DNA from: Syntrophomonas sp. DTU019 | Lineage (GTDB): Bacteria; Bacillota; Syntrophomonadia; Syntrophomonadales; Syntrophomonadaceae | DNA: 64,000 nt | Direction: 5' to 3' | Assembly (NCBI GenBank): GCA_913757435.1 | Contig: CAJYDM010000001.1 | Coordinates: 682,001-746,000, forward strand | Shown here: piece after piece, positions 1 to 64,000 of the stretch | Position numbering within the stretch: the stretch's first letter is position 1 | Layout: the number at the start of each line of letters is the position of its first letter | Notes under the pieces: generated by a model | Told to the model about the DNA's origin: nothing | Seen by the model: the letters and a program-made list of their open reading frames with translations, nothing else | Database searches by the model: none | Program-made: the position numbers and the translations under genes

Positions 1-58
1 TTGACATTGGCTGATTAGGATAGTACGATATTTGTAAAGCTAGCTTTACAAATATCGT
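1..58 (+). promoter_or_regulatory. Promoter with overlapping perfect palindromic operator
   Basis: A consensus -35 (TTGACA, 1-6) is followed after 17 bases by a -10-like TACGAT (24-29). A perfect, loopless 34-bp palindrome occupies 25-58, with 17-base arms centred between 41 and 42. It overlaps the -10 and ends 13 bases before the Xre start codon. Inference: the dimeric HTH protein encoded next binds here and represses its own transcription. Confidence 0.8.
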
Positions 59-71
59 TAGGGGTGAGCTT

Positions 72-284
72 ATGAATAATCGCCTGCGTGAACTGCGGGA
101 AAAGGCAGGCATGACTCAGGAAGAACTTGCCGCATTAGCAGGGGTGTCCAGACAAACCATCATTTCGTTAGAAAAAGGGAAATACAATCCTTCCATTATT
201 CTAGCTTACAGTTTATCAAAGGTTTTTAACATGAGTATTGAAGATCTATTTCTTCTCCAAGAAGGAGGTCGTAACAATGGCTAG
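72..284 (+). CDS. Xre-family helix-turn-helix transcriptional regulator
   Basis: This 70-residue protein is essentially one lambda-repressor/Cro-type HTH domain. The motif [17 protein letters not shown] lies at residues 14-30, followed by a conserved [10 protein letters not shown] segment. It resembles the short YgzD/YozG-type regulators of Firmicutes, which are usually paired with small membrane proteins. A GGGGTGAG ribosome site precedes the ATG. The stop codon overlaps the start of the next gene by 8 bases, so the two are translationally coupled. A perfect palindrome over the promoter suggests autoregulation. The signal controlling it is unknown. Confidence 0.9.
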
Positions 285-672
285 TAATACCCGGCTTATA
301 AAATACTTGATACTGGCGTTGATGGCTGGTATAGCAGTCTGGCAGATAGCCGCAGGTAATAGTCCCTTTGGTACGGGTCTGCTGATAGGTATAATAATAG
401 CCGCCGGTTCGGTGGAAATAAAGCAGCGTCGTATCAGTGAGCTGCAGAGGAAGGGCCTGAATCCGTATGATGAACGGGCCTGGTCTTTAGCTGGTATGGC
501 CGCTTACGGTTCCATAAGGATTTATGCAATATCGCTGGCACTAATTATACTCGCGGGATCAATATGGGGTCCGCAAATCAAGGTAAATCCCTACAACTTA
601 TTAGGCTTGTGCCTGTGTGCACTGCTGGGGTTATATGTAGGCAGCTATTATTACTACAACCAAAAATTCTAA
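277..672 (+). CDS. Small integral membrane protein, DUF2178-like
   Basis: This 131-residue protein has about four hydrophobic segments (roughly residues 8-25, 31-45, 75-96 and 104-124) and a cytoplasmic loop carrying NPYDERAW near residues 60-70. That pattern recalls DUF2178/DUF3796-type proteins, often encoded next to an Xre regulator as here. I chose the ATG at 277, which sits 6 bases after AAGGAGG. An upstream in-frame ATG at 238 lies inside the regulator gene and lacks a ribosome site. Function is unknown; the family is guessed from topology, loop motif and context. Confidence 0.72.
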
Positions 673-678
673 CTGCAA

Positions 679-718
679 ATGTGCCAGGCACCACAAGCTT
701 CAAAGGTGCCTGGCACAT
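679..718. repeat. Inverted repeat made of two nested GTGCC-N-GGCAC palindromes
   Basis: Arms of 14 bases (679-692 and 705-718) are perfectly complementary around a 12-base loop. Each arm is itself palindromic (GTGCC-A-GGCAC and GTGCC-T-GGCAC). The element lies between the membrane protein stop and the 5S gene 3' end, so it could act as a bidirectional transcription barrier. There is no clear T-run, so an intergenic repeat of REP type is equally likely. Confidence 0.75.
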
Positions 719-726
719 AAATTAAT

Positions 727-838
727 CCTGGCAACGTCCTACTCTCCCACAGGAAAACTGCAGTACCATCGGCGCTGGAGAGCTTAACTGCCGTGTTCGG
801 GATGGGAACGGGTGTGACCTTCCGCTATTGTCGTCAAA
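727..838 (-). rRNA. rrf: 5S ribosomal RNA (corrupted copy)
   Basis: The complement carries the recognisable 5S core (GTTCGGGATGGGAACGGGTG read on the plus strand at about 795-814) in the order 16S-tRNAs-23S-5S. The copy is about 112 bases and has several 1-2 base losses against the usual 117, for example in the loop near 750-760 and in a CCC run near 820. It is the least damaged RNA of this operon. Whether it is functional cannot be judged, because the whole block to about 10.9 kb is altered. Confidence 0.8.
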
Positions 839-1186
839 TGGTGGAAATTTAATTTCGTTACATATTGTTTTTATGGGTCTGCAAACATGAGGACCGTCCT
901 CCTGTTTGCTCACAGAAAGATTCTGAAAAGTACAGAGAGCTGCTTAAAGCGCATTTGTGTCAAGCCCTCGATCTATTAAAATTGGTCAGCTTTAATGCAT
1001 CACTTACACTTATACCTCCGGCCTGTCAACCACCTAGTCTTGATGGGATTCTACCTTCTTTGAAGTGAGAACCCATCTTGAGGTTGGCTTTCATGCTTGA
1101 TGCTTTCATGCTTATCACATCCAGACATAGCTACCTAGCTGTGCCTCTATGAAAAGAGTTGGAATTGGTGGCACAATTAGCGGTCT

Positions 1187-1219
<33 letters not shown>

Positions 1220-1989
1220 CCTTTCCTACCTCCCATGTCATGAGTGATGGATAGGGGACCGAACTGTCTCTCAATAGACGTTCTGAACCTAACACGTACC
1301 ACTTTTTAATGGGCGAACAGCCCAACCTCAAGACCTTCTCTCCCAGCCCCAGGATGTGAGCTGACACGAGGGTGCCAAACCTCCCTGTCGATGTGAACTC
1401 TGGGGAGATAAGTCAGCATCCCTGGGGTAGCTTTTATCTGATGAGCGACGGCCCTTCCACTCGGTACCGCTGATCAATAAGCTCCTGTCCCGCTGACATG
1501 TCTGTCCTGCAGTCAAGCTCCCTTCTGCCTTTGAGCACTCTTCGCGCTGGGATTTCCATCCGGCGCTGAGGAAACCTTTGGGCGCTCAGCCATTTCTTTG
1601 GAGGCGTACCCATGCCCAGTCAAACCCTGCCTGCCTGAAACTGTCCCCTACCCGGTAGCAGGTTAGGAACCCAGCCATCCAGAGTGGTGATCCCACCCAT
1701 TGGCTCCACGAATCCTTTGGTGAACCTGCTTCTCATAGCCTCCCAACGTATCCTGGGTAAGGGGAAACCACCTAAAATCCAACAGACAAGGTAAAGCCTC
1801 CACGGGGTCACGGTCTCATCTGTGTAACTGGCATCTTCACTGTAGGTTGTGTGCAATTTCACTGAGCCCTCGTCGAGACAGTGCTCCAGATCACATGCTT
1901 TCTGTGTGGCCTCATCCACTTTCACAGACAAGAATTTCTGCCACTCAGGATCTGCTATATTAAGGCTGCTGTTCACTGGGGGCTTCTCT

Positions 1990-2135
1990 GGTTCATACCT
2001 TCAAAGGAATCTGAAGTTTGAAATCAGACGTCGGATCGTTGGATCTGTTGGAATGGCTCCGCCAGTTTCTTCTCTTTTCTTTTTTCTTTCTTTCTCTGTC
2101 CTCTTCCTTCTGACCCTCTGACCTCTGCCTAGCTA
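1990..2135 (-). other. Insertion in 23S (helix 63 position) with polypyrimidine and heptad repeat
   Basis: Between flanks matching 23S (GGGGGCTTC at 1978-1986 and GGCAGGCGTCAGCC at 2162-2175) lies extra sequence. It contains a block GAAGTTTGAAATC..GACGTCGG (2013-2034), then CCAGTTTCTTCT (2062-2073), a long CT tract, and CTGACCCTCTGACCTCTG (2110-2127). The same block order occurs in the 16S insertion at 5097-5225. Confidence 0.6.
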
Positions 2136-2799
2136 AGAGCTCCCTTGTCCTTCCTGGCACTGGCAGGCGTCAGCCTCCTATACTTCCATCTTCTGATTTC
2201 TGCAGAGACTGTGCTTTTGGTAAAACAGTCGCCTGGGCTCGACTACTATGGGCCCTCTGCTACGCTCATCATCAAAGTTTTAGTGATCAGCATGGAGACA
2301 CCCCTCCTGTAAGTTACACAATAACTTTGCTGAGTTCCTTAACGAGGGCTCTCTCAAGTGCCTAGGATTCTCTCCTTGCCTACTCCAAAGGTTGTTTGCA
2401 ATGGCACCAACATCCTGCTAGAGGCTTTTCTTTGGTAGTTTGGAATCAGTGACTCGCCACTATATTTCACTCCCATCACACCTCAGGCTTCTGTAAGACG
2501 GATTTGCCTATTCCATGTTCTACGTGCTTGGACGCACTCTTCCTAGTCGTGCTTCAATTCATCTCCCATGTCACCCCATCACTCAACGATGTCCGGTGGC
2601 ACCTGAATATCAACTTAGTTGTCCATCCCCATGCCTTTCGGCCTGGGTTAGGTCCCACACCCTAAAGTGGATGAGCCTTCCCAGGAATGGCAGGATTCTC
2701 ACCTGCCTCGCTTACTTATGCCAGCATTCTCTCTCTTAATAGTCCACTACTCTCACATGGTATAGCTTCCAATCATTAAGAATGCTCCCTCTACTACAT

Positions 2800-3218
2800 T
2801 GAAGTTTGGAGGACGGAAGTCAGAATGACATTTGTCTCATTTGGTCCATCTCTTGAATGAGCTGGCATTTTATTTTATTAACTGATTCTGTATTTTTTTA
2901 ACTGGTCATGTATGTCTATTCACATACCAAGATCATGAATCTCATATCAATATATACCTTTAATCCTATCTGTTGAGCCCATATATTTCAGTAAAATGGA
3001 ACTCTTTTCAGAGTTCTTCTTCCTGTCTTCGGCTATGTTGGACAGTATAGATATATTGCTCTCCTTATCTGAGGTATTAACCATATCTCTTTCCTTGTAA
3101 TCTATATATCTGGCATCTCTAAAGCTAATTTATACCTCTCTTCTTGGATAGACTCAGGATTCTTCAGTTTTCACTGCCACAGCACCCTCTGTCTTCTGTC
3201 CTCTGTCACCTCCAGACC
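2800..3218 (-). other. Probable intervening sequence in 23S helix 45
   Basis: An AT-rich stretch of about 400 bases sits between the 23S block complementary to GGGAGCATTC (about 2782-2791) and the block GCTTCGGTACTAAGTGCTTAGCC (from 3227), exactly where known 23S intervening sequences enter helix 45. The ends form an imperfect inverted repeat: GGAGGACGGAAGTCAGAATG (2810-2829) faces the complement of CTGTCTTCTGTCCTCTGTCA (3189-3208). Such inserts are normally excised by RNase III without religation. Confidence 0.65.
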
Positions 3219-4544
3219 TGTAAAAGCTTCGGTACTAAGTGCTTAGCCTCTGTTGAATTTTCTACAGAGTCACTTGACCAGTGAGTCATTACGCACTGCA
3301 GGGCCGCTTTAAGCCAACATCCTATTAGCCAAAAGTGACTCTACTCTTCCACCTCTAGTGACTTTGGGACCTTAGCCAAGCTGTCTTGGGCTGTTTCTCC
3401 TGACTACTTTGACCTATCACCCTGCAGTCTGACTGCTGCACAACTCCATGGTATCTGGAGTTTGGGTGGTCTGTAACTGGCAAGGCCCTACTTCCAACCA
3501 GTGCTCTGTACCCCATAAGGAATTACATGACGCCAGCTCCTAAAGCTTTATTCTGGGAGAACTAGCTGGTCTCCTGGCTGATTGGTATTTCACCCTATCC
3601 AACTCATCCAATGGCACTTTTCAACGTACCTTGGTTCCACCTCCATCTCTGTAAGTTGCTACTAGACTTCACCCTAGCCATGGATAGATCACCCGGTTCT
3701 GGCCCAGCAACCAGGTCGCCCTTTTCTAGACTTCAGCCACAGGCCCGTCCTGAACTTAACTGCTTAAGGCCGTAACTCACCTATTCTGCATAGGCATGCC
3801 ATCACACTTTAAATAGTGCCTGACTGCCTAGGCATGTCGGTTTCGTGTTCCTTTTCACTCTCCCAGTGCTTTTCACCTTCCCCACGGTACTGTTCAAGGC
3901 CCATTGCCAGGTAGTATTTAGCCTTGGAAGGTGGTCCTCCTGCTTCCCACTGGTTCCAGTAATGTCCGGCGGGTACTGGCTTCACCAAGAGCCTTATCAT
4001 TTCGCTTCACGAGGCTTTCACTTCTCTATGGCCTGGCTTTCCATCCAGGTCTGAGCCAATGATATAATTTAGGTAACTCCTTGACTGCTGCAACTTAGTC
4101 TGGTGTTCCCTCTGTTCCCAACTGTGCAACAGCTTGCAGGCTACCACCAGCTGTTTAGGCTGCTTCCCCGTTCCTGCCTGCCGCCACTTAGAGAATCTCA
4201 ATTGATTCTTTCTCCTCCGGCTAATGGGTGATGTTCAGTTCACTGTCTGGCTTCTACTGCCCCACCAGGCAGTGATACACTTGTTCTGCAAGTATTGGGT
4301 TCCCATCTGGATATCTATTTGGATCTATGCTCCGCTTGCAGCTCCCCTGTAGCTGCAGCTTCTTGCCACGTCCTTCTTCGCTCCTGGCACCAAGGCACCT
4401 CTGCATGCCCTTTGTAGTATCTTGGACCTAATTTACGCTGAAACTCAACTTTTCACCACCAGCCATGAACTACATGTTCCCTTGCTTTTCTGTATGCACT
4501 TTCTTTCAAGAACCTTGGTCGACTCTACGAACCGGTTTAGTTTA

Positions 4545-4615
4545 TATGGATGAGATCTGAAACTCTGACCCCCTGCTTGCAAGGTGGCAGGTGCTCTCCC
4601 AGCCATTACACTCCC
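4545..4615 (-). pseudogene. tRNA-Ala(TGC)-like spacer tRNA, corrupted
   Basis: In the 16S-23S spacer the minus strand shows GCTGGGAGAGCACCTGCC, a TTGCAA anticodon loop and GCAGGGGGTCAGAG, the core of tRNA-Ala(TGC). Three extra bases break the anticodon stem and the acceptor arms do not pair. It is not expected to fold as a normal tRNA. Confidence 0.65.
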
Positions 4616-4720
4616 ACAACGGAAGTCCGATGTCGATGTCAGTGTCGATACAAAAAATCAGCATAAACGCCGATTACTTCATCTACCCCGTCTTCCGCCT
4701 CTGGACTCTGACTTCTGTAA

Positions 4721-4796
<76 letters not shown>

Positions 4797-5094
4797 ATAA
4801 ACTTAGCTTGAAACAAAACCATTTAAAAGGCCTTGGTTCAAAATTTATTAAACAACAACAAGAAGTAAGGTGATCAGACTTAGGATCTTGTAGTCGAAGC
4901 TCTATAAATATGTCGAATGTTAAAATTGACTTCTGGCTTCCCACCTTCTTTCATCCTAACTCTCTGCCTGCTGTTACTCATTTAAGTTTTCTCCTTAGAA
5001 AGGAGGCAGGATCCATCCACCTTCCTGGCATGGATACCTTGTTACGACTTCACCCCACTACCGGTCCCCACTCTAGATTTGTTTCTCTCCAAAC

Positions 5095-5235
5095 GTGGAA
5101 GTTTTAAATCGACGTCGGGGATCGGATTCTTGCTGAAACCAACAGCCAGTTTTCTTCTTTAAGAATCTGACTTCCTACCTCTGTGTGTTCGCTCCTGACC
5201 TCTGACTTGACTTCTGACTTCCGTCTGGTTGAGTC
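5095..5235 (-). other. Insertion in 16S helix 44 resembling the 23S insertion
   Basis: Extra sequence sits between the conserved end segment (ACCTTGTTACGACTTCACCCC, 5036-5056) and CACTGGCTTCGGG (5236-5248). It starts with GGAAGTTTTAAATCGACGTC (5097-5116), continues with CCAGTTTTCTTCTTT (5146-5160) and ends with heptads of the form (C/T)TCTGAC(T/C) at about 5165-5225. The first two blocks match, in order, those in the 23S insertion near 2013-2080. Confidence 0.6.
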
Positions 5236-6595
5236 ACTGGCTTCGGGGTGTTGCCTGCAGGATGCATGGTGTGGCCAGTGTCTGGGAACGCATTCACCGC
5301 GACGCTGATTCATGACACAGTGATTCCGACTTCATGCAGTCGAGTTGGGACTAAGTAAACTGAATCCGAGAATGGGCTTTGAGGATTCTGCCAGCCCCAC
5401 TGCGGCCCTTGCCTCTGTACCATCCATTGTAGCACGGTGCCCAGACTATGCTTATGATTTGACGTCATCCCACCTTCCTCCTATATCACGGGCAGTCCTG
5501 TATTTAGAGTGCTCAGCTTACCTGTTAGCAACCACAGCAAGGTTGCGCCTGCTGTGGGACTTAATCAACATCTCACGACACAGAGCTGATGACAACCATG
5601 CACCACCTGTCTTAGCTCCTGGAAGGCACCACCTCGTGTGTTTCTCACCATGTGTCTTGGCATAGATGTCAAGACCTGGTAAGGTTTTCCTTTCATGCTG
5701 TACTGAATTGGGAAACCATGCTCCACCGCTTGTGTGTGGCCCCTCTGTCAATTCTTTGAGTGCCCAGCCTGCGACCCTACTCCCAGGTGGGATACTTATT
5801 ATGTTAGCTTATGGTAATAATGAAGGGGTCGATACCTCCCACACCTAAATCCACTGTTGGCAGCGTGGACTAAATTGTATCTAACTCTGTTTGCTACCAT
5901 CAGCTGCACTCAGCGTCAGGCTCAGTCCAGTCAGCCTCACTGGTGTTCCTCCTGATTTCTACTGCATTCTCACCGCCACACCAGGAATTCCACTGACCTC
6001 TCCTGCCCTCAAGATACCCAGTTTCATGGTAACCCCTGCAGTTAATGTGGTCTTCACAACTGACTTAAATATCCGCCTACGTGCTCTTTTATGCCCAGTA
6101 ATTCCGGACAACGCTCGCCCCTACGTCTACCATGGCCTGGCAGTTAGCTGGGGCTTCTGCAGTACCTGTCATGCACTCAGTATATTACTCCCAATGCCAT
6201 TCTTCCTTTACAGCCAGAGCTTTACAACCCTATAGCTTCTATCATCGCTCACGTGGCAAGCTGCGCTTAGGTTTCCCCATTGCGCAATATTCTGACCACT
6301 GCTACCGTAGAGTCTGGCTGTGTCTCAGTCCCAGTGTGGCTGTTCACCTCTCAGTAGGCTGGCTGTTGATCGTCGCCTTGGTGGTGGCTCTTACCCCAAC
6401 TAGCGCCACCCCAGATGTGGACCCATCTATATGATAGCTTAGTGTATCTTCCTCTGCTACAATCTTAAACCGTGATCACATGCGGTATTAGCAGTCGTTT
6501 CCAACTGTTATCCCCCACATATAGGTAGGTTATCCACGCGTTACTCACCCGTCCGCCACTAACTAATGTTCGACACTCAGTGCTCTGATTTGTTT

Positions 6596-6700
6596 AAACA
6601 TGTTAGGCACTTTTTGTGCCAACCCCATCTATCGCTTTAGATGTGTTAGGCACTTTGGCGCCAACCTCATCTCGATAGATGTGTTGGCACTTTTTGATAG
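6596..6700 (-). repeat. Tandem hairpin repeats in 16S variable region 1
   Basis: The string ATGTGTTAGGCAC or a close variant occurs near 6600, 6642 and 6676, and again in the ordinary V1 flank near 6865. Each copy near 6600-6690 is followed by a complementary GTGCC or GCGCC run, giving short hairpins. This looks like expansion of a V1 stem by tandem duplication, which is known in some Clostridia 16S genes. Confidence 0.55.
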
Positions 6701-6851
6701 CTTCGACGCTCGCCACTTCTATCTAGCCCGTTTAGTATTGCTTCTATACTAACTATGCTCTTGGTTGAAGTGACTGCCTTATTGGGCTCGCGTCACGCGG
6801 CTTCACCGAATGCTGCACTTTATTAAGAGCACTCAGTGTCAAACATTAGTC

Positions 6852-6889
<38 letters not shown>

Positions 6890-6919
6890 GTCCTGAGCCA
6901 GGATCAAACTCTCCAATGA

Positions 6920-7281
6920 AAGTTTATACCTAGCCAAATCGTCTCTGGCTTGTTTTCCCTTTTTTAAAAGGGCCTTGACTGGCTTATATCAAGTCTCCTT
7001 GATACAGTTCCAATCTTTTCGCACTTATCTTCTTGCTGTTCAGTTTTATCAGAACCTTTCCTTAGGCCTGCATTGAGCCTCTGCACTCATAGTCAGTTTT
7101 CTTCTGTCTAAGTACAACTGTTTACTAGTCAAAGCAAGACTTATATTATCATTGTCCCCGGTGATGCTTCTTCTAAGAACCTAAACACCAGGAGTATGAG
7201 GTATTTAAAACTTGCACAAAGGTGAGCGTTTATCTAACTATTACCAAATTTCTGGCTGTGCGGCTTTCTCTAGTTTCTTCA
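6920..7281. other. Region between 16S 5' end and ferredoxin gene
   Basis: This stretch should hold the rRNA promoter and leader, read on the minus strand, plus the end of the oxidoreductase operon. It is AT-rich with T-runs (for example 6960-6966). I see no clean -35/-10 pair, no open reading frame and no tRNA. It belongs to the damaged block, so absence of motifs is weak evidence. Confidence 0.5.
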
Positions 7282-7512
7282 TTATATAGCTGCGTCAGGA
7301 CATATCATTTCGCAAAGGACGCAGGCGATGCAACTATCCTCGTCCTTAGGCTTAACCGTAGGAGTTCCATAGACCCCCAGTTTCTCCGACCAGATTAAGA
7401 CATCATTAGGGCATTTCTCCTTACATAATCCGCAGCCTTTACAAAATTGGGGGAAGATGTGAAAAACTGCTCGTTCCATGTCAGTCGACATAGGCTTGAT
7501 CTCATTAGGCAC
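7282..7512 (-). CDS. 2x[4Fe-4S] ferredoxin, oxidoreductase delta-type subunit
   Basis: The 76-residue product carries two cysteine clusters: CKGCGLCKEKCP (about residues 24-35) and CIACVLCEMICP (about 62-73). These bind two [4Fe-4S] clusters in the small subunit of 2-oxoacid:ferredoxin oxidoreductases (KorD/VorD). It follows the beta and gamma subunit remnants on the same strand, so it would receive electrons from the TPP-bound 2-oxoacid. It is the only open frame preserved in the damaged block, though the cluster region may still hide changes. The placement after gamma is unusual; KorD often precedes alpha. Confidence 0.7.
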   Translation of the reverse strand: MPNEIKPMSTDMERAVFHIFPQFCKGCGLCKEKCPNDVLIWSEKLGVYGTPTVKPKDEDSCIACVLCEMICPDAAI

Positions 7513-8078
7513 CTACTCCCACCCCCCTTCCCAAATGATGTCGTTTCATCCTTTGCCCATCTGCAAGGCTTTGAAGTTAAGTTCTTTCAAGTTGATCTTT
7601 CAAATTTATAGGCCAGCTTGGCACCTGTGGCCTCTTGACCGCCCAAATGATACTTATTTTGGTGAAGCCTGCAATTTGGCACACGTGATATTAAAACACC
7701 TGAGGGTGGAGCTGGTTGAAGTGGTTTCGATGGTACGTGGAAGGCCAATGATCTTCTTTAGCCTTTTCGGGAACCTGGCTTCAATGGATAATTGTTGTCG
7801 CCATGAATATGTAGAGCTGTCTGAAGGTCAGGTGCGTCCGATAGCCCTCTCTCTACCGTAGAGCTATGACCATCACCTTACTGGAATTTCAGTTCCGATA
7901 CGCCGGACACTGGAACTGCAGAGCAATGGACACTCCCTGCCTCTTTGCTCAATCCCAAAGTTGGGGCGATGTAACCGTCTGTAATATTCTGATTGTAAGC
8001 GGCCTCTATGATTTCCTGCTTATGATTGGAACTCCTGTCTGCCCTTCTCCGGGCCAGAGCGATCTTTATTAATGACAT
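7513..8078 (-). pseudogene. 2-oxoacid:ferredoxin oxidoreductase gamma subunit, frameshifted
   Basis: Reading from 8078 the product begins LIKIALA, and shifting frame recovers GEGGQGVQ-like, YNQNITDGYI, FGIEQRGGVS-like and ALQFQ segments. Together these are the N-terminus of KorC/VorC-type gamma subunits, which help form the 2-oxoacid oxidoreductase core. Several frame changes occur within the first 60 codons and the rest is broken by stops. It lies directly downstream of the beta remnant, as expected in an operon. Identification rests on stitching frames by eye. Confidence 0.65.
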
Positions 8079-8885
8079 TCATTTGTCCTCTTCCTAGAGG
8101 ATTTTTAACTCCCGACCAAGTATTTTTCCATCCTCATCTTCAAGAAAATGCAGAGTCTACTGTTGGTTCTCCACCATGGCAGTAATGATAAGACCTCAAC
8201 AAATGAAACCGTTCCCCTGATTTGATTTCGTTAAGTGGTGAGTATCTTTGATGAAGTTGCTTTAGCTATGGGTAGTTGAGACTAGCACCAGGCTGCTATA
8301 TACGTGGCACACTCCTGAGTAGGCGTTCAAAACTCCGGTCCTTTGGTTGGATAACCAGTTACACTCAGGTCTCATGTAGGAGTAGTCTCCTGCCTCTGTC
8401 CGGGTGGAAATATTTGGGCCAACATACCATATAGTTGGTATTGTTCACCAGTATCAATGCATCTTTTCACTGTGCACCGCCTGCATTGACTAAGGCTGGG
8501 AACCATTAGAATAGCCTCCTCCGCTGCCCATGTAGCCCACGTGACCAATCTGGGATTACTGCTTGATACCGACCATAACCGGGTGGTTCTGCCGTGATGC
8601 AATAGTCTGAGGCTGGTCACAATTGAAGAAGTCTCCAGATAGCAATGAACATCCTATATCACAACCAAAAATGGTTTTATCCAGTATGTCCAATTCGTCG
8701 ATGGCTTCCCCCCAGGGCCTCAAACGATGCCGTCCACCTGAGAGAACTTATGTGGCTTGGACGGCACAAGATTTAGGAACAGCTGGTGAAACGGTCACTG
8801 AATAAAACCTTCCTTATAAAATTTGACTTTTACTTATGATGTCATAATCTATAATTCCAACCCAAAGGCATAAATAACCTCTGAT
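8079..8885 (-). pseudogene. 2-oxoacid:ferredoxin oxidoreductase beta (TPP) subunit, frameshifted
   Basis: Across frames the minus strand yields a recognisable TPP-binding subunit: DELDILDKTIFGCDIGCSLL (about 8640-8700), HGRTTPV-like then MVGIKQ (about 8565-8600), GHVGYMGSGGGYSNGS standing for the usual Y-M-G-D-G-G-x-Y-S-I-G TPP motif (about 8508-8555), and YGM..PPGQ..TT (about 8385-8440). It would oxidatively decarboxylate a 2-oxoacid to acyl-CoA. At least four frame changes and several stops make it non-coding as written. Confidence 0.7.
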
Positions 8886-9790
8886 TATATGGTCTCACGT
8901 AGATTTCCTGGACGGATAAGCTCGTACAGTGTTGGCTGTAATGATTCCGCCACCAGTGCATCTTTTAGTGCACCGCTTTTGTATGATGGTATCCCGTAAT
9001 TTGTTGAGGGAACGACGCAGGGTGATAGGCCTGAAATAACTGGCTTTTATCCTTGATACGCAGGGTTTTGACCGCATCGTCAGCCGTGCCCTCGATTACC
9101 CACCCTGTGTGAGACAGCTGATGTTATATCGGCTTCACTGCATCTTTCTTCAAATTCAACCACTTCGCAACAATGTTTTCATAGTCTTGGCGTGCTGAAG
9201 CACTACATCATATAATTCCTCTTCCAGGGCTATAAATGTTACACAGGTATGACTTCACGGTCTGTCCCTATATGTCCTCTTTGCCGATGAGCAGATATAT
9301 GATAAGTTCAAGCCCTGGGTTCCGAGGTCGTATATAAGGTCAAGGGCTCTTCCCATTTGGCCTGATATCCATCCCCAGAATGAAAGTGGGGGAAGGTATT
9401 TCCATGCCGGGAATTAAACTTTGATAATGTAGTCATAGATTCCCCTGATGGGTGGCGGTGGAAATATACAAATGACTGTCGTGCTTGCCATAAGTAGTGA
9501 GCGTCACCTCTGTCAGGAGTATACTACTGTACCCGATGAAGGCCCCTGCGCTTGAATAACTGCTAACAGTCACAGCTGGCCTCTGCCATGCCGAACGGTT
9601 TTGCATATACATTTCAGCTCCAGGTAAGGTAAAGGCCTTCTTAATAGCTTCTGGAAACTGCCTGTAGACTGTGAATCCAGCCGATATCTCATCTTGGTCT
9701 GAAGAAATTTCATGAATTTTGGGTGCCAGACGGTCCAGTAGTGCATTATCATTTTGTGTAATGGATATTCAAACATGGTTCCTCTGCCCC
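8886..9790 (-). pseudogene. 2-oxoacid:ferredoxin oxidoreductase alpha subunit (VorB-like), frameshifted
   Basis: Stitched frames give GDAHY..., IYDYIIKV, a FILG-like stretch and DGYQAKWEEPLTLY (about 9330-9500), matching the segment after the PPi-loop domain of VorB/KorA alpha subunits. Later come GTADDAVKTLRIK, a FRPITL-like stretch and ALVAES..LYELIRP (about 8905-9090), the C-terminal domain. Length is about 0.9 kb against roughly 1.05 kb for the family, so losses outnumber gains. The specific 2-oxoacid substrate cannot be told. Confidence 0.6.
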
Positions 9791-9879
9791 AGCAAATGAG
9801 CAGCCCAAGTCACGATCTTCATTACTGTCATAGTAAAGGCTTTTTGCTTTCACTGATAGTCGACTGCATTTCTTTCGAG

Positions 9880-10600
9880 TACCTCCTGTTTAAAATCAAA
9901 TGTGTCCATGCTTTACTCTCATATAGCACTGCTATACCTCTTGATGTACTCCTGCTGCACAGGGAATCTCGCTCGTAGATTTGATCCCTCAACTTCTCAT
10001 CGATGGCCACATATAATCCACTCTCAGGGCCTAATTGTTGAGAAGCTGTACAGATTTGATTATGTCTCCACCACCTCTGCATCAGTCTCATCTCCTAGAT
10101 GGCTGTTAATATAATCGCATCGACCCTACCAGATCACGAGGTATTCCATGATTCATCCCGAGAATTGGTCATGGGACGGCGTTGATAACTGCCAGAACGC
10201 GCAGCCGGAGGCGATCGTGTTCCCTCCACCAGATACTGAGGGTCCTGCACCCATAACGCCATAACCCACATCTAGACAATATCTCCTTCACGCCAAGGCC
10301 CACTCGGGCCTTGTGGGGTCAATACAGCCCCGGTTTTCCAAACCAGGCATCCTTTCGCCGGACACACCGATAACTTCTAGCCTTTCTTCCAGCATATTTT
10401 TAGAGGCCCTAGGTAAAACGGCTCTACGGTATCCAGATCCACCAAAACCACTCTTCTTGATGCCCTGCCGCTTCAATCCAGAAAATGATGCATTAATTTC
10501 CACCTTGCCGCCGCTGCATATTCTCCAGCAAGCTTCACGATTCCATCTGCCTGGAGCTTTCGAAACCGGAACACCTCCTACGGGTAATAGTGCATAAGTA
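9880..10600 (-). pseudogene. MinD/ParA-like P-loop ATPase, frameshifted
   Basis: Stitched frames give an N-terminal LAGEYGSGKVEINASF-like P-loop (about 10490-10545; a base lost and GGC gained), VVLVDLDTVEPFY (about 10425-10465), NMLEERLEVIGVSG (about 10360-10400), RVDAIILT..HLGDETDAE (about 10075-10130) and VAIDEKLRDQI (about 9975-10010). This matches the clostridial nucleotide-binding proteins encoded ahead of 2-oxoacid oxidoreductase operons; their role is not established. The frame breaks at several points. Confidence 0.6.
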
Positions 10601-10803
10601 TAAAGTAGGGTAATTGCGTCAATAATATAAATTTGCTCTACAACAATACTCAGCATTAAACAATATATACATCCCCACTTTTACTTTAAGTCAAGCTTCT
10701 TATTATTATGTCCATAAGAACTTTCGCAGGCAATCATAATAAACGATAAAAAGAGACTGTACGCCAGCCTCAATAAGCCCATTATCATTTGTGGTTGTCC
10801 ATT

Positions 10804-11059
10804 TCACAGGTATTGCGCAATCAGCAACAATACCCCTGGAACACCTAAGAAACCCGCAAATCAATATTGTATGATGTTTATCGGAATAAAACGCAAAATA
10901 ACTTGCCACATAATTGAATATCATTAGCAGAACTAGACCCACCACTGAGTTTATAGCCAGTTTCCATAAAAGTTGAATCGGTTTCAAGAATACTTTGACA
11001 ACAAAGTAAAGAATCAACGCCACTATGATCGCAGCGATTATCACATTGATACCAGGCAT
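10804..11059 (-). pseudogene. bofA: BofA-like pro-sigma-K processing inhibitor, frameshifted
   Basis: The first 55 residues are a clean BofA N-terminus with two membrane segments (PGINVIIAAIIVALILYFVV; LAINSVVGLVLLMIFNY). Around 10,896 an extra T shifts the frame. Restoring it gives IPINIIQY, a stop, then FAGFLGVPGVLLLIAQYL and a proper stop at 10804, for about 85 residues as in the family. BofA restrains SpoIVFB in the forespore membrane during sporulation. The order recR-yaaL-bofA is conserved in Bacillus and Clostridia. The two lesions are a lost and a gained T in nearby T-runs, so the frame may be intact in the real genome. Confidence 0.8.
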
Positions 11060-11064
11060 TAAAC

Positions 11065-11349
11065 CTACCCCCTGCCATCTATACTGGGTTTATCGATCCT
11101 GTTTTTGAGCGCCTGCTGCTTGGCTTGTTTGATTAGAAAATCATAACGCTTTTCAGCCGCTTTCAAATTGAACACGGCATACTCGATCATCTCCGGTTCT
11201 TCAGCTCGGGAAAACAGATTATAGGCAGAATCAAGTTCCTGTTTAGCCAACTCCAACATCTGTTCCGGGCTGTAACAATCAGTTGCCGGTTCCTCTTTCA
11301 AGCCAATGTAATTTTTGGTTTTTTCCCACAGCCTGCTGGCAAGTCCCAT
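11065..11349 (-). CDS. yaaL: YaaL-family protein (DUF2508)
   Basis: This 94-residue, mostly helical protein has the DUF2508 pattern: about 30 residues, then LAKQELDSAYNLFSRAEEPE, then EYAVFNLKAAEKRYDFLIKQ (about residues 34-77). It sits between recR and bofA, the same place as yaaL in Bacillus subtilis. The function is unknown; it contains no catalytic motif. The start is backed by AGGAGG before the ATG. This is the first fully intact gene to the right of the damaged block. Confidence 0.88.
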   Translation of the reverse strand: MGLASRLWEKTKNYIGLKEEPATDCYSPEQMLELAKQELDSAYNLFSRAEEPEMIEYAVFNLKAAEKRYDFLIKQAKQQALKNRIDKPSIDGRG

Positions 11350-11420
11350 AAGATACCTCCTGGCGGGCGCTTAAACAGCGCTATTTACTGCCATCTTATG
11401 CCAGCAGGTGCTGTGATATG

Positions 11421-12014
11421 TCAGATTTCTTTGCGGCCTTCTATAGCCTTGCGAAGGGTTATCTCATCAGTGTACTCGATGTCTCCGCCCACCGGCAGGC
11501 CGTGCGCCAGACGGGTAATGCGCACCGGGTAGGGGGCGGTCAGGCTGGCGATGTATCTCGATAATACCTCTCCATCGATGTCAGGGTTGAGAGCCAGGAT
11601 CAATTCTCTTACCTCACCGCTGGATACCTTGGACAACAGCGGAGTGAAGTCCAGGTCTTCCAGACTGCGGTCACCCATCAGCTTAAACTCTTTGTTGATG
11701 ACATAATAGTGCCCCCGATAGCCGCTGCGCTCTATAGCCATAACGTCGCTGGTTTCCTCGGCTATGCACAATAAAGCCTTATCTCTGCTCGGGTCACGGC
11801 AGATGATGCAGGGATCGGTTTCAGTCAAATAACCGCACTGACTGCAAGGTCGGACCGTATCACGGGCCGCAACGATAGCTTCCGCCAGGGCTTTAGCCTG
11901 CGCCTCCGGCGCCTTGAGCAGATGCAGAGCTAGTCTCTGGGCTGTCTTGGGTCCTATAGTGGGTAACTTCTGCAGTTGTTCAATTAAATTTTCCAGAGAA
12001 CGGGTTAATCTCAT
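11421..12014 (-). CDS. recR: Recombination mediator RecR
   Basis: RecR works with RecO and RecF to load RecA on SSB-coated single-stranded DNA. The 197-residue protein shows the N-terminal helix-hairpin-helix (LPTIGPKTAQRLALHLL, 17-33), a zinc finger with Cys57, Cys60, Cys69 and Cys72, and a Toprim domain (about 80-175) including the ALNPDIDGE segment. Length is normal for the family. It lies 33 bases downstream of ybaB in the conserved dnaX-ybaB-recR operon. Confidence 0.97.
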   Translation of the reverse strand: MRLTRSLENLIEQLQKLPTIGPKTAQRLALHLLKAPEAQAKALAEAIVAARDTVRPCSQCGYLTETDPCIICRDPSRDKALLCIAEETSDVMAIERSGYRGHYYVINKEFKLMGDRSLEDLDFTPLLSKVSSGEVRELILALNPDIDGEVLSRYIASLTAPYPVRITRLAHGLPVGGDIEYTDEITLRKAIEGRKEI

Positions 12015-12046
12015 AACAATAATCCATCTATGAAAGTTGCTCGATT

Positions 12047-12376
12047 CTACAAACCGGGGATATTAAAACCACCGGTTATCTTGGCCATCTCGCTGGACAC
12101 CATATCCTGTGACTGTTTTACAGCTTCATTGACCGCAGCCATAATCATGTCTTCCAGCATCTCCACATCATCAGGATCGACCGCTTCAGGGGTGATCTTA
12201 AGGCTCAATATCTCTTGTTTGCCGTTGACCTTAACCGTTACCGCCCCGCCTCCGACAGTCACTTCCAGTTCCCGCTGACGCAGTTCCTCCTGCATCTGTA
12301 CGATCTGTTCCTGTACCTTGCGGGCTTCTTTCATCATCTTGTTAATGTTAGCGCCACCCATGGGATTGAACTTCAT
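12047..12376 (-). CDS. ybaB: YbaB/EbfC nucleoid-associated protein
   Basis: This 109-residue protein opens with a glycine-rich MGGANINKMMKEARKVQEQI helix and carries VTVGGGAVTVKVNG and ISPEAVDPDDVEMLEDMI-type sequence, all hallmarks of the small DNA-binding YbaB family. These dimers form tweezer-like structures on DNA. The gene lies 11 bases after dnaX in the conserved dnaX-ybaB-recR order, which links it to replication and repair. Confidence 0.96.
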   Translation of the reverse strand: MKFNPMGGANINKMMKEARKVQEQIVQMQEELRQRELEVTVGGGAVTVKVNGKQEILSLKITPEAVDPDDVEMLEDMIMAAVNEAVKQSQDMVSSEMAKITGGFNIPGL

Positions 12377-12387
12377 TTCTATTCCTC

Positions 12388-13947
12388 CTATTCCTTGACT
12401 TCCACTATCTCTTCGCCAAACAACTCCCGGGCCTTTTTGACCACCGGATCCTGGGAGGCGTCATCATCCAGGAAAACTAGGCGGACTGAGGCTGCGCCGC
12501 CCCATATCTCTTTAATAGCCTCATCCAGTATGTGTTTGTTGGCGTTTTCTTCAAGTTTTTCCTTATGAAACTTGTAAGCTTTTTTGAAACCGATGGTAAC
12601 CTGCCCTTTATCATGCTCCAGCAACTTGCCCTGTGCCAGCAAGGCGTGCGTGGGTATTTTCTTATCTTTTACCGCTGCCAATAATCGGCCCCACTCCTGT
12701 TGGGGAGCTTTGGCGGCCTCTTTTTTCCGGGCGGAGGTTTTTGCCGATGAATGGCTGCTATCTTCAACGAGGGTGTTTTCGGCAGCCCGGGCGGACTTTT
12801 TCGGGGATGCTTTCGGTGCGCTTACTGCCGTAAGGCTAAGGTTATCCCAGGCCGGTTCAGCCGGAACAGCCATTAGTTCTAGAAATGCCAGTTCCAATTG
12901 GAAACGATTGCCTTCGCTGTATCGCAAGCGGTCAGCACCGGCCATCAAGGCGTTCAAGGCCTTCATAATGGCTGATATATCAGTCTGTCCAAGAACACTT
13001 TCCAAGTGTGGCCGGGCTGATTCTGTTACCACAGCCAACTCGGCCTCTTTTCCCAGAAGGGAATAGACCATCAAATCGCGCAGGTATAATACCGCCTCAC
13101 GCACGATCTGTTGAGCCTCTTTGCCTTCCTGCAAAGCTTCTCCCAGCATGGTGATAACCGTCCCCACATCGCGGGAAAACACCGCAGCCATGAGTCGGCT
13201 CAGGAACATATCGTCCACCAGTCCCATAACTTCCAAGGCATCCGTCTTACTTATTTGGGCTCCTTTATATGAATAAATCTGATCCAGGCTGCTCAAAGCG
13301 TCCCGCAGTCCGCCGTTAGCCCGCCGGGCGATCAGATCGAAAGCCTCCTCAGAGACACTCATATTATTGCTCAATGCCACCTGTCTGAGTCGTTCCACTA
13401 TCTCGGCAGCAGTGAGGCGACGAAAATGATAGCTTTGGCAGCGGGACAATATGGTGGCCGGGATCTTCTGCAGCTCAGTGGTTGCCAGTATAAAAATAAC
13501 GGAATCAGGGGGTTCTTCCAGGGTCTTTAACAAAGCGTTAAAGGCTTCGGTGGTCAGCATATGAACCTCGTCGATTATGTATACCTTCTTTTTCCCCTGT
13601 GCCGGCAGCATGCGCACCTTTTCCCGCAGATCGCGGATCTCATCGATGCCGCGATTAGAAGCGGCATCTATCTCTATTACATCCATAAAATTGCCCTGCA
13701 GGATGTCTAAGCAGTAAGGGCACTGATTGCAGGGTTCCCCCTCCCGGGGATGGGCACAGTTAACCGCCCGGGCTACAATTTTAGCGATACTGGTTTTACC
13801 GGTGCCCCGGGGACCCGAAAACAGGTAGGCGTGGGAGACGCGCCCCTGTTTCAGCGCGTTCTGCAAAGCCTTGACGGTCCTTTCCTGCCCAACTACCTCA
13901 GCAAAATGCTGTGGGCGCCAGGCTCTGTATAAAGCCATATAGGACAC
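12388..13947 (-). CDS. dnaX: DNA polymerase III subunits gamma/tau
   Basis: This is the clamp-loader ATPase of the replisome. The Walker A motif GPRGTGKT lies at about residues 45-52, zinc-binding cysteines at 64, 73, 76 and 79, Walker B DEVH at 126-129, and the SRC sensor motif at 168-170. A charged, low-complexity linker (about 400-450) separates the AAA+ core from the tau-like tail. I chose the GTG at 13947, 9 bases after GGAGT/AGGAG; an ATG at 13938 (three codons later) would also serve. A longer open frame to 14067 runs toward the SRP RNA gene and has no support. Product is 519 residues. Confidence 0.95.
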   Translation of the reverse strand: MSYMALYRAWRPQHFAEVVGQERTVKALQNALKQGRVSHAYLFSGPRGTGKTSIAKIVARAVNCAHPREGEPCNQCPYCLDILQGNFMDVIEIDAASNRGIDEIRDLREKVRMLPAQGKKKVYIIDEVHMLTTEAFNALLKTLEEPPDSVIFILATTELQKIPATILSRCQSYHFRRLTAAEIVERLRQVALSNNMSVSEEAFDLIARRANGGLRDALSSLDQIYSYKGAQISKTDALEVMGLVDDMFLSRLMAAVFSRDVGTVITMLGEALQEGKEAQQIVREAVLYLRDLMVYSLLGKEAELAVVTESARPHLESVLGQTDISAIMKALNALMAGADRLRYSEGNRFQLELAFLELMAVPAEPAWDNLSLTAVSAPKASPKKSARAAENTLVEDSSHSSAKTSARKKEAAKAPQQEWGRLLAAVKDKKIPTHALLAQGKLLEHDKGQVTIGFKKAYKFHKEKLEENANKHILDEAIKEIWGGAASVRLVFLDDDASQDPVVKKARELFGEEIVEVKE

Positions 13948-14090
13948 GGAATAACACTCCTTCCAGGCATGTGCCATGACTGTCGGCTTGTTACCATGTA
14001 GATTCTCGGGTAAGGGGACGCTTTCCTGCTCCACAACCAAAAAACAGCAGGAACATCCTGCCGTCATATATTCCTATAAAACATAAATTA

Positions 14091-14360
14091 CGCCGTGCAC
14101 CTGGCCTCGAATATACCCTCCAGGCGTTACTACAGCAGTTAACTCCACCCAGGCTTCCCTCCGTCACATAAGATGGATCTCTTAGTGCTGCTTCCTTCCG
14201 GACCTGACACGGTTCAAGATGTCTCATTGCGCAGGACCCAGATTTCGACGCCACTTATTGCAGTCAGACCCTACAGGATATACCCTCGGCTCAGGACTTC
14301 GACCCTGCTATAGCGGGTTGCAGGTTACAGGGCACCGCTAATTCCCCATCTAGCACGGCA
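14091..14360 (-). ncRNA. ffs: Signal recognition particle RNA (large bacterial type)
   Basis: The minus strand carries the diagnostic apical hairpin GTCAGGTCCGGAAGGAAGCAGC (about 14187-14208), which binds Ffh. A 5' segment GCCGTGCTAG pairs with 3' GCACGGC, closing the RNA and implying an Alu domain as in Bacillus scRNA. Length is about 270 bases, the Gram-positive class. It lies just upstream of dnaX, a common position in Firmicutes. Ends are set by pairing and may be off by a few bases. Confidence 0.92.
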
Positions 14361-14466
14361 AATCTACTCATTTTGATCACAGCCCACTTGGTGGGCAGAA
14401 TCAAATTATACCATGAAAATCACCCAATAGCAATTTGCTAAAGCGGCACAGATTATGGGAGCATAG

Positions 14467-15183
14467 CTAATTAGTAAACCACTGCGTCACATACAACGAC
14501 TTGCCCTCTTGATAAAAACCCAAGCCAACTTTGGAAAAGTTTTGGCTAAGAATATTGGCGCGGTGTCCAGACGAATTCATCAAAGCATCATGGGCGCCTT
14601 TAACACTAGAGTGCATGGCTATGTTTTCCCCGGCGGCTGAATAGCTGATTCCCAGGCTTTGCATCATATTGAAAGGGCTTCCATAAGTAGGTGAAGTGTG
14701 GCTGAAGTAATTATTTACCGCCATGTCCTTGGATTTTAGGTAAGCCCCGTCGCATAGCTTTGTGTTCAGGGTCAATGGTGACAGGCCACTGGCTTTGCGG
14801 GCAGCATTTATGTATCCCAGCATTTCTGTTTGCATGGAAGAAAAACTGCTTGTCCCGGAAGAAGACGGGGTGTAGGGCTGTACCATATTGCCAGATACGC
14901 ATCCGACTGTATCTTTGCTGTTCTTGACCACATACCAGCGGCCAATCTTGCCGATAACATCCAATACGGTGCCTTTTTTATAGGTGGTTATTATTCTGTG
15001 ATTGGTGCTGGCCCCGGTGCGAAAGTTTACCTTGCTGGCGGTGACCTGAACCTGCTTAACGCTGGTGGTAGCAAAGACCCCGGCCACCTGAGTATCTGCG
15101 GCGTTGTCTGTGGCGTTGTCGGGGATCTGCAAGGGTATGCATATGAACAACATTATTAGTACAACTGCAAAAATCTTTTTCAT
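14467..15183 (-). CDS. Secreted CAP/SCP-domain protein with SH3b domain
   Basis: This 238-residue protein has a hydrophobic signal peptide (about 1-20). A bacterial SH3 domain follows (about 45-103, with VNFRTGASTNHRIITTYKKG) and then a CAP domain (about 120-238) carrying YFSHTSPTYGSPF, GENIAMHS, SGHRANIL and a final GLGFYQEG..YVTQWF. The domain order matches YkwD/SafA-type exported proteins of spore formers, thought to act at the cell envelope. The ATG at 15183 follows AGGAGG by 9 bases; a TTG one codon earlier is less likely. It stands alone between SRP RNA and the tRNA cluster. Confidence 0.9.
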   Translation of the reverse strand: MKKIFAVVLIMLFICIPLQIPDNATDNAADTQVAGVFATTSVKQVQVTASKVNFRTGASTNHRIITTYKKGTVLDVIGKIGRWYVVKNSKDTVGCVSGNMVQPYTPSSSGTSSFSSMQTEMLGYINAARKASGLSPLTLNTKLCDGAYLKSKDMAVNNYFSHTSPTYGSPFNMMQSLGISYSAAGENIAMHSSVKGAHDALMNSSGHRANILSQNFSKVGLGFYQEGKSLYVTQWFTN

Positions 15184-15373
15184 CAATGGTTACCTCCTTT
15201 TTCAACATATTAACCAAGTAAAGGTGCTAGTTCCAGTGTAAAATATAACCATTGACAAATTTTGCAGTTATAGCCTTTATTCCCATTAAAAGTATTTGTA
15301 AAATCTCTTCGCTCACACACCAAATAGGGTGTTTCTTGTTAGCAGAATGTTAGAAGATACCAAAATACATACT

Positions 15374-15407
15374 AAAAAGCAAAAGGGGTTTACTTACGCA
15401 AACCCCT
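15374..15407 (-). terminator. Rho-independent terminator of the tRNA-Ser cluster
   Basis: On the minus strand, AGGGGTTT (15407-15400) pairs with AAACCCCT (15391-15384) across an 8-base loop and runs into TTTTTGCTTTTT. It lies 14 bases beyond the 3' end of tRNA-Ser(GGA), ending minus-strand transcription from the tRNA/tadA region. Confidence 0.85.
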
Positions 15408-15420
15408 ATTTTTTCGGTAA

Positions 15421-15515
15421 TGGCGGAGAGGGCGGGATTCGAACCCGCGAGACAGGTATTAGCCGCCTACTCGATTTCCAATCGAGCGCCTTCAGCCGAA
15501 CTCAGCCACCTCTCC
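15421..15515 (-). tRNA. tRNA-Ser(GGA), CCA encoded
   Basis: The minus strand folds as a class II tRNA with acceptor GGAGAGG/CCTCTCC, anticodon loop TTGGAAA (anticodon GGA), a long variable arm and an encoded CCA. It reads UCC and UCU codons. It would be the tRNA sensed by the T-box at about 20.8-21.0 kb, whose specifier is UCC. Confidence 0.95.
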
Positions 15516-15576
15516 AGGTAAGTTATTAAGTTTTTAGCCCTTTAAAATTATATCTATTGATTCGTTTGTGGTCAAT

Positions 15577-15670
15577 TGGCGGAGAGAGTGAGATTCGAAC
15601 TCACGAGGCGGGGTTTAGCCGCCTACTCGATTTCGAGTCGAGCGCCTTCGACCAGCTCGGCCATCTCTCC
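15577..15670 (-). tRNA. tRNA-Ser(CGA), CCA encoded
   Basis: It is a class II serine tRNA with acceptor GGAGAGA/TCTCTCC, anticodon CGA in loop CTCGAAA, a long variable arm and encoded CCA. It reads UCG. Its 5' half overlaps the last 56 bases of tadA on the same strand. Confidence 0.95.
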
Positions 15671-16115
15671 TCAAATCTGCAAAGAATTCACTCAGCAAGC
15701 GGGCACAATCCGCTTCTAGAACCCCCGCAAATACCTGTATATGATGATTCAAACCCGGAAACCGGACTACATCTAAAATCGACCCGGCGGCACCAGCCTT
15801 GCTGTCCCTGGCTCCATAGACCAGCCGCCCTAAACGGGCATTTACCATGGCCCCGGCACACATGGCACACGGTTCCAATGTGCAGTACAGCGTGGCATCA
15901 GTCAATCGCCAGCGCTGCAGGCTTCTAGCGGCCTGCTGCAGGGCCAAGAGCTCGGCGTGGGAGGTGGCGTCCTGACGCAATTCCTTTTCATTGCGGGTTT
16001 GAGCAATGATGCTATCATCGACTACTACCACCGCACCGATGGGAATCTCCCCGTCCTCATAAGCCTCACGGGCCAATTCCAGAGCTAAGCGCATGTATTG
16101 TTCATCCCTTGTCAC
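15615..16115 (-). CDS. tadA: tRNA-specific adenosine deaminase
   Basis: TadA converts A34 to inosine in tRNA-Arg(ACG), whose gene lies 131 bases upstream. The zinc-dependent deaminase motifs are HAE (residues 53-55; His ligand and catalytic Glu) and PCAMC (82-86; two Cys ligands). I chose the GTG at 16115, giving MTRDEQYMRLALELA, preceded by GAGGG at 8 bases; other starts run into tRNA-Arg. Product is 166 residues. Its C-terminus continues through the 5' part of tRNA-Ser(CGA) before the first stop, so the last 18 or so residues are read from tRNA sequence. Confidence 0.93.
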   Translation of the reverse strand: MTRDEQYMRLALELAREAYEDGEIPIGAVVVVDDSIIAQTRNEKELRQDATSHAELLALQQAARSLQRWRLTDATLYCTLEPCAMCAGAMVNARLGRLVYGARDSKAGAAGSILDVVRFPGLNHHIQVFAGVLEADCARLLSEFFADLRRDGRAGRRRSTRNRVGG

Positions 16116-16131
16116 AGGGTTCACCCTCAAA

Positions 16132-16209
<78 letters not shown>

Positions 16210-16245
16210 GGATTTTCTGGTGCAGCAATTTGCCTGATAAAATAA

Positions 16246-16322
<77 letters not shown>

Positions 16323-16368
16323 GTGAATGCATTGATTCAGTTGTGTTGGAACCCTTCAAGCATAAAAA

Positions 16369-16463
16369 TGGCGGAGAGAGAGGGATTCGAACCCTCGAGA
16401 CAGGTTTAAGCCCGTCTACTCGCTTAGCAGGCGAGCGCCTTCAGCCGACTCGGCCATCTCTCC
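16369..16463 (-). tRNA. tRNA-Ser(GCT), CCA encoded
   Basis: Class II tRNA with acceptor GGAGAGA/TCTCTCC, anticodon stem CTCGC/GCGAG around CTGCTAA (anticodon GCT), long variable arm and encoded CCA. It reads AGC and AGU. Confidence 0.95.
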
Positions 16464-16495
16464 ATGACTTTTCCCGCTTATGCTATTTTGCAAAG

Positions 16496-16585
16496 TGGCG
16501 GAGGAGGTGGGATTCGAACCCACGGAACCCGAAAAGGTTCAACGGTTTTCAAGACCGCCTCCTTCAACCGCTCGGACACCCCTCC
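16496..16585 (-). tRNA. tRNA-Ser(TGA), CCA encoded
   Basis: Class II tRNA with acceptor GGAGGGG and a slightly mismatched 3' partner CTCCTCC, anticodon TGA in loop CTTGAAA, variable arm GTTGAACC..GGTTCC and encoded CCA. It reads UCA and, by wobble, other UCN codons. With GGA, CGA and GCT it completes the serine set, all next to serS. Confidence 0.94.
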
Positions 16586-16667
16586 ATTGCGAAGGTCCAT
16601 TCCGTATCCAATGCAAAAGCTAGTATATCACAGGGCTAATTGGATGTCAACTAGCCTTGTAAGCTGA

Positions 16668-17969
<1,302 letters not shown>

Positions 17970-19562
17970 TTAAAAGTAAAGAAGCTTGGGTTTGCCGACA
18001 ATGCCATCCAGTTTGCCCAGGGCCTCCAGTACATGGTCTTCGGCCTTGTTGTCGACATTGAGCAGCATTATGGCTATATCCCCTTTGGTCTTGCGGGCGG
18101 TCTTCATTGAGGCGATATTGACCCCGGCATCACCCAGGGCAGTGGCGAACGGCCCTATCACCCGCGGGCGGTCCTCATTCTTGACTATGATCACATAGCC
18201 CTCCAGGTCATTTTCGGTCTCGTAACCGTTGATCTCCACCAAGAGCGGATTTCTGGCTCTGGATACAGTGCCTGCCAGTTCCAGGGTATAGTCGTTGCCA
18301 AACATTTTTGCCGTAATAACATTTTTGTAACGCCGGGTGCTCTGCTCTTCTTTATGCTCGAAGACCACGATTCCCCTTTCGTCGGCCATGAGGCGAGCAT
18401 TGACATAGTTGACCTTTTCCGCCATCACCGGGTGCAAGAGTCCTCTTAAAAAGGCCACCGTCAGGATCTCGGTCTCATTCATGGTTAGCGGTCCGCTATA
18501 GGTCAATTCCACCTTGTTCAAAGGGGCTTTGGCCATCTGATAATAGAACATTCCCATTTTCTCCGCCAGAGTGATGTAAGGCTTGAGATAATCTAATTCA
18601 TCACTGACCATGGTGGGCAGATTGATCACGTTGGGAACGATCTCTCCCCGCAGGGCTTTTATCACCTGTTCGGCGATGGTCTCTCCCACCCTTTTTTGGG
18701 CCTCAAATGTGTCTGCTCCCAGATGGGGGGTGACCACCACATTGTTGAAGGCGAATAACGGGTTGCCTTCGGCCGGTTCTTTCTCAAATACGTCCAACCC
18801 GGCACTGGCTATCTTGCCGGAGCGCAAACCTTCCTCGATAGCAGACTCTTTAATGATACCGCCTCTAGCGCAGTTGACAATGCGCAGGCCATCCTTGGCC
18901 AGGGCGAACATCTTCTCATCTATCATATGCATGGTCTCCTCATTGCGCGGTGTATGCACGGTGAGAAAATCCACCTGACCCATCAAGTCTTCCAGTTTTT
19001 CAACCTTTTCCACTCCAAAGCGCTCAAAACGCTGGTCAGCTATATAGGGGTCATAGGCCAAGACCCGCATATTGAATGACTTGAGGCGGGTAGCCACCAT
19101 GGATCCGATGCGGCCCAACCCCACTATCCCTACGGTTTTTCCATATAGTTCCACACCCCGGAATGGCTTGCGGTCCCATTTGACCTCTTTCAGGTATCGG
19201 CTGGCCCAGGCAGTATTGCGAACCGACGATAGTAAGAGGCTGATGGTCTGCTCGGCTGCCGAGATGGTATTGCTGTCTGGAGTGTTGGCCACCAGAACTC
19301 CGTAACGGGTGCATACATCTACGTCGATGTTATCCACCCCGTTGCCGGCCCGGCCCACCACTTTCAGCTTAGTCCCGCGCGAAATCAGTTCTTCATTGAC
19401 CTGAGTCACGCTGCGCACGATCAAGGCGTCATATTGATCGATTATGCTGAGCAGTTCATCCCTGGATATGCCATCCCGATAATCCACTTCCAGTTCTTTC
19501 TTTAATAACGCGATACCCTCGTCAGCTATGCGTTCACTTACAATAACTTTTAATTTTTCCAT
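17970..19562 (-). CDS. serA: D-3-phosphoglycerate dehydrogenase
   Basis: SerA makes 3-phosphohydroxypyruvate, the first step of serine synthesis. At 530 residues it is the long form: a substrate/NAD core with GIVGLGRIGSMVATR (Rossmann), NCARGGIIKE (catalytic Arg) and VVTPHLGADT (catalytic His), then an intervening allosteric domain (about 320-450) and a C-terminal ACT domain (about 455-528) expected to bind serine. It follows the aminotransferase by 15 bases and precedes serS. Its expression is likely controlled by the upstream T-box. Confidence 0.97.
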   Translation of the reverse strand: MEKLKVIVSERIADEGIALLKKELEVDYRDGISRDELLSIIDQYDALIVRSVTQVNEELISRGTKLKVVGRAGNGVDNIDVDVCTRYGVLVANTPDSNTISAAEQTISLLLSSVRNTAWASRYLKEVKWDRKPFRGVELYGKTVGIVGLGRIGSMVATRLKSFNMRVLAYDPYIADQRFERFGVEKVEKLEDLMGQVDFLTVHTPRNEETMHMIDEKMFALAKDGLRIVNCARGGIIKESAIEEGLRSGKIASAGLDVFEKEPAEGNPLFAFNNVVVTPHLGADTFEAQKRVGETIAEQVIKALRGEIVPNVINLPTMVSDELDYLKPYITLAEKMGMFYYQMAKAPLNKVELTYSGPLTMNETEILTVAFLRGLLHPVMAEKVNYVNARLMADERGIVVFEHKEEQSTRRYKNVITAKMFGNDYTLELAGTVSRARNPLLVEINGYETENDLEGYVIIVKNEDRPRVIGPFATALGDAGVNIASMKTARKTKGDIAIMLLNVDNKAEDHVLEALGKLDGIVGKPKLLYF

Positions 19563-19577
19563 CTTTCTGCCCCTTCC

Positions 19578-20747
19578 TCAACCTGAAGTTTTGTCATGGT
19601 GTTCTAAAATGCGTTGCTGGGCTACTTTGACCCCGGCGCCGAATTCCACCGGGTATCCCAATTTGTGGAGGCTTATTTCCAATGCCGCCAGAATGGCTAA
19701 AAGATCCAGCTCCCGCACATATCCCAAATGCCCGATCCTGAAGATCACATCCTGCAGGTTTTGCTGCCCGCCGGCCAAAACGATATTAAACTGCTGCAAC
19801 ATGGCTGTACAGATCTTATTGGCCCCCACTTCCGGAGGGGCAATCACTGAGGTTACCGAGCAGGAGGCCGCCTGCCCTTGAGCCAACAGCTCAAGGCCTA
19901 TGGCCTGAACCCCGGCTCTGATCAGGTCCCGATAAAAAGCGTGCCGACGAATGATACTGTCCAGGCCTTCCTGGGCCATCATGTGCAGGGCTTCCTGAAG
20001 TCCGTAAAACAATGATATCGCCGGAGTAGTAGGGGTTTGGCCCTTTTGCAGGTAATCTAGTCCGGTACTAACGTCCCAATAGAAGCGGCTGTTATTTATT
20101 TGTTTATGGACCTTGAGAGCCCGGTCATTAAAAGCCAAAAAGCCCAGTCCCGGTGGTATCATGAACGCTTTTTGGGAACCACTGGCGGCAACATCGACTC
20201 GCCACTGATCCATATTGAAGGGGTGGGCGGCCAAACCGCTGACGGTGTCCACGATGAACAATGCCGGGTGGTCCCCTAGTGCTTCGGCAATCTTGGCGAT
20301 ATCGTTTACTACTCCGGTGGAGGTCTCGTTGTGGCTTAGCAGAACCGCTTTGATGCGTTTACTTTTGTCCTGATCGATGCGCTCCTTTACCACCTGAGGG
20401 TCAGCGGACTGTCCCCAGGGAACCGAGATCTTCTCTACCTGGGCTCCAAAAGCCTTGGCAATAGAAGCGAAGCGATCCCCAAATACACCGATGGATATGG
20501 CCAGTACCAGATCACCTGGAGCTATAAAATTGGCTACCGCCGCCTCCATGACTCCTGTGCCCGAAGAAGGATATATCAATACATGCCCCTGGGTCTTATA
20601 GATGGAGCGGATCCCCGCCGTCACCTCAAACAACAGATCATGAAAGGCTGGGCCGCGATGGTTGATCATGGACCGGCTCATGGCCCGGATGATCTGCTCC
20701 GGTAACGGCGTAGGACCGGGAAGCAACAAATACTGTTCCCCTATCAT
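19578..20747 (-). CDS. Class V PLP aminotransferase, probable phosphoserine or serine-type aminotransferase
   Basis: This 389-residue protein belongs to the alanine-glyoxylate/serine-pyruvate aminotransferase family: LLLPGPTPLPEQI at the N-terminus, YPSSGTGVMEAA (about 59-70), Asp167 contacting the pyridine ring (FIVDTVSGL), and PLP lysine K193 in ASGSQKAF. Archaeal and clostridial members of this group do the SerC step, making phosphoserine. Being first gene after a serine T-box and before serA strongly suggests that role here. The ATG at 20747 follows AAGGAGG; the open frame upstream of it is T-box leader, not coding. Confidence 0.85.
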   Translation of the reverse strand: MIGEQYLLLPGPTPLPEQIIRAMSRSMINHRGPAFHDLLFEVTAGIRSIYKTQGHVLIYPSSGTGVMEAAVANFIAPGDLVLAISIGVFGDRFASIAKAFGAQVEKISVPWGQSADPQVVKERIDQDKSKRIKAVLLSHNETSTGVVNDIAKIAEALGDHPALFIVDTVSGLAAHPFNMDQWRVDVAASGSQKAFMIPPGLGFLAFNDRALKVHKQINNSRFYWDVSTGLDYLQKGQTPTTPAISLFYGLQEALHMMAQEGLDSIIRRHAFYRDLIRAGVQAIGLELLAQGQAASCSVTSVIAPPEVGANKICTAMLQQFNIVLAGGQQNLQDVIFRIGHLGYVRELDLLAILAALEISLHKLGYPVEFGAGVKVAQQRILEHHDKTSG

Positions 20748-20779
20748 TATGTGATAAAACCTCCTTGGTAAAACATAAG

Positions 20780-21022
20780 TGAAAAAATTAATCCTCTCGC
20801 CCCTGCAGGGACGAGAGGTCTTCTCCCGCGTTGCCACCCTTGTTGGCGCCGACACCCGGCGCCCCCTTTGAGGCTGTAACGTAGCCAGCGCTGCTGCTTT
20901 CACAGCCGACTCCGGGGGGGATTCTAAACCACGCTGCACTGGCTCGCACCTGCCGCCAGCTCTCTTAAGACCGCAATGGTGTATACTTATCCCTTTCATC
21001 GCCGCTTTCATCGCTATAATGT
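20780..21022 (-). promoter_or_regulatory. T-box riboswitch, serine specific (specifier UCC)
   Basis: Reading the minus strand from about 21,022: the stem I apical motif AGAGAGCTGGCGGCAGGTG..CCAG (about 20940-20970) is followed by GAA-UCC, placing specifier UCC (serine) at 20919-20921. The antiterminator T-box AACAAGGGTGGCAACGCGG lies at about 20828-20847. A terminator hairpin CCTCTCGTCCCTGCAGGGGCGAGAGG then runs into ATTAATTTTTT (about 20785-20820). Uncharged tRNA-Ser should stabilise the antiterminator and switch on the aminotransferase-serA-serS operon. Confidence 0.93.
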
Positions 21023-21031
21023 TTGGCTTTG

Positions 21032-21060
21032 ATTATAGTACATGGAATATGCTTTTGCAA
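21032..21060 (-). promoter_or_regulatory. Sigma-A promoter of the serine T-box operon
   Basis: On the minus strand TTGCAA (21060-21055) and TATAAT (21037-21032) are separated by 17 bases. Transcription would start near 21,025, just ahead of the T-box leader. Confidence 0.85.
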
Positions 21061-21091
21061 CCAAATCCGACATGTATGCTTTGGTTTTGGT

Positions 21092-23533
21092 CTATTCTTC
21101 TTTCTCCACCCTGAATTTGGCCAGACCTACGATGTGGTCTCCTTTAGGGGGTTTCATTAAGAGCACACCCCTGGAATAGCGCTTCTGAACTGATATCTGA
21201 TCCACTTCCAGGCGGATTAACTGTCCTTCACCGGTCAACAGCACCAGTTCCTCGCCTGCCTCCACCGTCTGAAAAGCCACCACCTTGCCGTTCTTCCCCA
21301 GTATATCGATACTCTTCAGGCCTTTACCGCCCCGTCGCTGCTCTTTAAACTCCTCCACCGGGGTGCGTTTGCCATAGCCGTTCTCGGTCACCAGCAATAC
21401 CCAAGCATTCTCCCGGTATTTGTCGATACCGATGACATAGTCGTTTATCGCCAAATTTATGGCTTTGACCCCAGCCGCGGTGCGTCCCATTGGGCGCACC
21501 TGACTTTCATCGAACATAATGGATAAGCCATGTGAGCTGCCAATCATTATACGGTCGCCACGGTCTACACGCCTCACCCCAACCAGTTCATCGTCTTCGC
21601 GCAGGTTGATGGCTATAAGCCCCGATTTCCTGATATTAGTGAAGGCTGCCAGGGAGGTTTTCTTGATAATGCCCTTTTTGGTCAGCATGATCAGGTTTTT
21701 GGTATCATCCATTTGGCGCGCCGCCACCATGGTGGTGACTCGCTCCTGGGGCTTAAGGTCCAGGAAATTGATCACCGGAGTACCTTTGGCCTGCCGGGTC
21801 GACTCCGGCAGTCTATAGGCTTTGGTGGTAAACACCCGCCCCTGATTGGTAAAGAACAATACCGCGGATTTGACGCTCGTAACCAACACATCAGCAGCAG
21901 CATCTTCGGCCCGGTTGGTAGCGGCCAAGATGCCCCTGCCGCCGCGGCGCTGGGCGCGGTAAGCCTCCAGTGGCTGGCGTTTGATGTAACCGCGGTTGCT
22001 CAGAGTTACGACTACATCATGATCTTCTATCATATCCTCAATGTTGTAATCACTTTCATCATGGGTAATCTCGGTGCGGCGCGCATCGCCATAGTTCTTT
22101 TTGACCTCCTCCAGGTCAGCCTCAATCAATTTGAGCACTCGCTGCTGGTTTCCCAGTATATCCTCATAATCGGCTATCTTTGCCAGCAGATCGCTGTGCT
22201 CGGCTTCGATTCGTGCCCTTTCCAGACCAGTCAATTGGGCAAAGCGCATATCCAGGATGGCGTTGGCTTGCCGCTCGGAGAGAGAGAATTGCGCCATCAG
22301 CCCCAGCCGGGCAGTCTCCCGGTCTTTGCTGCTGCGGATCAGGTTCAATACCTCATCCAAATGATCGATGGCGATCCGCAAGCCTTCCACGATATGCAGC
22401 CGGTCTCGAGCCACCTGTAGTTCATAGCGGGTGCGCCGGGTAATCACGTCTTTGCGGTGCTCCAGATAATACTCTAGCATTTGTTTCAGATTTAGTACCC
22501 GGGGCTGCCCGTTGACCAGTGCGAGCATGATTACTCCGAAGCTGTCCTCCATTTGGGTGTGGCGAAAGAGCTTGTTTACGACTACATTCACATTGACATC
22601 TTTGCGGACCTCAATCACGATGCGCATTCCCTGGCGATTGGATTCATCGCGCAAGTCAACAATACCGTCGAGTTTCTTGTCCCTGACCAGCTCAGCGATT
22701 TTTTCCACCAGGCGCGCTTTGTTGACCTGATAGGGCAGTTCAGTCACTATGATGGCATTGCGACCGTTGCGGCGCTCTTCAATGGTATGCCGGGCCCGAA
22801 TGCGCACACTGCCACGTCCGGTCATATAAGCCTGCCGGATGCCGTCCGTACCCATGATGATTCCGGCGGTGGGAAAATCCGGGCCGGGTATCAAGGCATT
22901 CAGCTCCTCGATAGATATCTCTGAATTGGCCATCAAAGCCTTTAGCCCATCGACCACCTCACCCAAATTATGGGGGGGGATATTGGTAGCCATACCGACT
23001 GCTATCCCTGCTGATCCATTGATCAAGAGATTCGGTATACGGGCCGGCAAAATCTGAGGTTCCTGGCGGGAATCGTCGTAATTGGGACGCCATTCTACGG
23101 TATCTTTATCGATGTCCCTTAACAATTCAGAGGCTATCTTGGCCATGCGGCTTTCCGTATAACGCATGGCTGCAGCCGAGTCCCCGTCTACCGAGCCGAA
23201 GTTGCCATGCCCATCTATTAAGGGATAGCGCATAGCAAAATCCTGAGCCATTTTAACCATAGTGTCGTATATGGCCGCATCCCCGTGGGGATGGTATTTA
23301 CCCATTACTTCACCGACGATATTGGCCGACTTTTTATGGGGTTTTTCATGGGTCATGCCCATGTCGTACAGAGCGTAAAGGATGCGGCGATGCACCGGCT
23401 TCATGCCGTCCCTAACATCAGGAATGGCTCGAGATACGATTACGCTCATGGAGTATTCCAGAAATGATTTTTGGACTTCTTTTTCAATGTTGATCGGCTC
23501 TACCCGATCAAATAGGTTGGCTTCTCCCATCAT
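21092..23533 (-). CDS. gyrA: DNA gyrase subunit A
   Basis: GyrA breaks and rejoins DNA in the supercoiling enzyme. The active-site tyrosine is Tyr125 in AAMRYTE. The quinolone region reads HPHGDAAIYDT, so the position usually Ser in E. coli (Ser83) is Ala. The C-terminal beta-pinwheel has repeated blades, including the GyrA-box-like QRRGGKG near residue 735. Length (813) is normal. Two ATGs in tandem follow GAGGTGAG; the second (23530) has slightly better spacing. It follows gyrB by 9 bases. Confidence 0.97.
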   Translation of the reverse strand: MMGEANLFDRVEPINIEKEVQKSFLEYSMSVIVSRAIPDVRDGMKPVHRRILYALYDMGMTHEKPHKKSANIVGEVMGKYHPHGDAAIYDTMVKMAQDFAMRYPLIDGHGNFGSVDGDSAAAMRYTESRMAKIASELLRDIDKDTVEWRPNYDDSRQEPQILPARIPNLLINGSAGIAVGMATNIPPHNLGEVVDGLKALMANSEISIEELNALIPGPDFPTAGIIMGTDGIRQAYMTGRGSVRIRARHTIEERRNGRNAIIVTELPYQVNKARLVEKIAELVRDKKLDGIVDLRDESNRQGMRIVIEVRKDVNVNVVVNKLFRHTQMEDSFGVIMLALVNGQPRVLNLKQMLEYYLEHRKDVITRRTRYELQVARDRLHIVEGLRIAIDHLDEVLNLIRSSKDRETARLGLMAQFSLSERQANAILDMRFAQLTGLERARIEAEHSDLLAKIADYEDILGNQQRVLKLIEADLEEVKKNYGDARRTEITHDESDYNIEDMIEDHDVVVTLSNRGYIKRQPLEAYRAQRRGGRGILAATNRAEDAAADVLVTSVKSAVLFFTNQGRVFTTKAYRLPESTRQAKGTPVINFLDLKPQERVTTMVAARQMDDTKNLIMLTKKGIIKKTSLAAFTNIRKSGLIAINLREDDELVGVRRVDRGDRIMIGSSHGLSIMFDESQVRPMGRTAAGVKAINLAINDYVIGIDKYRENAWVLLVTENGYGKRTPVEEFKEQRRGGKGLKSIDILGKNGKVVAFQTVEAGEELVLLTGEGQLIRLEVDQISVQKRYSRGVLLMKPPKGDHIVGLAKFRVEKEE

Positions 23534-23542
23534 CTCACCTCG

Positions 23543-25453
<1,911 letters not shown>

Positions 25454-25705
25454 TTAAGCCTCCTTCAAGTAGTTAAACACCCGTTTATAAAGGGTGATGG
25501 AGGAAATTGGCGAAAGGTAGACTTTGTCGTCACAGATGACCACTGCTTTTTCCTTACCCTTCTCACTTATGCTGACCAGGTTTTTCTCCATCCGGGCGAT
25601 TTCAACTATGTCCCGGACATCATTTGACACCGGGGGTTCATAATTCAGAATGGCAATTACGCTGGGCGCGGAAATGATATAGTTATTGCCGAGATGAATG
25701 TACAT
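25454..25705 (-). CDS. remB: RemB-like DNA-binding regulator (DUF370)
   Basis: This 83-residue protein matches YaaB/RemB: MYIHLGNNYIISAPSVIAIL at the start, DIVEIARMEKNLVSISEKGKEKA in the middle and a VYLSPISSITLYKR C-terminus. RemA/RemB proteins activate biofilm-matrix genes in Bacillus; RemA also affects osmoprotection. Its role in Clostridia is not known. Position between recF and gyrB matches yaaB in Bacillus subtilis. It ends 4 bases before the gyrB start. Confidence 0.9.
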   Translation of the reverse strand: MYIHLGNNYIISAPSVIAILNYEPPVSNDVRDIVEIARMEKNLVSISEKGKEKAVVICDDKVYLSPISSITLYKRVFNYLKEA

Positions 25706-25709
25706 GTTC

Positions 25710-26810
25710 CTACTCCTTTCGCGTTATAGTTCCGTTTTGTACGGTATACCAAGCCACATCGGGCGGAAGGCTGGGTATGGTCTCCACGGAAGACAAAAAG
25801 GATTGATATTTGGCTCGGGCTAGTTCCTGCAATAATAGAATTTTGCGTTGTTGATCCAATTCCGCCAGGACTTCATCGAGTAAAAAAACGGGATAGTACC
25901 CGCTTATGGCGGCGAAGCAGTAGATTTCCGCCAATTTCAAACCTACCGCCAGATTGCGCTGTTGTCCCTGCGAAGCGAACAGCCGGGCCAGTTTGTCATC
26001 AACATAAATATTGAGGTCATCCAGGTGAGGACCGATTAAACTGTTTCTCCTAAGTATCTCCTGAGTCCTTTTTTCATGCCCGATACGCAGCAGGTGTTCT
26101 CGGAGAATGTCCAGGTTAATTGTATCACTATCTACCGCAAATGAAAGCGCATATCTCAACTGCAACCGTTCCGTCCCGCCGGTGAGGCGTTCATAGATGG
26201 GAATTGCAGTCTCCTGCAGGCGATGCACGTAACGTATTCGGCTTAAAGCCACTTCTGCAGCGCTTTTTACGAATAATTCATTGGTTATATCGAATACCCG
26301 GCTTTTGCCCTGATCCTTGCGCAGCATATCATTGCGCCTTTTCAACAGGCCCAGGTAATTATTCAGTTCATAAGCATAAGGCCGTGATATCTGGCTCAAT
26401 GCGAAATCCAGATACTGGCGGCGCCGCACCGGGCTGCCTTTGATCAAATATAAATCGTCTGGAGTAAACAATACCACTCTCAGACGATCGTCATGACTGC
26501 GATAGGCCTTTTTACTATTGATCTCGAAGAGTTTGGCTTTCTCCCGGTCTATGCTCAGCCTGGCCTCAATGCTGCGGTCCTGTTTATTATAAATCCCCTC
26601 AATAGTGCAGCGTGAGGCTTGGTGGTTGATTAGATTGGCTTCTTTTCCGCTGCGAAAAGAAGTGGTGGTAGCCAGTACAAATACCGCCTCCAATAAATTG
26701 GTCTTACCCTGAGCATTGGCACCGCCAAAGATGTTTAAACCTGGCTGGGGCCGCAATTTTACCTGAATAAGGTTGCGAAACTGGTTGAGGCGGATTTCAT
26801 TCAATCGCAA
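25710..26810 (-). CDS. recF: DNA replication and repair protein RecF
   Basis: RecF is an SMC-like ATPase that helps RecO and RecR load RecA at gaps. Walker A (GGANAQGKTNLLEA) lies at about residues 29-42. The signature GQQRNLAVGLKLAE (about 287-300) and Walker B FLLDEVLAELD (about 314-324) are clear. At 366 residues the length is normal. It ends 4 bases before remB and begins 21 bases after dnaN. The RNA-binding YaaA gene usually found between dnaN and recF in Bacilli is absent. Confidence 0.97.
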   Translation of the reverse strand: MRLNEIRLNQFRNLIQVKLRPQPGLNIFGGANAQGKTNLLEAVFVLATTTSFRSGKEANLINHQASRCTIEGIYNKQDRSIEARLSIDREKAKLFEINSKKAYRSHDDRLRVVLFTPDDLYLIKGSPVRRRQYLDFALSQISRPYAYELNNYLGLLKRRNDMLRKDQGKSRVFDITNELFVKSAAEVALSRIRYVHRLQETAIPIYERLTGGTERLQLRYALSFAVDSDTINLDILREHLLRIGHEKRTQEILRRNSLIGPHLDDLNIYVDDKLARLFASQGQQRNLAVGLKLAEIYCFAAISGYYPVFLLDEVLAELDQQRKILLLQELARAKYQSFLSSVETIPSLPPDVAWYTVQNGTITRKE

Positions 26811-26831
26811 GGGCTAATCTCACTCTCTTTA

Positions 26832-27968
26832 TTAACTGCTGGTTCTAAGTGGTACCAGGATATAGATATAATTGTCTTTTTGGGGATTTTTTATCATGGC
26901 CGGTCCCAAAGATCCAGAGAGATTGATGTCCAGGTGTTCGCTTTCAGCATTTAACAACTTGGTTACATCCAGAAAATAACTGGTGTTAAAGGCTATCTTG
27001 AGGTTGGGCTCCCCTTCTGAGCTGATCTCTTCAATAACCTCTTTGATTTCACCCATAGCTTCAGAGAAGGAATTGATTATTGCTTCCTTTTCAGAAAATT
27101 CCAATTGCACATGCTGTATTTTGAGCTTGTCATCGGTGGGCATGGTCTTGGCGCGCTCCAGGGTATTGAGCAGCACCTGGCTGCTTATGCTTATTTTAGT
27201 GCTGAAATTAGGCGGTATGACTTGTTCATAATTGGGGTATTGACCTTCGATCAAGCGAGACAGCAGAATTACATCATCGCGGTAGAACAAGGCGTTATTA
27301 TCAGTGATGGCAATATTCACCGGTTCCGGCGAGTCTTCCAAAAGGCGCAGCAACTCATTGACCGTACGGATGGGAATAATGAAATGGAATGGCTCCACTG
27401 CTTTATCCAGATCAATTTTAAAATAGGCCATGCGATGGGTGTCAGAGGCTACTACGCGCAGCTCTCCTGTGCTGGTAATATCGAATAAGACTCCGGTGAA
27501 AACCTGTCGGAAATGGGTCTGAGAGGCCGCAAAACTGGTTTTGCGCAGAGCCTCCTTCAAAACTTGCTGGGGCAGACTGAGCTTGCATTCCATATTGGCC
27601 AGGGGAAGGTCCGGATACTCAAAATCACTGTAGGTGTTGATCGAACCGGAAGAACGCCCATACTGTATGGACAGCTTGGCAGTATCCGGCTTCAGTTCCA
27701 AAACGATGGGAAGATCAGGCAACAGTTTGATAAAATCGGCAAAATAGTGGGCATTGACCAGCACAGTACCTGGATCAACTACTTCAACCTGGTTGGACAC
27801 TGCCTTGATACCGATTTCCATATCGGTGGAGGTCATGACCAGTCCCTTATCCGGGCTAACCTCGATAAGAAGCCCGGATAGCACTGGAATGGCATTCTTG
27901 CTGGAAGCTGCCCGGTGCACCAGGGTAGTCAAAGTGGACAATTCTTTTTTTTCAATCACGAATTTCAT
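26832..27968 (-). CDS. dnaN: DNA polymerase III beta sliding clamp
   Basis: The clamp tethers polymerase to DNA. The 378-residue protein shows the three repeated clamp domains: MKFVIEKKELSTLTTLVHRA..PVLSGLLIE at the start, SFAASQTHFRQVFTGVLFDI and RVVASDTHRMAYF in the middle, and IAFNTSYFLDVTKLL..DINLSGSLGPAMI near the end, closing with YILVPLRTSS, close to the usual MPMR end. It follows dnaA with a 201-base gap. Confidence 0.98.
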   Translation of the reverse strand: MKFVIEKKELSTLTTLVHRAASSKNAIPVLSGLLIEVSPDKGLVMTSTDMEIGIKAVSNQVEVVDPGTVLVNAHYFADFIKLLPDLPIVLELKPDTAKLSIQYGRSSGSINTYSDFEYPDLPLANMECKLSLPQQVLKEALRKTSFAASQTHFRQVFTGVLFDITSTGELRVVASDTHRMAYFKIDLDKAVEPFHFIIPIRTVNELLRLLEDSPEPVNIAITDNNALFYRDDVILLSRLIEGQYPNYEQVIPPNFSTKISISSQVLLNTLERAKTMPTDDKLKIQHVQLEFSEKEAIINSFSEAMGEIKEVIEEISSEGEPNLKIAFNTSYFLDVTKLLNAESEHLDINLSGSLGPAMIKNPQKDNYIYILVPLRTSS

Positions 27969-28169
27969 CGTTCTTTAATCCTCCAACCCAGTTTATTTTC
28001 AGGTATTTATTTTGGCTGATCTGTTTTAATCGGTCAGGCGTCATCTTCATCTTCTTATTATTAACAACTTAGTAGTATACGTAGTAGGGGCCTTGAATAT
28101 GTGTATATCTGCCTCGAATCCTGACGAATTTGGAAGTTAGGCACTGCATAAAGCTGTTGATAACTATCT
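27969..28169. other. dnaA-dnaN intergenic region with a DnaA-box-like site
   Basis: The 201 bases are AT-rich (for example 28050-28085) and contain TGTTGATAA at 28155-28163, one base from the DnaA-box complement TGTGGATAA. In many Firmicutes the dnaA-dnaN gap forms part of a bipartite origin; here I see only one weak box, so it may just hold the dnaN promoter. Confidence 0.45.
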
Positions 28170-29468
28170 TCATTCGTAGTTATGAGGATCTAATTTCTTG
28201 ACCAGCATGCCGATAGTAGATTGCAGTTCAGCATCAGCAGCCATATCCTTTTCCACTTTCTCATTGGCATGGATCACCGTGGTGTGATCCCGGCCCCCAA
28301 ACTGCTCCCCGATCTGCGGATATGAAGCCTCAGTCAGTTTACGGCATAGGTACATGGCGATCTGCCGAGGATAAGCTACCTGCTTGGTCCGTTTCTTGGA
28401 GAGCATTTCTGCCAAAGCTATACCATAATAGGAAGCCACTTCTTTCTGCACCAGTTCGATAGTAATTTTTCGAGGGCGCGGCGGAGGCAGGATGTCCTTT
28501 AAAGCCTCACTGGCAGTGGACATATTAAGGGGTTTGTTGGTGATGGTGGCATAAGCCACCATGCGGATCAAGGCCCCCTCCAATTCACGGATATTGGAAT
28601 CTATATAATTGGCTATATAGTCTAATATATCATAGGGGATATTGAGATTTTCGGCCTGAGCCTTCTTGCGCAAAATGGCTACCCGAGTCTCCAAATCAGG
28701 GGGCTGGATATCGGTGATCAAGCCCCATTCAAACCGGGAACGCAGCCGGTCTTCCAGGGTGGGTATATTTTTCGGAGGGCGGTCGCTGGAGATCACCAGT
28801 TGTTTATTAGCCTCATACAGGGAATTGAAAGTGTGAAAAAACTCCTCCTGGGTGCGTTCTTTTCCGGCTAGAAACTGAATGTCGTCTATTAATAGCACAT
28901 CGATATTACGGTACTTATTGCGAAAACCGAAAGTGCTGTCATCTTTAATGGCGGTTATCAATTCGTTGGTAAACTGTTCTGAAGAAACATACATAACAGA
29001 ATGATTCGGGTTTTTTCGCAGTATATGATGGCCGATAGCCTGCATCAGGTGTGTTTTACCGAGTCCTACTCCGCCGTATATGAAAAGGGGGTTATACGCT
29101 TTGAAGGGCGACTCGCCTACTGCATAGCAAGCAGCGTGGGCAAAGCGGTTGCTATTGCCTACCACGAAAGTATCGAAGGTATATTTGCGATTAAGTGAGG
29201 AGGTTTTGTAATCCAGACTGGAATCTGTAGTAAGGAGCAGAGACACATCCTGATTGGTCAGGCTGCGCAGCTTCTTCACAATGTTGTCAAAATAGCGCGA
29301 CTCGATCCACTCTTTAGTAAGGGAATTGGGCACGCTGATTATTACATTATTATTATAGAAAGAATCGTATTTAACCAAACTGAACCAGATGTCAAAGCTA
29401 GTTGACCCGATTTCCTCGCGCAGGGATTGCATGATCCTGTTCCAGATCACGGCATAGTCAGTGGACAT
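28170..29468 (-). CDS. dnaA: Chromosomal replication initiator DnaA
   Basis: DnaA binds origin boxes and melts DNA. Domain I spans about 1-80 ([20 protein letters not shown]). AAA+ domain III has Walker [10 protein letters not shown] (132-140), Walker [12 protein letters not shown] (about 192-202) and SDRPPKNI. C-terminal domain IV has the DNA-binding signature [15 protein letters not shown] (about 393-407). Domain II is very short, giving 432 residues. The ATG at 29468 follows AGGAGG by 9 bases. It faces away from rpmH, leaving oriC between them. Confidence 0.98.
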
Positions 29469-29662
29469 TCATGAAAGCCTCCTGTTGTTTTGTGGATAAA
29501 GCAGCTGTGAATAAGTTAAAGGCTGTGGATATGCGCTCAGAAATCCATGATAAACAATGCTTTGCACAAGCGCAACTGTTCCTGGTAGGACTAGCCTAAA
29601 AATATAGTATAATCATAGCAGATTGAGCCATTTTTTAGAAGTATTTAGAATTGGTGCCATTC
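29469..29662. other. oriC: Candidate oriC with clustered DnaA boxes
   Basis: Three boxes in the same orientation lie just upstream of dnaA: TGTGGATAA (29491-29499, perfect), TGTGAATAA (29506-29514, consensus with variable base) and TGTGGATAT (29524-29532, one mismatch). An AT-rich stretch follows (about 29597-29640). Gene direction switches here from minus to plus. Together these mark the replication origin. The exact unwinding element cannot be fixed by eye. Confidence 0.75.
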
Positions 29663-29692
29663 TTGACATTCAGGGGTTTATGTCAATATAAT
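29663..29692 (+). promoter_or_regulatory. Sigma-A promoter of rpmH-rnpA
   Basis: Consensus TTGACA (29663-29668) and TATAAT (29687-29692) are 18 bases apart, about 35 bases before the rpmH start. Confidence 0.9.
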
Positions 29693-29727
29693 TAAATGGT
29701 GTTTATAACAAGGGAGGCAACCACAAA

Positions 29728-29862
29728 ATGAAAAGAACATACCAGCCAAAAAACCGGCAGAGAAAAAAGGTACACGGTTTTAGAAAGCGGATGGCCACCG
29801 CCAGCGGCAGAAAAGTGTTGGCTGCCCGGCGCAGAAAAGGTAGAAAGGCGCTATCAGCATAG
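29728..29862 (+). CDS. rpmH: Ribosomal protein L34
   Basis: This 44-residue protein ([20 protein letters not shown] at the start, [14 protein letters not shown] at the end) is a standard L34, highly basic, in the large subunit. AGGGAGG lies 9 bases before the ATG. A consensus promoter precedes it and rnpA follows 42 bases later, the conserved origin-right order of Firmicutes. Confidence 0.98.
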
Positions 29863-29904
29863 GTCGTCAAAAACGGCCTTATTTTATTCAGGGAAGGTCC
29901 TGGA

Positions 29905-30249
29905 ATGTTAGCAAAAGAACAACGTATCAGCCAGGGGCGGGACTTTCACAATATCTATAAAAATGGCAAGAGGATACCGGGTCGATACATCCTGGTGTTT
30001 TTTCGACCCGGAGCAGAGAGCACCAACCGATTAGGTTTCGTGGTCAGTAAAAAGGTGGGCAAAGCCGTGGTCCGCAACCGGGTAAAAAGGAGACTTAGGG
30101 CCATGCTGCGGGAGATGCTGCCTGAATTAAAGCAGCCCTATGATATTGTGATCAATGCGCGCCCTGGTATTGAGGACAGCAGCAATAAGGATTTGCATAA
30201 TGACTTGTTGCTCGCCCTGAAGAAAGCCAAGTTATGCTTAAAGAAATAG
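29905..30249 (+). CDS. rnpA: Ribonuclease P protein component
   Basis: RnpA assists the catalytic RNA that matures tRNA 5' ends. The 114-residue protein has the RNR-box region [22 protein letters not shown] (about residues 44-65), the family signature, plus DIVINARPG. Length is normal. Its 3' end overlaps yidD by 16 bases, implying coupled translation. Confidence 0.97.
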
Positions 30250-30443
30250 TGCTGAGAATGATCAAAGGCTATCAGAAAACAAGCATATTCAGGCTCCCTG
30301 CCTGTCGCTTTTACCCTTCCTGTTCCAGTTATTCGATACAAGCAGTTGAAAAGTACGGGGTTTTAAAAGGAGGATGGTTGTCAGTCAAGAGAATTTGCAG
30401 GTGTCACCCTTTCAATCCAGGGGGTTATGATCCCCTGCTGTAG
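30234..30443 (+). CDS. yidD: Membrane protein insertion efficiency factor YidD
   Basis: The 69-residue protein carries the family core [19 protein letters not shown] (about residues 24-42) and ends with [14 protein letters not shown]. YidD is a small amphipathic membrane-associated protein that helps YidC-dependent insertion. It overlaps rnpA and precedes yidC, the conserved order rnpA-yidD-yidC. Confidence 0.97.
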
Positions 30444-30532
30444 AGGTTTAGCGTGTGACACCAAAGTACGAGGTTCACTCTTAAGGAGGTGAAACCTGCT
30501 GGCGACTGCGATCGCTATATGCAGGGCTTAGT

Positions 30533-31375
30533 TTGTGGCAAACCTTTGTTCAATGGTTTACTAGCCTGATTCAATTTCTGTATGGCATTACGGTTAGCCT
30601 GGGAGTGCCCAGTTATGCGCTGGCTATAATTTTAATGACCGTATTGATAAAGTTGCTGCTATTCCCCATCAATCAGAAGCAGCTTAAATCGATGCGCGAT
30701 ATGCAGGTAATCCAGCCGCGCATGAAGGAACTGCAGGAGAGATACAAAGATAATCCCGAGGTCATGCAGAAAAAGCTGGGAGAATTATATAAGGAATCTG
30801 GGGTCAGTCCCCTTTCGGGATGTCTGCCACTGCTTTTGCAGATGCCGATCTTCATAGCATTCTATCAATCACTGCTGCATCTCCAGTTTGCGGACCAGGC
30901 CCATGCGGCGTTTTTTTGGATCACAAATCTGGGCCAGAGAGATCCGCTATTCATACTGGCATTGCTCTCCGCCGGGACTACCTACCTGCAGCAGAGGGTG
31001 TCAGCCGTAAACGCAGAGGATCCTACCCAGAAAACCATGATGTATATGATGCCCCTGATGATGGCGTGGATCGCAGCCACAGTTCCTGCGGGTTTGGCCT
31101 TATACTGGGTCACCTTCAATATCTTGGGAATACTGCAACAGCTGTTAGTCAATCGCAGCCACAGCCAGGCTAAACTGGATACCGGAACAGGAATTACTGT
31201 CGCGGCTGGTTTTGAACAGCCTCAGGAAGACACCGACAATGCATCCAGCCAAAATGAAGATGAGGACTTTGAACTGGCTTCCGATTCAGGACAAGAACCG
31301 ACAGCAGGGAGGGACAAAGGAGGCAATAATAACCATGCAAGATCAGGTAGTCGAAAAAAGAGGAAAAAACGTTGA
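30533..31375 (+). CDS. yidC: Membrane protein insertase YidC/OxaA
   Basis: YidC inserts and folds inner-membrane proteins. This short Gram-positive form (about 280 residues) has a first membrane segment near 8-25, then YALAIILMTVLIKLLLFPI with the conserved intramembrane arginine replaced by Lys at about 42. A cytoplasmic hairpin (KQLKSMRDMQ...NPEVMQKKLGELYKE) follows, then GCLPLLLQMPIFIAFYQSL, with an acidic-to-basic tail ending RKKRKKR. The start is uncertain: TTG at 30533 fits the family N-terminus, but the good AAGGAGG (30483-30489) lies 43 bases upstream. Confidence 0.93.
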   Translation: MWQTFVQWFTSLIQFLYGITVSLGVPSYALAIILMTVLIKLLLFPINQKQLKSMRDMQVIQPRMKELQERYKDNPEVMQKKLGELYKESGVSPLSGCLPLLLQMPIFIAFYQSLLHLQFADQAHAAFFWITNLGQRDPLFILALLSAGTTYLQQRVSAVNAEDPTQKTMMYMMPLMMAWIAATVPAGLALYWVTFNILGILQQLLVNRSHSQAKLDTGTGITVAAGFEQPQEDTDNASSQNEDEDFELASDSGQEPTAGRDKGGNNNHARSGSRKKRKKR

Positions 31376-31964
31376 TGAGGCCATTAAGGCAGCTCTAGAT
31401 GAATTAGGCTGTGAAATCGATGATGTGGTGATTGAAGTAATAGAGGAGCCCACCAAGGGCATTTTGGGATTTATGGGTAAAAAGCCGGCGGTAGTTAGGG
31501 TATCCAGACGTGAGAAACCGGGGGAAGATGTTTGTAAAGTCCTAGAGGACCTGTTAAAACGGATGAAACTGGCTTACCGCATCGAGCAGGTGGAATATGA
31601 TGAGAACCGGGTGAGGATCAATATAGCCGGTAAGGATGTAGGCTTGTTAATAGGAAGAAAAGGCGAAACCCTAAACTCCCTGCAGTTTGTAGTGGGGCTT
31701 ATTTACAATCGCAACCGTGAAGAAAAAATGCGCATCATCCTGGATGTGGAAGACTACCGGAAAAAGAAGGAACAATCCCTGCAGAGCCTGGCCCTGCGCT
31801 TATCGGACAAGGTAAAAAACACCAAGAAAAATGTGGTCATGAGGCCGATGAGTTCACAGGAAAGAAGGATCGTACATACGGCCCTGCAAGGCGATCCGCA
31901 GGTGACCACCTATTCGACCGGGGATGAGCCTAATCGTAAAGTTGTCATATCATTGAAGAGATAA
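31335..31964 (+). CDS. jag: Jag/KhpB RNA-binding protein
   Basis: The 209-residue protein has an N-terminal Jag_N domain (1-50; EKRGKNVDEAIKAALDELGC, KGILGFMGKKPAVV), a KH domain with LLIGRKGETLNSLQFVV (about 108-124) and a C-terminal R3H domain. KhpB binds RNA with KhpA and affects cell division and sporulation in other Firmicutes. I chose ATG 31335 (AAAGGAGG 11 bases upstream); it overlaps the yidC end by 41 bases in another frame, so the two are coupled. Confidence 0.95.
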   Translation: MQDQVVEKRGKNVDEAIKAALDELGCEIDDVVIEVIEEPTKGILGFMGKKPAVVRVSRREKPGEDVCKVLEDLLKRMKLAYRIEQVEYDENRVRINIAGKDVGLLIGRKGETLNSLQFVVGLIYNRNREEKMRIILDVEDYRKKKEQSLQSLALRLSDKVKNTKKNVVMRPMSSQERRIVHTALQGDPQVTTYSTGDEPNRKVVISLKR

Positions 31965-31967
31965 GCC

Positions 31968-31996
31968 AAAAAAGGCCCGCACGCGGGCCTTTTTTA
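31968..31996 (+). terminator. Rho-independent terminator after jag
   Basis: AGGCCCGC (31973-31980) pairs with GCGGGCCT (31983-31990), extended by flanking A/T pairs, and is followed by TTTTTT. It ends the rpmH-rnpA-yidD-yidC-jag transcript. Confidence 0.9.
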
Positions 31997-32143
31997 ATGC
32001 CCGCAAAACATCTCCAAGGTGATGGCAATATGCGGCGGTGATGTGCATTGAGGGTAACACCACCGGGTTTGGTGTAAAGTGCCATTTAATCTGGTAAGAT
32101 ATTTATATTAAATTTTCATAACGCTTAAGATGAGGTCAAAGTC

Positions 32144-33523
32144 ATGCAGGAGGAAACCATAGCCGCGATTTCCACTCCACCTGGAGAAGGAGGCATCGCC
32201 ATAATAAGGGTCAGCGGAGCGGAGGCTATCGCCAAGGTGGATGCTATTTTTCAGCCCCGGGTCCAGGGCCGCAGCCTGCTAGAGTTGCCAGGCTATCAGA
32301 TGATGCTGGGTTGGGTCAAAGATGCGCAGGGAGAGCCTGTGGATGAATGCCTGGCGGTAGTGATGCGCCAGCCGCATAGCTATACCGCTGAGGACACCGT
32401 AGAGATTCATTGTCATGGCGGAGTGCTGGCTGCCCGGCAATGCCTGCAGGAGGTATTAAATCAGGACATTCGCGAAGCATTGCCGGGAGAATTCACGCAG
32501 CGTGCTTTTCTTAATGGCAGATTGGATATAAGCCAGGCTGAGGCGGTGATCGAGGTTATCCGGGCGCGCAGCCAGAAGGCCTTGAACCTGGCAGTAAAAC
32601 AGCTCTCCGGACAAAACCGCCGTTATATAGAAAAGTTAGAGGATCATTTGCTTCAGGCCGCAGCCATCATTGAAGCCAGTATCGATTTCGCCGAGGATGT
32701 AGGCGAACCTGATTATGAGCAGCTCGAGGAATTGCTGAATAAGGTGGCCGATGAACTGCAGATGCTGCTGGATGCCGGCCGCCGAGCCGAGATTTACCGC
32801 AGCGGGATAAAAGTGGTCATATGCGGCAAGCCCAACGTAGGCAAATCCAGCCTGCTCAACTGGCTGAGCGGTAGAAACAGGGCCATTGTGACTGAAATCC
32901 CCGGCACCACCCGCGATATAATAGAAGAATACATCAACATTAAAGGTATTCCGGTGCGATTAATCGATACGGCTGGAATACGCCAGACTGAAGATCGGGT
33001 GGAAACCATAGGGGTGCAGATGGCCCAGCAGGCTATCGCCGAAGCAGACCTGGCCATATTCTTGTTGGATGTTAGTAGCGGAATCACCGCCGAAGATGAG
33101 GACGTATTCCACTGTCTGGACCCGTCCCGGACCATTATCCTTATAAACAAAGACGACTTGCAGGACAAACAGATCGACGCCGCCCAGATCAAGGGCCGAT
33201 TTACCGGCATGCCGGTTATTTTTGGCTCAGTTCAGGAAGAACAGGGCTTAAGCGAATTACAGGACCATATCGAAATGATGGTGCTGTCTGGATGTGGCGC
33301 GGAAGGTGCTATGGAAATACTGCTCAGCGAACGTCAGCAACGCATTTTGGAGCAATGCGGTGAACAAGTGCTGACGGTTAGAGGACTATTGGGGATGCTG
33401 TCTCTGGACTGCCTGGCGGTGGAAATCGGCCTGCTGTTGGATAGCCTGGGAGAAGTGAGCGGAAGGAACCTTAAAGCAGAGGTTTTGGACCGTATATTCA
33501 AGGATTTTTGTATAGGCAAATAG
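32144..33523 (+). CDS. mnmE: tRNA modification GTPase MnmE
   Basis: MnmE with MnmG adds carboxymethylaminomethyl groups to U34 of tRNAs. The N-terminal formyl-folate-binding domain (about 1-118) begins EETIAAISTPPGEGGIAIIRVSGA. The G domain has GKPNVGKSSLLNW (about 227-239), switch IPGTTRD (about 250-256), DTAG (about 272) and INKD. The C-terminus ends CIGK, with the conserved cysteine. Length 459 is normal. mnmG follows 30 bases later. Confidence 0.98.
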   Translation: MQEETIAAISTPPGEGGIAIIRVSGAEAIAKVDAIFQPRVQGRSLLELPGYQMMLGWVKDAQGEPVDECLAVVMRQPHSYTAEDTVEIHCHGGVLAARQCLQEVLNQDIREALPGEFTQRAFLNGRLDISQAEAVIEVIRARSQKALNLAVKQLSGQNRRYIEKLEDHLLQAAAIIEASIDFAEDVGEPDYEQLEELLNKVADELQMLLDAGRRAEIYRSGIKVVICGKPNVGKSSLLNWLSGRNRAIVTEIPGTTRDIIEEYINIKGIPVRLIDTAGIRQTEDRVETIGVQMAQQAIAEADLAIFLLDVSSGITAEDEDVFHCLDPSRTIILINKDDLQDKQIDAAQIKGRFTGMPVIFGSVQEEQGLSELQDHIEMMVLSGCGAEGAMEILLSERQQRILEQCGEQVLTVRGLLGMLSLDCLAVEIGLLLDSLGEVSGRNLKAEVLDRIFKDFCIGK

Positions 33524-33553
33524 GGGGCCGTTAACATATCAGGAGGAGACGCC

Positions 33554-35431
33554 ATGATTTACGATGCCGGAGAATATGATGTGGTGGTGATAGGGGCTGG
33601 TCACGCAGGCTGCGAGGCTGCTCTGGCAGCGGCACGGATGGGCTGCCGAACTTTGCTCTCCACCTTGAGTATTGAACATATTGCTTTAATGCCTTGCAAC
33701 CCGTCGATAGGGGGCCCGGCTAAATCCCAGTTAGTCAGGGAGATCGATGCCCTGGGAGGGGAGATGGCACTCAATACCGACAAGGCCAGCATTCAAATGC
33801 GCATGATTAATACCGGCAAAGGGCCGGCGGTGCAGGCCCTAAGAGCCCAGGCCGACAAGCACCAGTACCACTGGGCTATGGTGGATACTCTGTTGCAGCA
33901 GCCTGGTTTGGACCTGTTGATGGCCGAGGTGGAGAGGATCGAGACCGACGATGCCGGGGTTTCGGCAGTGGTGACCAGAACCGGGGCTCGCTATCGTTGT
34001 CAGGCAGCGATAGTTACTTCAGGAACCTATTTAAAAGGGCGCATTATAATAGGAGATGTCATCTATGACGGCGGCCCCAATAATCAGGTACCAGCCATGA
34101 AATTGTCGCAGAGCCTGTTAGAGCTGGGACTGCAATTGGGCAGGTTCAAAACCGGCACCCCGCCGCGAATAAACCGTCGTTCGGTGGATTTCTCCAAGAT
34201 GATCGAGCAGCCTGGAGATGAACGCCCATTGAGGTTCTCATACCTGTCCTCACTGGAGCCCAAAGAGCAGATCTCGTGCTGGCTGACCCACAGCACGCCG
34301 CTTACCCATAGAATAGTAATGGACAATATACATCGCGCCCCCATGTTTACCGGCGTGATAAAGGGCATTGGTACGCGCTATTGCCCTTCTTTCGAGGATA
34401 AAGTAGTGCGTTATGCTCACAAATCTTCCCATCAATTGTTCATTGAGCCGGAGGGGCGCAATACCGATGAGATGTATGTGCAGGGGCTGAATACCAGTTT
34501 ACCCGAAGATGTTCAATTGCAGGTATTGCGGAGCATCCCCGGTCTGGAGAATGTGCACATGATGCGCACAGGGTACGCTATTGAGTATGATTATGTGATT
34601 CCGGCACAATTGAAGCTGTCCCTTGAAGCTCGGGCGGTGCCGGGATTATTCACTGCCGGGCAGGTCAACGGTACCTCCGGATACGAAGAAGCTGCCGGGC
34701 AGGGGTTGGTTGCGGGGATCAATGCCGCCTTGAAGGTGCTGGGGGGTGAGGCCCTGATCCTCAAACGCAGTCAGGCCTATCTGGGGGTAATGGTCGATGA
34801 TCTGGTCAACAAAGACAATGATGAGCCGTATCGGCTTTTGACTTCCCGGGCAGAATACCGCCTGTTGCTCCGTCAGGATAACGCCGATCTGCGCTTGACC
34901 AACATAGGACGAGAGATAGGGTTGGTGGATGATCAGCGCTGGGAGGTGTTTAATCGAAAACTGGAGCAATTGGAAGAAATACGTCAAGAGCTGGAGCAAA
35001 CTAGCTTTACACCTGCGGATTCGGCCATGGCCAGCTTTTTAGCCGAACATAACAGTGCCGGGTTGAAAGACCGGCTCTCCTTGTGGGAGTTGCTGCGCCG
35101 TCCGGAAATTGGAATGGAGCAGCTGGTCGAGCAGGGCTGGATCAAACCTGCTCCCCCTGATATTCTGGAGCAGATGGAAATACAGAGCAAGTATGAGGGC
35201 TATATAAATAAGCAGCGCGAACAAGTCAAGAAATTTGAAAAGCTGGAACAACGTTTGATACCGGAGGATATTGACTATCAAAAGGTTTTCGGGCTGTCCA
35301 ATGAGGCCTTGCAGAAGCTGCAGACCATCCGGCCGCGTTCCATCGGGCAAGCCTCGCGTATTTCCGGGGTTAATCCTGCCGACATCAATGTGCTTTTTGT
35401 AAATTTGGAAAAAGCTAGAAGGAAAAGCTGA
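33554..35431 (+). CDS. mnmG: tRNA modification enzyme MnmG (GidA)
   Basis: This FAD enzyme partners with MnmE on wobble uridine. The 625-residue protein has the FAD-binding motif [17 protein letters not shown] near the N-terminus (about 14-30), the signature [21 protein letters not shown] (about 49-69), and FKTGTPPRI (about 200). The C-terminal helical domain (about 550-625) binds tRNA and MnmE. AGGAGG sits 8 bases before the ATG. Order mnmE-mnmG-rsmG-noc-soj-spo0J is conserved. Confidence 0.98.
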
Positions 35432-35438
35432 CAGGCTT

Positions 35439-36095
35439 ATGGAATATATGGACTATAAAATTAAAGCATTCATGGATCTGCTGCGGCGGGAAAACCAGCG
35501 CCATAACCTGGTGAGCCGTAAGAGTCTGGAGGAAGAGATCCACAAGCATGTGGAAGACAGCCTACAGTTAAATCAATATATGGATATATCTGGCAGATCT
35601 CTAGTAGATATTGGCAGCGGAGCCGGTTTCCCGGGAATGATTCTGGCCATAAGCCGCCCTCAGTGCCAGGTTACCCTGGTGGAATCAGACCGTAAAAAAG
35701 CACAATTTTTGGCTCAGGTGGTTGATGAACTGCAGCTGGCGAATGTCTTGGTAGCCGGGGAGCGGGCTGAGGTATTGGGACATAAAGAGGGCTTTCGAGA
35801 AAGTTTTCAACTTTGCAGCAGTCGTGCGGTAGCAGCCTTAAATGTGCTCCTGGAATTGGCTTTGCCTTTGCTGCAGGTGGGGGGGCAGGCAGTTTTTTGG
35901 AAGGGGCGCAATTACCAGCAGGAATTAGATAGAGCCCAGAATGCCCTTAACACACTGGGCGCATCGGTGGCAGGCATATATCAGTATACGCTTACTCAGG
36001 ATAGGGATCGCGTATTACTGCTGGTTGAGAAAAGCAATGCCACTCCCGTAAAGTATCCGCGACGACCGGGTATACCCGCTAAACGTCCTTTATGA
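35439..36095 (+). CDS. rsmG: 16S rRNA (guanine-N7) methyltransferase RsmG
   Basis: RsmG (GidB) methylates G527 in the 530 loop of 16S rRNA. The 218-residue protein has SAM-binding motif LVDIGSGAGFPG (about 50-61), VTLVESDRKKAQFL and SSRAVA (about 129). The helical N-terminus RENQRHNLVS is typical. It starts 8 bases after mnmG. Note the separate observation that its target loop is corrupted in this window's 16S copy. Confidence 0.97.
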   Translation: MEYMDYKIKAFMDLLRRENQRHNLVSRKSLEEEIHKHVEDSLQLNQYMDISGRSLVDIGSGAGFPGMILAISRPQCQVTLVESDRKKAQFLAQVVDELQLANVLVAGERAEVLGHKEGFRESFQLCSSRAVAALNVLLELALPLLQVGGQAVFWKGRNYQQELDRAQNALNTLGASVAGIYQYTLTQDRDRVLLLVEKSNATPVKYPRRPGIPAKRPL

Positions 36096-36107
36096 GGAGG
36101 ATATTAG

Positions 36108-36965
36108 TTGTTTAAGGCCTGGGAGAAGATGACCGGGAAAGGACAGCAGAAGGTAGTTGAACAGATCCCGGTGGAGATGATAAAACCTAATCCTTACCAG
36201 CCAAGGCGTCAGTTTGATGAAGATGAATTGTTTAAGCTGTCACAATCAATTCGGGCCTATGGCTTGATCCAACCGATAGTGGTGCGCTCGGTAGGCGAGG
36301 AATATCAAATTATTGCCGGGGAGCGCCGTTACCGGGCCTGTCTCTTACTGGGTATGGAACGCATCCCGGCCATCGTACAGGACATGAACGATCAAAATGC
36401 GGCCGCGGTATCATTGATCGAAAATATACAGCGCAAGGAACTGAATTATTTCGAAGAGGCCAATGCATACAGCCTGTTGATAAATAATTTTAACATGACT
36501 CAGGAAGAATTAGCCCGCAAGATCGGTAAGAGCCAGTCAGCTATAGCCAATAAACTTAGGCTGTTAAAGCTGCCCCTAGAGGTGCAGAGTCTGATCATTC
36601 CGGACATGCTGAGTGAACGGCATGCACGTGCGCTTTTGAAGCTCAATACGGCTGAGATGCAAATCGCGGCTATTAAACAAATATATGAACAGGATCTGAC
36701 GGTTAAAGCCACTGAGCAGTTGATTGATGATCTGAGCAAAAACAACATGCCCCAGGAAAGTGAAGCTAAACCGGGCGGACAATCAGTTTCCATGATTATT
36801 CGCGATGCGCGTATTTTTATCAACACCATTAAGGAGACAGTGCGACGGGCCAGGCAGATAGGGGTGGATATGCAGGTAGAGGAAGAAGACAGTGAGGACG
36901 AATACCGCATCCATATACGCATCGGCAAAATCCGCAAGCCGCGGCGCATGAGTGGGGGGTTATAG
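36108..36965 (+). CDS. noc: Nucleoid occlusion protein Noc (ParB family)
   Basis: This 285-residue ParB-type protein has PNPYQPRRQFDEDEL (about 28-42), the CTP-binding GERRYRAC (about 75-82), ENIQRKELNYFEEA (about 107-120) and an HTH with MTQEELARKIGKSQSAIANK (about 130-149). Its N-terminus (FKAWEKMTGKG) is amphipathic, as in Noc membrane anchors. It occupies the noc position between rsmG and soj and is distinct from the nearby spo0J. Start is TTG after GAGGAGG. A perfect Noc-type site occurs at 55684-55705, supporting this identity over a second ParB. Confidence 0.92.
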   Translation: MFKAWEKMTGKGQQKVVEQIPVEMIKPNPYQPRRQFDEDELFKLSQSIRAYGLIQPIVVRSVGEEYQIIAGERRYRACLLLGMERIPAIVQDMNDQNAAAVSLIENIQRKELNYFEEANAYSLLINNFNMTQEELARKIGKSQSAIANKLRLLKLPLEVQSLIIPDMLSERHARALLKLNTAEMQIAAIKQIYEQDLTVKATEQLIDDLSKNNMPQESEAKPGGQSVSMIIRDARIFINTIKETVRRARQIGVDMQVEEEDSEDEYRIHIRIGKIRKPRRMSGGL

Positions 36966-36973
36966 AATGTTAT

Positions 36974-36995
36974 GGCGGTAAACCCGCCTTTTTTT
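36974..36995 (+). terminator. Probable terminator after noc
   Basis: GGCGG (36974-36978) pairs with CCGCC (36984-36988) around a 5-base loop and is followed by TTTTTTT. The stem is short, so readthrough into soj is possible. Confidence 0.6.
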
Positions 36996-37085
36996 ATGCC
37001 CTTCTTTGGCAACTGAGACACATTATGGTCGCTTTTTGCTATAATAACAGACAAAGACAGCAGATGTGGAGGAAATAATCGAGCT

Positions 37086-37907
37086 ATGGCATGGTTTAGG
37101 AGAGGCAAACCGACCCGTAAAACCGAAATAATCGGCCCCCCGGAGGTAGCCAAAAAATACGCTCTGGCCAATCAGAAGGGCGGAGTGGGAAAGACCACCA
37201 CGGCGGTAAACCTGGCAGCCTGTCTTGCTCTGGCCGGTTACCGGGTCTTGCTGGTGGACTGTGATCCACAAGGCAATGCCAGCAGCGGATTGGGCATCGA
37301 GAGGCGAAGTTTAAAGGCCTGCTTATATAACACACTGCTGGATTTACTGCCCTTATCGGAATTGATCACTCCCACCCGGGTGGAAAGGCTGGACCTGGTT
37401 CCTGCCACGATCCAATTGGCTGGGGCCGAGGTGGAGATGGCATCACTGGAGCATCGCGAGCACCGCCTCAGGGATGCGCTGCAGGTCGTGGAAGGCGATT
37501 ACCATTTCATACTGTTTGATTGCCCGCCGTCATTGGGATTGTTGACCATTAATGCTCTGGTGGCAGCAGACTCGGTTATCATCCCTCTGCAGTGTGAATA
37601 TTATGCCCTGGAAGGTTTGAGCCAGTTGGTGGATACACTGATGTTGGTCAAACGCCGTCTTAATCCAGCCTTACAGATTGAGGGCATTGTGTTTACCATG
37701 TTCGACGGGCGCACTAACCTTTCCATTCAAGTGGTGGATGAAGTGAAAAAACACTTTCGCAGACAGGTTTATCAGACTATCATCCCCCGCAATGTTCGAT
37801 TAAGCGAAGCCCCCAGCCATGGGAAACCGGTGGTAATGTATGATCCCAAATCAAGGGGAGCGGAAATCTACCAGGAATTCACTCAGGAGGTGCTCAAACG
37901 TGGCTAA
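37086..37907 (+). CDS. soj: Chromosome partitioning ATPase Soj (ParA)
   Basis: Soj is a ParA-type Walker ATPase acting with Spo0J/ParB in origin segregation and DnaA control. The deviant Walker A KGGVGKTTTAVNLA lies at about residues 31-44, with VLLVDCDPQGNASSGLG (about 54-70), FDCPPSLGLLTINAL (about 138-152) and the C-terminal PRNVRLSEAPSHGKP. It carries about 20 extra N-terminal residues (FRRGKPTRKTEIIGPPEVAK) ahead of the usual start. spo0J follows with an 8-base overlap. Confidence 0.95.
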   Translation: MAWFRRGKPTRKTEIIGPPEVAKKYALANQKGGVGKTTTAVNLAACLALAGYRVLLVDCDPQGNASSGLGIERRSLKACLYNTLLDLLPLSELITPTRVERLDLVPATIQLAGAEVEMASLEHREHRLRDALQVVEGDYHFILFDCPPSLGLLTINALVAADSVIIPLQCEYYALEGLSQLVDTLMLVKRRLNPALQIEGIVFTMFDGRTNLSIQVVDEVKKHFRRQVYQTIIPRNVRLSEAPSHGKPVVMYDPKSRGAEIYQEFTQEVLKRG

Positions 37908-38751
37908 TAAGGAACGGGGATTAGGCAGAGGTTTGGATGCTTTGCTTTCAACCGACTTGCAGGGTCTGGATAGTCAGCAAATGGTGGAAATAGCTATCGA
38001 AATGATTGTGCCGCGCCCCGGGCAACCGCGTACCAGATTCAATGAGGAGAGCATACTGGAATTGGCCAGATCGATTCAATCCCACGGCCTACTGCAACCC
38101 CTGTTGCTGCGCCCCAGAGGCAATAAATATGAAATTATCGCTGGCGAGCGACGTTTTCGTGCCGCCCAACAAGCTGGCTTGGAGTTGGTGCCTGCCATAG
38201 TGAGGAACATAAAAGATCGCGAGGCGGCCGAGATTTCGTTGATTGAGAACATTCAGCGCGATGACCTCAACACAGTAGAAGAGGCCAGGGCTTATCGCCA
38301 CTTGATGGACAGTTACGGTTATACACAGGAACGGGTTGCTGAAATTATCGGCAAGAGCAGGGCCCATGTGGCTAATACTATGCGTATTCTATCACTTCCC
38401 CAGGAAATTCTGCAGATGATAGAGGACGGGCAATTAACTGCGGGTCATGCCCGCACCCTGTTGGCACTTCCGGATACTCGGGCCCAGCTAAAGCAGGCTG
38501 CGGAAATCGTACAAAACAAACTGACAGTGCGACAGGCTGAAGCCAAAGGAAAGGCCAGAAAAAGATCCATCAAGAAGACGGTTACCGAGATTCCTGTTAA
38601 GAGCGCGGAAATCATGGATCTGGAGGAACGCCTGCAGCAGCACTATATGACCCGGGTGGAGATCTTCACCGGTCCCCGGGGAGGCAAAATTCAAATCAGC
38701 TATTTCGATGAAGATGATCTGCAGAGAGTGCTTGAGCTGCTCGGTTTATAA
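37900..38751 (+). CDS. spo0J: Chromosome partitioning protein Spo0J (ParB)
   Basis: ParB loads at parS and slides as a CTP-dependent clamp, recruiting SMC. The 283-residue protein begins ANKERGLGRGLDALL (the ParA-stimulating arginine-rich start). It has PRPGQPRTRF (about 38-47), GERRFRAAQQAG (about 84-95), ENIQRDDLNTVEEA (about 116-129), the HTH TQERVAEIIGKSRAHVANTM, and a C-terminal dimer domain. GTG 37900 follows AGGAGG by 9 bases. Two perfect parS sites lie just downstream. Confidence 0.96.
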   Translation: MANKERGLGRGLDALLSTDLQGLDSQQMVEIAIEMIVPRPGQPRTRFNEESILELARSIQSHGLLQPLLLRPRGNKYEIIAGERRFRAAQQAGLELVPAIVRNIKDREAAEISLIENIQRDDLNTVEEARAYRHLMDSYGYTQERVAEIIGKSRAHVANTMRILSLPQEILQMIEDGQLTAGHARTLLALPDTRAQLKQAAEIVQNKLTVRQAEAKGKARKRSIKKTVTEIPVKSAEIMDLEERLQQHYMTRVEIFTGPRGGKIQISYFDEDDLQRVLELLGL

Positions 38752-38755
38752 CCAG

Positions 38756-38771
38756 TGTTTCACGTGAAACA
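38756..38771. promoter_or_regulatory. parS: parS site 1
   Basis: The 16-base palindrome TGTTTCACGTGAAACA is an exact match to the Bacillus parS consensus. It lies 5 bases after the spo0J stop. Known role of the family: ParB loading point for origin segregation. Confidence 0.97.
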
Positions 38772-39019
38772 TCGGTTGTAAGGAAATGGTTTGGCGGGAC
38801 TTGACGGTAAGAATAAATTATCTAAACAGCTTATAAATATGGACCAAGGCCCACCCTGGAGGCGCTGCTGGGTGGTAAAGAAATTACGCCTCAGGAGCAT
38901 GCTGAAAGAAGGCGAGAGCAGGCTGGATCGCTTACATGCTATTACTCTGCAGAGACATATAGAGTCCCCCTGACACCATTACCCTGTAAAAGAAGCATGT
39001 ACACTTGACCCGAGCGAAA
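38772..39019. other. Spacer between the two parS sites
   Basis: No convincing gene. A possible 60-codon frame (38791-38973, TTG start, plus strand) has no recognisable motif and only a weak AAGG before it, so I do not call it. The interval may serve only to space the parS sites. Confidence 0.4.
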
Positions 39020-39037
39020 TGTTTCACGTGAAACATT
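39018..39037. promoter_or_regulatory. parS: parS site 2
   Basis: The same 16-base core as site 1 (39020-39035) is embedded in a 20-base perfect palindrome, AATGTTTCACGTGAAACATT. It lies 264 bases after site 1. The next 180 bases to the phosphoribosyltransferase start show no gene. Confidence 0.97.
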
Positions 39038-39216
39038 AGCTGGCTCCATGTGGCAATAAAAGGAAGGCCTGCTTATAATAATGCCAGCCAATAAACCAGA
39101 AAATAAATTGAATTCTCCATATAAATAGTGGTATGCATCCGTCAGTCATTGAGAATAAAAGGCCGTCAGAAATTTAATCGTACTGCGCTGATTCGTGGCC
39201 CGGGGAGGAGATTAGG

Positions 39217-39855
39217 ATGTTCAAAAGTAGAATAGATGCCGGAAACCGACTGGCGACCGCCCTGGAGGAGAAAGGCTGTACTTTTGATGTCGTCCTGGGC
39301 ATCCCGCGAGGGGGGATCATCCCGGCAAGACAGATCGCTCGCCGCTTTGGCTGTCCCCTGGATGTGGTCTTGGCCAAGAAGGTGGGCTCGCCCAACCTTC
39401 CCGAATACGCGGTAGGAGCCGTCACCCCGGACGGAGAGATACTGGTTCACGAACGGCTTCAAAGCCTGTGGGAGCTGCAACGGGAACCGATTCAGCGCAT
39501 GACCCGGACGGTGCAACTAGAGCTTAACCGGCAGTTGGACCTTTTTCGCAACCACAAAAAGGCCATACCCCTGTATGGACGACGGGCATTACTGGTAGAC
39601 GACGGCATTGCCACCGGATTTACCATTAAAGCTGCCATATTATATTTGAAGCGGCAGGGGGTCAGTTATATTTGCATAGCCGCACCGGTTTGTTCCCGGA
39701 ATGCCTACCGCACCCTTAGCCAAGCAGTAGATGACATTCTGGTCTTGAACATACCGGAGCAAATGTACGCGGTAAGCCAATTCTATGAAGACTTCAGCAG
39801 CGTGGAGGATCGAGAGGTAATTCAGATCCTGAGTGAGGATGAAGCAGGCCGGTAG
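39217..39855 (+). CDS. Phosphoribosyltransferase-family protein
   Basis: This 212-residue type I phosphoribosyltransferase fold has the PRPP-binding motif ALLVDDGIATGFTIKAA (about residues 126-142), plus VVLGIPRGGIIPARQIA and VVLAKKVGSPNLPEYAVGAV near the N-terminus. It matches the uncharacterised erythromycin-associated/TTHA1613 type of PRTases, whose substrate is not known. GAGGAG precedes the ATG. Its 3' end overlaps the convergent yyaC gene by 62 bases. It is not linked by function to the neighbouring spo0J. Confidence 0.85.
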   Translation: MFKSRIDAGNRLATALEEKGCTFDVVLGIPRGGIIPARQIARRFGCPLDVVLAKKVGSPNLPEYAVGAVTPDGEILVHERLQSLWELQREPIQRMTRTVQLELNRQLDLFRNHKKAIPLYGRRALLVDDGIATGFTIKAAILYLKRQGVSYICIAAPVCSRNAYRTLSQAVDDILVLNIPEQMYAVSQFYEDFSSVEDREVIQILSEDEAGR

Positions 39856-40450
39856 GCCGTACAGCAACTCTTTCACGCCGGCGCATATACTGTAGGTGAG
39901 CTGCCGTCAATCCTTCCGCAATTAATTCCGCCATCCGGTAAACCACATAAAGCCGGGTATTCTGTAAAACCAGATGATCCAATAACCCGCCCACATTTAC
40001 CACCCCGGATATATGAAAATCACCCACTGCAGGAAGCTCCTTTTTTAGAGCCGTTCCAGGCAGCAGGCTGCCTTTTTTAACATTTATAAAACCGATCCGA
40101 TCTACTTTGCCCAGACAAGCATCTATCGCTATTATTAGGGCTTGAGGCATATTGCAGGCTATCTCGTCCAGCATGTCAGACAGATTGACTGCGTGAGCCG
40201 GCTTTTCCAAGGTTCCATAGATAAGGGCTGCAGGCAGCATCTGGCTGAGCCGGTGGCCTACTAAAGGACCCAGGCAATCACCGGTAGCACGGTCGGTGCC
40301 GATGCAAACGTAAACCGGCTCACGGATCGCCAAGGGGTCAGTCTCCACCAGATTGCGGTAGACCGTTTGATGGATTCTATTGAAGCATAGCGGGTCGTCA
40401 TAATGTAAGGAAATTGCGTCTTCATTGAGCGGGTTGACTTTGAGCTGCAA
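39794..40450 (-). CDS. yyaC: YyaC-family spore protein (Gpr-like peptidase fold)
   Basis: This 218-residue protein has CIGTDRATGDCLGPLVGHRL (about 49-68), TLEKPAHAVNL (about 79-89) and IIAIDACLGK (about 105-114), the signature of YyaC. YyaC is a forespore-expressed protein with a fold like the germination protease; its role is not established. In Bacillus, yyaC lies beside the soj-spo0J cluster, as here. A longer basic tail (about 185-218) overlaps the phosphoribosyltransferase gene on the opposite strand and is unusual for the family. Confidence 0.9.
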   Translation of the reverse strand: MQLKVNPLNEDAISLHYDDPLCFNRIHQTVYRNLVETDPLAIREPVYVCIGTDRATGDCLGPLVGHRLSQMLPAALIYGTLEKPAHAVNLSDMLDEIACNMPQALIIAIDACLGKVDRIGFINVKKGSLLPGTALKKELPAVGDFHISGVVNVGGLLDHLVLQNTRLYVVYRMAELIAEGLTAAHLQYMRRRERVAVRPTGLLHPHSGSELPLDPPRC

Positions 40451-40581
40451 AGCAGGGCCTCCTCTTTAGAAATGTTTTATAGATATTCTAGCCACTGCCA
40501 ATATTTTTATGCTTGATTTGGCTTGAATTGGAATATCAATGTAAGTAGTGCAGGGAGGAGGGAGCCACTATCAAGCGAGCA

Positions 40582-41652
40582 GTGATCTTGGTTTGGGGTT
40601 ATTTAGGCGCGGTTATCGGGGCCGGCTTTGCGTCAGGACAAGAAAATGTGCAGTTCTTTGTCCGATATGGTGACAACGGCCTGTCAGGGGCCTGGATAAG
40701 TTTATTATTATTCAGCCTGTGCGGAGGGCTGTTGATGCGTCTGGCCCATCGCTACAAAGTATCCAATTATCAGGACCTCTTGGTTATAATGGGGGGCAGC
40801 AAGGCTAGCCGAATCATAGATCTGGGACTGGCCTTATTCTTGTTTCTGGGCATAAGTACTATGCTATCAGCCAGCGGGGCAGTATTTCGCGAACACCTGC
40901 ATTCATCACGCAACCTGGGCATCGGCGCAGCTTATTTGGCGGTCCTGGCAGCGCTATTGGCGGGGAAAAGGGGCCTGGTGTGGTCGTATAATATCCTGGT
41001 TCCGATCAAAATCGTATTACTGTTGATTATCACTGCCACCGCCACTTTTCAAGCTCGGCAGGTAGAACCAGATGTAATGACCGCTTTTATTTATACTCCT
41101 ATAAAAATGGATTGGCTGATGGCAGCTTTCTTATATGTGGCTTACAATTTTGCTCTGGCTATGGTGGTGTTGACCGAATACCAACCTCTGACCAGTTGCC
41201 GTGCCGGCATTATGGGAGCAGCCTGCGGCGGCCTGATTTTGGGGGGGCTGGTCGTGCTGATGTTTACCGGCCTAAGCGGCTATTTACCCGTGGTTTTCCA
41301 TTATCAGATCCCTATGCTTTATGTTGCGGGCATGCTGTCACCAAGCGCCAAATTGATCTACAGTCTGGTGTTGTGGATAGGGATAATCACCACCGCCATC
41401 GCCAATGCTTACGGGATCACTCAGCGGGTGGCACATCTCATCGGCATTCGCTATAATCTATGCCTCTTATGCTGCCTGACCCTGGCCTTGCCGGTAGCTA
41501 CACAGAGTTTTTCTTCCCTGGTAGGGAGCATTTACCCCGTTTTTGGGCTGTTGGGCTGCAGCATCCTGGCGATGGTGCTGTATTGGAGCGGAAAAGACAT
41601 CATTGGGGAAATATACTATAATATAAAGAACTTACGGCACCGGGAGTGTTAA
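40582..41652 (+). CDS. YkvI-type membrane protein (APC-superfamily-like)
   Basis: This protein of about 356-360 residues has ten or so hydrophobic segments and the conserved start GYLGAVIGAGFASGQE, as in YkvI-family proteins that resemble amino-acid transporters. The substrate is unknown. The first standard start is GTG 40582, but the family usually begins M-K-(K/R)-A, and IKRAVIL precedes it. The strong GGAGGAGG (40554-40561) is well placed for an ATC at 40570. So the true start may be a rare AUC codon. selA follows 3 bases after the stop. Confidence 0.88.
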   Translation: MILVWGYLGAVIGAGFASGQENVQFFVRYGDNGLSGAWISLLLFSLCGGLLMRLAHRYKVSNYQDLLVIMGGSKASRIIDLGLALFLFLGISTMLSASGAVFREHLHSSRNLGIGAAYLAVLAALLAGKRGLVWSYNILVPIKIVLLLIITATATFQARQVEPDVMTAFIYTPIKMDWLMAAFLYVAYNFALAMVVLTEYQPLTSCRAGIMGAACGGLILGGLVVLMFTGLSGYLPVVFHYQIPMLYVAGMLSPSAKLIYSLVLWIGIITTAIANAYGITQRVAHLIGIRYNLCLLCCLTLALPVATQSFSSLVGSIYPVFGLLGCSILAMVLYWSGKDIIGEIYYNIKNLRHREC

Positions 41653-41655
41653 GCT

Positions 41656-43101
41656 ATGGAACATTTGAAGAATATTCCAAACATGGATGAAATATTAAAA
41701 AACCCTCATGTTATGGCCTTGTGCAGCCGAGTCCGAAGGGATCTGGTGGTTGCGGCTGCTCGGGTTGCGGTAGCCGGGTTGCGCACCGAACTGCTGGAAC
41801 GTCCCCAGCCAGCATCTAAAACCAGCCTCCTGGAGCAAGCTGTGGAACGCACCACCAAAACAATAAATGACTTGAAGAGGGGAACCCTGCAGGAGGTAAT
41901 TAACGGTACTGGGGTGGTATTGCATACCAATCTGGGCCGGGCACCGCTATCGGCGATGGCCTTGCAGGAAATCTACCACTTGGGGGCAGGTTACACCAAT
42001 CTGGAAATGGAATTGAGCAGCGGGGACAGGGGGTCGCGCTACCGTCACCTGGAAGGCTTGTTGACCAGGTTGACTGGTGCCGAAGCTGCTTTGGTAGTAA
42101 ACAACAATGCGGCTGCGGTTTTTTTGGGGTTGAACACGCTAGCGGCGGGGCGTGAAGTGATCGTGTCCCGGGGCCAGCTGGTGGAGATCGGTGGGGCGTT
42201 TCGCATCCCCGAGGTAATGAAGGCTAGCGGGGCCTGTCTGGTGGAGGTAGGGACAACCAATAAGACATATGGGGCAGATTACCTGGAAGCCATCAATGCC
42301 GAGACAGCACTGCTTTTCAGCGCCCATACTTCGAATTACAGAATTGTCGGCTTTACTCGTGAGGTCAGCCTAGCAGAGCTGGTGGAGGTTGGACAACGAG
42401 CCTCGCTTCCGGTTATGCATGACCTGGGCAGCGGGGTCTTATGCGATCTTAGTGCCTGGGGCCTAAAAGAGGAACCAACCGTAAAAGCCTCAATCGAAGC
42501 CGGGGTGGATATCGTTACCTTCAGCGGCGACAAGCTGCTGGGGGGGCCTCAAGCCGGGATTATTGTGGGAAAAAAGACCTATATAGACGCCATGAAAAAG
42601 AACCAACTGCTGCGCGCCTTGAGGGTGGACAAACTGACTATAGCTGCTTTAGAAGGCACCCTAAAAGCCTATCTGACTGAACATCCTGAACAGGATATAC
42701 CGGTTCTGAGAATGTTAACCGCTGCCCCGGAGGAACTTTATGATAAGAGCGGCCAGTTGTGCCAGGAGCTGCAGACGGCGGTAGGCAGCCATCCGCGGGT
42801 GTCACATATAGCAGTGGTACCGCTTGAGGATCGGGTCGGGGGTGGGGCTTACCCGATTCATAGCCTGCCCGGTTGTGGAGTTGAAATAGCTATTGGGCAG
42901 GGGCTGGAGGCTATCGCCCGAAGACTGCGGCAAAGCCGCCCCGCGCTACTCACCAGGATACAGGACAACTGTCTGTTGATCAGTGCTCGGACTGTCGAGA
43001 TGGTTCAGATCAAGCAAATAGCTGAGCTGCTCAAGCAGGCCTTGAAAGATGTTCAGTCTGAGGGAAAGACCGGCAGCGAAAGCGCCCAGGAGGAGATATA
43101 A
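41656..43101 (+). CDS. selA: L-seryl-tRNA(Sec) selenium transferase
   Basis: SelA converts Ser-tRNA(Sec) to Sec-tRNA(Sec) using selenophosphate. The 481-residue PLP enzyme has NGTGVVLHTNLGRAPLS (about 83-99), VVNNNAAAVFLGLN (about 147-160), HDLGSG (about 255-260) and the PLP lysine K293 in FSGDKLLGGPQAG. Length and motifs are standard. It lies directly before selB, with selC 10.5 kb and selD 15.6 kb downstream. Confidence 0.98.
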   Translation: MEHLKNIPNMDEILKNPHVMALCSRVRRDLVVAAARVAVAGLRTELLERPQPASKTSLLEQAVERTTKTINDLKRGTLQEVINGTGVVLHTNLGRAPLSAMALQEIYHLGAGYTNLEMELSSGDRGSRYRHLEGLLTRLTGAEAALVVNNNAAAVFLGLNTLAAGREVIVSRGQLVEIGGAFRIPEVMKASGACLVEVGTTNKTYGADYLEAINAETALLFSAHTSNYRIVGFTREVSLAELVEVGQRASLPVMHDLGSGVLCDLSAWGLKEEPTVKASIEAGVDIVTFSGDKLLGGPQAGIIVGKKTYIDAMKKNQLLRALRVDKLTIAALEGTLKAYLTEHPEQDIPVLRMLTAAPEELYDKSGQLCQELQTAVGSHPRVSHIAVVPLEDRVGGGAYPIHSLPGCGVEIAIGQGLEAIARRLRQSRPALLTRIQDNCLLISARTVEMVQIKQIAELLKQALKDVQSEGKTGSESAQEEI

Positions 43102-43104
43102 TCT

Positions 43105-45003
43105 ATGAAGAGATTTATTGTCGGAACCGCCGGGCACATCGATCATGGCAAAACCACCCTGGTCAAAGCTTTGACGGGAGTGGACACCGACCGCCTTAAA
43201 GAGGAAAAGCAGCGCGGCATCTCCATTGAGTTGGGATTCGCGCCCTTTAAACTGCCCGGCGGACAGAAGGCAGCCATAGTCGACGTGCCTGGCCATGAGC
43301 GCTTCATTCGCCACATGCTGGCGGGGGCTTTTGGTATAGATATGGTCCTGCTGACCATTGCCGCCGACGAAGGGGTTATGCCGCAGACCCGGGAACATAT
43401 GGATATTATCGAACTGCTGGGGATAGACAAAGGCTTGGTAGTGATCACCAAAGCGGATCTGGTGGACGAAGAATGGATGATGATGGTGGAGGAAGATATC
43501 ACTCAGTACCTGCAAGGCACTATCTTGGAGGGAGCCCCGGTGATAGCTGTCTCAGCAGTGAGCCGGCAGGGTATCCCCGAGCTCTTAGAGGCCATTGAAA
43601 AAATCGCCGAAGAGGTGCAGGAGAGAAATGCGGAAGGCTATGCCAGGTTACCCATCGACCGGGCCTTCACTATCGCTGGATTCGGCACTGTGGTCACCGG
43701 CACCCTATGGTCCGGTCGAATCAAGGTTGGAGACACCCTGGAACTGATGCCCGGGGGGCGTCAGGTAAAGGTGCGCACCCTGCACGTGCATAATGATAAA
43801 GTCAGCACCGCCATGGCCGGACAACGAGTGGCGGTAAATCTGCAGGGCATTGAGTTGGCTGAAGTAAGCCGGGGTGAATTGCTGGCTACCCCGGGGGTTT
43901 TACACCCCAGTTACCGTATTGATGCCCGCCTCAAGCTGATCAAGTCCAGCAAACGCAGCCTGGATAATTGGAACCGGGTGCGCTTCCACCTGGGCACAGA
44001 TGAGGCTATGGGCCGGGTAGTGCTGCTGGATCGGGAACAATTGAACCCGGGGGAGGAAGCCCTGGTGCAACTGGTTATGGAGAAACCGGTGGTCGCCTAT
44101 AAAGGAGACCGTTTTGTAATCCGCTTTTATTCTCCGGTAACCACCATCGGAGGGGGTGTGGTGATCGATCCCCAGGCGCCCAAGCAGAAGCGTTTTAAGG
44201 AAGAAGTCCTGGAAGAACTGAGCATGAAGGAAGAAGGCAGTCTCTACGAGCGGGTGCTCTTAGAAATGGAGCACAAGCCCGAGGAGATCATAGCCATAAA
44301 CGATTTGGTGAAGCTGACCGGAAGCAGCATATCGGCGGTCACCGCGGAATTAGAGCAGTTAGTCCAGGATAGCCGAGTGGAAGACCTGAAGAACGGAGAC
44401 TATATCAGTCACAAAGGACTGGAGCGGATTCGGGAGCGCATTCAGGCCTGGCTGCGTGATTACCACCAGCAATACCCGCTGCGCAGCGGGTATTCCCGCG
44501 AAGATCTGCGCAGTCGTTTTTTCTCTAAAATCAACCCCCGCCGCTTCAATTTGATCGTCAAATACCTGGAAGAACATCAGGCCCTGGTATCGGTGCAGAA
44601 TAATCTGGCCTTGCCGGAGCATGCGCCCCAGCCAGGTCCCAGGGAAAAGGCTTTGATAGTCGAGATCAGCGCCGCTATGGAAAAGGACCTCTTCAGTCCG
44701 CCTGCCCTGAGTGAACTCAAGATGGCCCTGGTGGCGGATGAAAATATCTTTAACGAAGTAGTGTCGTATCTTATGGACAACGGACGCCTGGTTAAGATTA
44801 CCCAGGATATGGTTTTCTCCGCCAAAGCCTTACAGGTCGGCCGGGACCTTCTGCAGGAGTACTTTGCCGAGCATAAGGAGCTCACCCTGGCAGCCGCCAG
44901 AGACTTGTTCAACACCTCTCGAAAGTACACCCTGCCTTTGATAGAATATTATGATAGGACCAGGTTTACCAGAAGAGTAGGGGACATTCGAGTCAAGATA
45001 TAG
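43105..45003 (+). CDS. selB: Selenocysteine-specific elongation factor
   Basis: SelB delivers Sec-tRNA(Sec) to UGA codons marked by a SECIS hairpin. The 632-residue protein has a G domain with GHIDHGKTTL (10-19), DVPGHE (58-63 region) and TKAD (about 111), then EF-Tu-like domains II and III (about 175-360). Four winged-helix repeats at the C-terminus (about 370-632) bind SECIS RNA. It begins 3 bases after selA. Confidence 0.98.
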   Translation: MKRFIVGTAGHIDHGKTTLVKALTGVDTDRLKEEKQRGISIELGFAPFKLPGGQKAAIVDVPGHERFIRHMLAGAFGIDMVLLTIAADEGVMPQTREHMDIIELLGIDKGLVVITKADLVDEEWMMMVEEDITQYLQGTILEGAPVIAVSAVSRQGIPELLEAIEKIAEEVQERNAEGYARLPIDRAFTIAGFGTVVTGTLWSGRIKVGDTLELMPGGRQVKVRTLHVHNDKVSTAMAGQRVAVNLQGIELAEVSRGELLATPGVLHPSYRIDARLKLIKSSKRSLDNWNRVRFHLGTDEAMGRVVLLDREQLNPGEEALVQLVMEKPVVAYKGDRFVIRFYSPVTTIGGGVVIDPQAPKQKRFKEEVLEELSMKEEGSLYERVLLEMEHKPEEIIAINDLVKLTGSSISAVTAELEQLVQDSRVEDLKNGDYISHKGLERIRERIQAWLRDYHQQYPLRSGYSREDLRSRFFSKINPRRFNLIVKYLEEHQALVSVQNNLALPEHAPQPGPREKALIVEISAAMEKDLFSPPALSELKMALVADENIFNEVVSYLMDNGRLVKITQDMVFSAKALQVGRDLLQEYFAEHKELTLAAARDLFNTSRKYTLPLIEYYDRTRFTRRVGDIRVKI

Positions 45004-45031
45004 CCGCGGTCACGGTGGGGAGGATTATAGT

Positions 45032-46024
45032 TTGTATAAAGTTGGCATACCTCGCAGTCTGGCGTATTTTGTTTACCTGCCGCTGTGGAAGACCTTTATT
45101 ACTGAATTGGGACACGAGGTGGTAGAATCGCCCCCCACCAGCAGGGATATTCTGGATCGGGGTGTCAAAGAAGCGGTTAACGATGCCTGCATACCGATCA
45201 AGCTGTATCACGGCCATGCCGCCCATTTAGCCGGGCAGTGTGACTTGCTGTTCTGCCCCCGCCTGGTCAGTGTGCGCAAGCACGGGGATTTCGGCAGTGA
45301 AACCTTCTGCCCCAAATTCCTCGGACTGCCCGACATGGTGCGTCTGGGCTTGAAAGATCTGCCGCCCTTGCTGGACACCCGCATCGATCTCAAACCGTTT
45401 GGCTCAGGAAACTGGGAGGTGGCCAGGGATATCGGGCAGCGGTTGGGCAACAGCATGGCCCGGTGCAGGCGGGCTTTGCGCCTGGGCATGGCCGCACAGC
45501 GCAGCTTCCGCAGCCTGTGCCAGCAAGGCATGTTGGCCGATGCAGCCCTGGAAGCGGTGTTTAACGGTGTTGAACCGACTCGCCAGACAGGCACCAAGCA
45601 GGATATCACCATTGCAGTGGTAGGATATCCGTACGCCATATATGACCCTTACATCAATGCCGGGTTGATCAAGATTCTGCAGCAGCAGGGGGTCAAAATT
45701 GTAACCCAGGATATGCTGAGCGAGCGGGAGTTAAACCGCCAGAACCGCAAGCTCCCCAAAACACTGTTCTGGTACTTCTCCAACCGAGCTGTCTACGGAG
45801 GTTTGCATTTCATGTCAGAGGGCCAGGCCGACGGCCTGATCCATGTGACCGCATTTGCCTGCGGTCCTGATTCTATGGTGGACCGGCTCTTGGAAATTGA
45901 GGCCAAACGCCACGGCACCCCTTATCTGCCAATTGCAGTAGATGAACATACTGGGGAAGCCGGAGTCAGGACCAGAGTGGAAGCCTTTCTGGATATGCTG
46001 CGCTATCAGAGGAGACGGAGATGA
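45032..46024 (+). CDS. Acyl-CoA dehydratase activase-related protein (DUF2229-like)
   Basis: This 330-residue protein matches the DUF2229 region of large activase-like proteins: GIPRSLAYFVYLPLWKTFITELG at the N-terminus, DACIPIKLYHGHAAHL (about 51-66), LLFCPRLVSV and FCPKFLGLPD, and FACGPDSMVDRLLEIEA near the end, with DEHTGEAGVRTRVEAF. Cysteines at about 53, 75 and 92 could bind an iron-sulfur cluster. In other genomes this part is fused to a BcrA/BadF ATPase; here it is separate. The TTG start at 45032 follows GGGGAGG. No function proven. Confidence 0.82.
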   Translation: MYKVGIPRSLAYFVYLPLWKTFITELGHEVVESPPTSRDILDRGVKEAVNDACIPIKLYHGHAAHLAGQCDLLFCPRLVSVRKHGDFGSETFCPKFLGLPDMVRLGLKDLPPLLDTRIDLKPFGSGNWEVARDIGQRLGNSMARCRRALRLGMAAQRSFRSLCQQGMLADAALEAVFNGVEPTRQTGTKQDITIAVVGYPYAIYDPYINAGLIKILQQQGVKIVTQDMLSERELNRQNRKLPKTLFWYFSNRAVYGGLHFMSEGQADGLIHVTAFACGPDSMVDRLLEIEAKRHGTPYLPIAVDEHTGEAGVRTRVEAFLDMLRYQRRRR

Positions 46025-47127
46025 AAATCAGCTTCCCCCGTATGGGGTATTCATATATAGCCTTAAAATGGCTGGTGGAAAACCTGGGTCATGAATGTAT
46101 TGTGCCACCCGAGCCCAGCAATCACACCCTGGATCTGGGGGTTCGTTATGCACCTGAATTTGCCTGTATTCCATTTAAAATATTGTTAGGGACCTATATC
46201 GAAGTAGCCCGGATGGGTGCCGAGGCGGTGGTGACCTCAGGAGGAATGGGCCCCTGTCGGGCAGGATACTACTGGGTGATGCACAAATACCTTTTAGAGG
46301 AAATGGGTCTGCCCTTAAAGATCATTGCCATGGAGATGCCGCTTCTGAACCTGGGCGATTTCTGGGGGAAGATAGACTACTTGCGCCGAGGTGGAGGAGT
46401 CTCTTTAAAAGAATTGCTGCGGGTGTTAAAAGTCACCTGGGCTAAAGTCAAGGCCATTGATGATATAGAAATCCGTGCTCATCAGGTGCGCCCCCGGGAG
46501 GTGCGGCGCGGCGATACCACCAGGGCCATTAACACCGGTCTGGATTATATCGATGCCGCCCAGGGGGAAGAGGAGATCCGCCAGGCCCGCCAGGAAGCGA
46601 TGGACCTGCTGGTCGGGGTGGAGCGGGATGATGAACGCCAACCGTTAAAAATCGGCATTATTGGAGAAATCTATGTGGTCCTGGAACCGGCCGCCAATCA
46701 TTATATACAGCTCTTACTAGGAGAGATGGGGGTTGAAACCGACCGTTCCATCTATCTCAGTTCGTATACGCGCAAGAACACCATCATAAATCTCGAGGGG
46801 GACCTTTTTGCTATAGCCCGGCCGTATCTGAATGAGGCTCCCATCGGCGGCCATGGCGTCAACAGCATAGCTGAGACTATTTTGTATGCCCGGCACGGAT
46901 TTGATGGAGTAGTGCAGTTGGCTCCTTTTTCATGCATACCGGAGATCGTAGCCAAGAGTATCATACCTGCGGTCAGCCGTGATTTTGATATCCCCGTGCA
47001 GACTGTATTCATAGATGAACAGACCGGACGAGCCGGGGTGCAGACCCGCCTGGAGGCATTCGTGGACCTTTTGCAGTGGCGCCGCGAGCGCCGCCACAAA
47101 CAGGGGAAGAAGGTGTTCTCAATATGA
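46021..47127 (+). CDS. HgdB/DUF2229-like CoA-dehydratase-related protein
   Basis: The 368-residue protein is a second paralogue of the same fold: MKISFPRMGYSYIALKWLVENLG at the start, FACIPFKILLGTYIEVA (about 51-67), GGMGPCRAGYYWVMHKYLLEEMG (about 76-98), PFSCIPEIVAK and DEQTGRAGVQTRLEAFVDLL near the end. Conserved cysteines suggest an iron-sulfur site. It overlaps its upstream and downstream neighbours by 4 bases each, so the three are made together. Related to the 2-hydroxyacyl-CoA dehydratase subunits, but without evidence for such substrates. Confidence 0.8.
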   Translation: MKISFPRMGYSYIALKWLVENLGHECIVPPEPSNHTLDLGVRYAPEFACIPFKILLGTYIEVARMGAEAVVTSGGMGPCRAGYYWVMHKYLLEEMGLPLKIIAMEMPLLNLGDFWGKIDYLRRGGGVSLKELLRVLKVTWAKVKAIDDIEIRAHQVRPREVRRGDTTRAINTGLDYIDAAQGEEEIRQARQEAMDLLVGVERDDERQPLKIGIIGEIYVVLEPAANHYIQLLLGEMGVETDRSIYLSSYTRKNTIINLEGDLFAIARPYLNEAPIGGHGVNSIAETILYARHGFDGVVQLAPFSCIPEIVAKSIIPAVSRDFDIPVQTVFIDEQTGRAGVQTRLEAFVDLLQWRRERRHKQGKKVFSI

Positions 47128-48086
47128 TCAAAGCTTACCTGGGGGTGGACGTAGGTTCAGTCAGCACTAATCTGGTGGTACTGAATGAGCAGGGTGAACT
47201 TCTGGCCGCAAAATACTTGCGTACGAACGGCCGCCCCATACAGACTGTACAAGAAGGAATTCAAAAGCTGGGAAGCGAAATAGCATCACAGATCAAAATC
47301 GTTGGTTGTGGAACTACCGGCAGTGCGCGTTATTTATCCAGTATGATTGTTGGAGCGGATATTGTTAAGAACGAGATAACCGCGCACGCCATAGCAGCGT
47401 GCCATGAGTTCGAGAATGTCCACACGATAATTGAGATCGGGGGGCAGGATTCTAAAATCATCATCCTGCGCGACGGGGTAGTGACTGATTTTGCTATGAA
47501 CACGGTCTGTGCGGCTGGAACCGGTTCTTTTCTGGATCAGCAGGCCAGTCGGCTTTGCATCCCCATTGAGGATTTCGGCGGATATGCCGCCAAGTCCACC
47601 AATCCGGTCAGGATAGCCGGGCGATGTGCCGTATTTGCCGAATCCGACATGATTCACAAGCAGCAATTGGGATACAATCTGGAAGACATAGTAGCCGGGT
47701 TGTGTGAGGCCCTGGTCAGGAACTACATGAACAATGTCGGCAAAGGCAAAGAAATACTAGCCCCGGTAATATTTCAGGGTGGAGTCGCCGCCAATTTCGG
47801 TCTGGTACAAGCCTTTAACAAATATCTGGGATTTGATGTGGTGGTGCCGCGCCATCATGCTGTGATGGGCGCCATTGGGGCGGCCTATCTGGCCAGGGAA
47901 GCAGTGGGGATGAAAGGCCGAAGCAGTTTTAAGGGTTTTGACCTGGAGAAAATCGATTTCAAGACCACCAGCTTTGAATGTAAGGGTTGCTCCAATGCCT
48001 GTGAAGTGGTACAGTTCTTTGAGAACAAGAACCTGGTTGCCCGCTGGGGAGACCGCTGCGGCAAGTGGGAGTTGCAAGTCAGCTGA
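47124..48086 (+). CDS. BcrA/BadF/HgdC-type activator ATPase
   Basis: This 320-residue ASKHA ATPase starts AYLGVDVGSVSTNLVVL and has GCGTTGSARYLS, IIEIGGQDSKII (about 98-109), and the two cysteine sites CAAGTGSFLDQQ (about 128) and GRCAVFAESDMIH (about 167) that in HgdC ligate one [4Fe-4S] cluster between subunits. Such activators use ATP to pump an electron into dehydratases. A C-terminal CKGCSNAC..CGKW stretch (about 285-316) is an extra cysteine motif. ATG 47124 overlaps the previous stop. Confidence 0.88.
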   Translation: MIKAYLGVDVGSVSTNLVVLNEQGELLAAKYLRTNGRPIQTVQEGIQKLGSEIASQIKIVGCGTTGSARYLSSMIVGADIVKNEITAHAIAACHEFENVHTIIEIGGQDSKIIILRDGVVTDFAMNTVCAAGTGSFLDQQASRLCIPIEDFGGYAAKSTNPVRIAGRCAVFAESDMIHKQQLGYNLEDIVAGLCEALVRNYMNNVGKGKEILAPVIFQGGVAANFGLVQAFNKYLGFDVVVPRHHAVMGAIGAAYLAREAVGMKGRSSFKGFDLEKIDFKTTSFECKGCSNACEVVQFFENKNLVARWGDRCGKWELQVS

Positions 48087-48162
48087 CAGGCCGTTGTTGT
48101 GGATTAGGAGGGCTTTTGCGTCTTTAACCAAGACGTGAGAAATAGAAACTAAAGGAGGACTA

Positions 48163-49335
48163 ATGATGAGAATGAAACGTTGTGTAGCAGTGCTGGTATT
48201 GGCGTTATTTGCCATGGGGATGGTTGCCGGCTGTGAACAGAAGGCTCCGAACCAGGCGACCCCGGCTCCTCAAGCCGGCGAAATCTTAGTTGGTCTGAAC
48301 TGTGAATTGTCCGGCGGGGTAGCCAGCTATGGAACCAATGCCGCTAATGGCGCTAAATTAGCTATTGATGAGATTAACGCCAAGGGCGGAGTGCTGGGAA
48401 AACAGCTCAAGGTTCTGGAACGGGACAGCCAATCCAAAACTGACGAAGCTATGAATGTCAGCGCTGACCTGGTCAGCAAGGGTATAGTGGCCCAGATTGG
48501 ACCGCTGGTAAGTGGTGCGGTTGCAGCCTGCACCCCGGTTATGAATGAGAACAAAGTTCCCTTGATAGCACCTGCGGCAACTGCTCCGGGAGCCACCGTG
48601 GATGAAAAGACCGGAGAAACCTTTCCCTACATATTCCGGGCCTGCTTCCTGGATTCCGACCAGGGGGTACGTATGGCTGAGTATGCGTATGATACTCTAA
48701 ATATGAAGACTGCGGCCATCTATGGCAGCAACTCTGACGATTATGCTAAAGGCTTAGCCAAATATTTCAAAGAGGCATTTGAGGCCAAAGGTGGTAAAAT
48801 TGTAGCTCAGGAGGGTTATGTCAGCGGAGATAAGGACTTCAAAGCCACATTGACCAAGATCAAAGCGGCTCAACCTGAATTCATCTATGTTCCTGGGTAT
48901 TATCAAGAAGTGTCAATCCTGATCAAACAAGCCCGTGAGCTAGGCATTACTGTTCCCATGGGCGGGGGCGATGGCTGGGATTCCCCTGACATGATAACCG
49001 TGGCTGGTGCAGAGGCTCTGAACAACACCTATTTTACCAACCACTATTCAGTGCAAGACCCGAAACCGGAGATCGCTAACTTTGTTAAAGCCTATGAGCA
49101 GAAATACAGCAAAACTCCGGACTCTTTCGCTGCGCTAGGTTATGATTCGGCCTATCTGCTGGCAGAAGCCATCAAGGCAGCCGACTCCGCGGATCCGGTC
49201 AAAGTGGCCGAAGCCCTGGCTAAAACCAAAGATTTTCCCGGTATAACCGGAACCATGACCTTCAACGAAAAGCATAATCCGGTGAAGAGCATCGTGGTCA
49301 TAGAATTTAAAGACGGAAAACTGGTATCCCACTAA
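48163..49335 (+). CDS. livJ: Branched-chain amino acid ABC transporter substrate-binding lipoprotein
   Basis: This is the extracytoplasmic receptor of the LivJHMGF importer. The signal peptide ends in a lipobox MVAGC with Cys24, so the protein is lipid-anchored. The mature part shows GLNCELSGGVASYGTNAANGAKLAIDEINAKGG and VAQIGPLVSGAVAACTPVMN, typical of type I Leu/Ile/Val binding proteins. Length is 390 residues. AAGGAGG precedes two tandem ATGs. A strong hairpin follows the gene, perhaps allowing more receptor than permease. Confidence 0.95.
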   Translation: MMRMKRCVAVLVLALFAMGMVAGCEQKAPNQATPAPQAGEILVGLNCELSGGVASYGTNAANGAKLAIDEINAKGGVLGKQLKVLERDSQSKTDEAMNVSADLVSKGIVAQIGPLVSGAVAACTPVMNENKVPLIAPAATAPGATVDEKTGETFPYIFRACFLDSDQGVRMAEYAYDTLNMKTAAIYGSNSDDYAKGLAKYFKEAFEAKGGKIVAQEGYVSGDKDFKATLTKIKAAQPEFIYVPGYYQEVSILIKQARELGITVPMGGGDGWDSPDMITVAGAEALNNTYFTNHYSVQDPKPEIANFVKAYEQKYSKTPDSFAALGYDSAYLLAEAIKAADSADPVKVAEALAKTKDFPGITGTMTFNEKHNPVKSIVVIEFKDGKLVSH

Positions 49336-49350
49336 GAATCCCAACGTGAA

Positions 49351-49378
49351 GCCAGGAGGGGGATAACACCCTCCTGGC
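49351..49378 (+). terminator. Hairpin between livJ and livH
   Basis: GCCAGGAGGG (49351-49360) pairs with CCCTCCTGGC (49369-49378) over an 8-base loop. No T-run follows, so this is more likely a 3'-end stabilising or partial attenuation structure than a full terminator. Confidence 0.6.
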
Positions 49379-49402
49379 CTTACAAACGGAGGCAGCAAAC
49401 AT

Positions 49403-50284
49403 ATGGTTGAGTTTTTGCAACAAATGGTAAACGGATTGTCGCTGGGAGCAATATATGCCCTGATTGCACTGGGCTATACCATGGTATATGGAATCATACT
49501 GTTAATCAACTTCGCTCATGGCGATATCATGATGGTAGGGGCTTATGTAGGCTTTTTTTCTATAACGATGTTGGGCAGCAACGTATTTGTGGCCCTTTTG
49601 TTCGCTATGTTGGCCTGTGCCGCCCTGGGTGTCCTTATAGAAAAGATCGCTTATAAACCTTTGCGCAATTCCACCCGGCTTGCGGCTTTGATTACCGCCA
49701 TCGGTGCTTCACTATTTCTGGAATACGTCACCATTTTCTTCCTCACCCCGCAACAGCGGGTTTTCCCGGCAGAGGCCTTCCCCATGCATCAGTATCAAAT
49801 CATGGGCTTGTATATCTCCAACAAAGATATATTTATTGTAGTCCTGGCAGTGATCTTGATGATCATGTTACAGTACATTGTCAAACGGACTCGGGCCGGA
49901 AAGGCCATGCGAGCGGTCTCTTTAGACCGAGAGGCAGCCATGCTCATGGGCATAAGTGTGGATAAGACCATTTCTTTTACCTTTGCCTTGGGCTCTGCTC
50001 TGGCTGCTGCGGCAGGGGTTTTGATTGGCCTATACTATGGCACTATCAATCCGCTGATGGGAATTATCCCGGGCCTAAAAGCGTTTGTCGCTGCGGTTCT
50101 GGGGGGGATAGGCATAATCCCCGGGGCTATGGTGGGGGGATTCCTAATGGGGATACTGGAGACCATGGTCAGCGGCTACGGCAGCAGCATGTATCGTGAT
50201 GCAGTAGCCTTTGGAGTGTTGATTTTGATTTTGCTCATTAAACCAACCGGAATTTTCGGTCGCAATGACAGTGAAAAAGTGTAG
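49403..50284 (+). CDS. livH: Branched-chain amino acid ABC transporter permease LivH
   Basis: This 293-residue permease has about eight membrane spans. The start QQMVNGLSLGAIYALIALGYTMVYG and the FAHGDIMMVGAYVGF stretch (about 40-55) are LivH hallmarks, and KAFVAAVLGGIGIIPGAMVGG (about 222-242) is the ATPase-contact region. It works with LivM, LivG, LivF and the LivJ receptor. It ends directly at the livM start. Confidence 0.96.
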   Translation: MVEFLQQMVNGLSLGAIYALIALGYTMVYGIILLINFAHGDIMMVGAYVGFFSITMLGSNVFVALLFAMLACAALGVLIEKIAYKPLRNSTRLAALITAIGASLFLEYVTIFFLTPQQRVFPAEAFPMHQYQIMGLYISNKDIFIVVLAVILMIMLQYIVKRTRAGKAMRAVSLDREAAMLMGISVDKTISFTFALGSALAAAAGVLIGLYYGTINPLMGIIPGLKAFVAAVLGGIGIIPGAMVGGFLMGILETMVSGYGSSMYRDAVAFGVLILILLIKPTGIFGRNDSEKV

Positions 50285-51244
50285 GTGAAAAACATGCCGT
50301 CATCAAAGAGGCAATGGCTGTGGTTCTTGATAAATATAGTGATACTAGCCGGGATTTTCACCCTGGTACAGTATATGATCGCGACCAGGATGCTTAACCA
50401 GTATTATCAGATAAATCTGGCTTCTATGTGCATCAATATCATCCTGGCGGTGAGTCTGAATTTAATCAACGGTTTCACTGGACAGCTTTCCTTGGGGCAT
50501 GCCGGTTTTATGGCAGTCGGGGCTTACGTTGCGGCGGTGTGCACCAAGTCCATGGACCTTTCTTTTATACCGGCTATAATAGCCGGCAGTCTGGCGGCAG
50601 CCTTGGCGGGATTGATTATCGGGGTGCCAACCTTGCGGCTGCGTGGCGACTACCTGGCAATAGCCACCCTGGGGTTTGGAGAAATCATCCGGGTAATTCT
50701 ACAAAACATTGAAGAAGTAGGGGGGCCGGCAGGAATTGTCGGTATTGAACGTCTGACTACCTGGCCGTACCTTTTTCTAGCTACAGTGATCACCATTATA
50801 GTGATACAGAACCTCATCAACTCCAGCTACGGTCGTGCTATAATATCGGTGCGAGAAGATGAAGTAGCAGCGGAGATGATGGGCGTTAATACCACCTGGT
50901 ACAAAGTGATGGCGTTTATGATCGGGGCCGGCTTTGCCGGACTGGCAGGGGCATTATTTGCCCATTACTTTTATATTATTAAGCCGGACACATTCAACTT
51001 CTTGAAATCATTCGACATACTGGTCATGGTGGTTTTGGGTGGTCTGGGCAGTACTACCGGAGCGATTCTGGCGGCGATATTCATTACGGTATTGACCGCT
51101 TATCTGCAAGCATTTCCGGCCATTCGCATGATTATCTATGCTATGATCCTGATCTTAGTGATGATATATCGGCCGCAGGGCTTGCTGGGCAATAAAGAGT
51201 TGACCCGTAAGACATTTAGCCGGTTTTGGGGAGGTTCAGCATGA
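50285..51244 (+). CDS. livM: Branched-chain amino acid ABC transporter permease LivM
   Basis: This 319-residue second permease has the signature LINGFTGQLSLGHAGFMAVGAYVAA (about 59-83), RLRGDYLAIATLGFGEIIRV (about 118-137) and MVVLGGLGSTTGAILAA (about 245-262). About nine membrane spans. Start is GTG immediately after the livH stop. It overlaps livG by 4 bases. Confidence 0.96.
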   Translation: MKNMPSSKRQWLWFLINIVILAGIFTLVQYMIATRMLNQYYQINLASMCINIILAVSLNLINGFTGQLSLGHAGFMAVGAYVAAVCTKSMDLSFIPAIIAGSLAAALAGLIIGVPTLRLRGDYLAIATLGFGEIIRVILQNIEEVGGPAGIVGIERLTTWPYLFLATVITIIVIQNLINSSYGRAIISVREDEVAAEMMGVNTTWYKVMAFMIGAGFAGLAGALFAHYFYIIKPDTFNFLKSFDILVMVVLGGLGSTTGAILAAIFITVLTAYLQAFPAIRMIIYAMILILVMIYRPQGLLGNKELTRKTFSRFWGGSA

Positions 51245-52008
51245 CTATACTAAATATACAGAATCTTTCCAAATATTTTGGCGGATTGAGTGCGTTGGCG
51301 GATGTCAACCTGGTAATAGCAAGCGGAGAACTGGTGGGCTTGATAGGGCCGAATGGAGCGGGCAAAACGACGGTTTTCAATCTCATTACCGGAGTCTACC
51401 AGCCTGACCAGGGACATATAATGTTTGATGATAAGCCATTGGAAGGACTCTTGCCGCATAAGATCTGCCAGCGGGGAGTCGCCAGGACCTTCCAGAATAT
51501 ACGCTTATTCAAAGATTTGACAGTTCTCGATAACGTTAAAATTGCGCTGCACAAAGATGTGTCTTATCAGCTTTATGCCGCCATCCTGCGCTTGCCCACC
51601 TTTGTCAGAGGTGAAGCCAGTATAGAAAAAGAAGCCCTGCATTATTTAAGAATTTTTGGGCTGGAAGATAAGCAAGAGGAGATAGCATCCAGTCTGCCTT
51701 ACGGTGAACAGCGCCGATTGGAGATCGCGCGGGCACTGGCCACCAGGCCACGGCTGCTCATCCTTGATGAACCGGCTGCAGGCATGAATCCGCAGGAAAC
51801 TCAGGACCTGATGGAATTGATCCGCTGGATCAGAAAGGAATTCGACCTGACCATACTGTTAATCGAACATGACATGTCACTGGTGATGGGAGTCTGCGAG
51901 CGCATCTATGTGCTAGATTACGGGCAGATCATTGCTCAGGGGGTTCCCGAAGAGATCAGGAACAACCCTCGGGTCATCGAAGCCTATCTGGGTGAGGAGG
52001 TAAGCTAA
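51241..52008 (+). CDS. livG: Branched-chain amino acid ABC transporter ATPase LivG
   Basis: The 255-residue ATPase has Walker A GPNGAGKTTVFN (about 37-48), signature LPYGEQRRLEIARAL (about 153-167), Walker B LLILDEPAAGMNP (about 173-185) and switch His in LIEHDM (about 206-211). The insertion between Walker A and signature typical of LivG is present. I used ATG 51241, which has GGGGAGG 6 bases upstream; an earlier in-frame start at 51226 lacks this. Confidence 0.96.
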   Translation: MTILNIQNLSKYFGGLSALADVNLVIASGELVGLIGPNGAGKTTVFNLITGVYQPDQGHIMFDDKPLEGLLPHKICQRGVARTFQNIRLFKDLTVLDNVKIALHKDVSYQLYAAILRLPTFVRGEASIEKEALHYLRIFGLEDKQEEIASSLPYGEQRRLEIARALATRPRLLILDEPAAGMNPQETQDLMELIRWIRKEFDLTILLIEHDMSLVMGVCERIYVLDYGQIIAQGVPEEIRNNPRVIEAYLGEEVS

Positions 52009-52712
52009 TGCTCAACATACAAGGAATCGATGTATATTATGGCGCCATTCACGCTATAAAAAACCTCAGCCTGGATGTGGAACAGGGCAGCATCGTGACC
52101 TTGATCGGTGCCAATGGCGCAGGAAAAACCACTACCTTAAAAACCATTTCCGGTTTATTACGGGCCAAGAATGGCAGCCTAACCTTCAAAAATAATGATA
52201 TCACTCGCCTGGCTCCGGAAAAGATTGTATCCATGGGGATATCACAGGTCCCTGAAGGCCGCCGGGTATTTTCCACCATGAGCGTGCTGGAAAACCTGGA
52301 AACCGGTGCTTACCTGCGCAGAGACAAAAAGGCCATCGCCAGCGACATGGAAGCGGTGTTCACTCGCTTTCCCCGGTTGCTGGAGAGAAAAAAACAGCTG
52401 GCCGGCACTTTAAGCGGGGGGGAACAGCAGATGCTGGCCATCGGTCGAGCCTTGATGGCCAGACCGGAGCTCCTGCTTATGGATGAACCTTCCATGGGGC
52501 TGGCGCCACTACTGGTCAAGGAAATATTTGAAATCATCAAAGAGATCAACAGTCGCGGCACTACCATATTGCTGGTGGAGCAGAATGCGCATATGGCCTT
52601 ATCTATAGCCAATAAGGCCTATGTCATCGAGACTGGGGAAATCGTTTTGTCTGGAAACGCTAAAGATCTGATGAACAGCGAAGACGTTAAGAAGGCCTAT
52701 CTGGGCGGATAA
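52008..52712 (+). CDS. livF: Branched-chain amino acid ABC transporter ATPase LivF
   Basis: The 234-residue ATPase has Walker A GANGAGKTTTLK (about 34-45), VPEGRRVFSTMSVLENLETGAY (about 82-103, a LivF-specific stretch), signature LSGGEQQMLAIGRAL (about 135-149) and Walker B LLLMDEPSMGLAP (about 155-167). Its start shares a base with the livG stop (TAATG), so translation is coupled. Confidence 0.96.
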   Translation: MLNIQGIDVYYGAIHAIKNLSLDVEQGSIVTLIGANGAGKTTTLKTISGLLRAKNGSLTFKNNDITRLAPEKIVSMGISQVPEGRRVFSTMSVLENLETGAYLRRDKKAIASDMEAVFTRFPRLLERKKQLAGTLSGGEQQMLAIGRALMARPELLLMDEPSMGLAPLLVKEIFEIIKEINSRGTTILLVEQNAHMALSIANKAYVIETGEIVLSGNAKDLMNSEDVKKAYLGG

Positions 52713-52746
52713 GCTCAGGCGGCACCCTGCGGAGGGAGGGATTTAG

Positions 52747-53409
52747 ATGAAAGTAAAAGACAGAATGAGCACCGATGTCAAAACTGCCACCATGGATACC
52801 AGTTTGATGGAAGCCTTGCATATGATGGAGGAATACAAAATACGCCGCATCCCTATAATGGATAAGACCAAATTGGTAGGAATCGTTACCCTCAGTGACC
52901 TTAATCGAGCGGCACCTTCGCCGGTGACCGCATTAAGCGTACATGAAATAAATTATCTTTTGGGGAAAACCAAACTGCGGGATATTGTGCCCAAAAAACA
53001 ACAGGTCCTCACCATTGGCAGCGAAAACTATATCGAAACCGCTGCCAAGCTCATGCGGGCCAACAATGTCGGCGGTCTTCCGGTAGTGGATGATGGTCAA
53101 CTGGTGGGGATCGTAACCGAGACCGACATATTTGACGCTTTGATAGATATCCTCGGGGTCTACCAGGCCCACAGCCGCCTGGATCTATATGTTCCTGACG
53201 GGCAGGGACGGCTAGCCGAGATTACCGGCATTATCGCCGGGATGGGCATAAACATCCTCAATGCGGTAGCCTATTATGACGAAAAAAAGAACCTCTACAA
53301 AATTATCATCCGTATCGAATCATTGCAGACAGCAGAGCTGATAGAAAAACTGAAATCACAAGGCTATCAGGTTGACTCGGTGTTGGCGGTGGAAGATTCG
53401 GAGAGATGA
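52747..53409 (+). CDS. CBS-CBS-ACT domain protein (AcuB-like)
   Basis: The 220-residue protein has two CBS domains (about 1-62 and 75-135; VKDRMSTDVKTATMDTSLMEA..RRIPIMD..LVGIVTLSDL, and NNVGGLPVVDDGQLVGIVTETDIFDAL) and a C-terminal ACT domain (about 145-215; GRLAEITGIIAGMGINILNAV). CBS pairs bind adenosyl nucleotides; ACT domains bind amino acids. Position 35 bases after livF suggests it senses energy state and branched-chain amino acids, though the target is unknown. AcuB of Bacillus has the same layout. Confidence 0.9.
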   Translation: MKVKDRMSTDVKTATMDTSLMEALHMMEEYKIRRIPIMDKTKLVGIVTLSDLNRAAPSPVTALSVHEINYLLGKTKLRDIVPKKQQVLTIGSENYIETAAKLMRANNVGGLPVVDDGQLVGIVTETDIFDALIDILGVYQAHSRLDLYVPDGQGRLAEITGIIAGMGINILNAVAYYDEKKNLYKIIIRIESLQTAELIEKLKSQGYQVDSVLAVEDSER

Positions 53410-53623
53410 TTCCCGAAGGGGCCTGGCAGTCAATAGGTATGACAAAAGCAGGCACTTATTTAACCGTAGGCCATGCAGTGTAAGTTGTTGACTATATGGG
53501 AAAGCTCAGTAATGATCGGGAATTTTAAGCGCAATACAGTATATGGCAGGCGAAAAGCGAGCAATTTACCCGCGATTATGTTAATATAGCAGGTGGAGTA
53601 TCGCTAGGTTCTTTTCCCTACAC

Positions 53624-53721
53624 GGAAGCGGATCGGTCCTGGTGGGTCGCCTGGACTTCAAATCCAGTTGTGCGGCGGCGATCCCGTCGCGGGTGAGTTC
53701 GATTCTCACACGCTTCCGCCA
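53624..53721 (+). tRNA. selC: Selenocysteine tRNA (TCA)
   Basis: The 98-base tRNA has an eight-pair acceptor GGAAGCGG, an unusually long variable arm (GCGGCGGCGAUCCCGUCGCG) and anticodon TCA in CTGGACTTCAAATCCAG, with encoded CCA. It is charged by SerS, converted by SelA and delivered by SelB. It lies 214 bases after the CBS-ACT gene. An IS1182-type remnant begins 29 bases beyond, as mobile elements often do next to tRNA genes. Confidence 0.97.
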
Positions 53722-53749
53722 AATTATCTTAGACATAGAACCCTTGTAA

Positions 53750-55256
53750 TTATCGTAGCAATGCGGTATTGCAGGGGTATTTTCGTTTCTTATTAGAGCG
53801 GAGTTGGTTGTTTGATTCCAGCACGATAACTGGTGTTTTCACGTCTGACCGCAATATTGTGTATTTGATCTCTAACCCGGTCAGCCTGGATGGTTTTAAA
53901 CTAACCCGTAATATCCGGTCTTTCTTCTGGGTCTTTACTGGACATATATCAAAATTCGGGCATCCTTGGCAATCCTCGTGTTTGAAGTGGCAACTGCTAG
54001 TCTTGGAACCGGGATTGAAATCGCTTCTAAATGGGATCTTGCCCTGGGGACAACTGATTATTTTCATATCATCATCAAACTTAAAACTGGTTGTGGAAAG
54101 TTTATCTGATGGAGCCTTACGTCCGGTCATATCTGTATAGTGTAGGTTAACCTCTAGCTCATCTGCCATTTCTATGACCTCTTGGCCGTAGTAACCTCCA
54201 TCTAAGTAGATGTCCTTACATCCGTCCTTTGTTTGATGATGGGTATGCGCTCCTTAGCCATCTCTACATCGCTGATGTTATTGGGTTGTACTGAAAAGTC
54301 GGTAATCACCTGAATCGGGTTTTTTTGCTACTGGTTTCGCTCACGTTTAAAACGTAGCCGCTATGGTTCTTACCCGCTTTGTTACGGAAGGTAGCGTCAC
54401 TATCATAAGCTGATTGCAGGGAACCGCTTTCAATTTCACTACTGGGCTTGGCGAGCCATATTCCCTTAGATTCATCGAAGGCAGCCTGTTCGCCTAGAAA
54501 ACGCTTAAGCAGAACCATTTCTCGTTTTGAAGCAAGGTTACGATCCTTATTTGCCAAGTTATCTACCTCTTGCATGAGGTTAAGGACTTTCTGGAACCTG
54601 CTTTCCAGTTCCTGATTTCTAGTTCTGTATAGTAAATCAGTTCTGAAGCTATCTCTTAACACTTGTTTGAGATTATCGGAAAGCATGTTAGAGGCAATGC
54701 CTCTTACCGCTTGAACCAATACATCCAAGGCTAACGAGAGTCTACCGGCTTTCTTGATATTGGGAGAAATCAAGGTAGAATCCATACGCTGGTCATCGGT
54801 TTTTATCCCGGCTTGTTCGATAAAATTCTTGGTTAGGATTTCAAACTGTTGGAAAATCACTTCATCTTGCTCGGGATACTCTAATATGTGCCTATAAACT
54901 CTTTCTCTGAATTCGTAAAGGGTACGTTCAGCCAGGTAAACCTCACCCAGGTTTCTTATACCCAGGGCATAATTGACCTGGAAGTTAAAGTAGAACTGCT
55001 CGATTAATTCTTGATCGGTATAACCAAACATGTTTTTGATAATCTCTAATGACATCAGTATATTAACCGGAACATTGGGTCTACCGGTATCAAGACAATA
55101 CATGGGGGCAAACAGATCTTCGTTGATTTTACAAAAAACATGTTCATAGAAAATCGGTGCCCAGGTTTTATTTAGTAGTTTGGCTACACTTGGTCTCATG
55201 GACTGGTAATGGCTAAAAAGTTCATCTTGATAGTGACTATCGTTTTTACGGAACAT
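53750..55256 (-). pseudogene. IS1182-family transposase, two frameshifts
   Basis: Minus strand. The N-terminal 316 residues are intact (RPSVAKLLNKTWAPIFYEHVF, then the DUF772-like TGRPNVPVNILMSLEIIK and an RMDSTLISPNIKK segment). The frame breaks at an A-run near 54,325, resumes as NPIQVITDF..QPNNISDVEMAKERIPIIK, breaks again near 54,237 (CAAAG), then resumes as GCKDIYLDGGYYGQEV and the cysteine-rich C-terminus (CPQGKIPF, CQGCPNFDICP). Both lesions are one-base shifts. Inverted-repeat ends could not be identified, so the element may be incomplete. Inactive as written. Confidence 0.88.
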
Positions 55257-55683
55257 ACTGCAAAACCACCCTAAAGTTAGTTTATATTTTATTTACTTTA
55301 AATATCTAACTATTACTTCGATATTCACGGTGGTTTATCCTGCTGTTTTGCAACATTTTTGGGGTTTTTGCAGTGGAATCATTATTTAGCTTCGGATTTA
55401 TTAGTATAGTGATAAGCTAACCCTTTGATCTGTATCTCGTGGTCTAGTGCCGGTCAACTGCAGATGACGGAAAACGACATTGAGCTAGATAGAAAGCGTG
55501 CCCGGAAAGGTTGAGCATTGAGCTGCCACACCGGGAATAACTGATAAAAGATGTAGGTCGGCGCAACGCCGTGGTTGAGTAGGTCGATTAGTACGCGCAT
55601 TTGCCAAATCATTTTCTGCTTCTATTCCCCGATCTGACATTTTACATCCCTTTTTGCATACCCGCTTACTATCTGAGCAATTA
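55257..55683. other. Gap between the transposase remnant and the Noc site
   Basis: Mostly AT-rich near the transposase, then mixed. A 52-codon frame on the minus strand (55454-55612) begins IWQMRVLIDLLNHGVAPTYI; it has only a weak ribosome site and no known relatives I recognise. No RNA gene seen. It may be remnants of the mobile element. Confidence 0.4.
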
Positions 55684-55705
55684 AATTATTTCCCGGGAAA
55701 TAATT
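55684..55705. promoter_or_regulatory. Perfect Noc-binding site (NBS)
   Basis: The core ATTTCCCGGGAAAT (55688-55701) is the exact Bacillus Noc consensus and sits inside a 22-base perfect palindrome. The Noc protein is encoded 19 kb away at 36108. The known role is Noc loading to keep division septa off the nucleoid. It lies just beyond the 3' end of the VTT gene, in non-coding DNA. Confidence 0.85.
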
Positions 55706-55742
55706 ACATGATTCGCGCGGTCCGGGAAATATGTGTGTCGAA

Positions 55743-56342
55743 CTATTGGTCCACCTTCTGGGCAAGCGGAGTTCTGCCTTTGGTCAGGCAGCGCCCCGGC
55801 AAGGCCAGGACCAAGATGATGCCCAGGATTAATAGGGTGGACTTGACATCGCGGTTGCGCAGCAGCGAGATCCCCAGCCCCGTATAGAGAAGAGCTGTGG
55901 GGATTTTGCCCAGAGCAGAGGAGAAGAAGAAATGCCAAAAAGGTACTTTGCCGATGCCGGCGGCGATATTTATCAATGGAGTTGGAATTACCGGGATAAT
56001 TCGGGCCAGCAGTATACCCCAGAAGGCGGCCTCCCGGTTGAAGTGCTGCACATCATAGCCCCAGCGGGATTGTATCTTCTGACAAACCCAGTTCCCTCCC
56101 GCCAGGCGTGACAGCGTGTAAGCCACACAAGCCCCCAACAAAGCACCTGACCAGGAGAGCAAAAAACCCAGCTTGAAGCCGAACAGCATTCCACAGGCAC
56201 TGGCCAACACCACATAGGGGAACACCGGCAGGGCAGCCTGCAGGGCGAAAAGAAGAAATGCTGCTAAGGGAGCCATTATGCCGAAGGACTGCACATAGTT
56301 TATCACCACGTTTATGCTCACATTACCCAGATAGTAACCCAT
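55743..56342 (-). CDS. VTT-domain (TVP38/TMEM64, DedA-related) membrane protein
   Basis: The 199-residue protein has about five hydrophobic segments. The VTT/SNARE-associated motif appears as ASACGMLFGFKLGFLLSWSGALLGACVAY (about 47-75) and LLARIIPVIPTPLINIAAGIGKVPF (about 112-136). Family members in bacteria are linked to lipid transport across the membrane and envelope homeostasis. It starts at ATG 56342 after GAGG, divergent from the CvpA gene. No operon partner is evident. Confidence 0.92.
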   Translation of the reverse strand: MGYYLGNVSINVVINYVQSFGIMAPLAAFLLFALQAALPVFPYVVLASACGMLFGFKLGFLLSWSGALLGACVAYTLSRLAGGNWVCQKIQSRWGYDVQHFNREAAFWGILLARIIPVIPTPLINIAAGIGKVPFWHFFFSSALGKIPTALLYTGLGISLLRNRDVKSTLLILGIILVLALPGRCLTKGRTPLAQKVDQ

Positions 56343-56620
56343 TTATAAGCCTCGTTGTTAAAATGCCGGTATCTGCATGTGTATGCTCTCCTGCAGGGGA
56401 ATCGTGAGCGAAGCAGAAGGCTACATTGGATATAACCCATGACAGGCTGTTTTGTAAAGAACTAACTTGCAAGCTGATTCGACATCAAGGTGCACAGTTG
56501 TCTCCAAAGGTCATAAATTAAGTCATAAATTTAATGGTAAAAAGAAAAGCTTATGGATTAGATATCCAAATCGGGGAAGCCCCTGTGCTATAATAATGTG
56601 CATAAGGGAGATTGGGAGCG
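56343..56620. other. Divergent intergenic region before the CvpA gene
   Basis: A TATAAT at 56589-56594 sits 27 bases before the CvpA start and probably serves as its -10; no clear -35 is visible. The rest contains AT-rich stretches (56500-56570) and no gene or structure I can support. Confidence 0.4.
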
Positions 56621-57262
56621 ATGGTTTCTGGCCAATTAGCATTTAACACGGTTGACTATTTGCTGTTGTTCATTCTGTTATTATGTGCTCTGAGCGGGGT
56701 GCGGCAGGGGTTCATACTTTCCCTCGGCAGTGTGATTACCTTTATTGCCAGCCTGGCTCTGGCGGTGTTTTTTTATGACGATCTGGCTATCAGTTTGGAA
56801 CGCCATGTGGGCATAATTTCCACACTGGACAGTTTTCTGCGTGAACATGCCCCTTTGCAGGTGTTGGGCATCCCCTACGCTTTGATGGTGAAAGGCTATA
56901 GCATTTACGATTCATTGCATTATCTGGCCTTCTGGCTGGTGCGGGCAGCCTGTTTTCTGATCATTGCCTTAACCAGCCGGCAGTTGATCTGGCTCGCCTT
57001 GGGCTGGTTCGAGGACCTGGTCGTCACCGGCCCCACAACCACCTCGGTGAACAAGTACATGGGGATGCTTTTGGCGGTGGCCCAAGGAGTTGTCGTGATA
57101 CTCCTCTTGATCTTATTCCTCCAGCCGGTGCTGCAGGCCATGGCGCAGATGGGGGGAGACGGGGCCCAGGCCTTGCTCACCGTATTGAATGATTCAGTTC
57201 TGGTCCGCTGCATAATGGATCTTTACCAATGGGGCTACTCAATCCTGAGCTTGCAAGTATAA
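56621..57262 (+). CDS. CvpA-family membrane protein
   Basis: The 213-residue protein has the CvpA pattern: a first span (TVDYLLLFILLLCALSGVRQGF), then GFILSLGSVITFIASLALAVFF, two central spans, and one more near 160-180. CvpA proteins are linked to envelope stress and colicin V production in Gram-negatives; in Firmicutes (YshB) the role is unknown. ATG 56621 follows GGGAG by 10 bases; a TTG three codons earlier is possible. Confidence 0.85.
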   Translation: MVSGQLAFNTVDYLLLFILLLCALSGVRQGFILSLGSVITFIASLALAVFFYDDLAISLERHVGIISTLDSFLREHAPLQVLGIPYALMVKGYSIYDSLHYLAFWLVRAACFLIIALTSRQLIWLALGWFEDLVVTGPTTTSVNKYMGMLLAVAQGVVVILLLILFLQPVLQAMAQMGGDGAQALLTVLNDSVLVRCIMDLYQWGYSILSLQV

Positions 57263-57318
57263 GAATGGGCTGGACATCGGAAAATAAACCTAAGACTGTA
57301 AATCAGGGAGGTACTGCA

Positions 57319-58701
57319 TTGATAGAAACACGTAACCAGCGCCCCAATGTTTGGGATCGGGTCGATGATCAACAACTCGCCGCCATCCACCGATTCAACC
57401 AGGGATACATCGATTTTCTCAACCAAGCCAAGACCGAGCGCGAAGCCATTGCCTATATACAGAAAAGGGCATTAGATCAGGGCTTTTTGCCCCTACAGCA
57501 GCAGGACCGGGTAGGCCCGGGGGAGAAATTATTGGTAAACCATCGCGGCAAACTAGCCGCTCTTATCATTATGGGGCAAAATCCGGCAGACGGATTCAAT
57601 CTGGTGGTCTCCCATGTGGACACCCCCCGTTTGGACCTTAAACCGCGCCCGCTTTATGAGGCTGACAACATGGCCTTGTTCAAGACCCACTATTACGGGG
57701 GCATCAAAAAATACCAGTGGCCAACCATACCCCTGGCTTTGCATGGGGTGGTGGTAAAGAAAAACGGAGAGCGCATATCAGTATGCATCGGGGAAAAAGA
57801 CGACGACCTGGTATTCGTTATAACTGACCTCTTGCCCCATCTGGCCAAAGAGCAGATGGACAAGAAAATGAATGAAGGCATAAAGGGTGAAGACCTGAAT
57901 ATTCTGGTGGGCTCGACTCCGGTGCGGGATCTGAAGGAGGATGCCTTTAAGCAGCACATTCTGGACCTGCTGCTGAAGAACTACGGCATTGAAGAAGATG
58001 ATTTTACCAGCGCCGAACTACAGGCGGTGCCGGCTTTTAAGGCTCGGGAAGTAGGGTTGGACCGCAGTATGGTAGGCTCCTACGGACAGGATGACCGGGT
58101 CAGCGCCTATACAGCCTTAGAGGCGGTCTTGGAGGTGGAAAATCCACAGCGCACCGTGATATGTCTGTTCGCTGACAAGGAGGAGATCGGCAGCACTGGC
58201 AACACCGGCCTGCAATCCCTGGCAGTGGAAAATATCGCCGCAGAGCTGCTATACAAGGCGGGGCTGCCTGAGTATTATCGGGTGCGCCAGGCCTTGAGCA
58301 AGAGTTATGCTCTGTCAGCCGATGTTAATGCTGCGGTAGACCCCACTTTCCCAGAGGTGTTCGAAAAGATGAACTGCAGTTACCTGTCTGCCGGGGTGGT
58401 ATTGACCAAATATACCGGTTCCCGGGGCAAGGCTGAATCCAATGATGCCAATCCGGAGTTCGTGGCTGCGGTGAGGCGTTTGCTGGATGAGGAAGCAGTG
58501 GTCTGGCAAGTGGGTGAACTGGGCAAGGTGGATATCGGCGGCGGCGGGACCGTGGCCCAGTATCTGGCCAACTACGGCATGGAAGTGGTGGATTGCGGGG
58601 TAGCGGTCTTAAGCATGCATTCCCCTTTTGAAATCGTGAGTAAGGCTGATGTATATATGGCTTACCGTGCCTACCGAGTTTTTATGCAGAAAATGACTTG
58701 A
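57319..58701 (+). CDS. M18-family aminopeptidase
   Basis: This 460-residue cytoplasmic zinc metallopeptidase cuts N-terminal residues. Motifs: VVSHVDTPRLDLKPRP with metal His (about 96-111), GSYGQDDRVSAYTAL with the bridging Asp (about 250-264), ADKEEIGSTG with catalytic Glu (about 285-294), SADVNAAVDPTF, and CGVAVLSMHSPFEIVSK with the last metal His (about 428-444). TTG 57319 follows GGAGG by 8 bases and matches the family N-terminus better than any upstream start. Confidence 0.93.
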   Translation: MIETRNQRPNVWDRVDDQQLAAIHRFNQGYIDFLNQAKTEREAIAYIQKRALDQGFLPLQQQDRVGPGEKLLVNHRGKLAALIIMGQNPADGFNLVVSHVDTPRLDLKPRPLYEADNMALFKTHYYGGIKKYQWPTIPLALHGVVVKKNGERISVCIGEKDDDLVFVITDLLPHLAKEQMDKKMNEGIKGEDLNILVGSTPVRDLKEDAFKQHILDLLLKNYGIEEDDFTSAELQAVPAFKAREVGLDRSMVGSYGQDDRVSAYTALEAVLEVENPQRTVICLFADKEEIGSTGNTGLQSLAVENIAAELLYKAGLPEYYRVRQALSKSYALSADVNAAVDPTFPEVFEKMNCSYLSAGVVLTKYTGSRGKAESNDANPEFVAAVRRLLDEEAVVWQVGELGKVDIGGGGTVAQYLANYGMEVVDCGVAVLSMHSPFEIVSKADVYMAYRAYRVFMQKMT

Positions 58702-58733
58702 AGATAATCGTCAGTGGAGAGGAGGGGAAGCCG

Positions 58734-59771
58734 GTGGAGAAGCGCCGTTTGACGCAGATGGTCCGGGCCGCGGGGTGAGCTTCCAAAATAGGTCCGGGGA
58801 CCTTGGAAAACCTTCTGAAAGGCATTCCCCTGCCGGTTCAGCAAAACATCCTGGTGGGTATGGAAACCCGTGATGACGCGGCAGTATACCGCCTAGACGG
58901 GGCGACTGCATTGGTGCAGACGGTGGATTTCTTTACCCCTATGGTGGATGATCCCTATCTGTTTGGGCAGATTGCAGCCACCAACGCCTTAAACGATATT
59001 TATGCCATGGGAGCCCAACCGCTGTTGGCACTAAATATCGTGTGTTACCCCATCTGTGAAGACCTGCAGGTACTGGGGCAGATATTGCAAGGCGGGCTGG
59101 ACAAGGTCACTGAGGCCGGGGCTTATCTGTTAGGTGGGCACAGTGTGGACGACAACGAGCCCAAATACGGAATGGCAGTTACCGGACTGGTACACCCAGA
59201 GCGGGTGCTTACCAATGCCGGGGCAAAGCCAGGGGATATCATATATATAACCAAACCCATCGGCAACGGCATTATCGCTACCGCCATAAAAGCGGATATG
59301 GCAACGGCTGAGGCCTATGAGGAAGCGGTGCGTTTGATGAGCACCCTCAACCGGGAGAGTAGTGAGATAGCTTCAAGGCTAGGGGTCAATGCGGCTACCG
59401 ATGTTACCGGTTTCGGCCTGTTGGGGCATCTGGCGGAGCTGGCCCAGGCCAGCGGGGTTACAGTGCAATTGAGGGCGGGCGCGGTTCCGCTTATAAACGG
59501 GGCTTGGGACAGTGCTGCTATGGGACTGGTCCCTGCCGGAACTTATAATAACCGCAGCTACCTGGAGGAAAAAATCAAGGTGAACGCAGGGCTAAATCCC
59601 ACCTGGTTGGACCTGTTGTACACCCCCGAGACTGCGGGTGGCCTGTTGCTGGCCGTGGATCCTGACAAGGGCAGGGCGCTGGAGCAAATGATGCTCAAAC
59701 AACAGCTGATGTGCGTGCCGATTGGTGAGGCAGTTGAAGCCAGGCCGTATACCATCGAAATTGAAGATTAA
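58734..59771 (+). CDS. selD: Selenide, water dikinase, itself a selenoprotein (UGA at codon 15)
   Basis: SelD makes selenophosphate, the selenium donor for SelA. The true start is GTG 58734 after GAGGAGGGG; it gives EKRRLTQMVRAAG, then TGA (58776-58778) read as Sec, then ASKIGPGTLENLLKG. In SelD the catalytic residue at this place is Cys or Sec, followed by the essential Lys (here two residues later). Downstream motifs include DFFTPMVDDPYLFGQIAATNALNDIYAMGA and GGHSVDDNEPKYGMAVTG. A reader who stops at the UGA would start at 58803 and lose the active site. The product is 345 residues. Confidence 0.93.
58779..58813 (+). promoter_or_regulatory. Candidate bacterial SECIS hairpin in selD
   Basis: Immediately after the UGA, TTCCAA (58781-58786) pairs with TTGGAA (58803-58808), and GGTC (58791-58794) with GACC (58799-58802) around a CGGG loop. 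A bulged AATA separates the two helices. Placement within about 15-40 bases after UGA fits SelB-recognised SECIS elements. Confidence 0.7.
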
Positions 59772-59788
59772 AAGTCGGGGGAGAAGCG

Positions 59789-59989
59789 GTGCAACGCAAA
59801 GAATTCAAGCTGGGGGATGTGGTGCGTATGAAAAAGAAGCATCCCTGCGGCAGTCACAACTGGGAAGTGACCCGTATGGGCGCGGACATTAAGATCAAGT
59901 GTGTCGGTTGTGGACGCCTGGTGATGATCCCGCGCATGGAATTTGAGAAGCGCATGGTCAGAGTTGAGAAACCCGCGGAAGAGCTATAG
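59789..59989 (+). CDS. DUF951-family protein
   Basis: This 66-residue protein matches DUF951: FKLGDVVRMKKKHPCGSHNWEVTRMGADIKIKCVGCGRLVMIPR. Four-cysteine-like spacing (one Cys near 19, two near 38-41) hints at metal binding. The family is common in Firmicutes, often near rpsF; its role is not known. GTG start after GGGGGAG. Confidence 0.9.
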   Translation: MQRKEFKLGDVVRMKKKHPCGSHNWEVTRMGADIKIKCVGCGRLVMIPRMEFEKRMVRVEKPAEEL

Positions 59990-60048
59990 CACTTTTTTCC
60001 TGCTCCCAGAATATACTATATCATCTATGGCTATAAGGAGGGAAAAAA

Positions 60049-60264
60049 GTGGAAGGTTCACAAAAAGACAAGGCAACCTTTCATGTCGGGGATCTGGTGA
60101 GCGTTAAGAATATGCCGCGGGAAGAACACTTCTGTATCATCGGGTTCAAGAACAGCCCCTCAGGTCAGCTTGTGGCAATATTAAAAGCGCTGTTCAACGA
60201 CACCTTTATTACCGAGAAACCCCTATCAGAGCTAAATAGCCTGTTGATAAGGGGCCGGCTTTAA
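60049..60264 (+). CDS. Hypothetical small protein
   Basis: This 71-residue protein starts at GTG 60049 with GGAGGG upstream. The middle shows FHVGDLVSVKNMPREEHFCIIGFKN, suggesting a small beta-barrel, and the next segment SGQLVAILKALFNDTFITEKPL. I do not recognise a family. It lies between DUF951 and the rpsF leader on the same strand, and coding quality (good ribosome site, no rare features) supports it as real. Confidence 0.65.
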   Translation: MEGSQKDKATFHVGDLVSVKNMPREEHFCIIGFKNSPSGQLVAILKALFNDTFITEKPLSELNSLLIRGRL

Positions 60265-60281
60265 TAAACCCTTCCAGGTTC

Positions 60282-60311
60282 TTGCAAAGGGTGTTGAAAT
60301 ACTGTTATAAT
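60282..60311 (+). promoter_or_regulatory. Promoter of the rpsF-ssb-rpsR operon
   Basis: TTGCAA (60282-60287) and TATAAT (60306-60311) are 18 bases apart, giving a start near 60318 just before the leader hairpins. Confidence 0.8.
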
Positions 60312-60319
60312 AATTTGAA

Positions 60320-60392
60320 GTCCCTGCTCCGGTAAACACCGGAGCCTTTACTCGTGTATACACGGGTTAGTCCATAGGGAGGAGGTGTAACG
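60320..60392 (+). promoter_or_regulatory. Probable S6:S18 leader of rpsF
   Basis: The leader folds as GCTCCGGT (60326-60333)/ACCGGAGC (60338-60345) with loop AAAC, then a 12-base palindrome CGTGTATACACG (60353-60364), before the rpsF ribosome site. Known S6:S18-binding leaders ahead of rpsF contain a CCG-bearing hairpin and mediate feedback. The match is by position and shape rather than by full consensus. Confidence 0.6.
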
Positions 60393-60686
60393 ATGCGCAC
60401 GTATGAGATGTTGTTCCTGCTAAAACCCGATCTGGCTGAGGAAGCCATTGCTGAATCCAAAGAAAGACTGCAGAATATTATCGCAGGTTTCGGCGGCGAA
60501 TTCGTCAATGAAGCTGACGGCTGGGGCAGAAAACGGCTGGCGTACGCCATTGAGGATTATCACGAGGGTATTTATTTCCTGTGGTACTTCAAAGGCCGGC
60601 CTGAAACTGTTCTGGAGTTGGACAGGGTTATCAAAATATCGGACAATTTCCTGCGCCACATCATCATCCGTCAGGATGAGAACTAA
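60393..60686 (+). CDS. rpsF: Ribosomal protein S6
   Basis: The 97-residue protein (MRTYEMLFLLKPDLAEEAIA, then WGRKRLAYAIEDYHEGIYFL and FLRHIIIRQDEN) is a normal S6, pairing with S18 in the 30S platform. GGAGGAGG lies 7 bases before the ATG. It is followed by ssb and rpsR, the conserved operon; the leader likely allows autoregulation. Confidence 0.98.
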   Translation: MRTYEMLFLLKPDLAEEAIAESKERLQNIIAGFGGEFVNEADGWGRKRLAYAIEDYHEGIYFLWYFKGRPETVLELDRVIKISDNFLRHIIIRQDEN

Positions 60687-60711
60687 ATAATTAAAAGTGG
60701 GAGGGATTTTG

Positions 60712-61149
60712 ATGAACCGAGTGATATTGATTGGGCGCCTGACCCGTGAACCGGAATTGCGTTATACCCCTAATGGTGCCGCTGTGGCGAGTTTCACTAT
60801 TGCGGTAAATCGTAGGAACAACCGCAATGAGGCTGATTTCATCCCTATCGTAGTATGGAACAAGCCAGCCGAAAACTGTGCGACTTATTTGGGCAAAGGC
60901 AGCCAGGTGGCCGTGGACGGCAGGCTGCAGATACGCACTTATGAAACTCAGGAAGGGCAAAAACGCTGGGTGACCGAAGTAATCGCCGATCAAGTGGAAT
61001 TCCTTGGCAAGGGCGGAGCTGCCACTGGCACTTCGGGTTCATCAGCACGGACCTCCTCTGGTCAGGATGGCTGGAATGATGTGGGACAAGAATTGATAAA
61101 CGATACCGATTTCGTCGACCGCAACGGGGATGATGATATCCCCTTTTAG
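60712..61149 (+). CDS. ssb: Single-stranded DNA-binding protein
   Basis: The 145-residue protein has the OB-fold core ([74 protein letters not shown]) and ends with the DDIPF tip that binds partner proteins. A serine/glycine-rich linker separates the two. ATG 60712 follows GGGAGGG; the earlier ATG 60697 is within the ribosome-site region and unlikely. Confidence 0.97.
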
Positions 61150-61168
61150 TTAAGAGGAGGAATCGTAT

Positions 61169-61393
61169 TTGAAAAAGGAAAAGCGCAAAAAAAGAAAACA
61201 GTGCAATTTTTGCGCTGATAAGATCGAGCACATTAACTACAAAGATATTTCCAGGCTGCGGCGTTACGTGACTGAGCGCGGTAAGATCCTGCCCCGCCGC
61301 ATCACCGGGAATTGCGCCCATCATCAACGGCAGTTGACAGTGTCCATAAAAAGGGCCCGGACCATGGCGTTGATGCCTTATACTTCGGAGTAA
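61169..61393 (+). CDS. rpsR: Ribosomal protein S18
   Basis: The 74-residue protein begins [20 protein letters not shown], the usual zinc-like Cys pair plus basic tail, and has [24 protein letters not shown] and [20 protein letters not shown]. Start is TTG 61169 after GAGGAGG. It closes the rpsF operon and is followed by a strong terminator. Confidence 0.97.
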
Positions 61394-61401
61394 GACTTAT
61401 C

Positions 61402-61432
61402 AACAAGCCCTCTTATGAGGGCTTGTTTTTAA
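61402..61432 (+). terminator. Rho-independent terminator after rpsR
   Basis: CAAGCCCTC (61404-61412) and GAGGGCTTG (61417-61425) pair perfectly over a TTAT loop, followed by TTTTT. Confidence 0.95.
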
Positions 61433-61523
61433 TTTGGGAGAGAAACGGCATTTGAGTTCGGCTCAGCCTGGGGCAGGGGAAAACCGGGGCGGTGTTGAAC
61501 AGGTGAAATAGGGGGGGTTCATT

Positions 61524-61832
61524 ATGGCCTTAAAAAACGAATTGGATATAACCAAAAGCCTTAGGATGATAGAATGGCTTAAGGCAGAGCTGGTTCAGTC
61601 TGTTGGGGCTCTGTTCAAAAGCCTGCTCAACACCTCGGTCGAGGCCATTGCCGATGCCCTGGCGGCGGTGATGATCCTGATCTATCTCCTGGGCAACCGG
61701 GTAGGGGTGCCTTTTGCCGCGCTCGACCGGGAAGTCCAACATAAGCTCAATCAGAGCCTGGGGGCAGCTGAGGAAGTTGAGCACTGGCATCAGGATATGA
61801 GATCTCTTGCTGAACACCTGCGCCATAGATGA
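61524..61832 (+). CDS. MazG-like protein
   Basis: The 102-residue protein has LDITKSLRMIEWLKAELVQSVGALFKSL and EAIADALAAVMILIYLLGNRVGVPF, the helical pattern of clostridial MazG-like proteins. EADA-type acidic residues (E40, D44) suggest a metal site. Nucleotide pyrophosphohydrolase activity is plausible but not proven. It follows rpsR after its terminator. Confidence 0.82.
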   Translation: MALKNELDITKSLRMIEWLKAELVQSVGALFKSLLNTSVEAIADALAAVMILIYLLGNRVGVPFAALDREVQHKLNQSLGAAEEVEHWHQDMRSLAEHLRHR

Positions 61833-61841
61833 GGTGATAAT

Positions 61842-62792
61842 ATGTCCACTTTTTTGATGTACCTGGGGCTTACCCTTTTGCTATGTGTGGCCACACTGGT
61901 CGCGCCGGGCCTGAGCATGATCCTGGCCATGATGTGGGGAGCCTTGTTGATTGCTGCCGGAATCCACCTGGATAAGCCCCGTCTGGCAGCCTTGTTCCTG
62001 GCCAACATCACCGTCCTGGCGCTTTTAGGGGGGCCGGGCAATCTGTTCTATCTGTTGGCTTTTTTCGGTATACCGGCCATGGTGATGGGATTTTTTGCTT
62101 TTAGGCAGCAGGATTATTACCATGTCCGGCGCTACGGAGTAGCAGCGCTTGTGGCTGGGGTGAGCCTTTATCTGGGAGCGTTGTATTATTTTAACGGAGC
62201 CGAGTATCTGACCGGGCAGATTAATGAAATGGTTATGCAGGCCAGCGGATATTATGATGCTCAAGGGTGGGCCAGGATCTACCAGGAGATCGGGTTGACT
62301 GAGGAGCAGTTCCAACAGGGGCTGGCCGCTATGGCAGCCAGCCTACTGCATCATCTTCCTGCCATTTTCTATGTACAGGGTTTATTGGCAGTATTTTTAA
62401 TGCTCTGGTTGGCTTCGGTTTTCACCTGGAAACAGCTCGCTATCCGTCTAAAGAAGAAACCCTTCGCGCAGGAACTGATGCCCTGGGAGCTGGCCTGGTT
62501 GGTCAATCTGGGTTTGGCCTTAGGGCTGTATGGCTGGGACGAACGCGGGCTGACCTACTATACCGGTTCTAATGTACTGGTGGTGATGGCTGTGATATCG
62601 TTTTATTATGGCCTGGCCAGCCTGGTTTTTCGGCTTAAGCAAGAGCAGGGCCGGGGCAGGAGATGGACGTTATTCTTGGTGATAATACTGGCTCTGTTCT
62701 TTCCGTTGTCAGCCCTCGGATTTCTCTGTATTCTCGGCATATTTGACAGTCTATTGGGACTGAGAAAACCATATAGCGGACAGGAGGTATAA
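61842..62792 (+). CDS. yybS: YybS-family membrane protein (DUF2232)
   Basis: The 316-residue protein has about eight hydrophobic segments and matches Yyb[41 protein letters not shown], and [21 protein letters not shown]. Its role is unknown. In Bacillus, yybS-yybT-rplI-dnaB are contiguous; here the yybT gene between yybS and rplI is absent. It starts 9 bases after the MazG-like stop. Confidence 0.9.
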
Positions 62793-62794
62793 GC

Positions 62795-63241
62795 GTGAAG
62801 GTTATTTTAATACAAGATGTTAAAAAACTGGGCAAAAAAGGTGAGATAAAAGAGGTAAGTGATGGCTATGCCAGGAACTACCTGATTCCCCAGGGATTTG
62901 CCCAGGAGGCTACGGCCGGTCGGCTTAAGGAAACGGAAGACCAGAAGCAACGCCAGGAAAGGATCAAAATCAAGGAAGAGAACCAGGCGCGCCTGTTGCA
63001 GGAAAAATTGCAGGGCAAAATCGTAACGGTCAAAGCCAAAACCGGCACAGGTGACAAATTGTTCGGAGCGGTGACCTCCCGGGAGATTTCCGAAGTCCTG
63101 CAAAAACAGTTTGGGGTGGCAGTGGACAAGAAAAAGATTGAATTGGGAGAGACTATTAAGCATCTGGGGAAATACCCGGTACATATTAAAATTTACCCGG
63201 GTATCCACGCAGATCTGGAGGTCAGTGTGGAGCCCGGTTGA
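62795..63241 (+). CDS. rplI: Ribosomal protein L9
   Basis: The 148-residue protein has the N-terminal signature [21 protein letters not shown] and [15 protein letters not shown] (about 22-36), a long central helix (about 45-75) and the C-terminal RNA-binding domain ending VSVEPG. GTG 62795 has GGAGGT upstream, 2 bases after the YybS stop. Confidence 0.97.
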
Positions 63242-63255
63242 TAGGGGAGCATTAA

Positions 63256-64000
63256 GTGGCCATTAGACGAAACAAAAAGGATCAACAAAATCGAGCTTTG
63301 TATTGGAAGGTAGAAAATCTCTATCAGAGCCTGGACAGCCTGTATGGCACTCAGGGGTTGGTATTGCGGGCCAGCAAGCTGGATGCCATAGACCTGATAA
63401 AATCTGAACGACTGGAGGAGAGGATACTCGGCCTGCGCCGCATCCTGGCCGAAGACCCCACCATCAATGACCTCAAGTTCCACGGCGACCTGGAGATGGA
63501 GACAACTTATCTGGAGGATCTGCTTGCTGAGGAGAGTGCCCGGCGCTCGGTCGAAGCGGAATGGCAGAAGCGCATTCAGGAAAAGGTGGACCAGAACTAC
63601 CAGGTCTATGTCCGCGACCTGCAAACCCAGCTTTTCAAAGAGCAGAACAATTCCCCGGAAAATGCCCGAACCTTAAAAAAGCTGGGCTTCTTAGAGAAAA
63701 TGGAGAGGACTGGCTTGAACCGCTCCGCACTGGACCTCTTGCGTCCAGTCGGCATTACCGAACTGGTCGGCCAGGACAAAGCAGTAACAGCCCTTTTAGC
63801 CAAACTCAACACCCCGTTTCCACAACATCTGATATTATACGGACCACCCGGAGTAGGCAAGACCAGTTGTGCCCGTCTGGCTTTGGAGATGGTCAAAGGC
63901 CGGGAAGGAAGCTGCTTCGCGGAAGAAGCCCCATTTATTGAGGTGGACGGCACCACCCTGCGCTGGGATCCGCGTGAAGCTACCAATCCGCTCTTAGGGT
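63256..64000 (+). CDS. Lon-family ATP-dependent protease (LonC-like), partial
   Basis: The frame from GTG 63256 (after GGGGAG) is open to the window edge, 248 codons so far. The first 160 residues form a coiled-coil-like region (YQSLDSLYGTQGLVLRASKLDAIDLIKSERLEERILGLRR). An AAA+ domain follows: VGQDKAVTALLAKL and Walker A YGPPGVGKTSCARLAL (about 193-208). This layout is the LonC type, found after rplI in Clostridia. The protease domain is beyond the window, so the catalytic Ser-Lys dyad is not seen. Confidence 0.8.
   Translation, partial: MAIRRNKKDQQNRALYWKVENLYQSLDSLYGTQGLVLRASKLDAIDLIKSERLEERILGLRRILAEDPTINDLKFHGDLEMETTYLEDLLAEESARRSVEAEWQKRIQEKVDQNYQVYVRDLQTQLFKEQNNSPENARTLKKLGFLEKMERTGLNRSALDLLRPVGITELVGQDKAVTALLAKLNTPFPQHLILYGPPGVGKTSCARLALEMVKGREGSCFAEEAPFIEVDGTTLRWDPREATNPLLG

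What the first reader, a model, noticed from the sequence alone, without database searches (positions are those of the whole stretch)
55684..55705. Perfect Noc-binding site 19 kb from noc
A 22-base perfect palindrome contains the exact 14-base Bacillus Noc consensus. This extends the Noc system, with unchanged site specificity, to this clostridial lineage and supports the gene at 36108 as Noc and not a second ParB.
Basis: partly seen in the sequence, partly recalled or inferred. Interest (0 to 1): 0.6.

Follow-up and report, generated by a model that had tools for sequence, protein, structure and literature searches.

The report
Lone origin-proximal Noc-binding site, conserved
A perfect copy of the DNA tag bound by the cell-division regulator Noc sits near the replication origin of this Syntrophomonas-like bacterium, and it is the only perfect copy in the genome; it is kept at the same place in related genera, which suggests that Noc here loads at one spot near the origin and not at dozens of sites around the chromosome as in Bacillus.

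Summary
Window 55684-55705 is a perfect 22-bp palindrome holding the 16-bp Noc-binding consensus TATTTCCCGGGAAATA. The gene at 36108 is Noc by family score, by the Q-K-K-R specificity residues and by a tree; a separate ParB and two perfect parS sites lie beside it.

There is no detectable dispersed array. The site is still not chance. The 16-bp core is invariant in the same intergenic slot, between convergent genes, in 16 genomes of 7 genera, while its flanks have diverged. The reversed-pattern control is 0 in all 101 relatives.

Other family members keep the motif at a second conserved slot (uvrC-holin, about 260-300 kb from noc). In other families the motif lies inside noc itself, with invariant codons ATT TCC CGG/CAG GAA, showing selection on the DNA.

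Best reading: a functional Noc loading site in a sparse, noc-linked, parS-like layout, unlike the ~70 sites of B. subtilis and 41 of S. aureus. That it acts as an origin-specific membrane anchor is inferred, not shown. Weak degenerate sites cannot be excluded, and no binding data exist.

The parts
55684..55705 (.). 22-bp perfect palindrome; 16-bp core TATTTCCCGGGAAATA at 55687-55702 = Noc-binding site (site A)
   Evidence: invariant 16-bp core in 16 genomes of 7 genera
36108..36965 (+). noc (285 aa, TTG start, GAGGAGG ribosome-binding site)
   Evidence: TIGR04285 331 bits over cut-off 315; QKKR and tree
37086..37907 (+). parA/soj-type ATPase
   Evidence: ParA-family matches, none over a curated cut-off; position between noc and parB
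37840..38751 (+). parB/spo0J (start probably near 37900); specificity residues R-T-S-G, not Noc-type
38756..38771 (.). perfect parS TGTTTCACGTGAAACA
39020..39035 (.). perfect parS TGTTTCACGTGAAACA
28170..29468 (-). dnaA-like gene; with the GC-skew sign change near 27-29 kb it marks the likely origin, about 26 kb from the Noc site
   Evidence: ORF; GC skew; identity by gene order and sequence, not by a family search
55743..56342 (-). VTT-domain (TVP38/DedA-like) gene whose 3' end faces the site; marker of the conserved slot
   Evidence: PF09335 101 bits; orthologous order in L077, L079, L082, L084, L095, L096
52747..53409 (+). CBS-ACT domain gene on the other, convergent side of the slot

Best explanation
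The palindrome is a functional binding (loading) site for the Noc encoded 18.7 kb away, and it is the only strong one in this genome. Proposed action, from the known Noc mechanism: Noc dimers recognise the 16-bp site, bind CTP, close into clamps that slide onto neighbouring DNA, and expose an N-terminal amphipathic helix that attaches the complex to the membrane. With one strong site about 26 kb from the origin, the Noc-DNA-membrane complex would form at the origin region only. It would act as an origin-proximal membrane anchor and local block to division rather than a chromosome-wide occlusion array. Shown here: identity of the protein, exactness, uniqueness and conservation of the site, and noc-linkage of such sites in Clostridia. 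Inferred: binding, spreading, membrane attachment and effect on division.
For: Noc identity. Exact consensus. Conserved orthologous slot with a 16-bp invariant core and free flanks in 16 genomes of 7 genera. Exact motif in 52 of 101 relatives against 0 for the reversed control, and in 154 of 398 phylum genomes against 5 with a control match. The exact motif goes with noc in the order: 33 of 49 noc+ genomes against 3 of 14 noc- (Fisher p=0.003). Sites inside noc in 20 of 32 tabulated noc+ genomes, with synonymous codons fixed (18 genes, 8 families, log10 p about -17 against own-gene codon usage). N-terminal amphipathic segment MFKAWEKMTGKG, moment 0.61. CTP-type motifs GERRYRA and ENIQR are visible in the sequence. 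Mechanism of Noc: PMC8429893, PMC4331003. Spreading 8-10 kb: PMC5540599.
Against: No binding or localisation data exist for this lineage. B. subtilis Noc uses about 70 sites (PMC4331003), so weak degenerate sites may exist here below detection. Relatives G003 (47 vs control 9), G023 (72 vs 10) and G044 (43 vs 16) have more two-mismatch copies than the reversed control, a control that proved unreliable at that level. The noc association is weaker in near-complete genomes (p=0.055). Some noc+ genomes show no exact site (16 of 49), possibly from incomplete assemblies or one-mismatch sites. The family also uses a second slot about 260-300 kb from noc, so not every member has the site beside noc.
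Confidence: 0.7

Rival explanations
1. A normal Bacillus-like dispersed Noc system, with one perfect site and many weak degenerate sites that consensus counting misses.
For: Known Noc systems have about 70 (PMC4331003) and 41 (PMC5540599) sites, and bound sites need not be perfect. Two-mismatch copies exceed the reversed control in G003, G023 and G044. Other clostridial genomes reach 16-21 copies at one mismatch or less.
Against: In the window's genome, copies with one or two mismatches equal a Markov background (observed 1 and 32, expected 1.5-2.0 and 23-31). At one mismatch or less, only this site is shared between G000 and G003; the two-mismatch matches shared with G003 lie in well-conserved stretches that look coding, and the two examined (fabZ/acc and pdp regions) are coding.
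Confidence: 0.2
2. The palindrome serves flanking genes: a bidirectional terminator between convergent genes, or an operator of another regulator.
For: It is a palindrome between convergent genes and folds weakly (-10.4 kcal/mol, z -1.19).
Against: The terminator scan does not find it and there is no T run. The core is invariant to the base with no compensatory change, while the RNA fold of the homologues is not better than shuffled. The same motif recurs in unrelated slots (uvrC-holin, inside noc). At site A neither neighbour has its promoter there.
Confidence: 0.06
3. A chance match or passive relic.
For: A single copy; background expectation 0.04-0.06.
Against: Orthologous conservation across 7 genera with free flanks and the zero control in 101 genomes.
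Confidence: 0.02

Closest known systems
Noc/NBS nucleoid-occlusion system of Bacillus subtilis and Staphylococcus aureus (PMC4331003, PMC5540599, PMC8429893)
   Same: Noc of the same family beside rsmG-parA-parB; same 16-bp site; same four specificity residues; amphipathic N-terminus predicted; site in the origin-proximal region.
   Different: One exact site and no detectable array, against about 70 and 41 bound sites; the site is fixed at one orthologous slot across genera; related families carry it inside noc.
ParB/parS centromere (ParABS)
   Same: Few palindromic sites near the origin, close to their own gene; paralogous binding protein with the clamp-type ParB fold.
   Different: Different specificity residues (ParB R-T-S-G against Noc Q-K-K-R) and different site; both systems coexist here.
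SlmA/SBS nucleoid occlusion of E. coli (as described in PMC4331003, PMC5540599)
   Same: Division regulator acting through specific chromosomal sites.
   Different: Unrelated protein family (from general knowledge) and a dispersed site array.

Membership tests
Noc protein family (TIGR04285) | Score above curated cut-off | tested here: met
   331 bits vs 315; the neighbouring ParB scores 242
Noc protein family (TIGR04285) | Specificity residues Q173 K179 K184 R201 (Caulobacter numbering, PMC7383237) | tested here: met
   KSQSAIANKLRLLKLP...SERHAR aligned to Geobacillus Noc 7nfu; QKKR
Noc protein family (TIGR04285) | Falls with Noc and apart from ParB in a tree | tested here: met
   One branch, 100/97
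Noc protein family (TIGR04285) | N-terminal amphipathic membrane helix | tested here: inconclusive
   Prediction only: moment 0.61, hydrophobicity 0.29, similar in family members; membrane binding not testable
Noc-binding site (NBS) | 16-bp consensus TATTTCCCGGGAAATA | tested here: met
   55687-55702
Noc-binding site (NBS) | Bound by Noc | not testable with these tools
   Needs ChIP-seq or in vitro binding
Dispersed Noc/NBS nucleoid-occlusion array | Tens of sites spread over the chromosome | tested here: not met
   1 exact, 1 one-mismatch (inside pdp-like coding), 32 two-mismatch = background
Dispersed Noc/NBS nucleoid-occlusion array | Absence of sites near the terminus | tested here: inconclusive
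   A single site gives no distribution; genome in 17 contigs
Dispersed Noc/NBS nucleoid-occlusion array | Division control in vivo | not testable with these tools
   Needs genetics; MinC-like proteins are present
ParB/parS | The gene at 36108 as a second ParB | tested here: not met
   Noc residues and tree; a separate parB and parS exist

The most novel reading that the evidence does not exclude
In Clostridia the Noc system is organised like parS: one or a few perfect sites linked to noc and the origin, often embedded in the noc coding sequence under DNA-level selection. In Syntrophomonadaceae the intragenic site was lost and replaced by conserved intergenic sites, one of which is this. Noc there would be an origin-specific membrane anchor, perhaps the state from which the dispersed Bacillus array evolved.
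Probability: 0.4. Interest if true: 0.72.

Novelty: new variant of a known kind. Interest (0 to 1): 0.56.

Why it matters
The accepted account of Noc rests on dozens of dispersed sites that exclude the terminus. A lineage with Noc of unchanged specificity but a single conserved origin-proximal site separates the local membrane-anchoring or origin role of Noc from chromosome-wide occlusion. It offers a natural minimal system in which one site can be deleted, and it bears on how a parB duplicate with new specificity acquired its sites.

Tried and rejected
The reversed-pattern control works for exact matches but is unreliable at two mismatches: in G000 37 were seen against 9-17 predicted by the Markov models, so the Markov background was preferred. 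The one-mismatch copy in G000 (C2:568688) is in a nucleoside-phosphorylase-like coding region, taken as chance. The fabZ copy (L090) encodes FPGNP, taken as chance. The window's genome lacks site B at uvrC (L157). Rfam finds no RNA element over the site. A Bacillus genome could not be fetched as a positive control, because control genomes carry no handles; literature counts were used instead. No report of clostridial or intragenic Noc sites was found in the held papers, but subscription papers such as the 2009 site-mapping study are not held. Structure prediction was available but not used, because family, residue and tree evidence sufficed.

Full report
OBSERVATION. Window 55684-55705 reads AATTATTTCCCGGGAAATAATT, a perfect 22-bp palindrome found once in the window. 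It contains the exact 14-mer ATTTCCCGGGAAAT at 55688-55701, and the outer bases complete the 16-bp Noc-binding consensus TATTTCCCGGGAAATA used in PMC7383237.

THE PROTEIN. The gene at 36108 scores 331 bits with TIGR04285 (cut-off 315), whereas the neighbouring ParB scores 242. Aligned to Geobacillus Noc (7nfu), it has the four specificity residues Q, K, K, R that PMC7383237 showed to decide between the Noc site and parS. The ParB has R-T-S-G and two perfect parS sites just after it, at 38756 and 39020. In a tree of 65 sequences, Noc and ParB fall on two sides of one branch with support 100/97, the window protein among the Nocs. The N-terminus MFKAWEKMTGKG is amphipathic (moment 0.61) and similar segments occur across the family. 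So Noc identity rests on the protein and not on the palindrome.

THE GENOME. The exact 14-mer occurs once in 3.2 Mb, with 34 copies at up to two mismatches. A Markov model of order 3-4 trained on 304 kb of the genome expects 0.04-0.06 exact, 1.5-2.0 one-mismatch and 23-31 two-mismatch copies; observed are 1, 1 and 32. The one-mismatch copy lies in a nucleoside-phosphorylase-like coding region.

WHY IT IS STILL REAL. Across 101 related genomes the exact motif occurs in 52, and the reversed control in none. In genera g1, g3, g18 and g22 it lies in the same gap, on the 3' side of the VTT gene and facing the CBS-ACT/transporter genes; where noc is on the same contig the distance is 10-20 kb. Counterparts next to the VTT gene were found in g6, g9 and g11. 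In 16 genomes of 7 genera the 16-bp core is invariant while almost every flanking column varies. Because the slot is bounded by convergent genes, an operator is unlikely. A terminator is unlikely because there is no T run, no compensatory change and no better-than-shuffled fold. Within the order, an exact motif goes with presence of noc: 33 of 49 noc+ against 3 of 14 noc- (Fisher p=0.003; 0.055 in genomes at least 90% complete).

A SECOND SLOT. Other genera of the family (g2, g5, g16, g20, g21) keep an exact motif between uvrC and a small holin-like gene; G005 has both slots. This slot is about 258-304 kb from noc in the two closed genomes. G010 and G025 have one-mismatch copies there. The window's genome lacks it.

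INSIDE NOC. In other families the exact motif is embedded in the noc coding sequence at one of two places, both encoding ISREI: before the ERHAR motif, or about 45-50 codons later in the C-terminal linker. Of 18 genes with IS(R/Q)E at the first place, from 8 families, all use ATT TCC CGG/CAG GAA, while Arg codons a few positions away vary freely. The product of probabilities under each gene's own codon usage, one gene per family, is about 10^-17. This is selection on DNA. Of 32 noc+ genomes tabulated from the listed places, 20 have a site inside noc and 5 more within 25 kb (the table is a convenience subset of the listing and the families are not independent). Families f2 and f3 of the same order carry the linker copy, so the Syntrophomonadaceae probably lost an intragenic site and kept or gained the intergenic ones. 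Remnants such as ISPEI (g11) are consistent with this. Across 398 phylum genomes the exact count never exceeds 7.

HOW IT MOST LIKELY WORKS. From PMC8429893 and PMC4331003: Noc loads at its site, binds CTP, slides as a clamp and attaches to the membrane through its N-terminal helix. S. aureus Noc covers 8-10 kb around its sites (PMC5540599). With one strong site about 26 kb from the likely origin (dnaA-like gene at 28170; GC-skew switch near 27-29 kb), the complex would be confined to the origin region. At 18.7 kb the site is beyond that spreading range from noc itself, so autoregulation is unlikely here but plausible where the site is intragenic. Site identity and conservation are shown; loading, spreading, membrane attachment and division control are inferred.

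LIMITS. Weak sites cannot be excluded: G003, G023 and G044 show more two-mismatch copies than the reversed control, although that control is unreliable at this level. Many relatives are fragmented assemblies, so absence of noc or of a site is uncertain. No Bacillus genome could be counted with the same method. The nearest named relatives are Syntrophomonas MAGs. That G023 is S. wolfei is my recollection from its length only.

Noticed in passing
L085-L089, L092-L094, L132, L134, L147 (uvrC-holin gap): Second orthologous Noc-type site in Syntrophomonadaceae, with a partly conserved TCGAA just beside it.
   Followed up: partly
L162, L163, L177-L191, L263-L272: Noc-type sites embedded in noc coding sequence at two different places, both read as ISREI, with invariant codons.
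   Followed up: partly
window 58740-59771: selD-like gene with an in-frame TGA at codons reading ...AAG-U-ASKIGPG, i.e. a likely selenocysteine-containing SelD; selA- and selB-like genes at 41656-45003 and tRNA-Sec at 53624-53717 (72 bits) are nearby.
   Followed up: partly
window 53750-55256: Two ORFs that look like pieces of one broken transposase (DUF772 and DDE_Tnp_1_6 matches), inserted between tRNA-Sec and the Noc site.
   Followed up: no
G023, G003, G044 whole genomes: Two-mismatch copies of the Noc motif well above the reversed control (72 vs 10, 47 vs 9, 43 vs 16); not resolved whether these are weak sites or composition.
   Followed up: partly
L275 (G040): Exact site of the window's type in a genome where no noc was found; the assembly is fragmented, so noc may simply be missing.
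   Followed up: no
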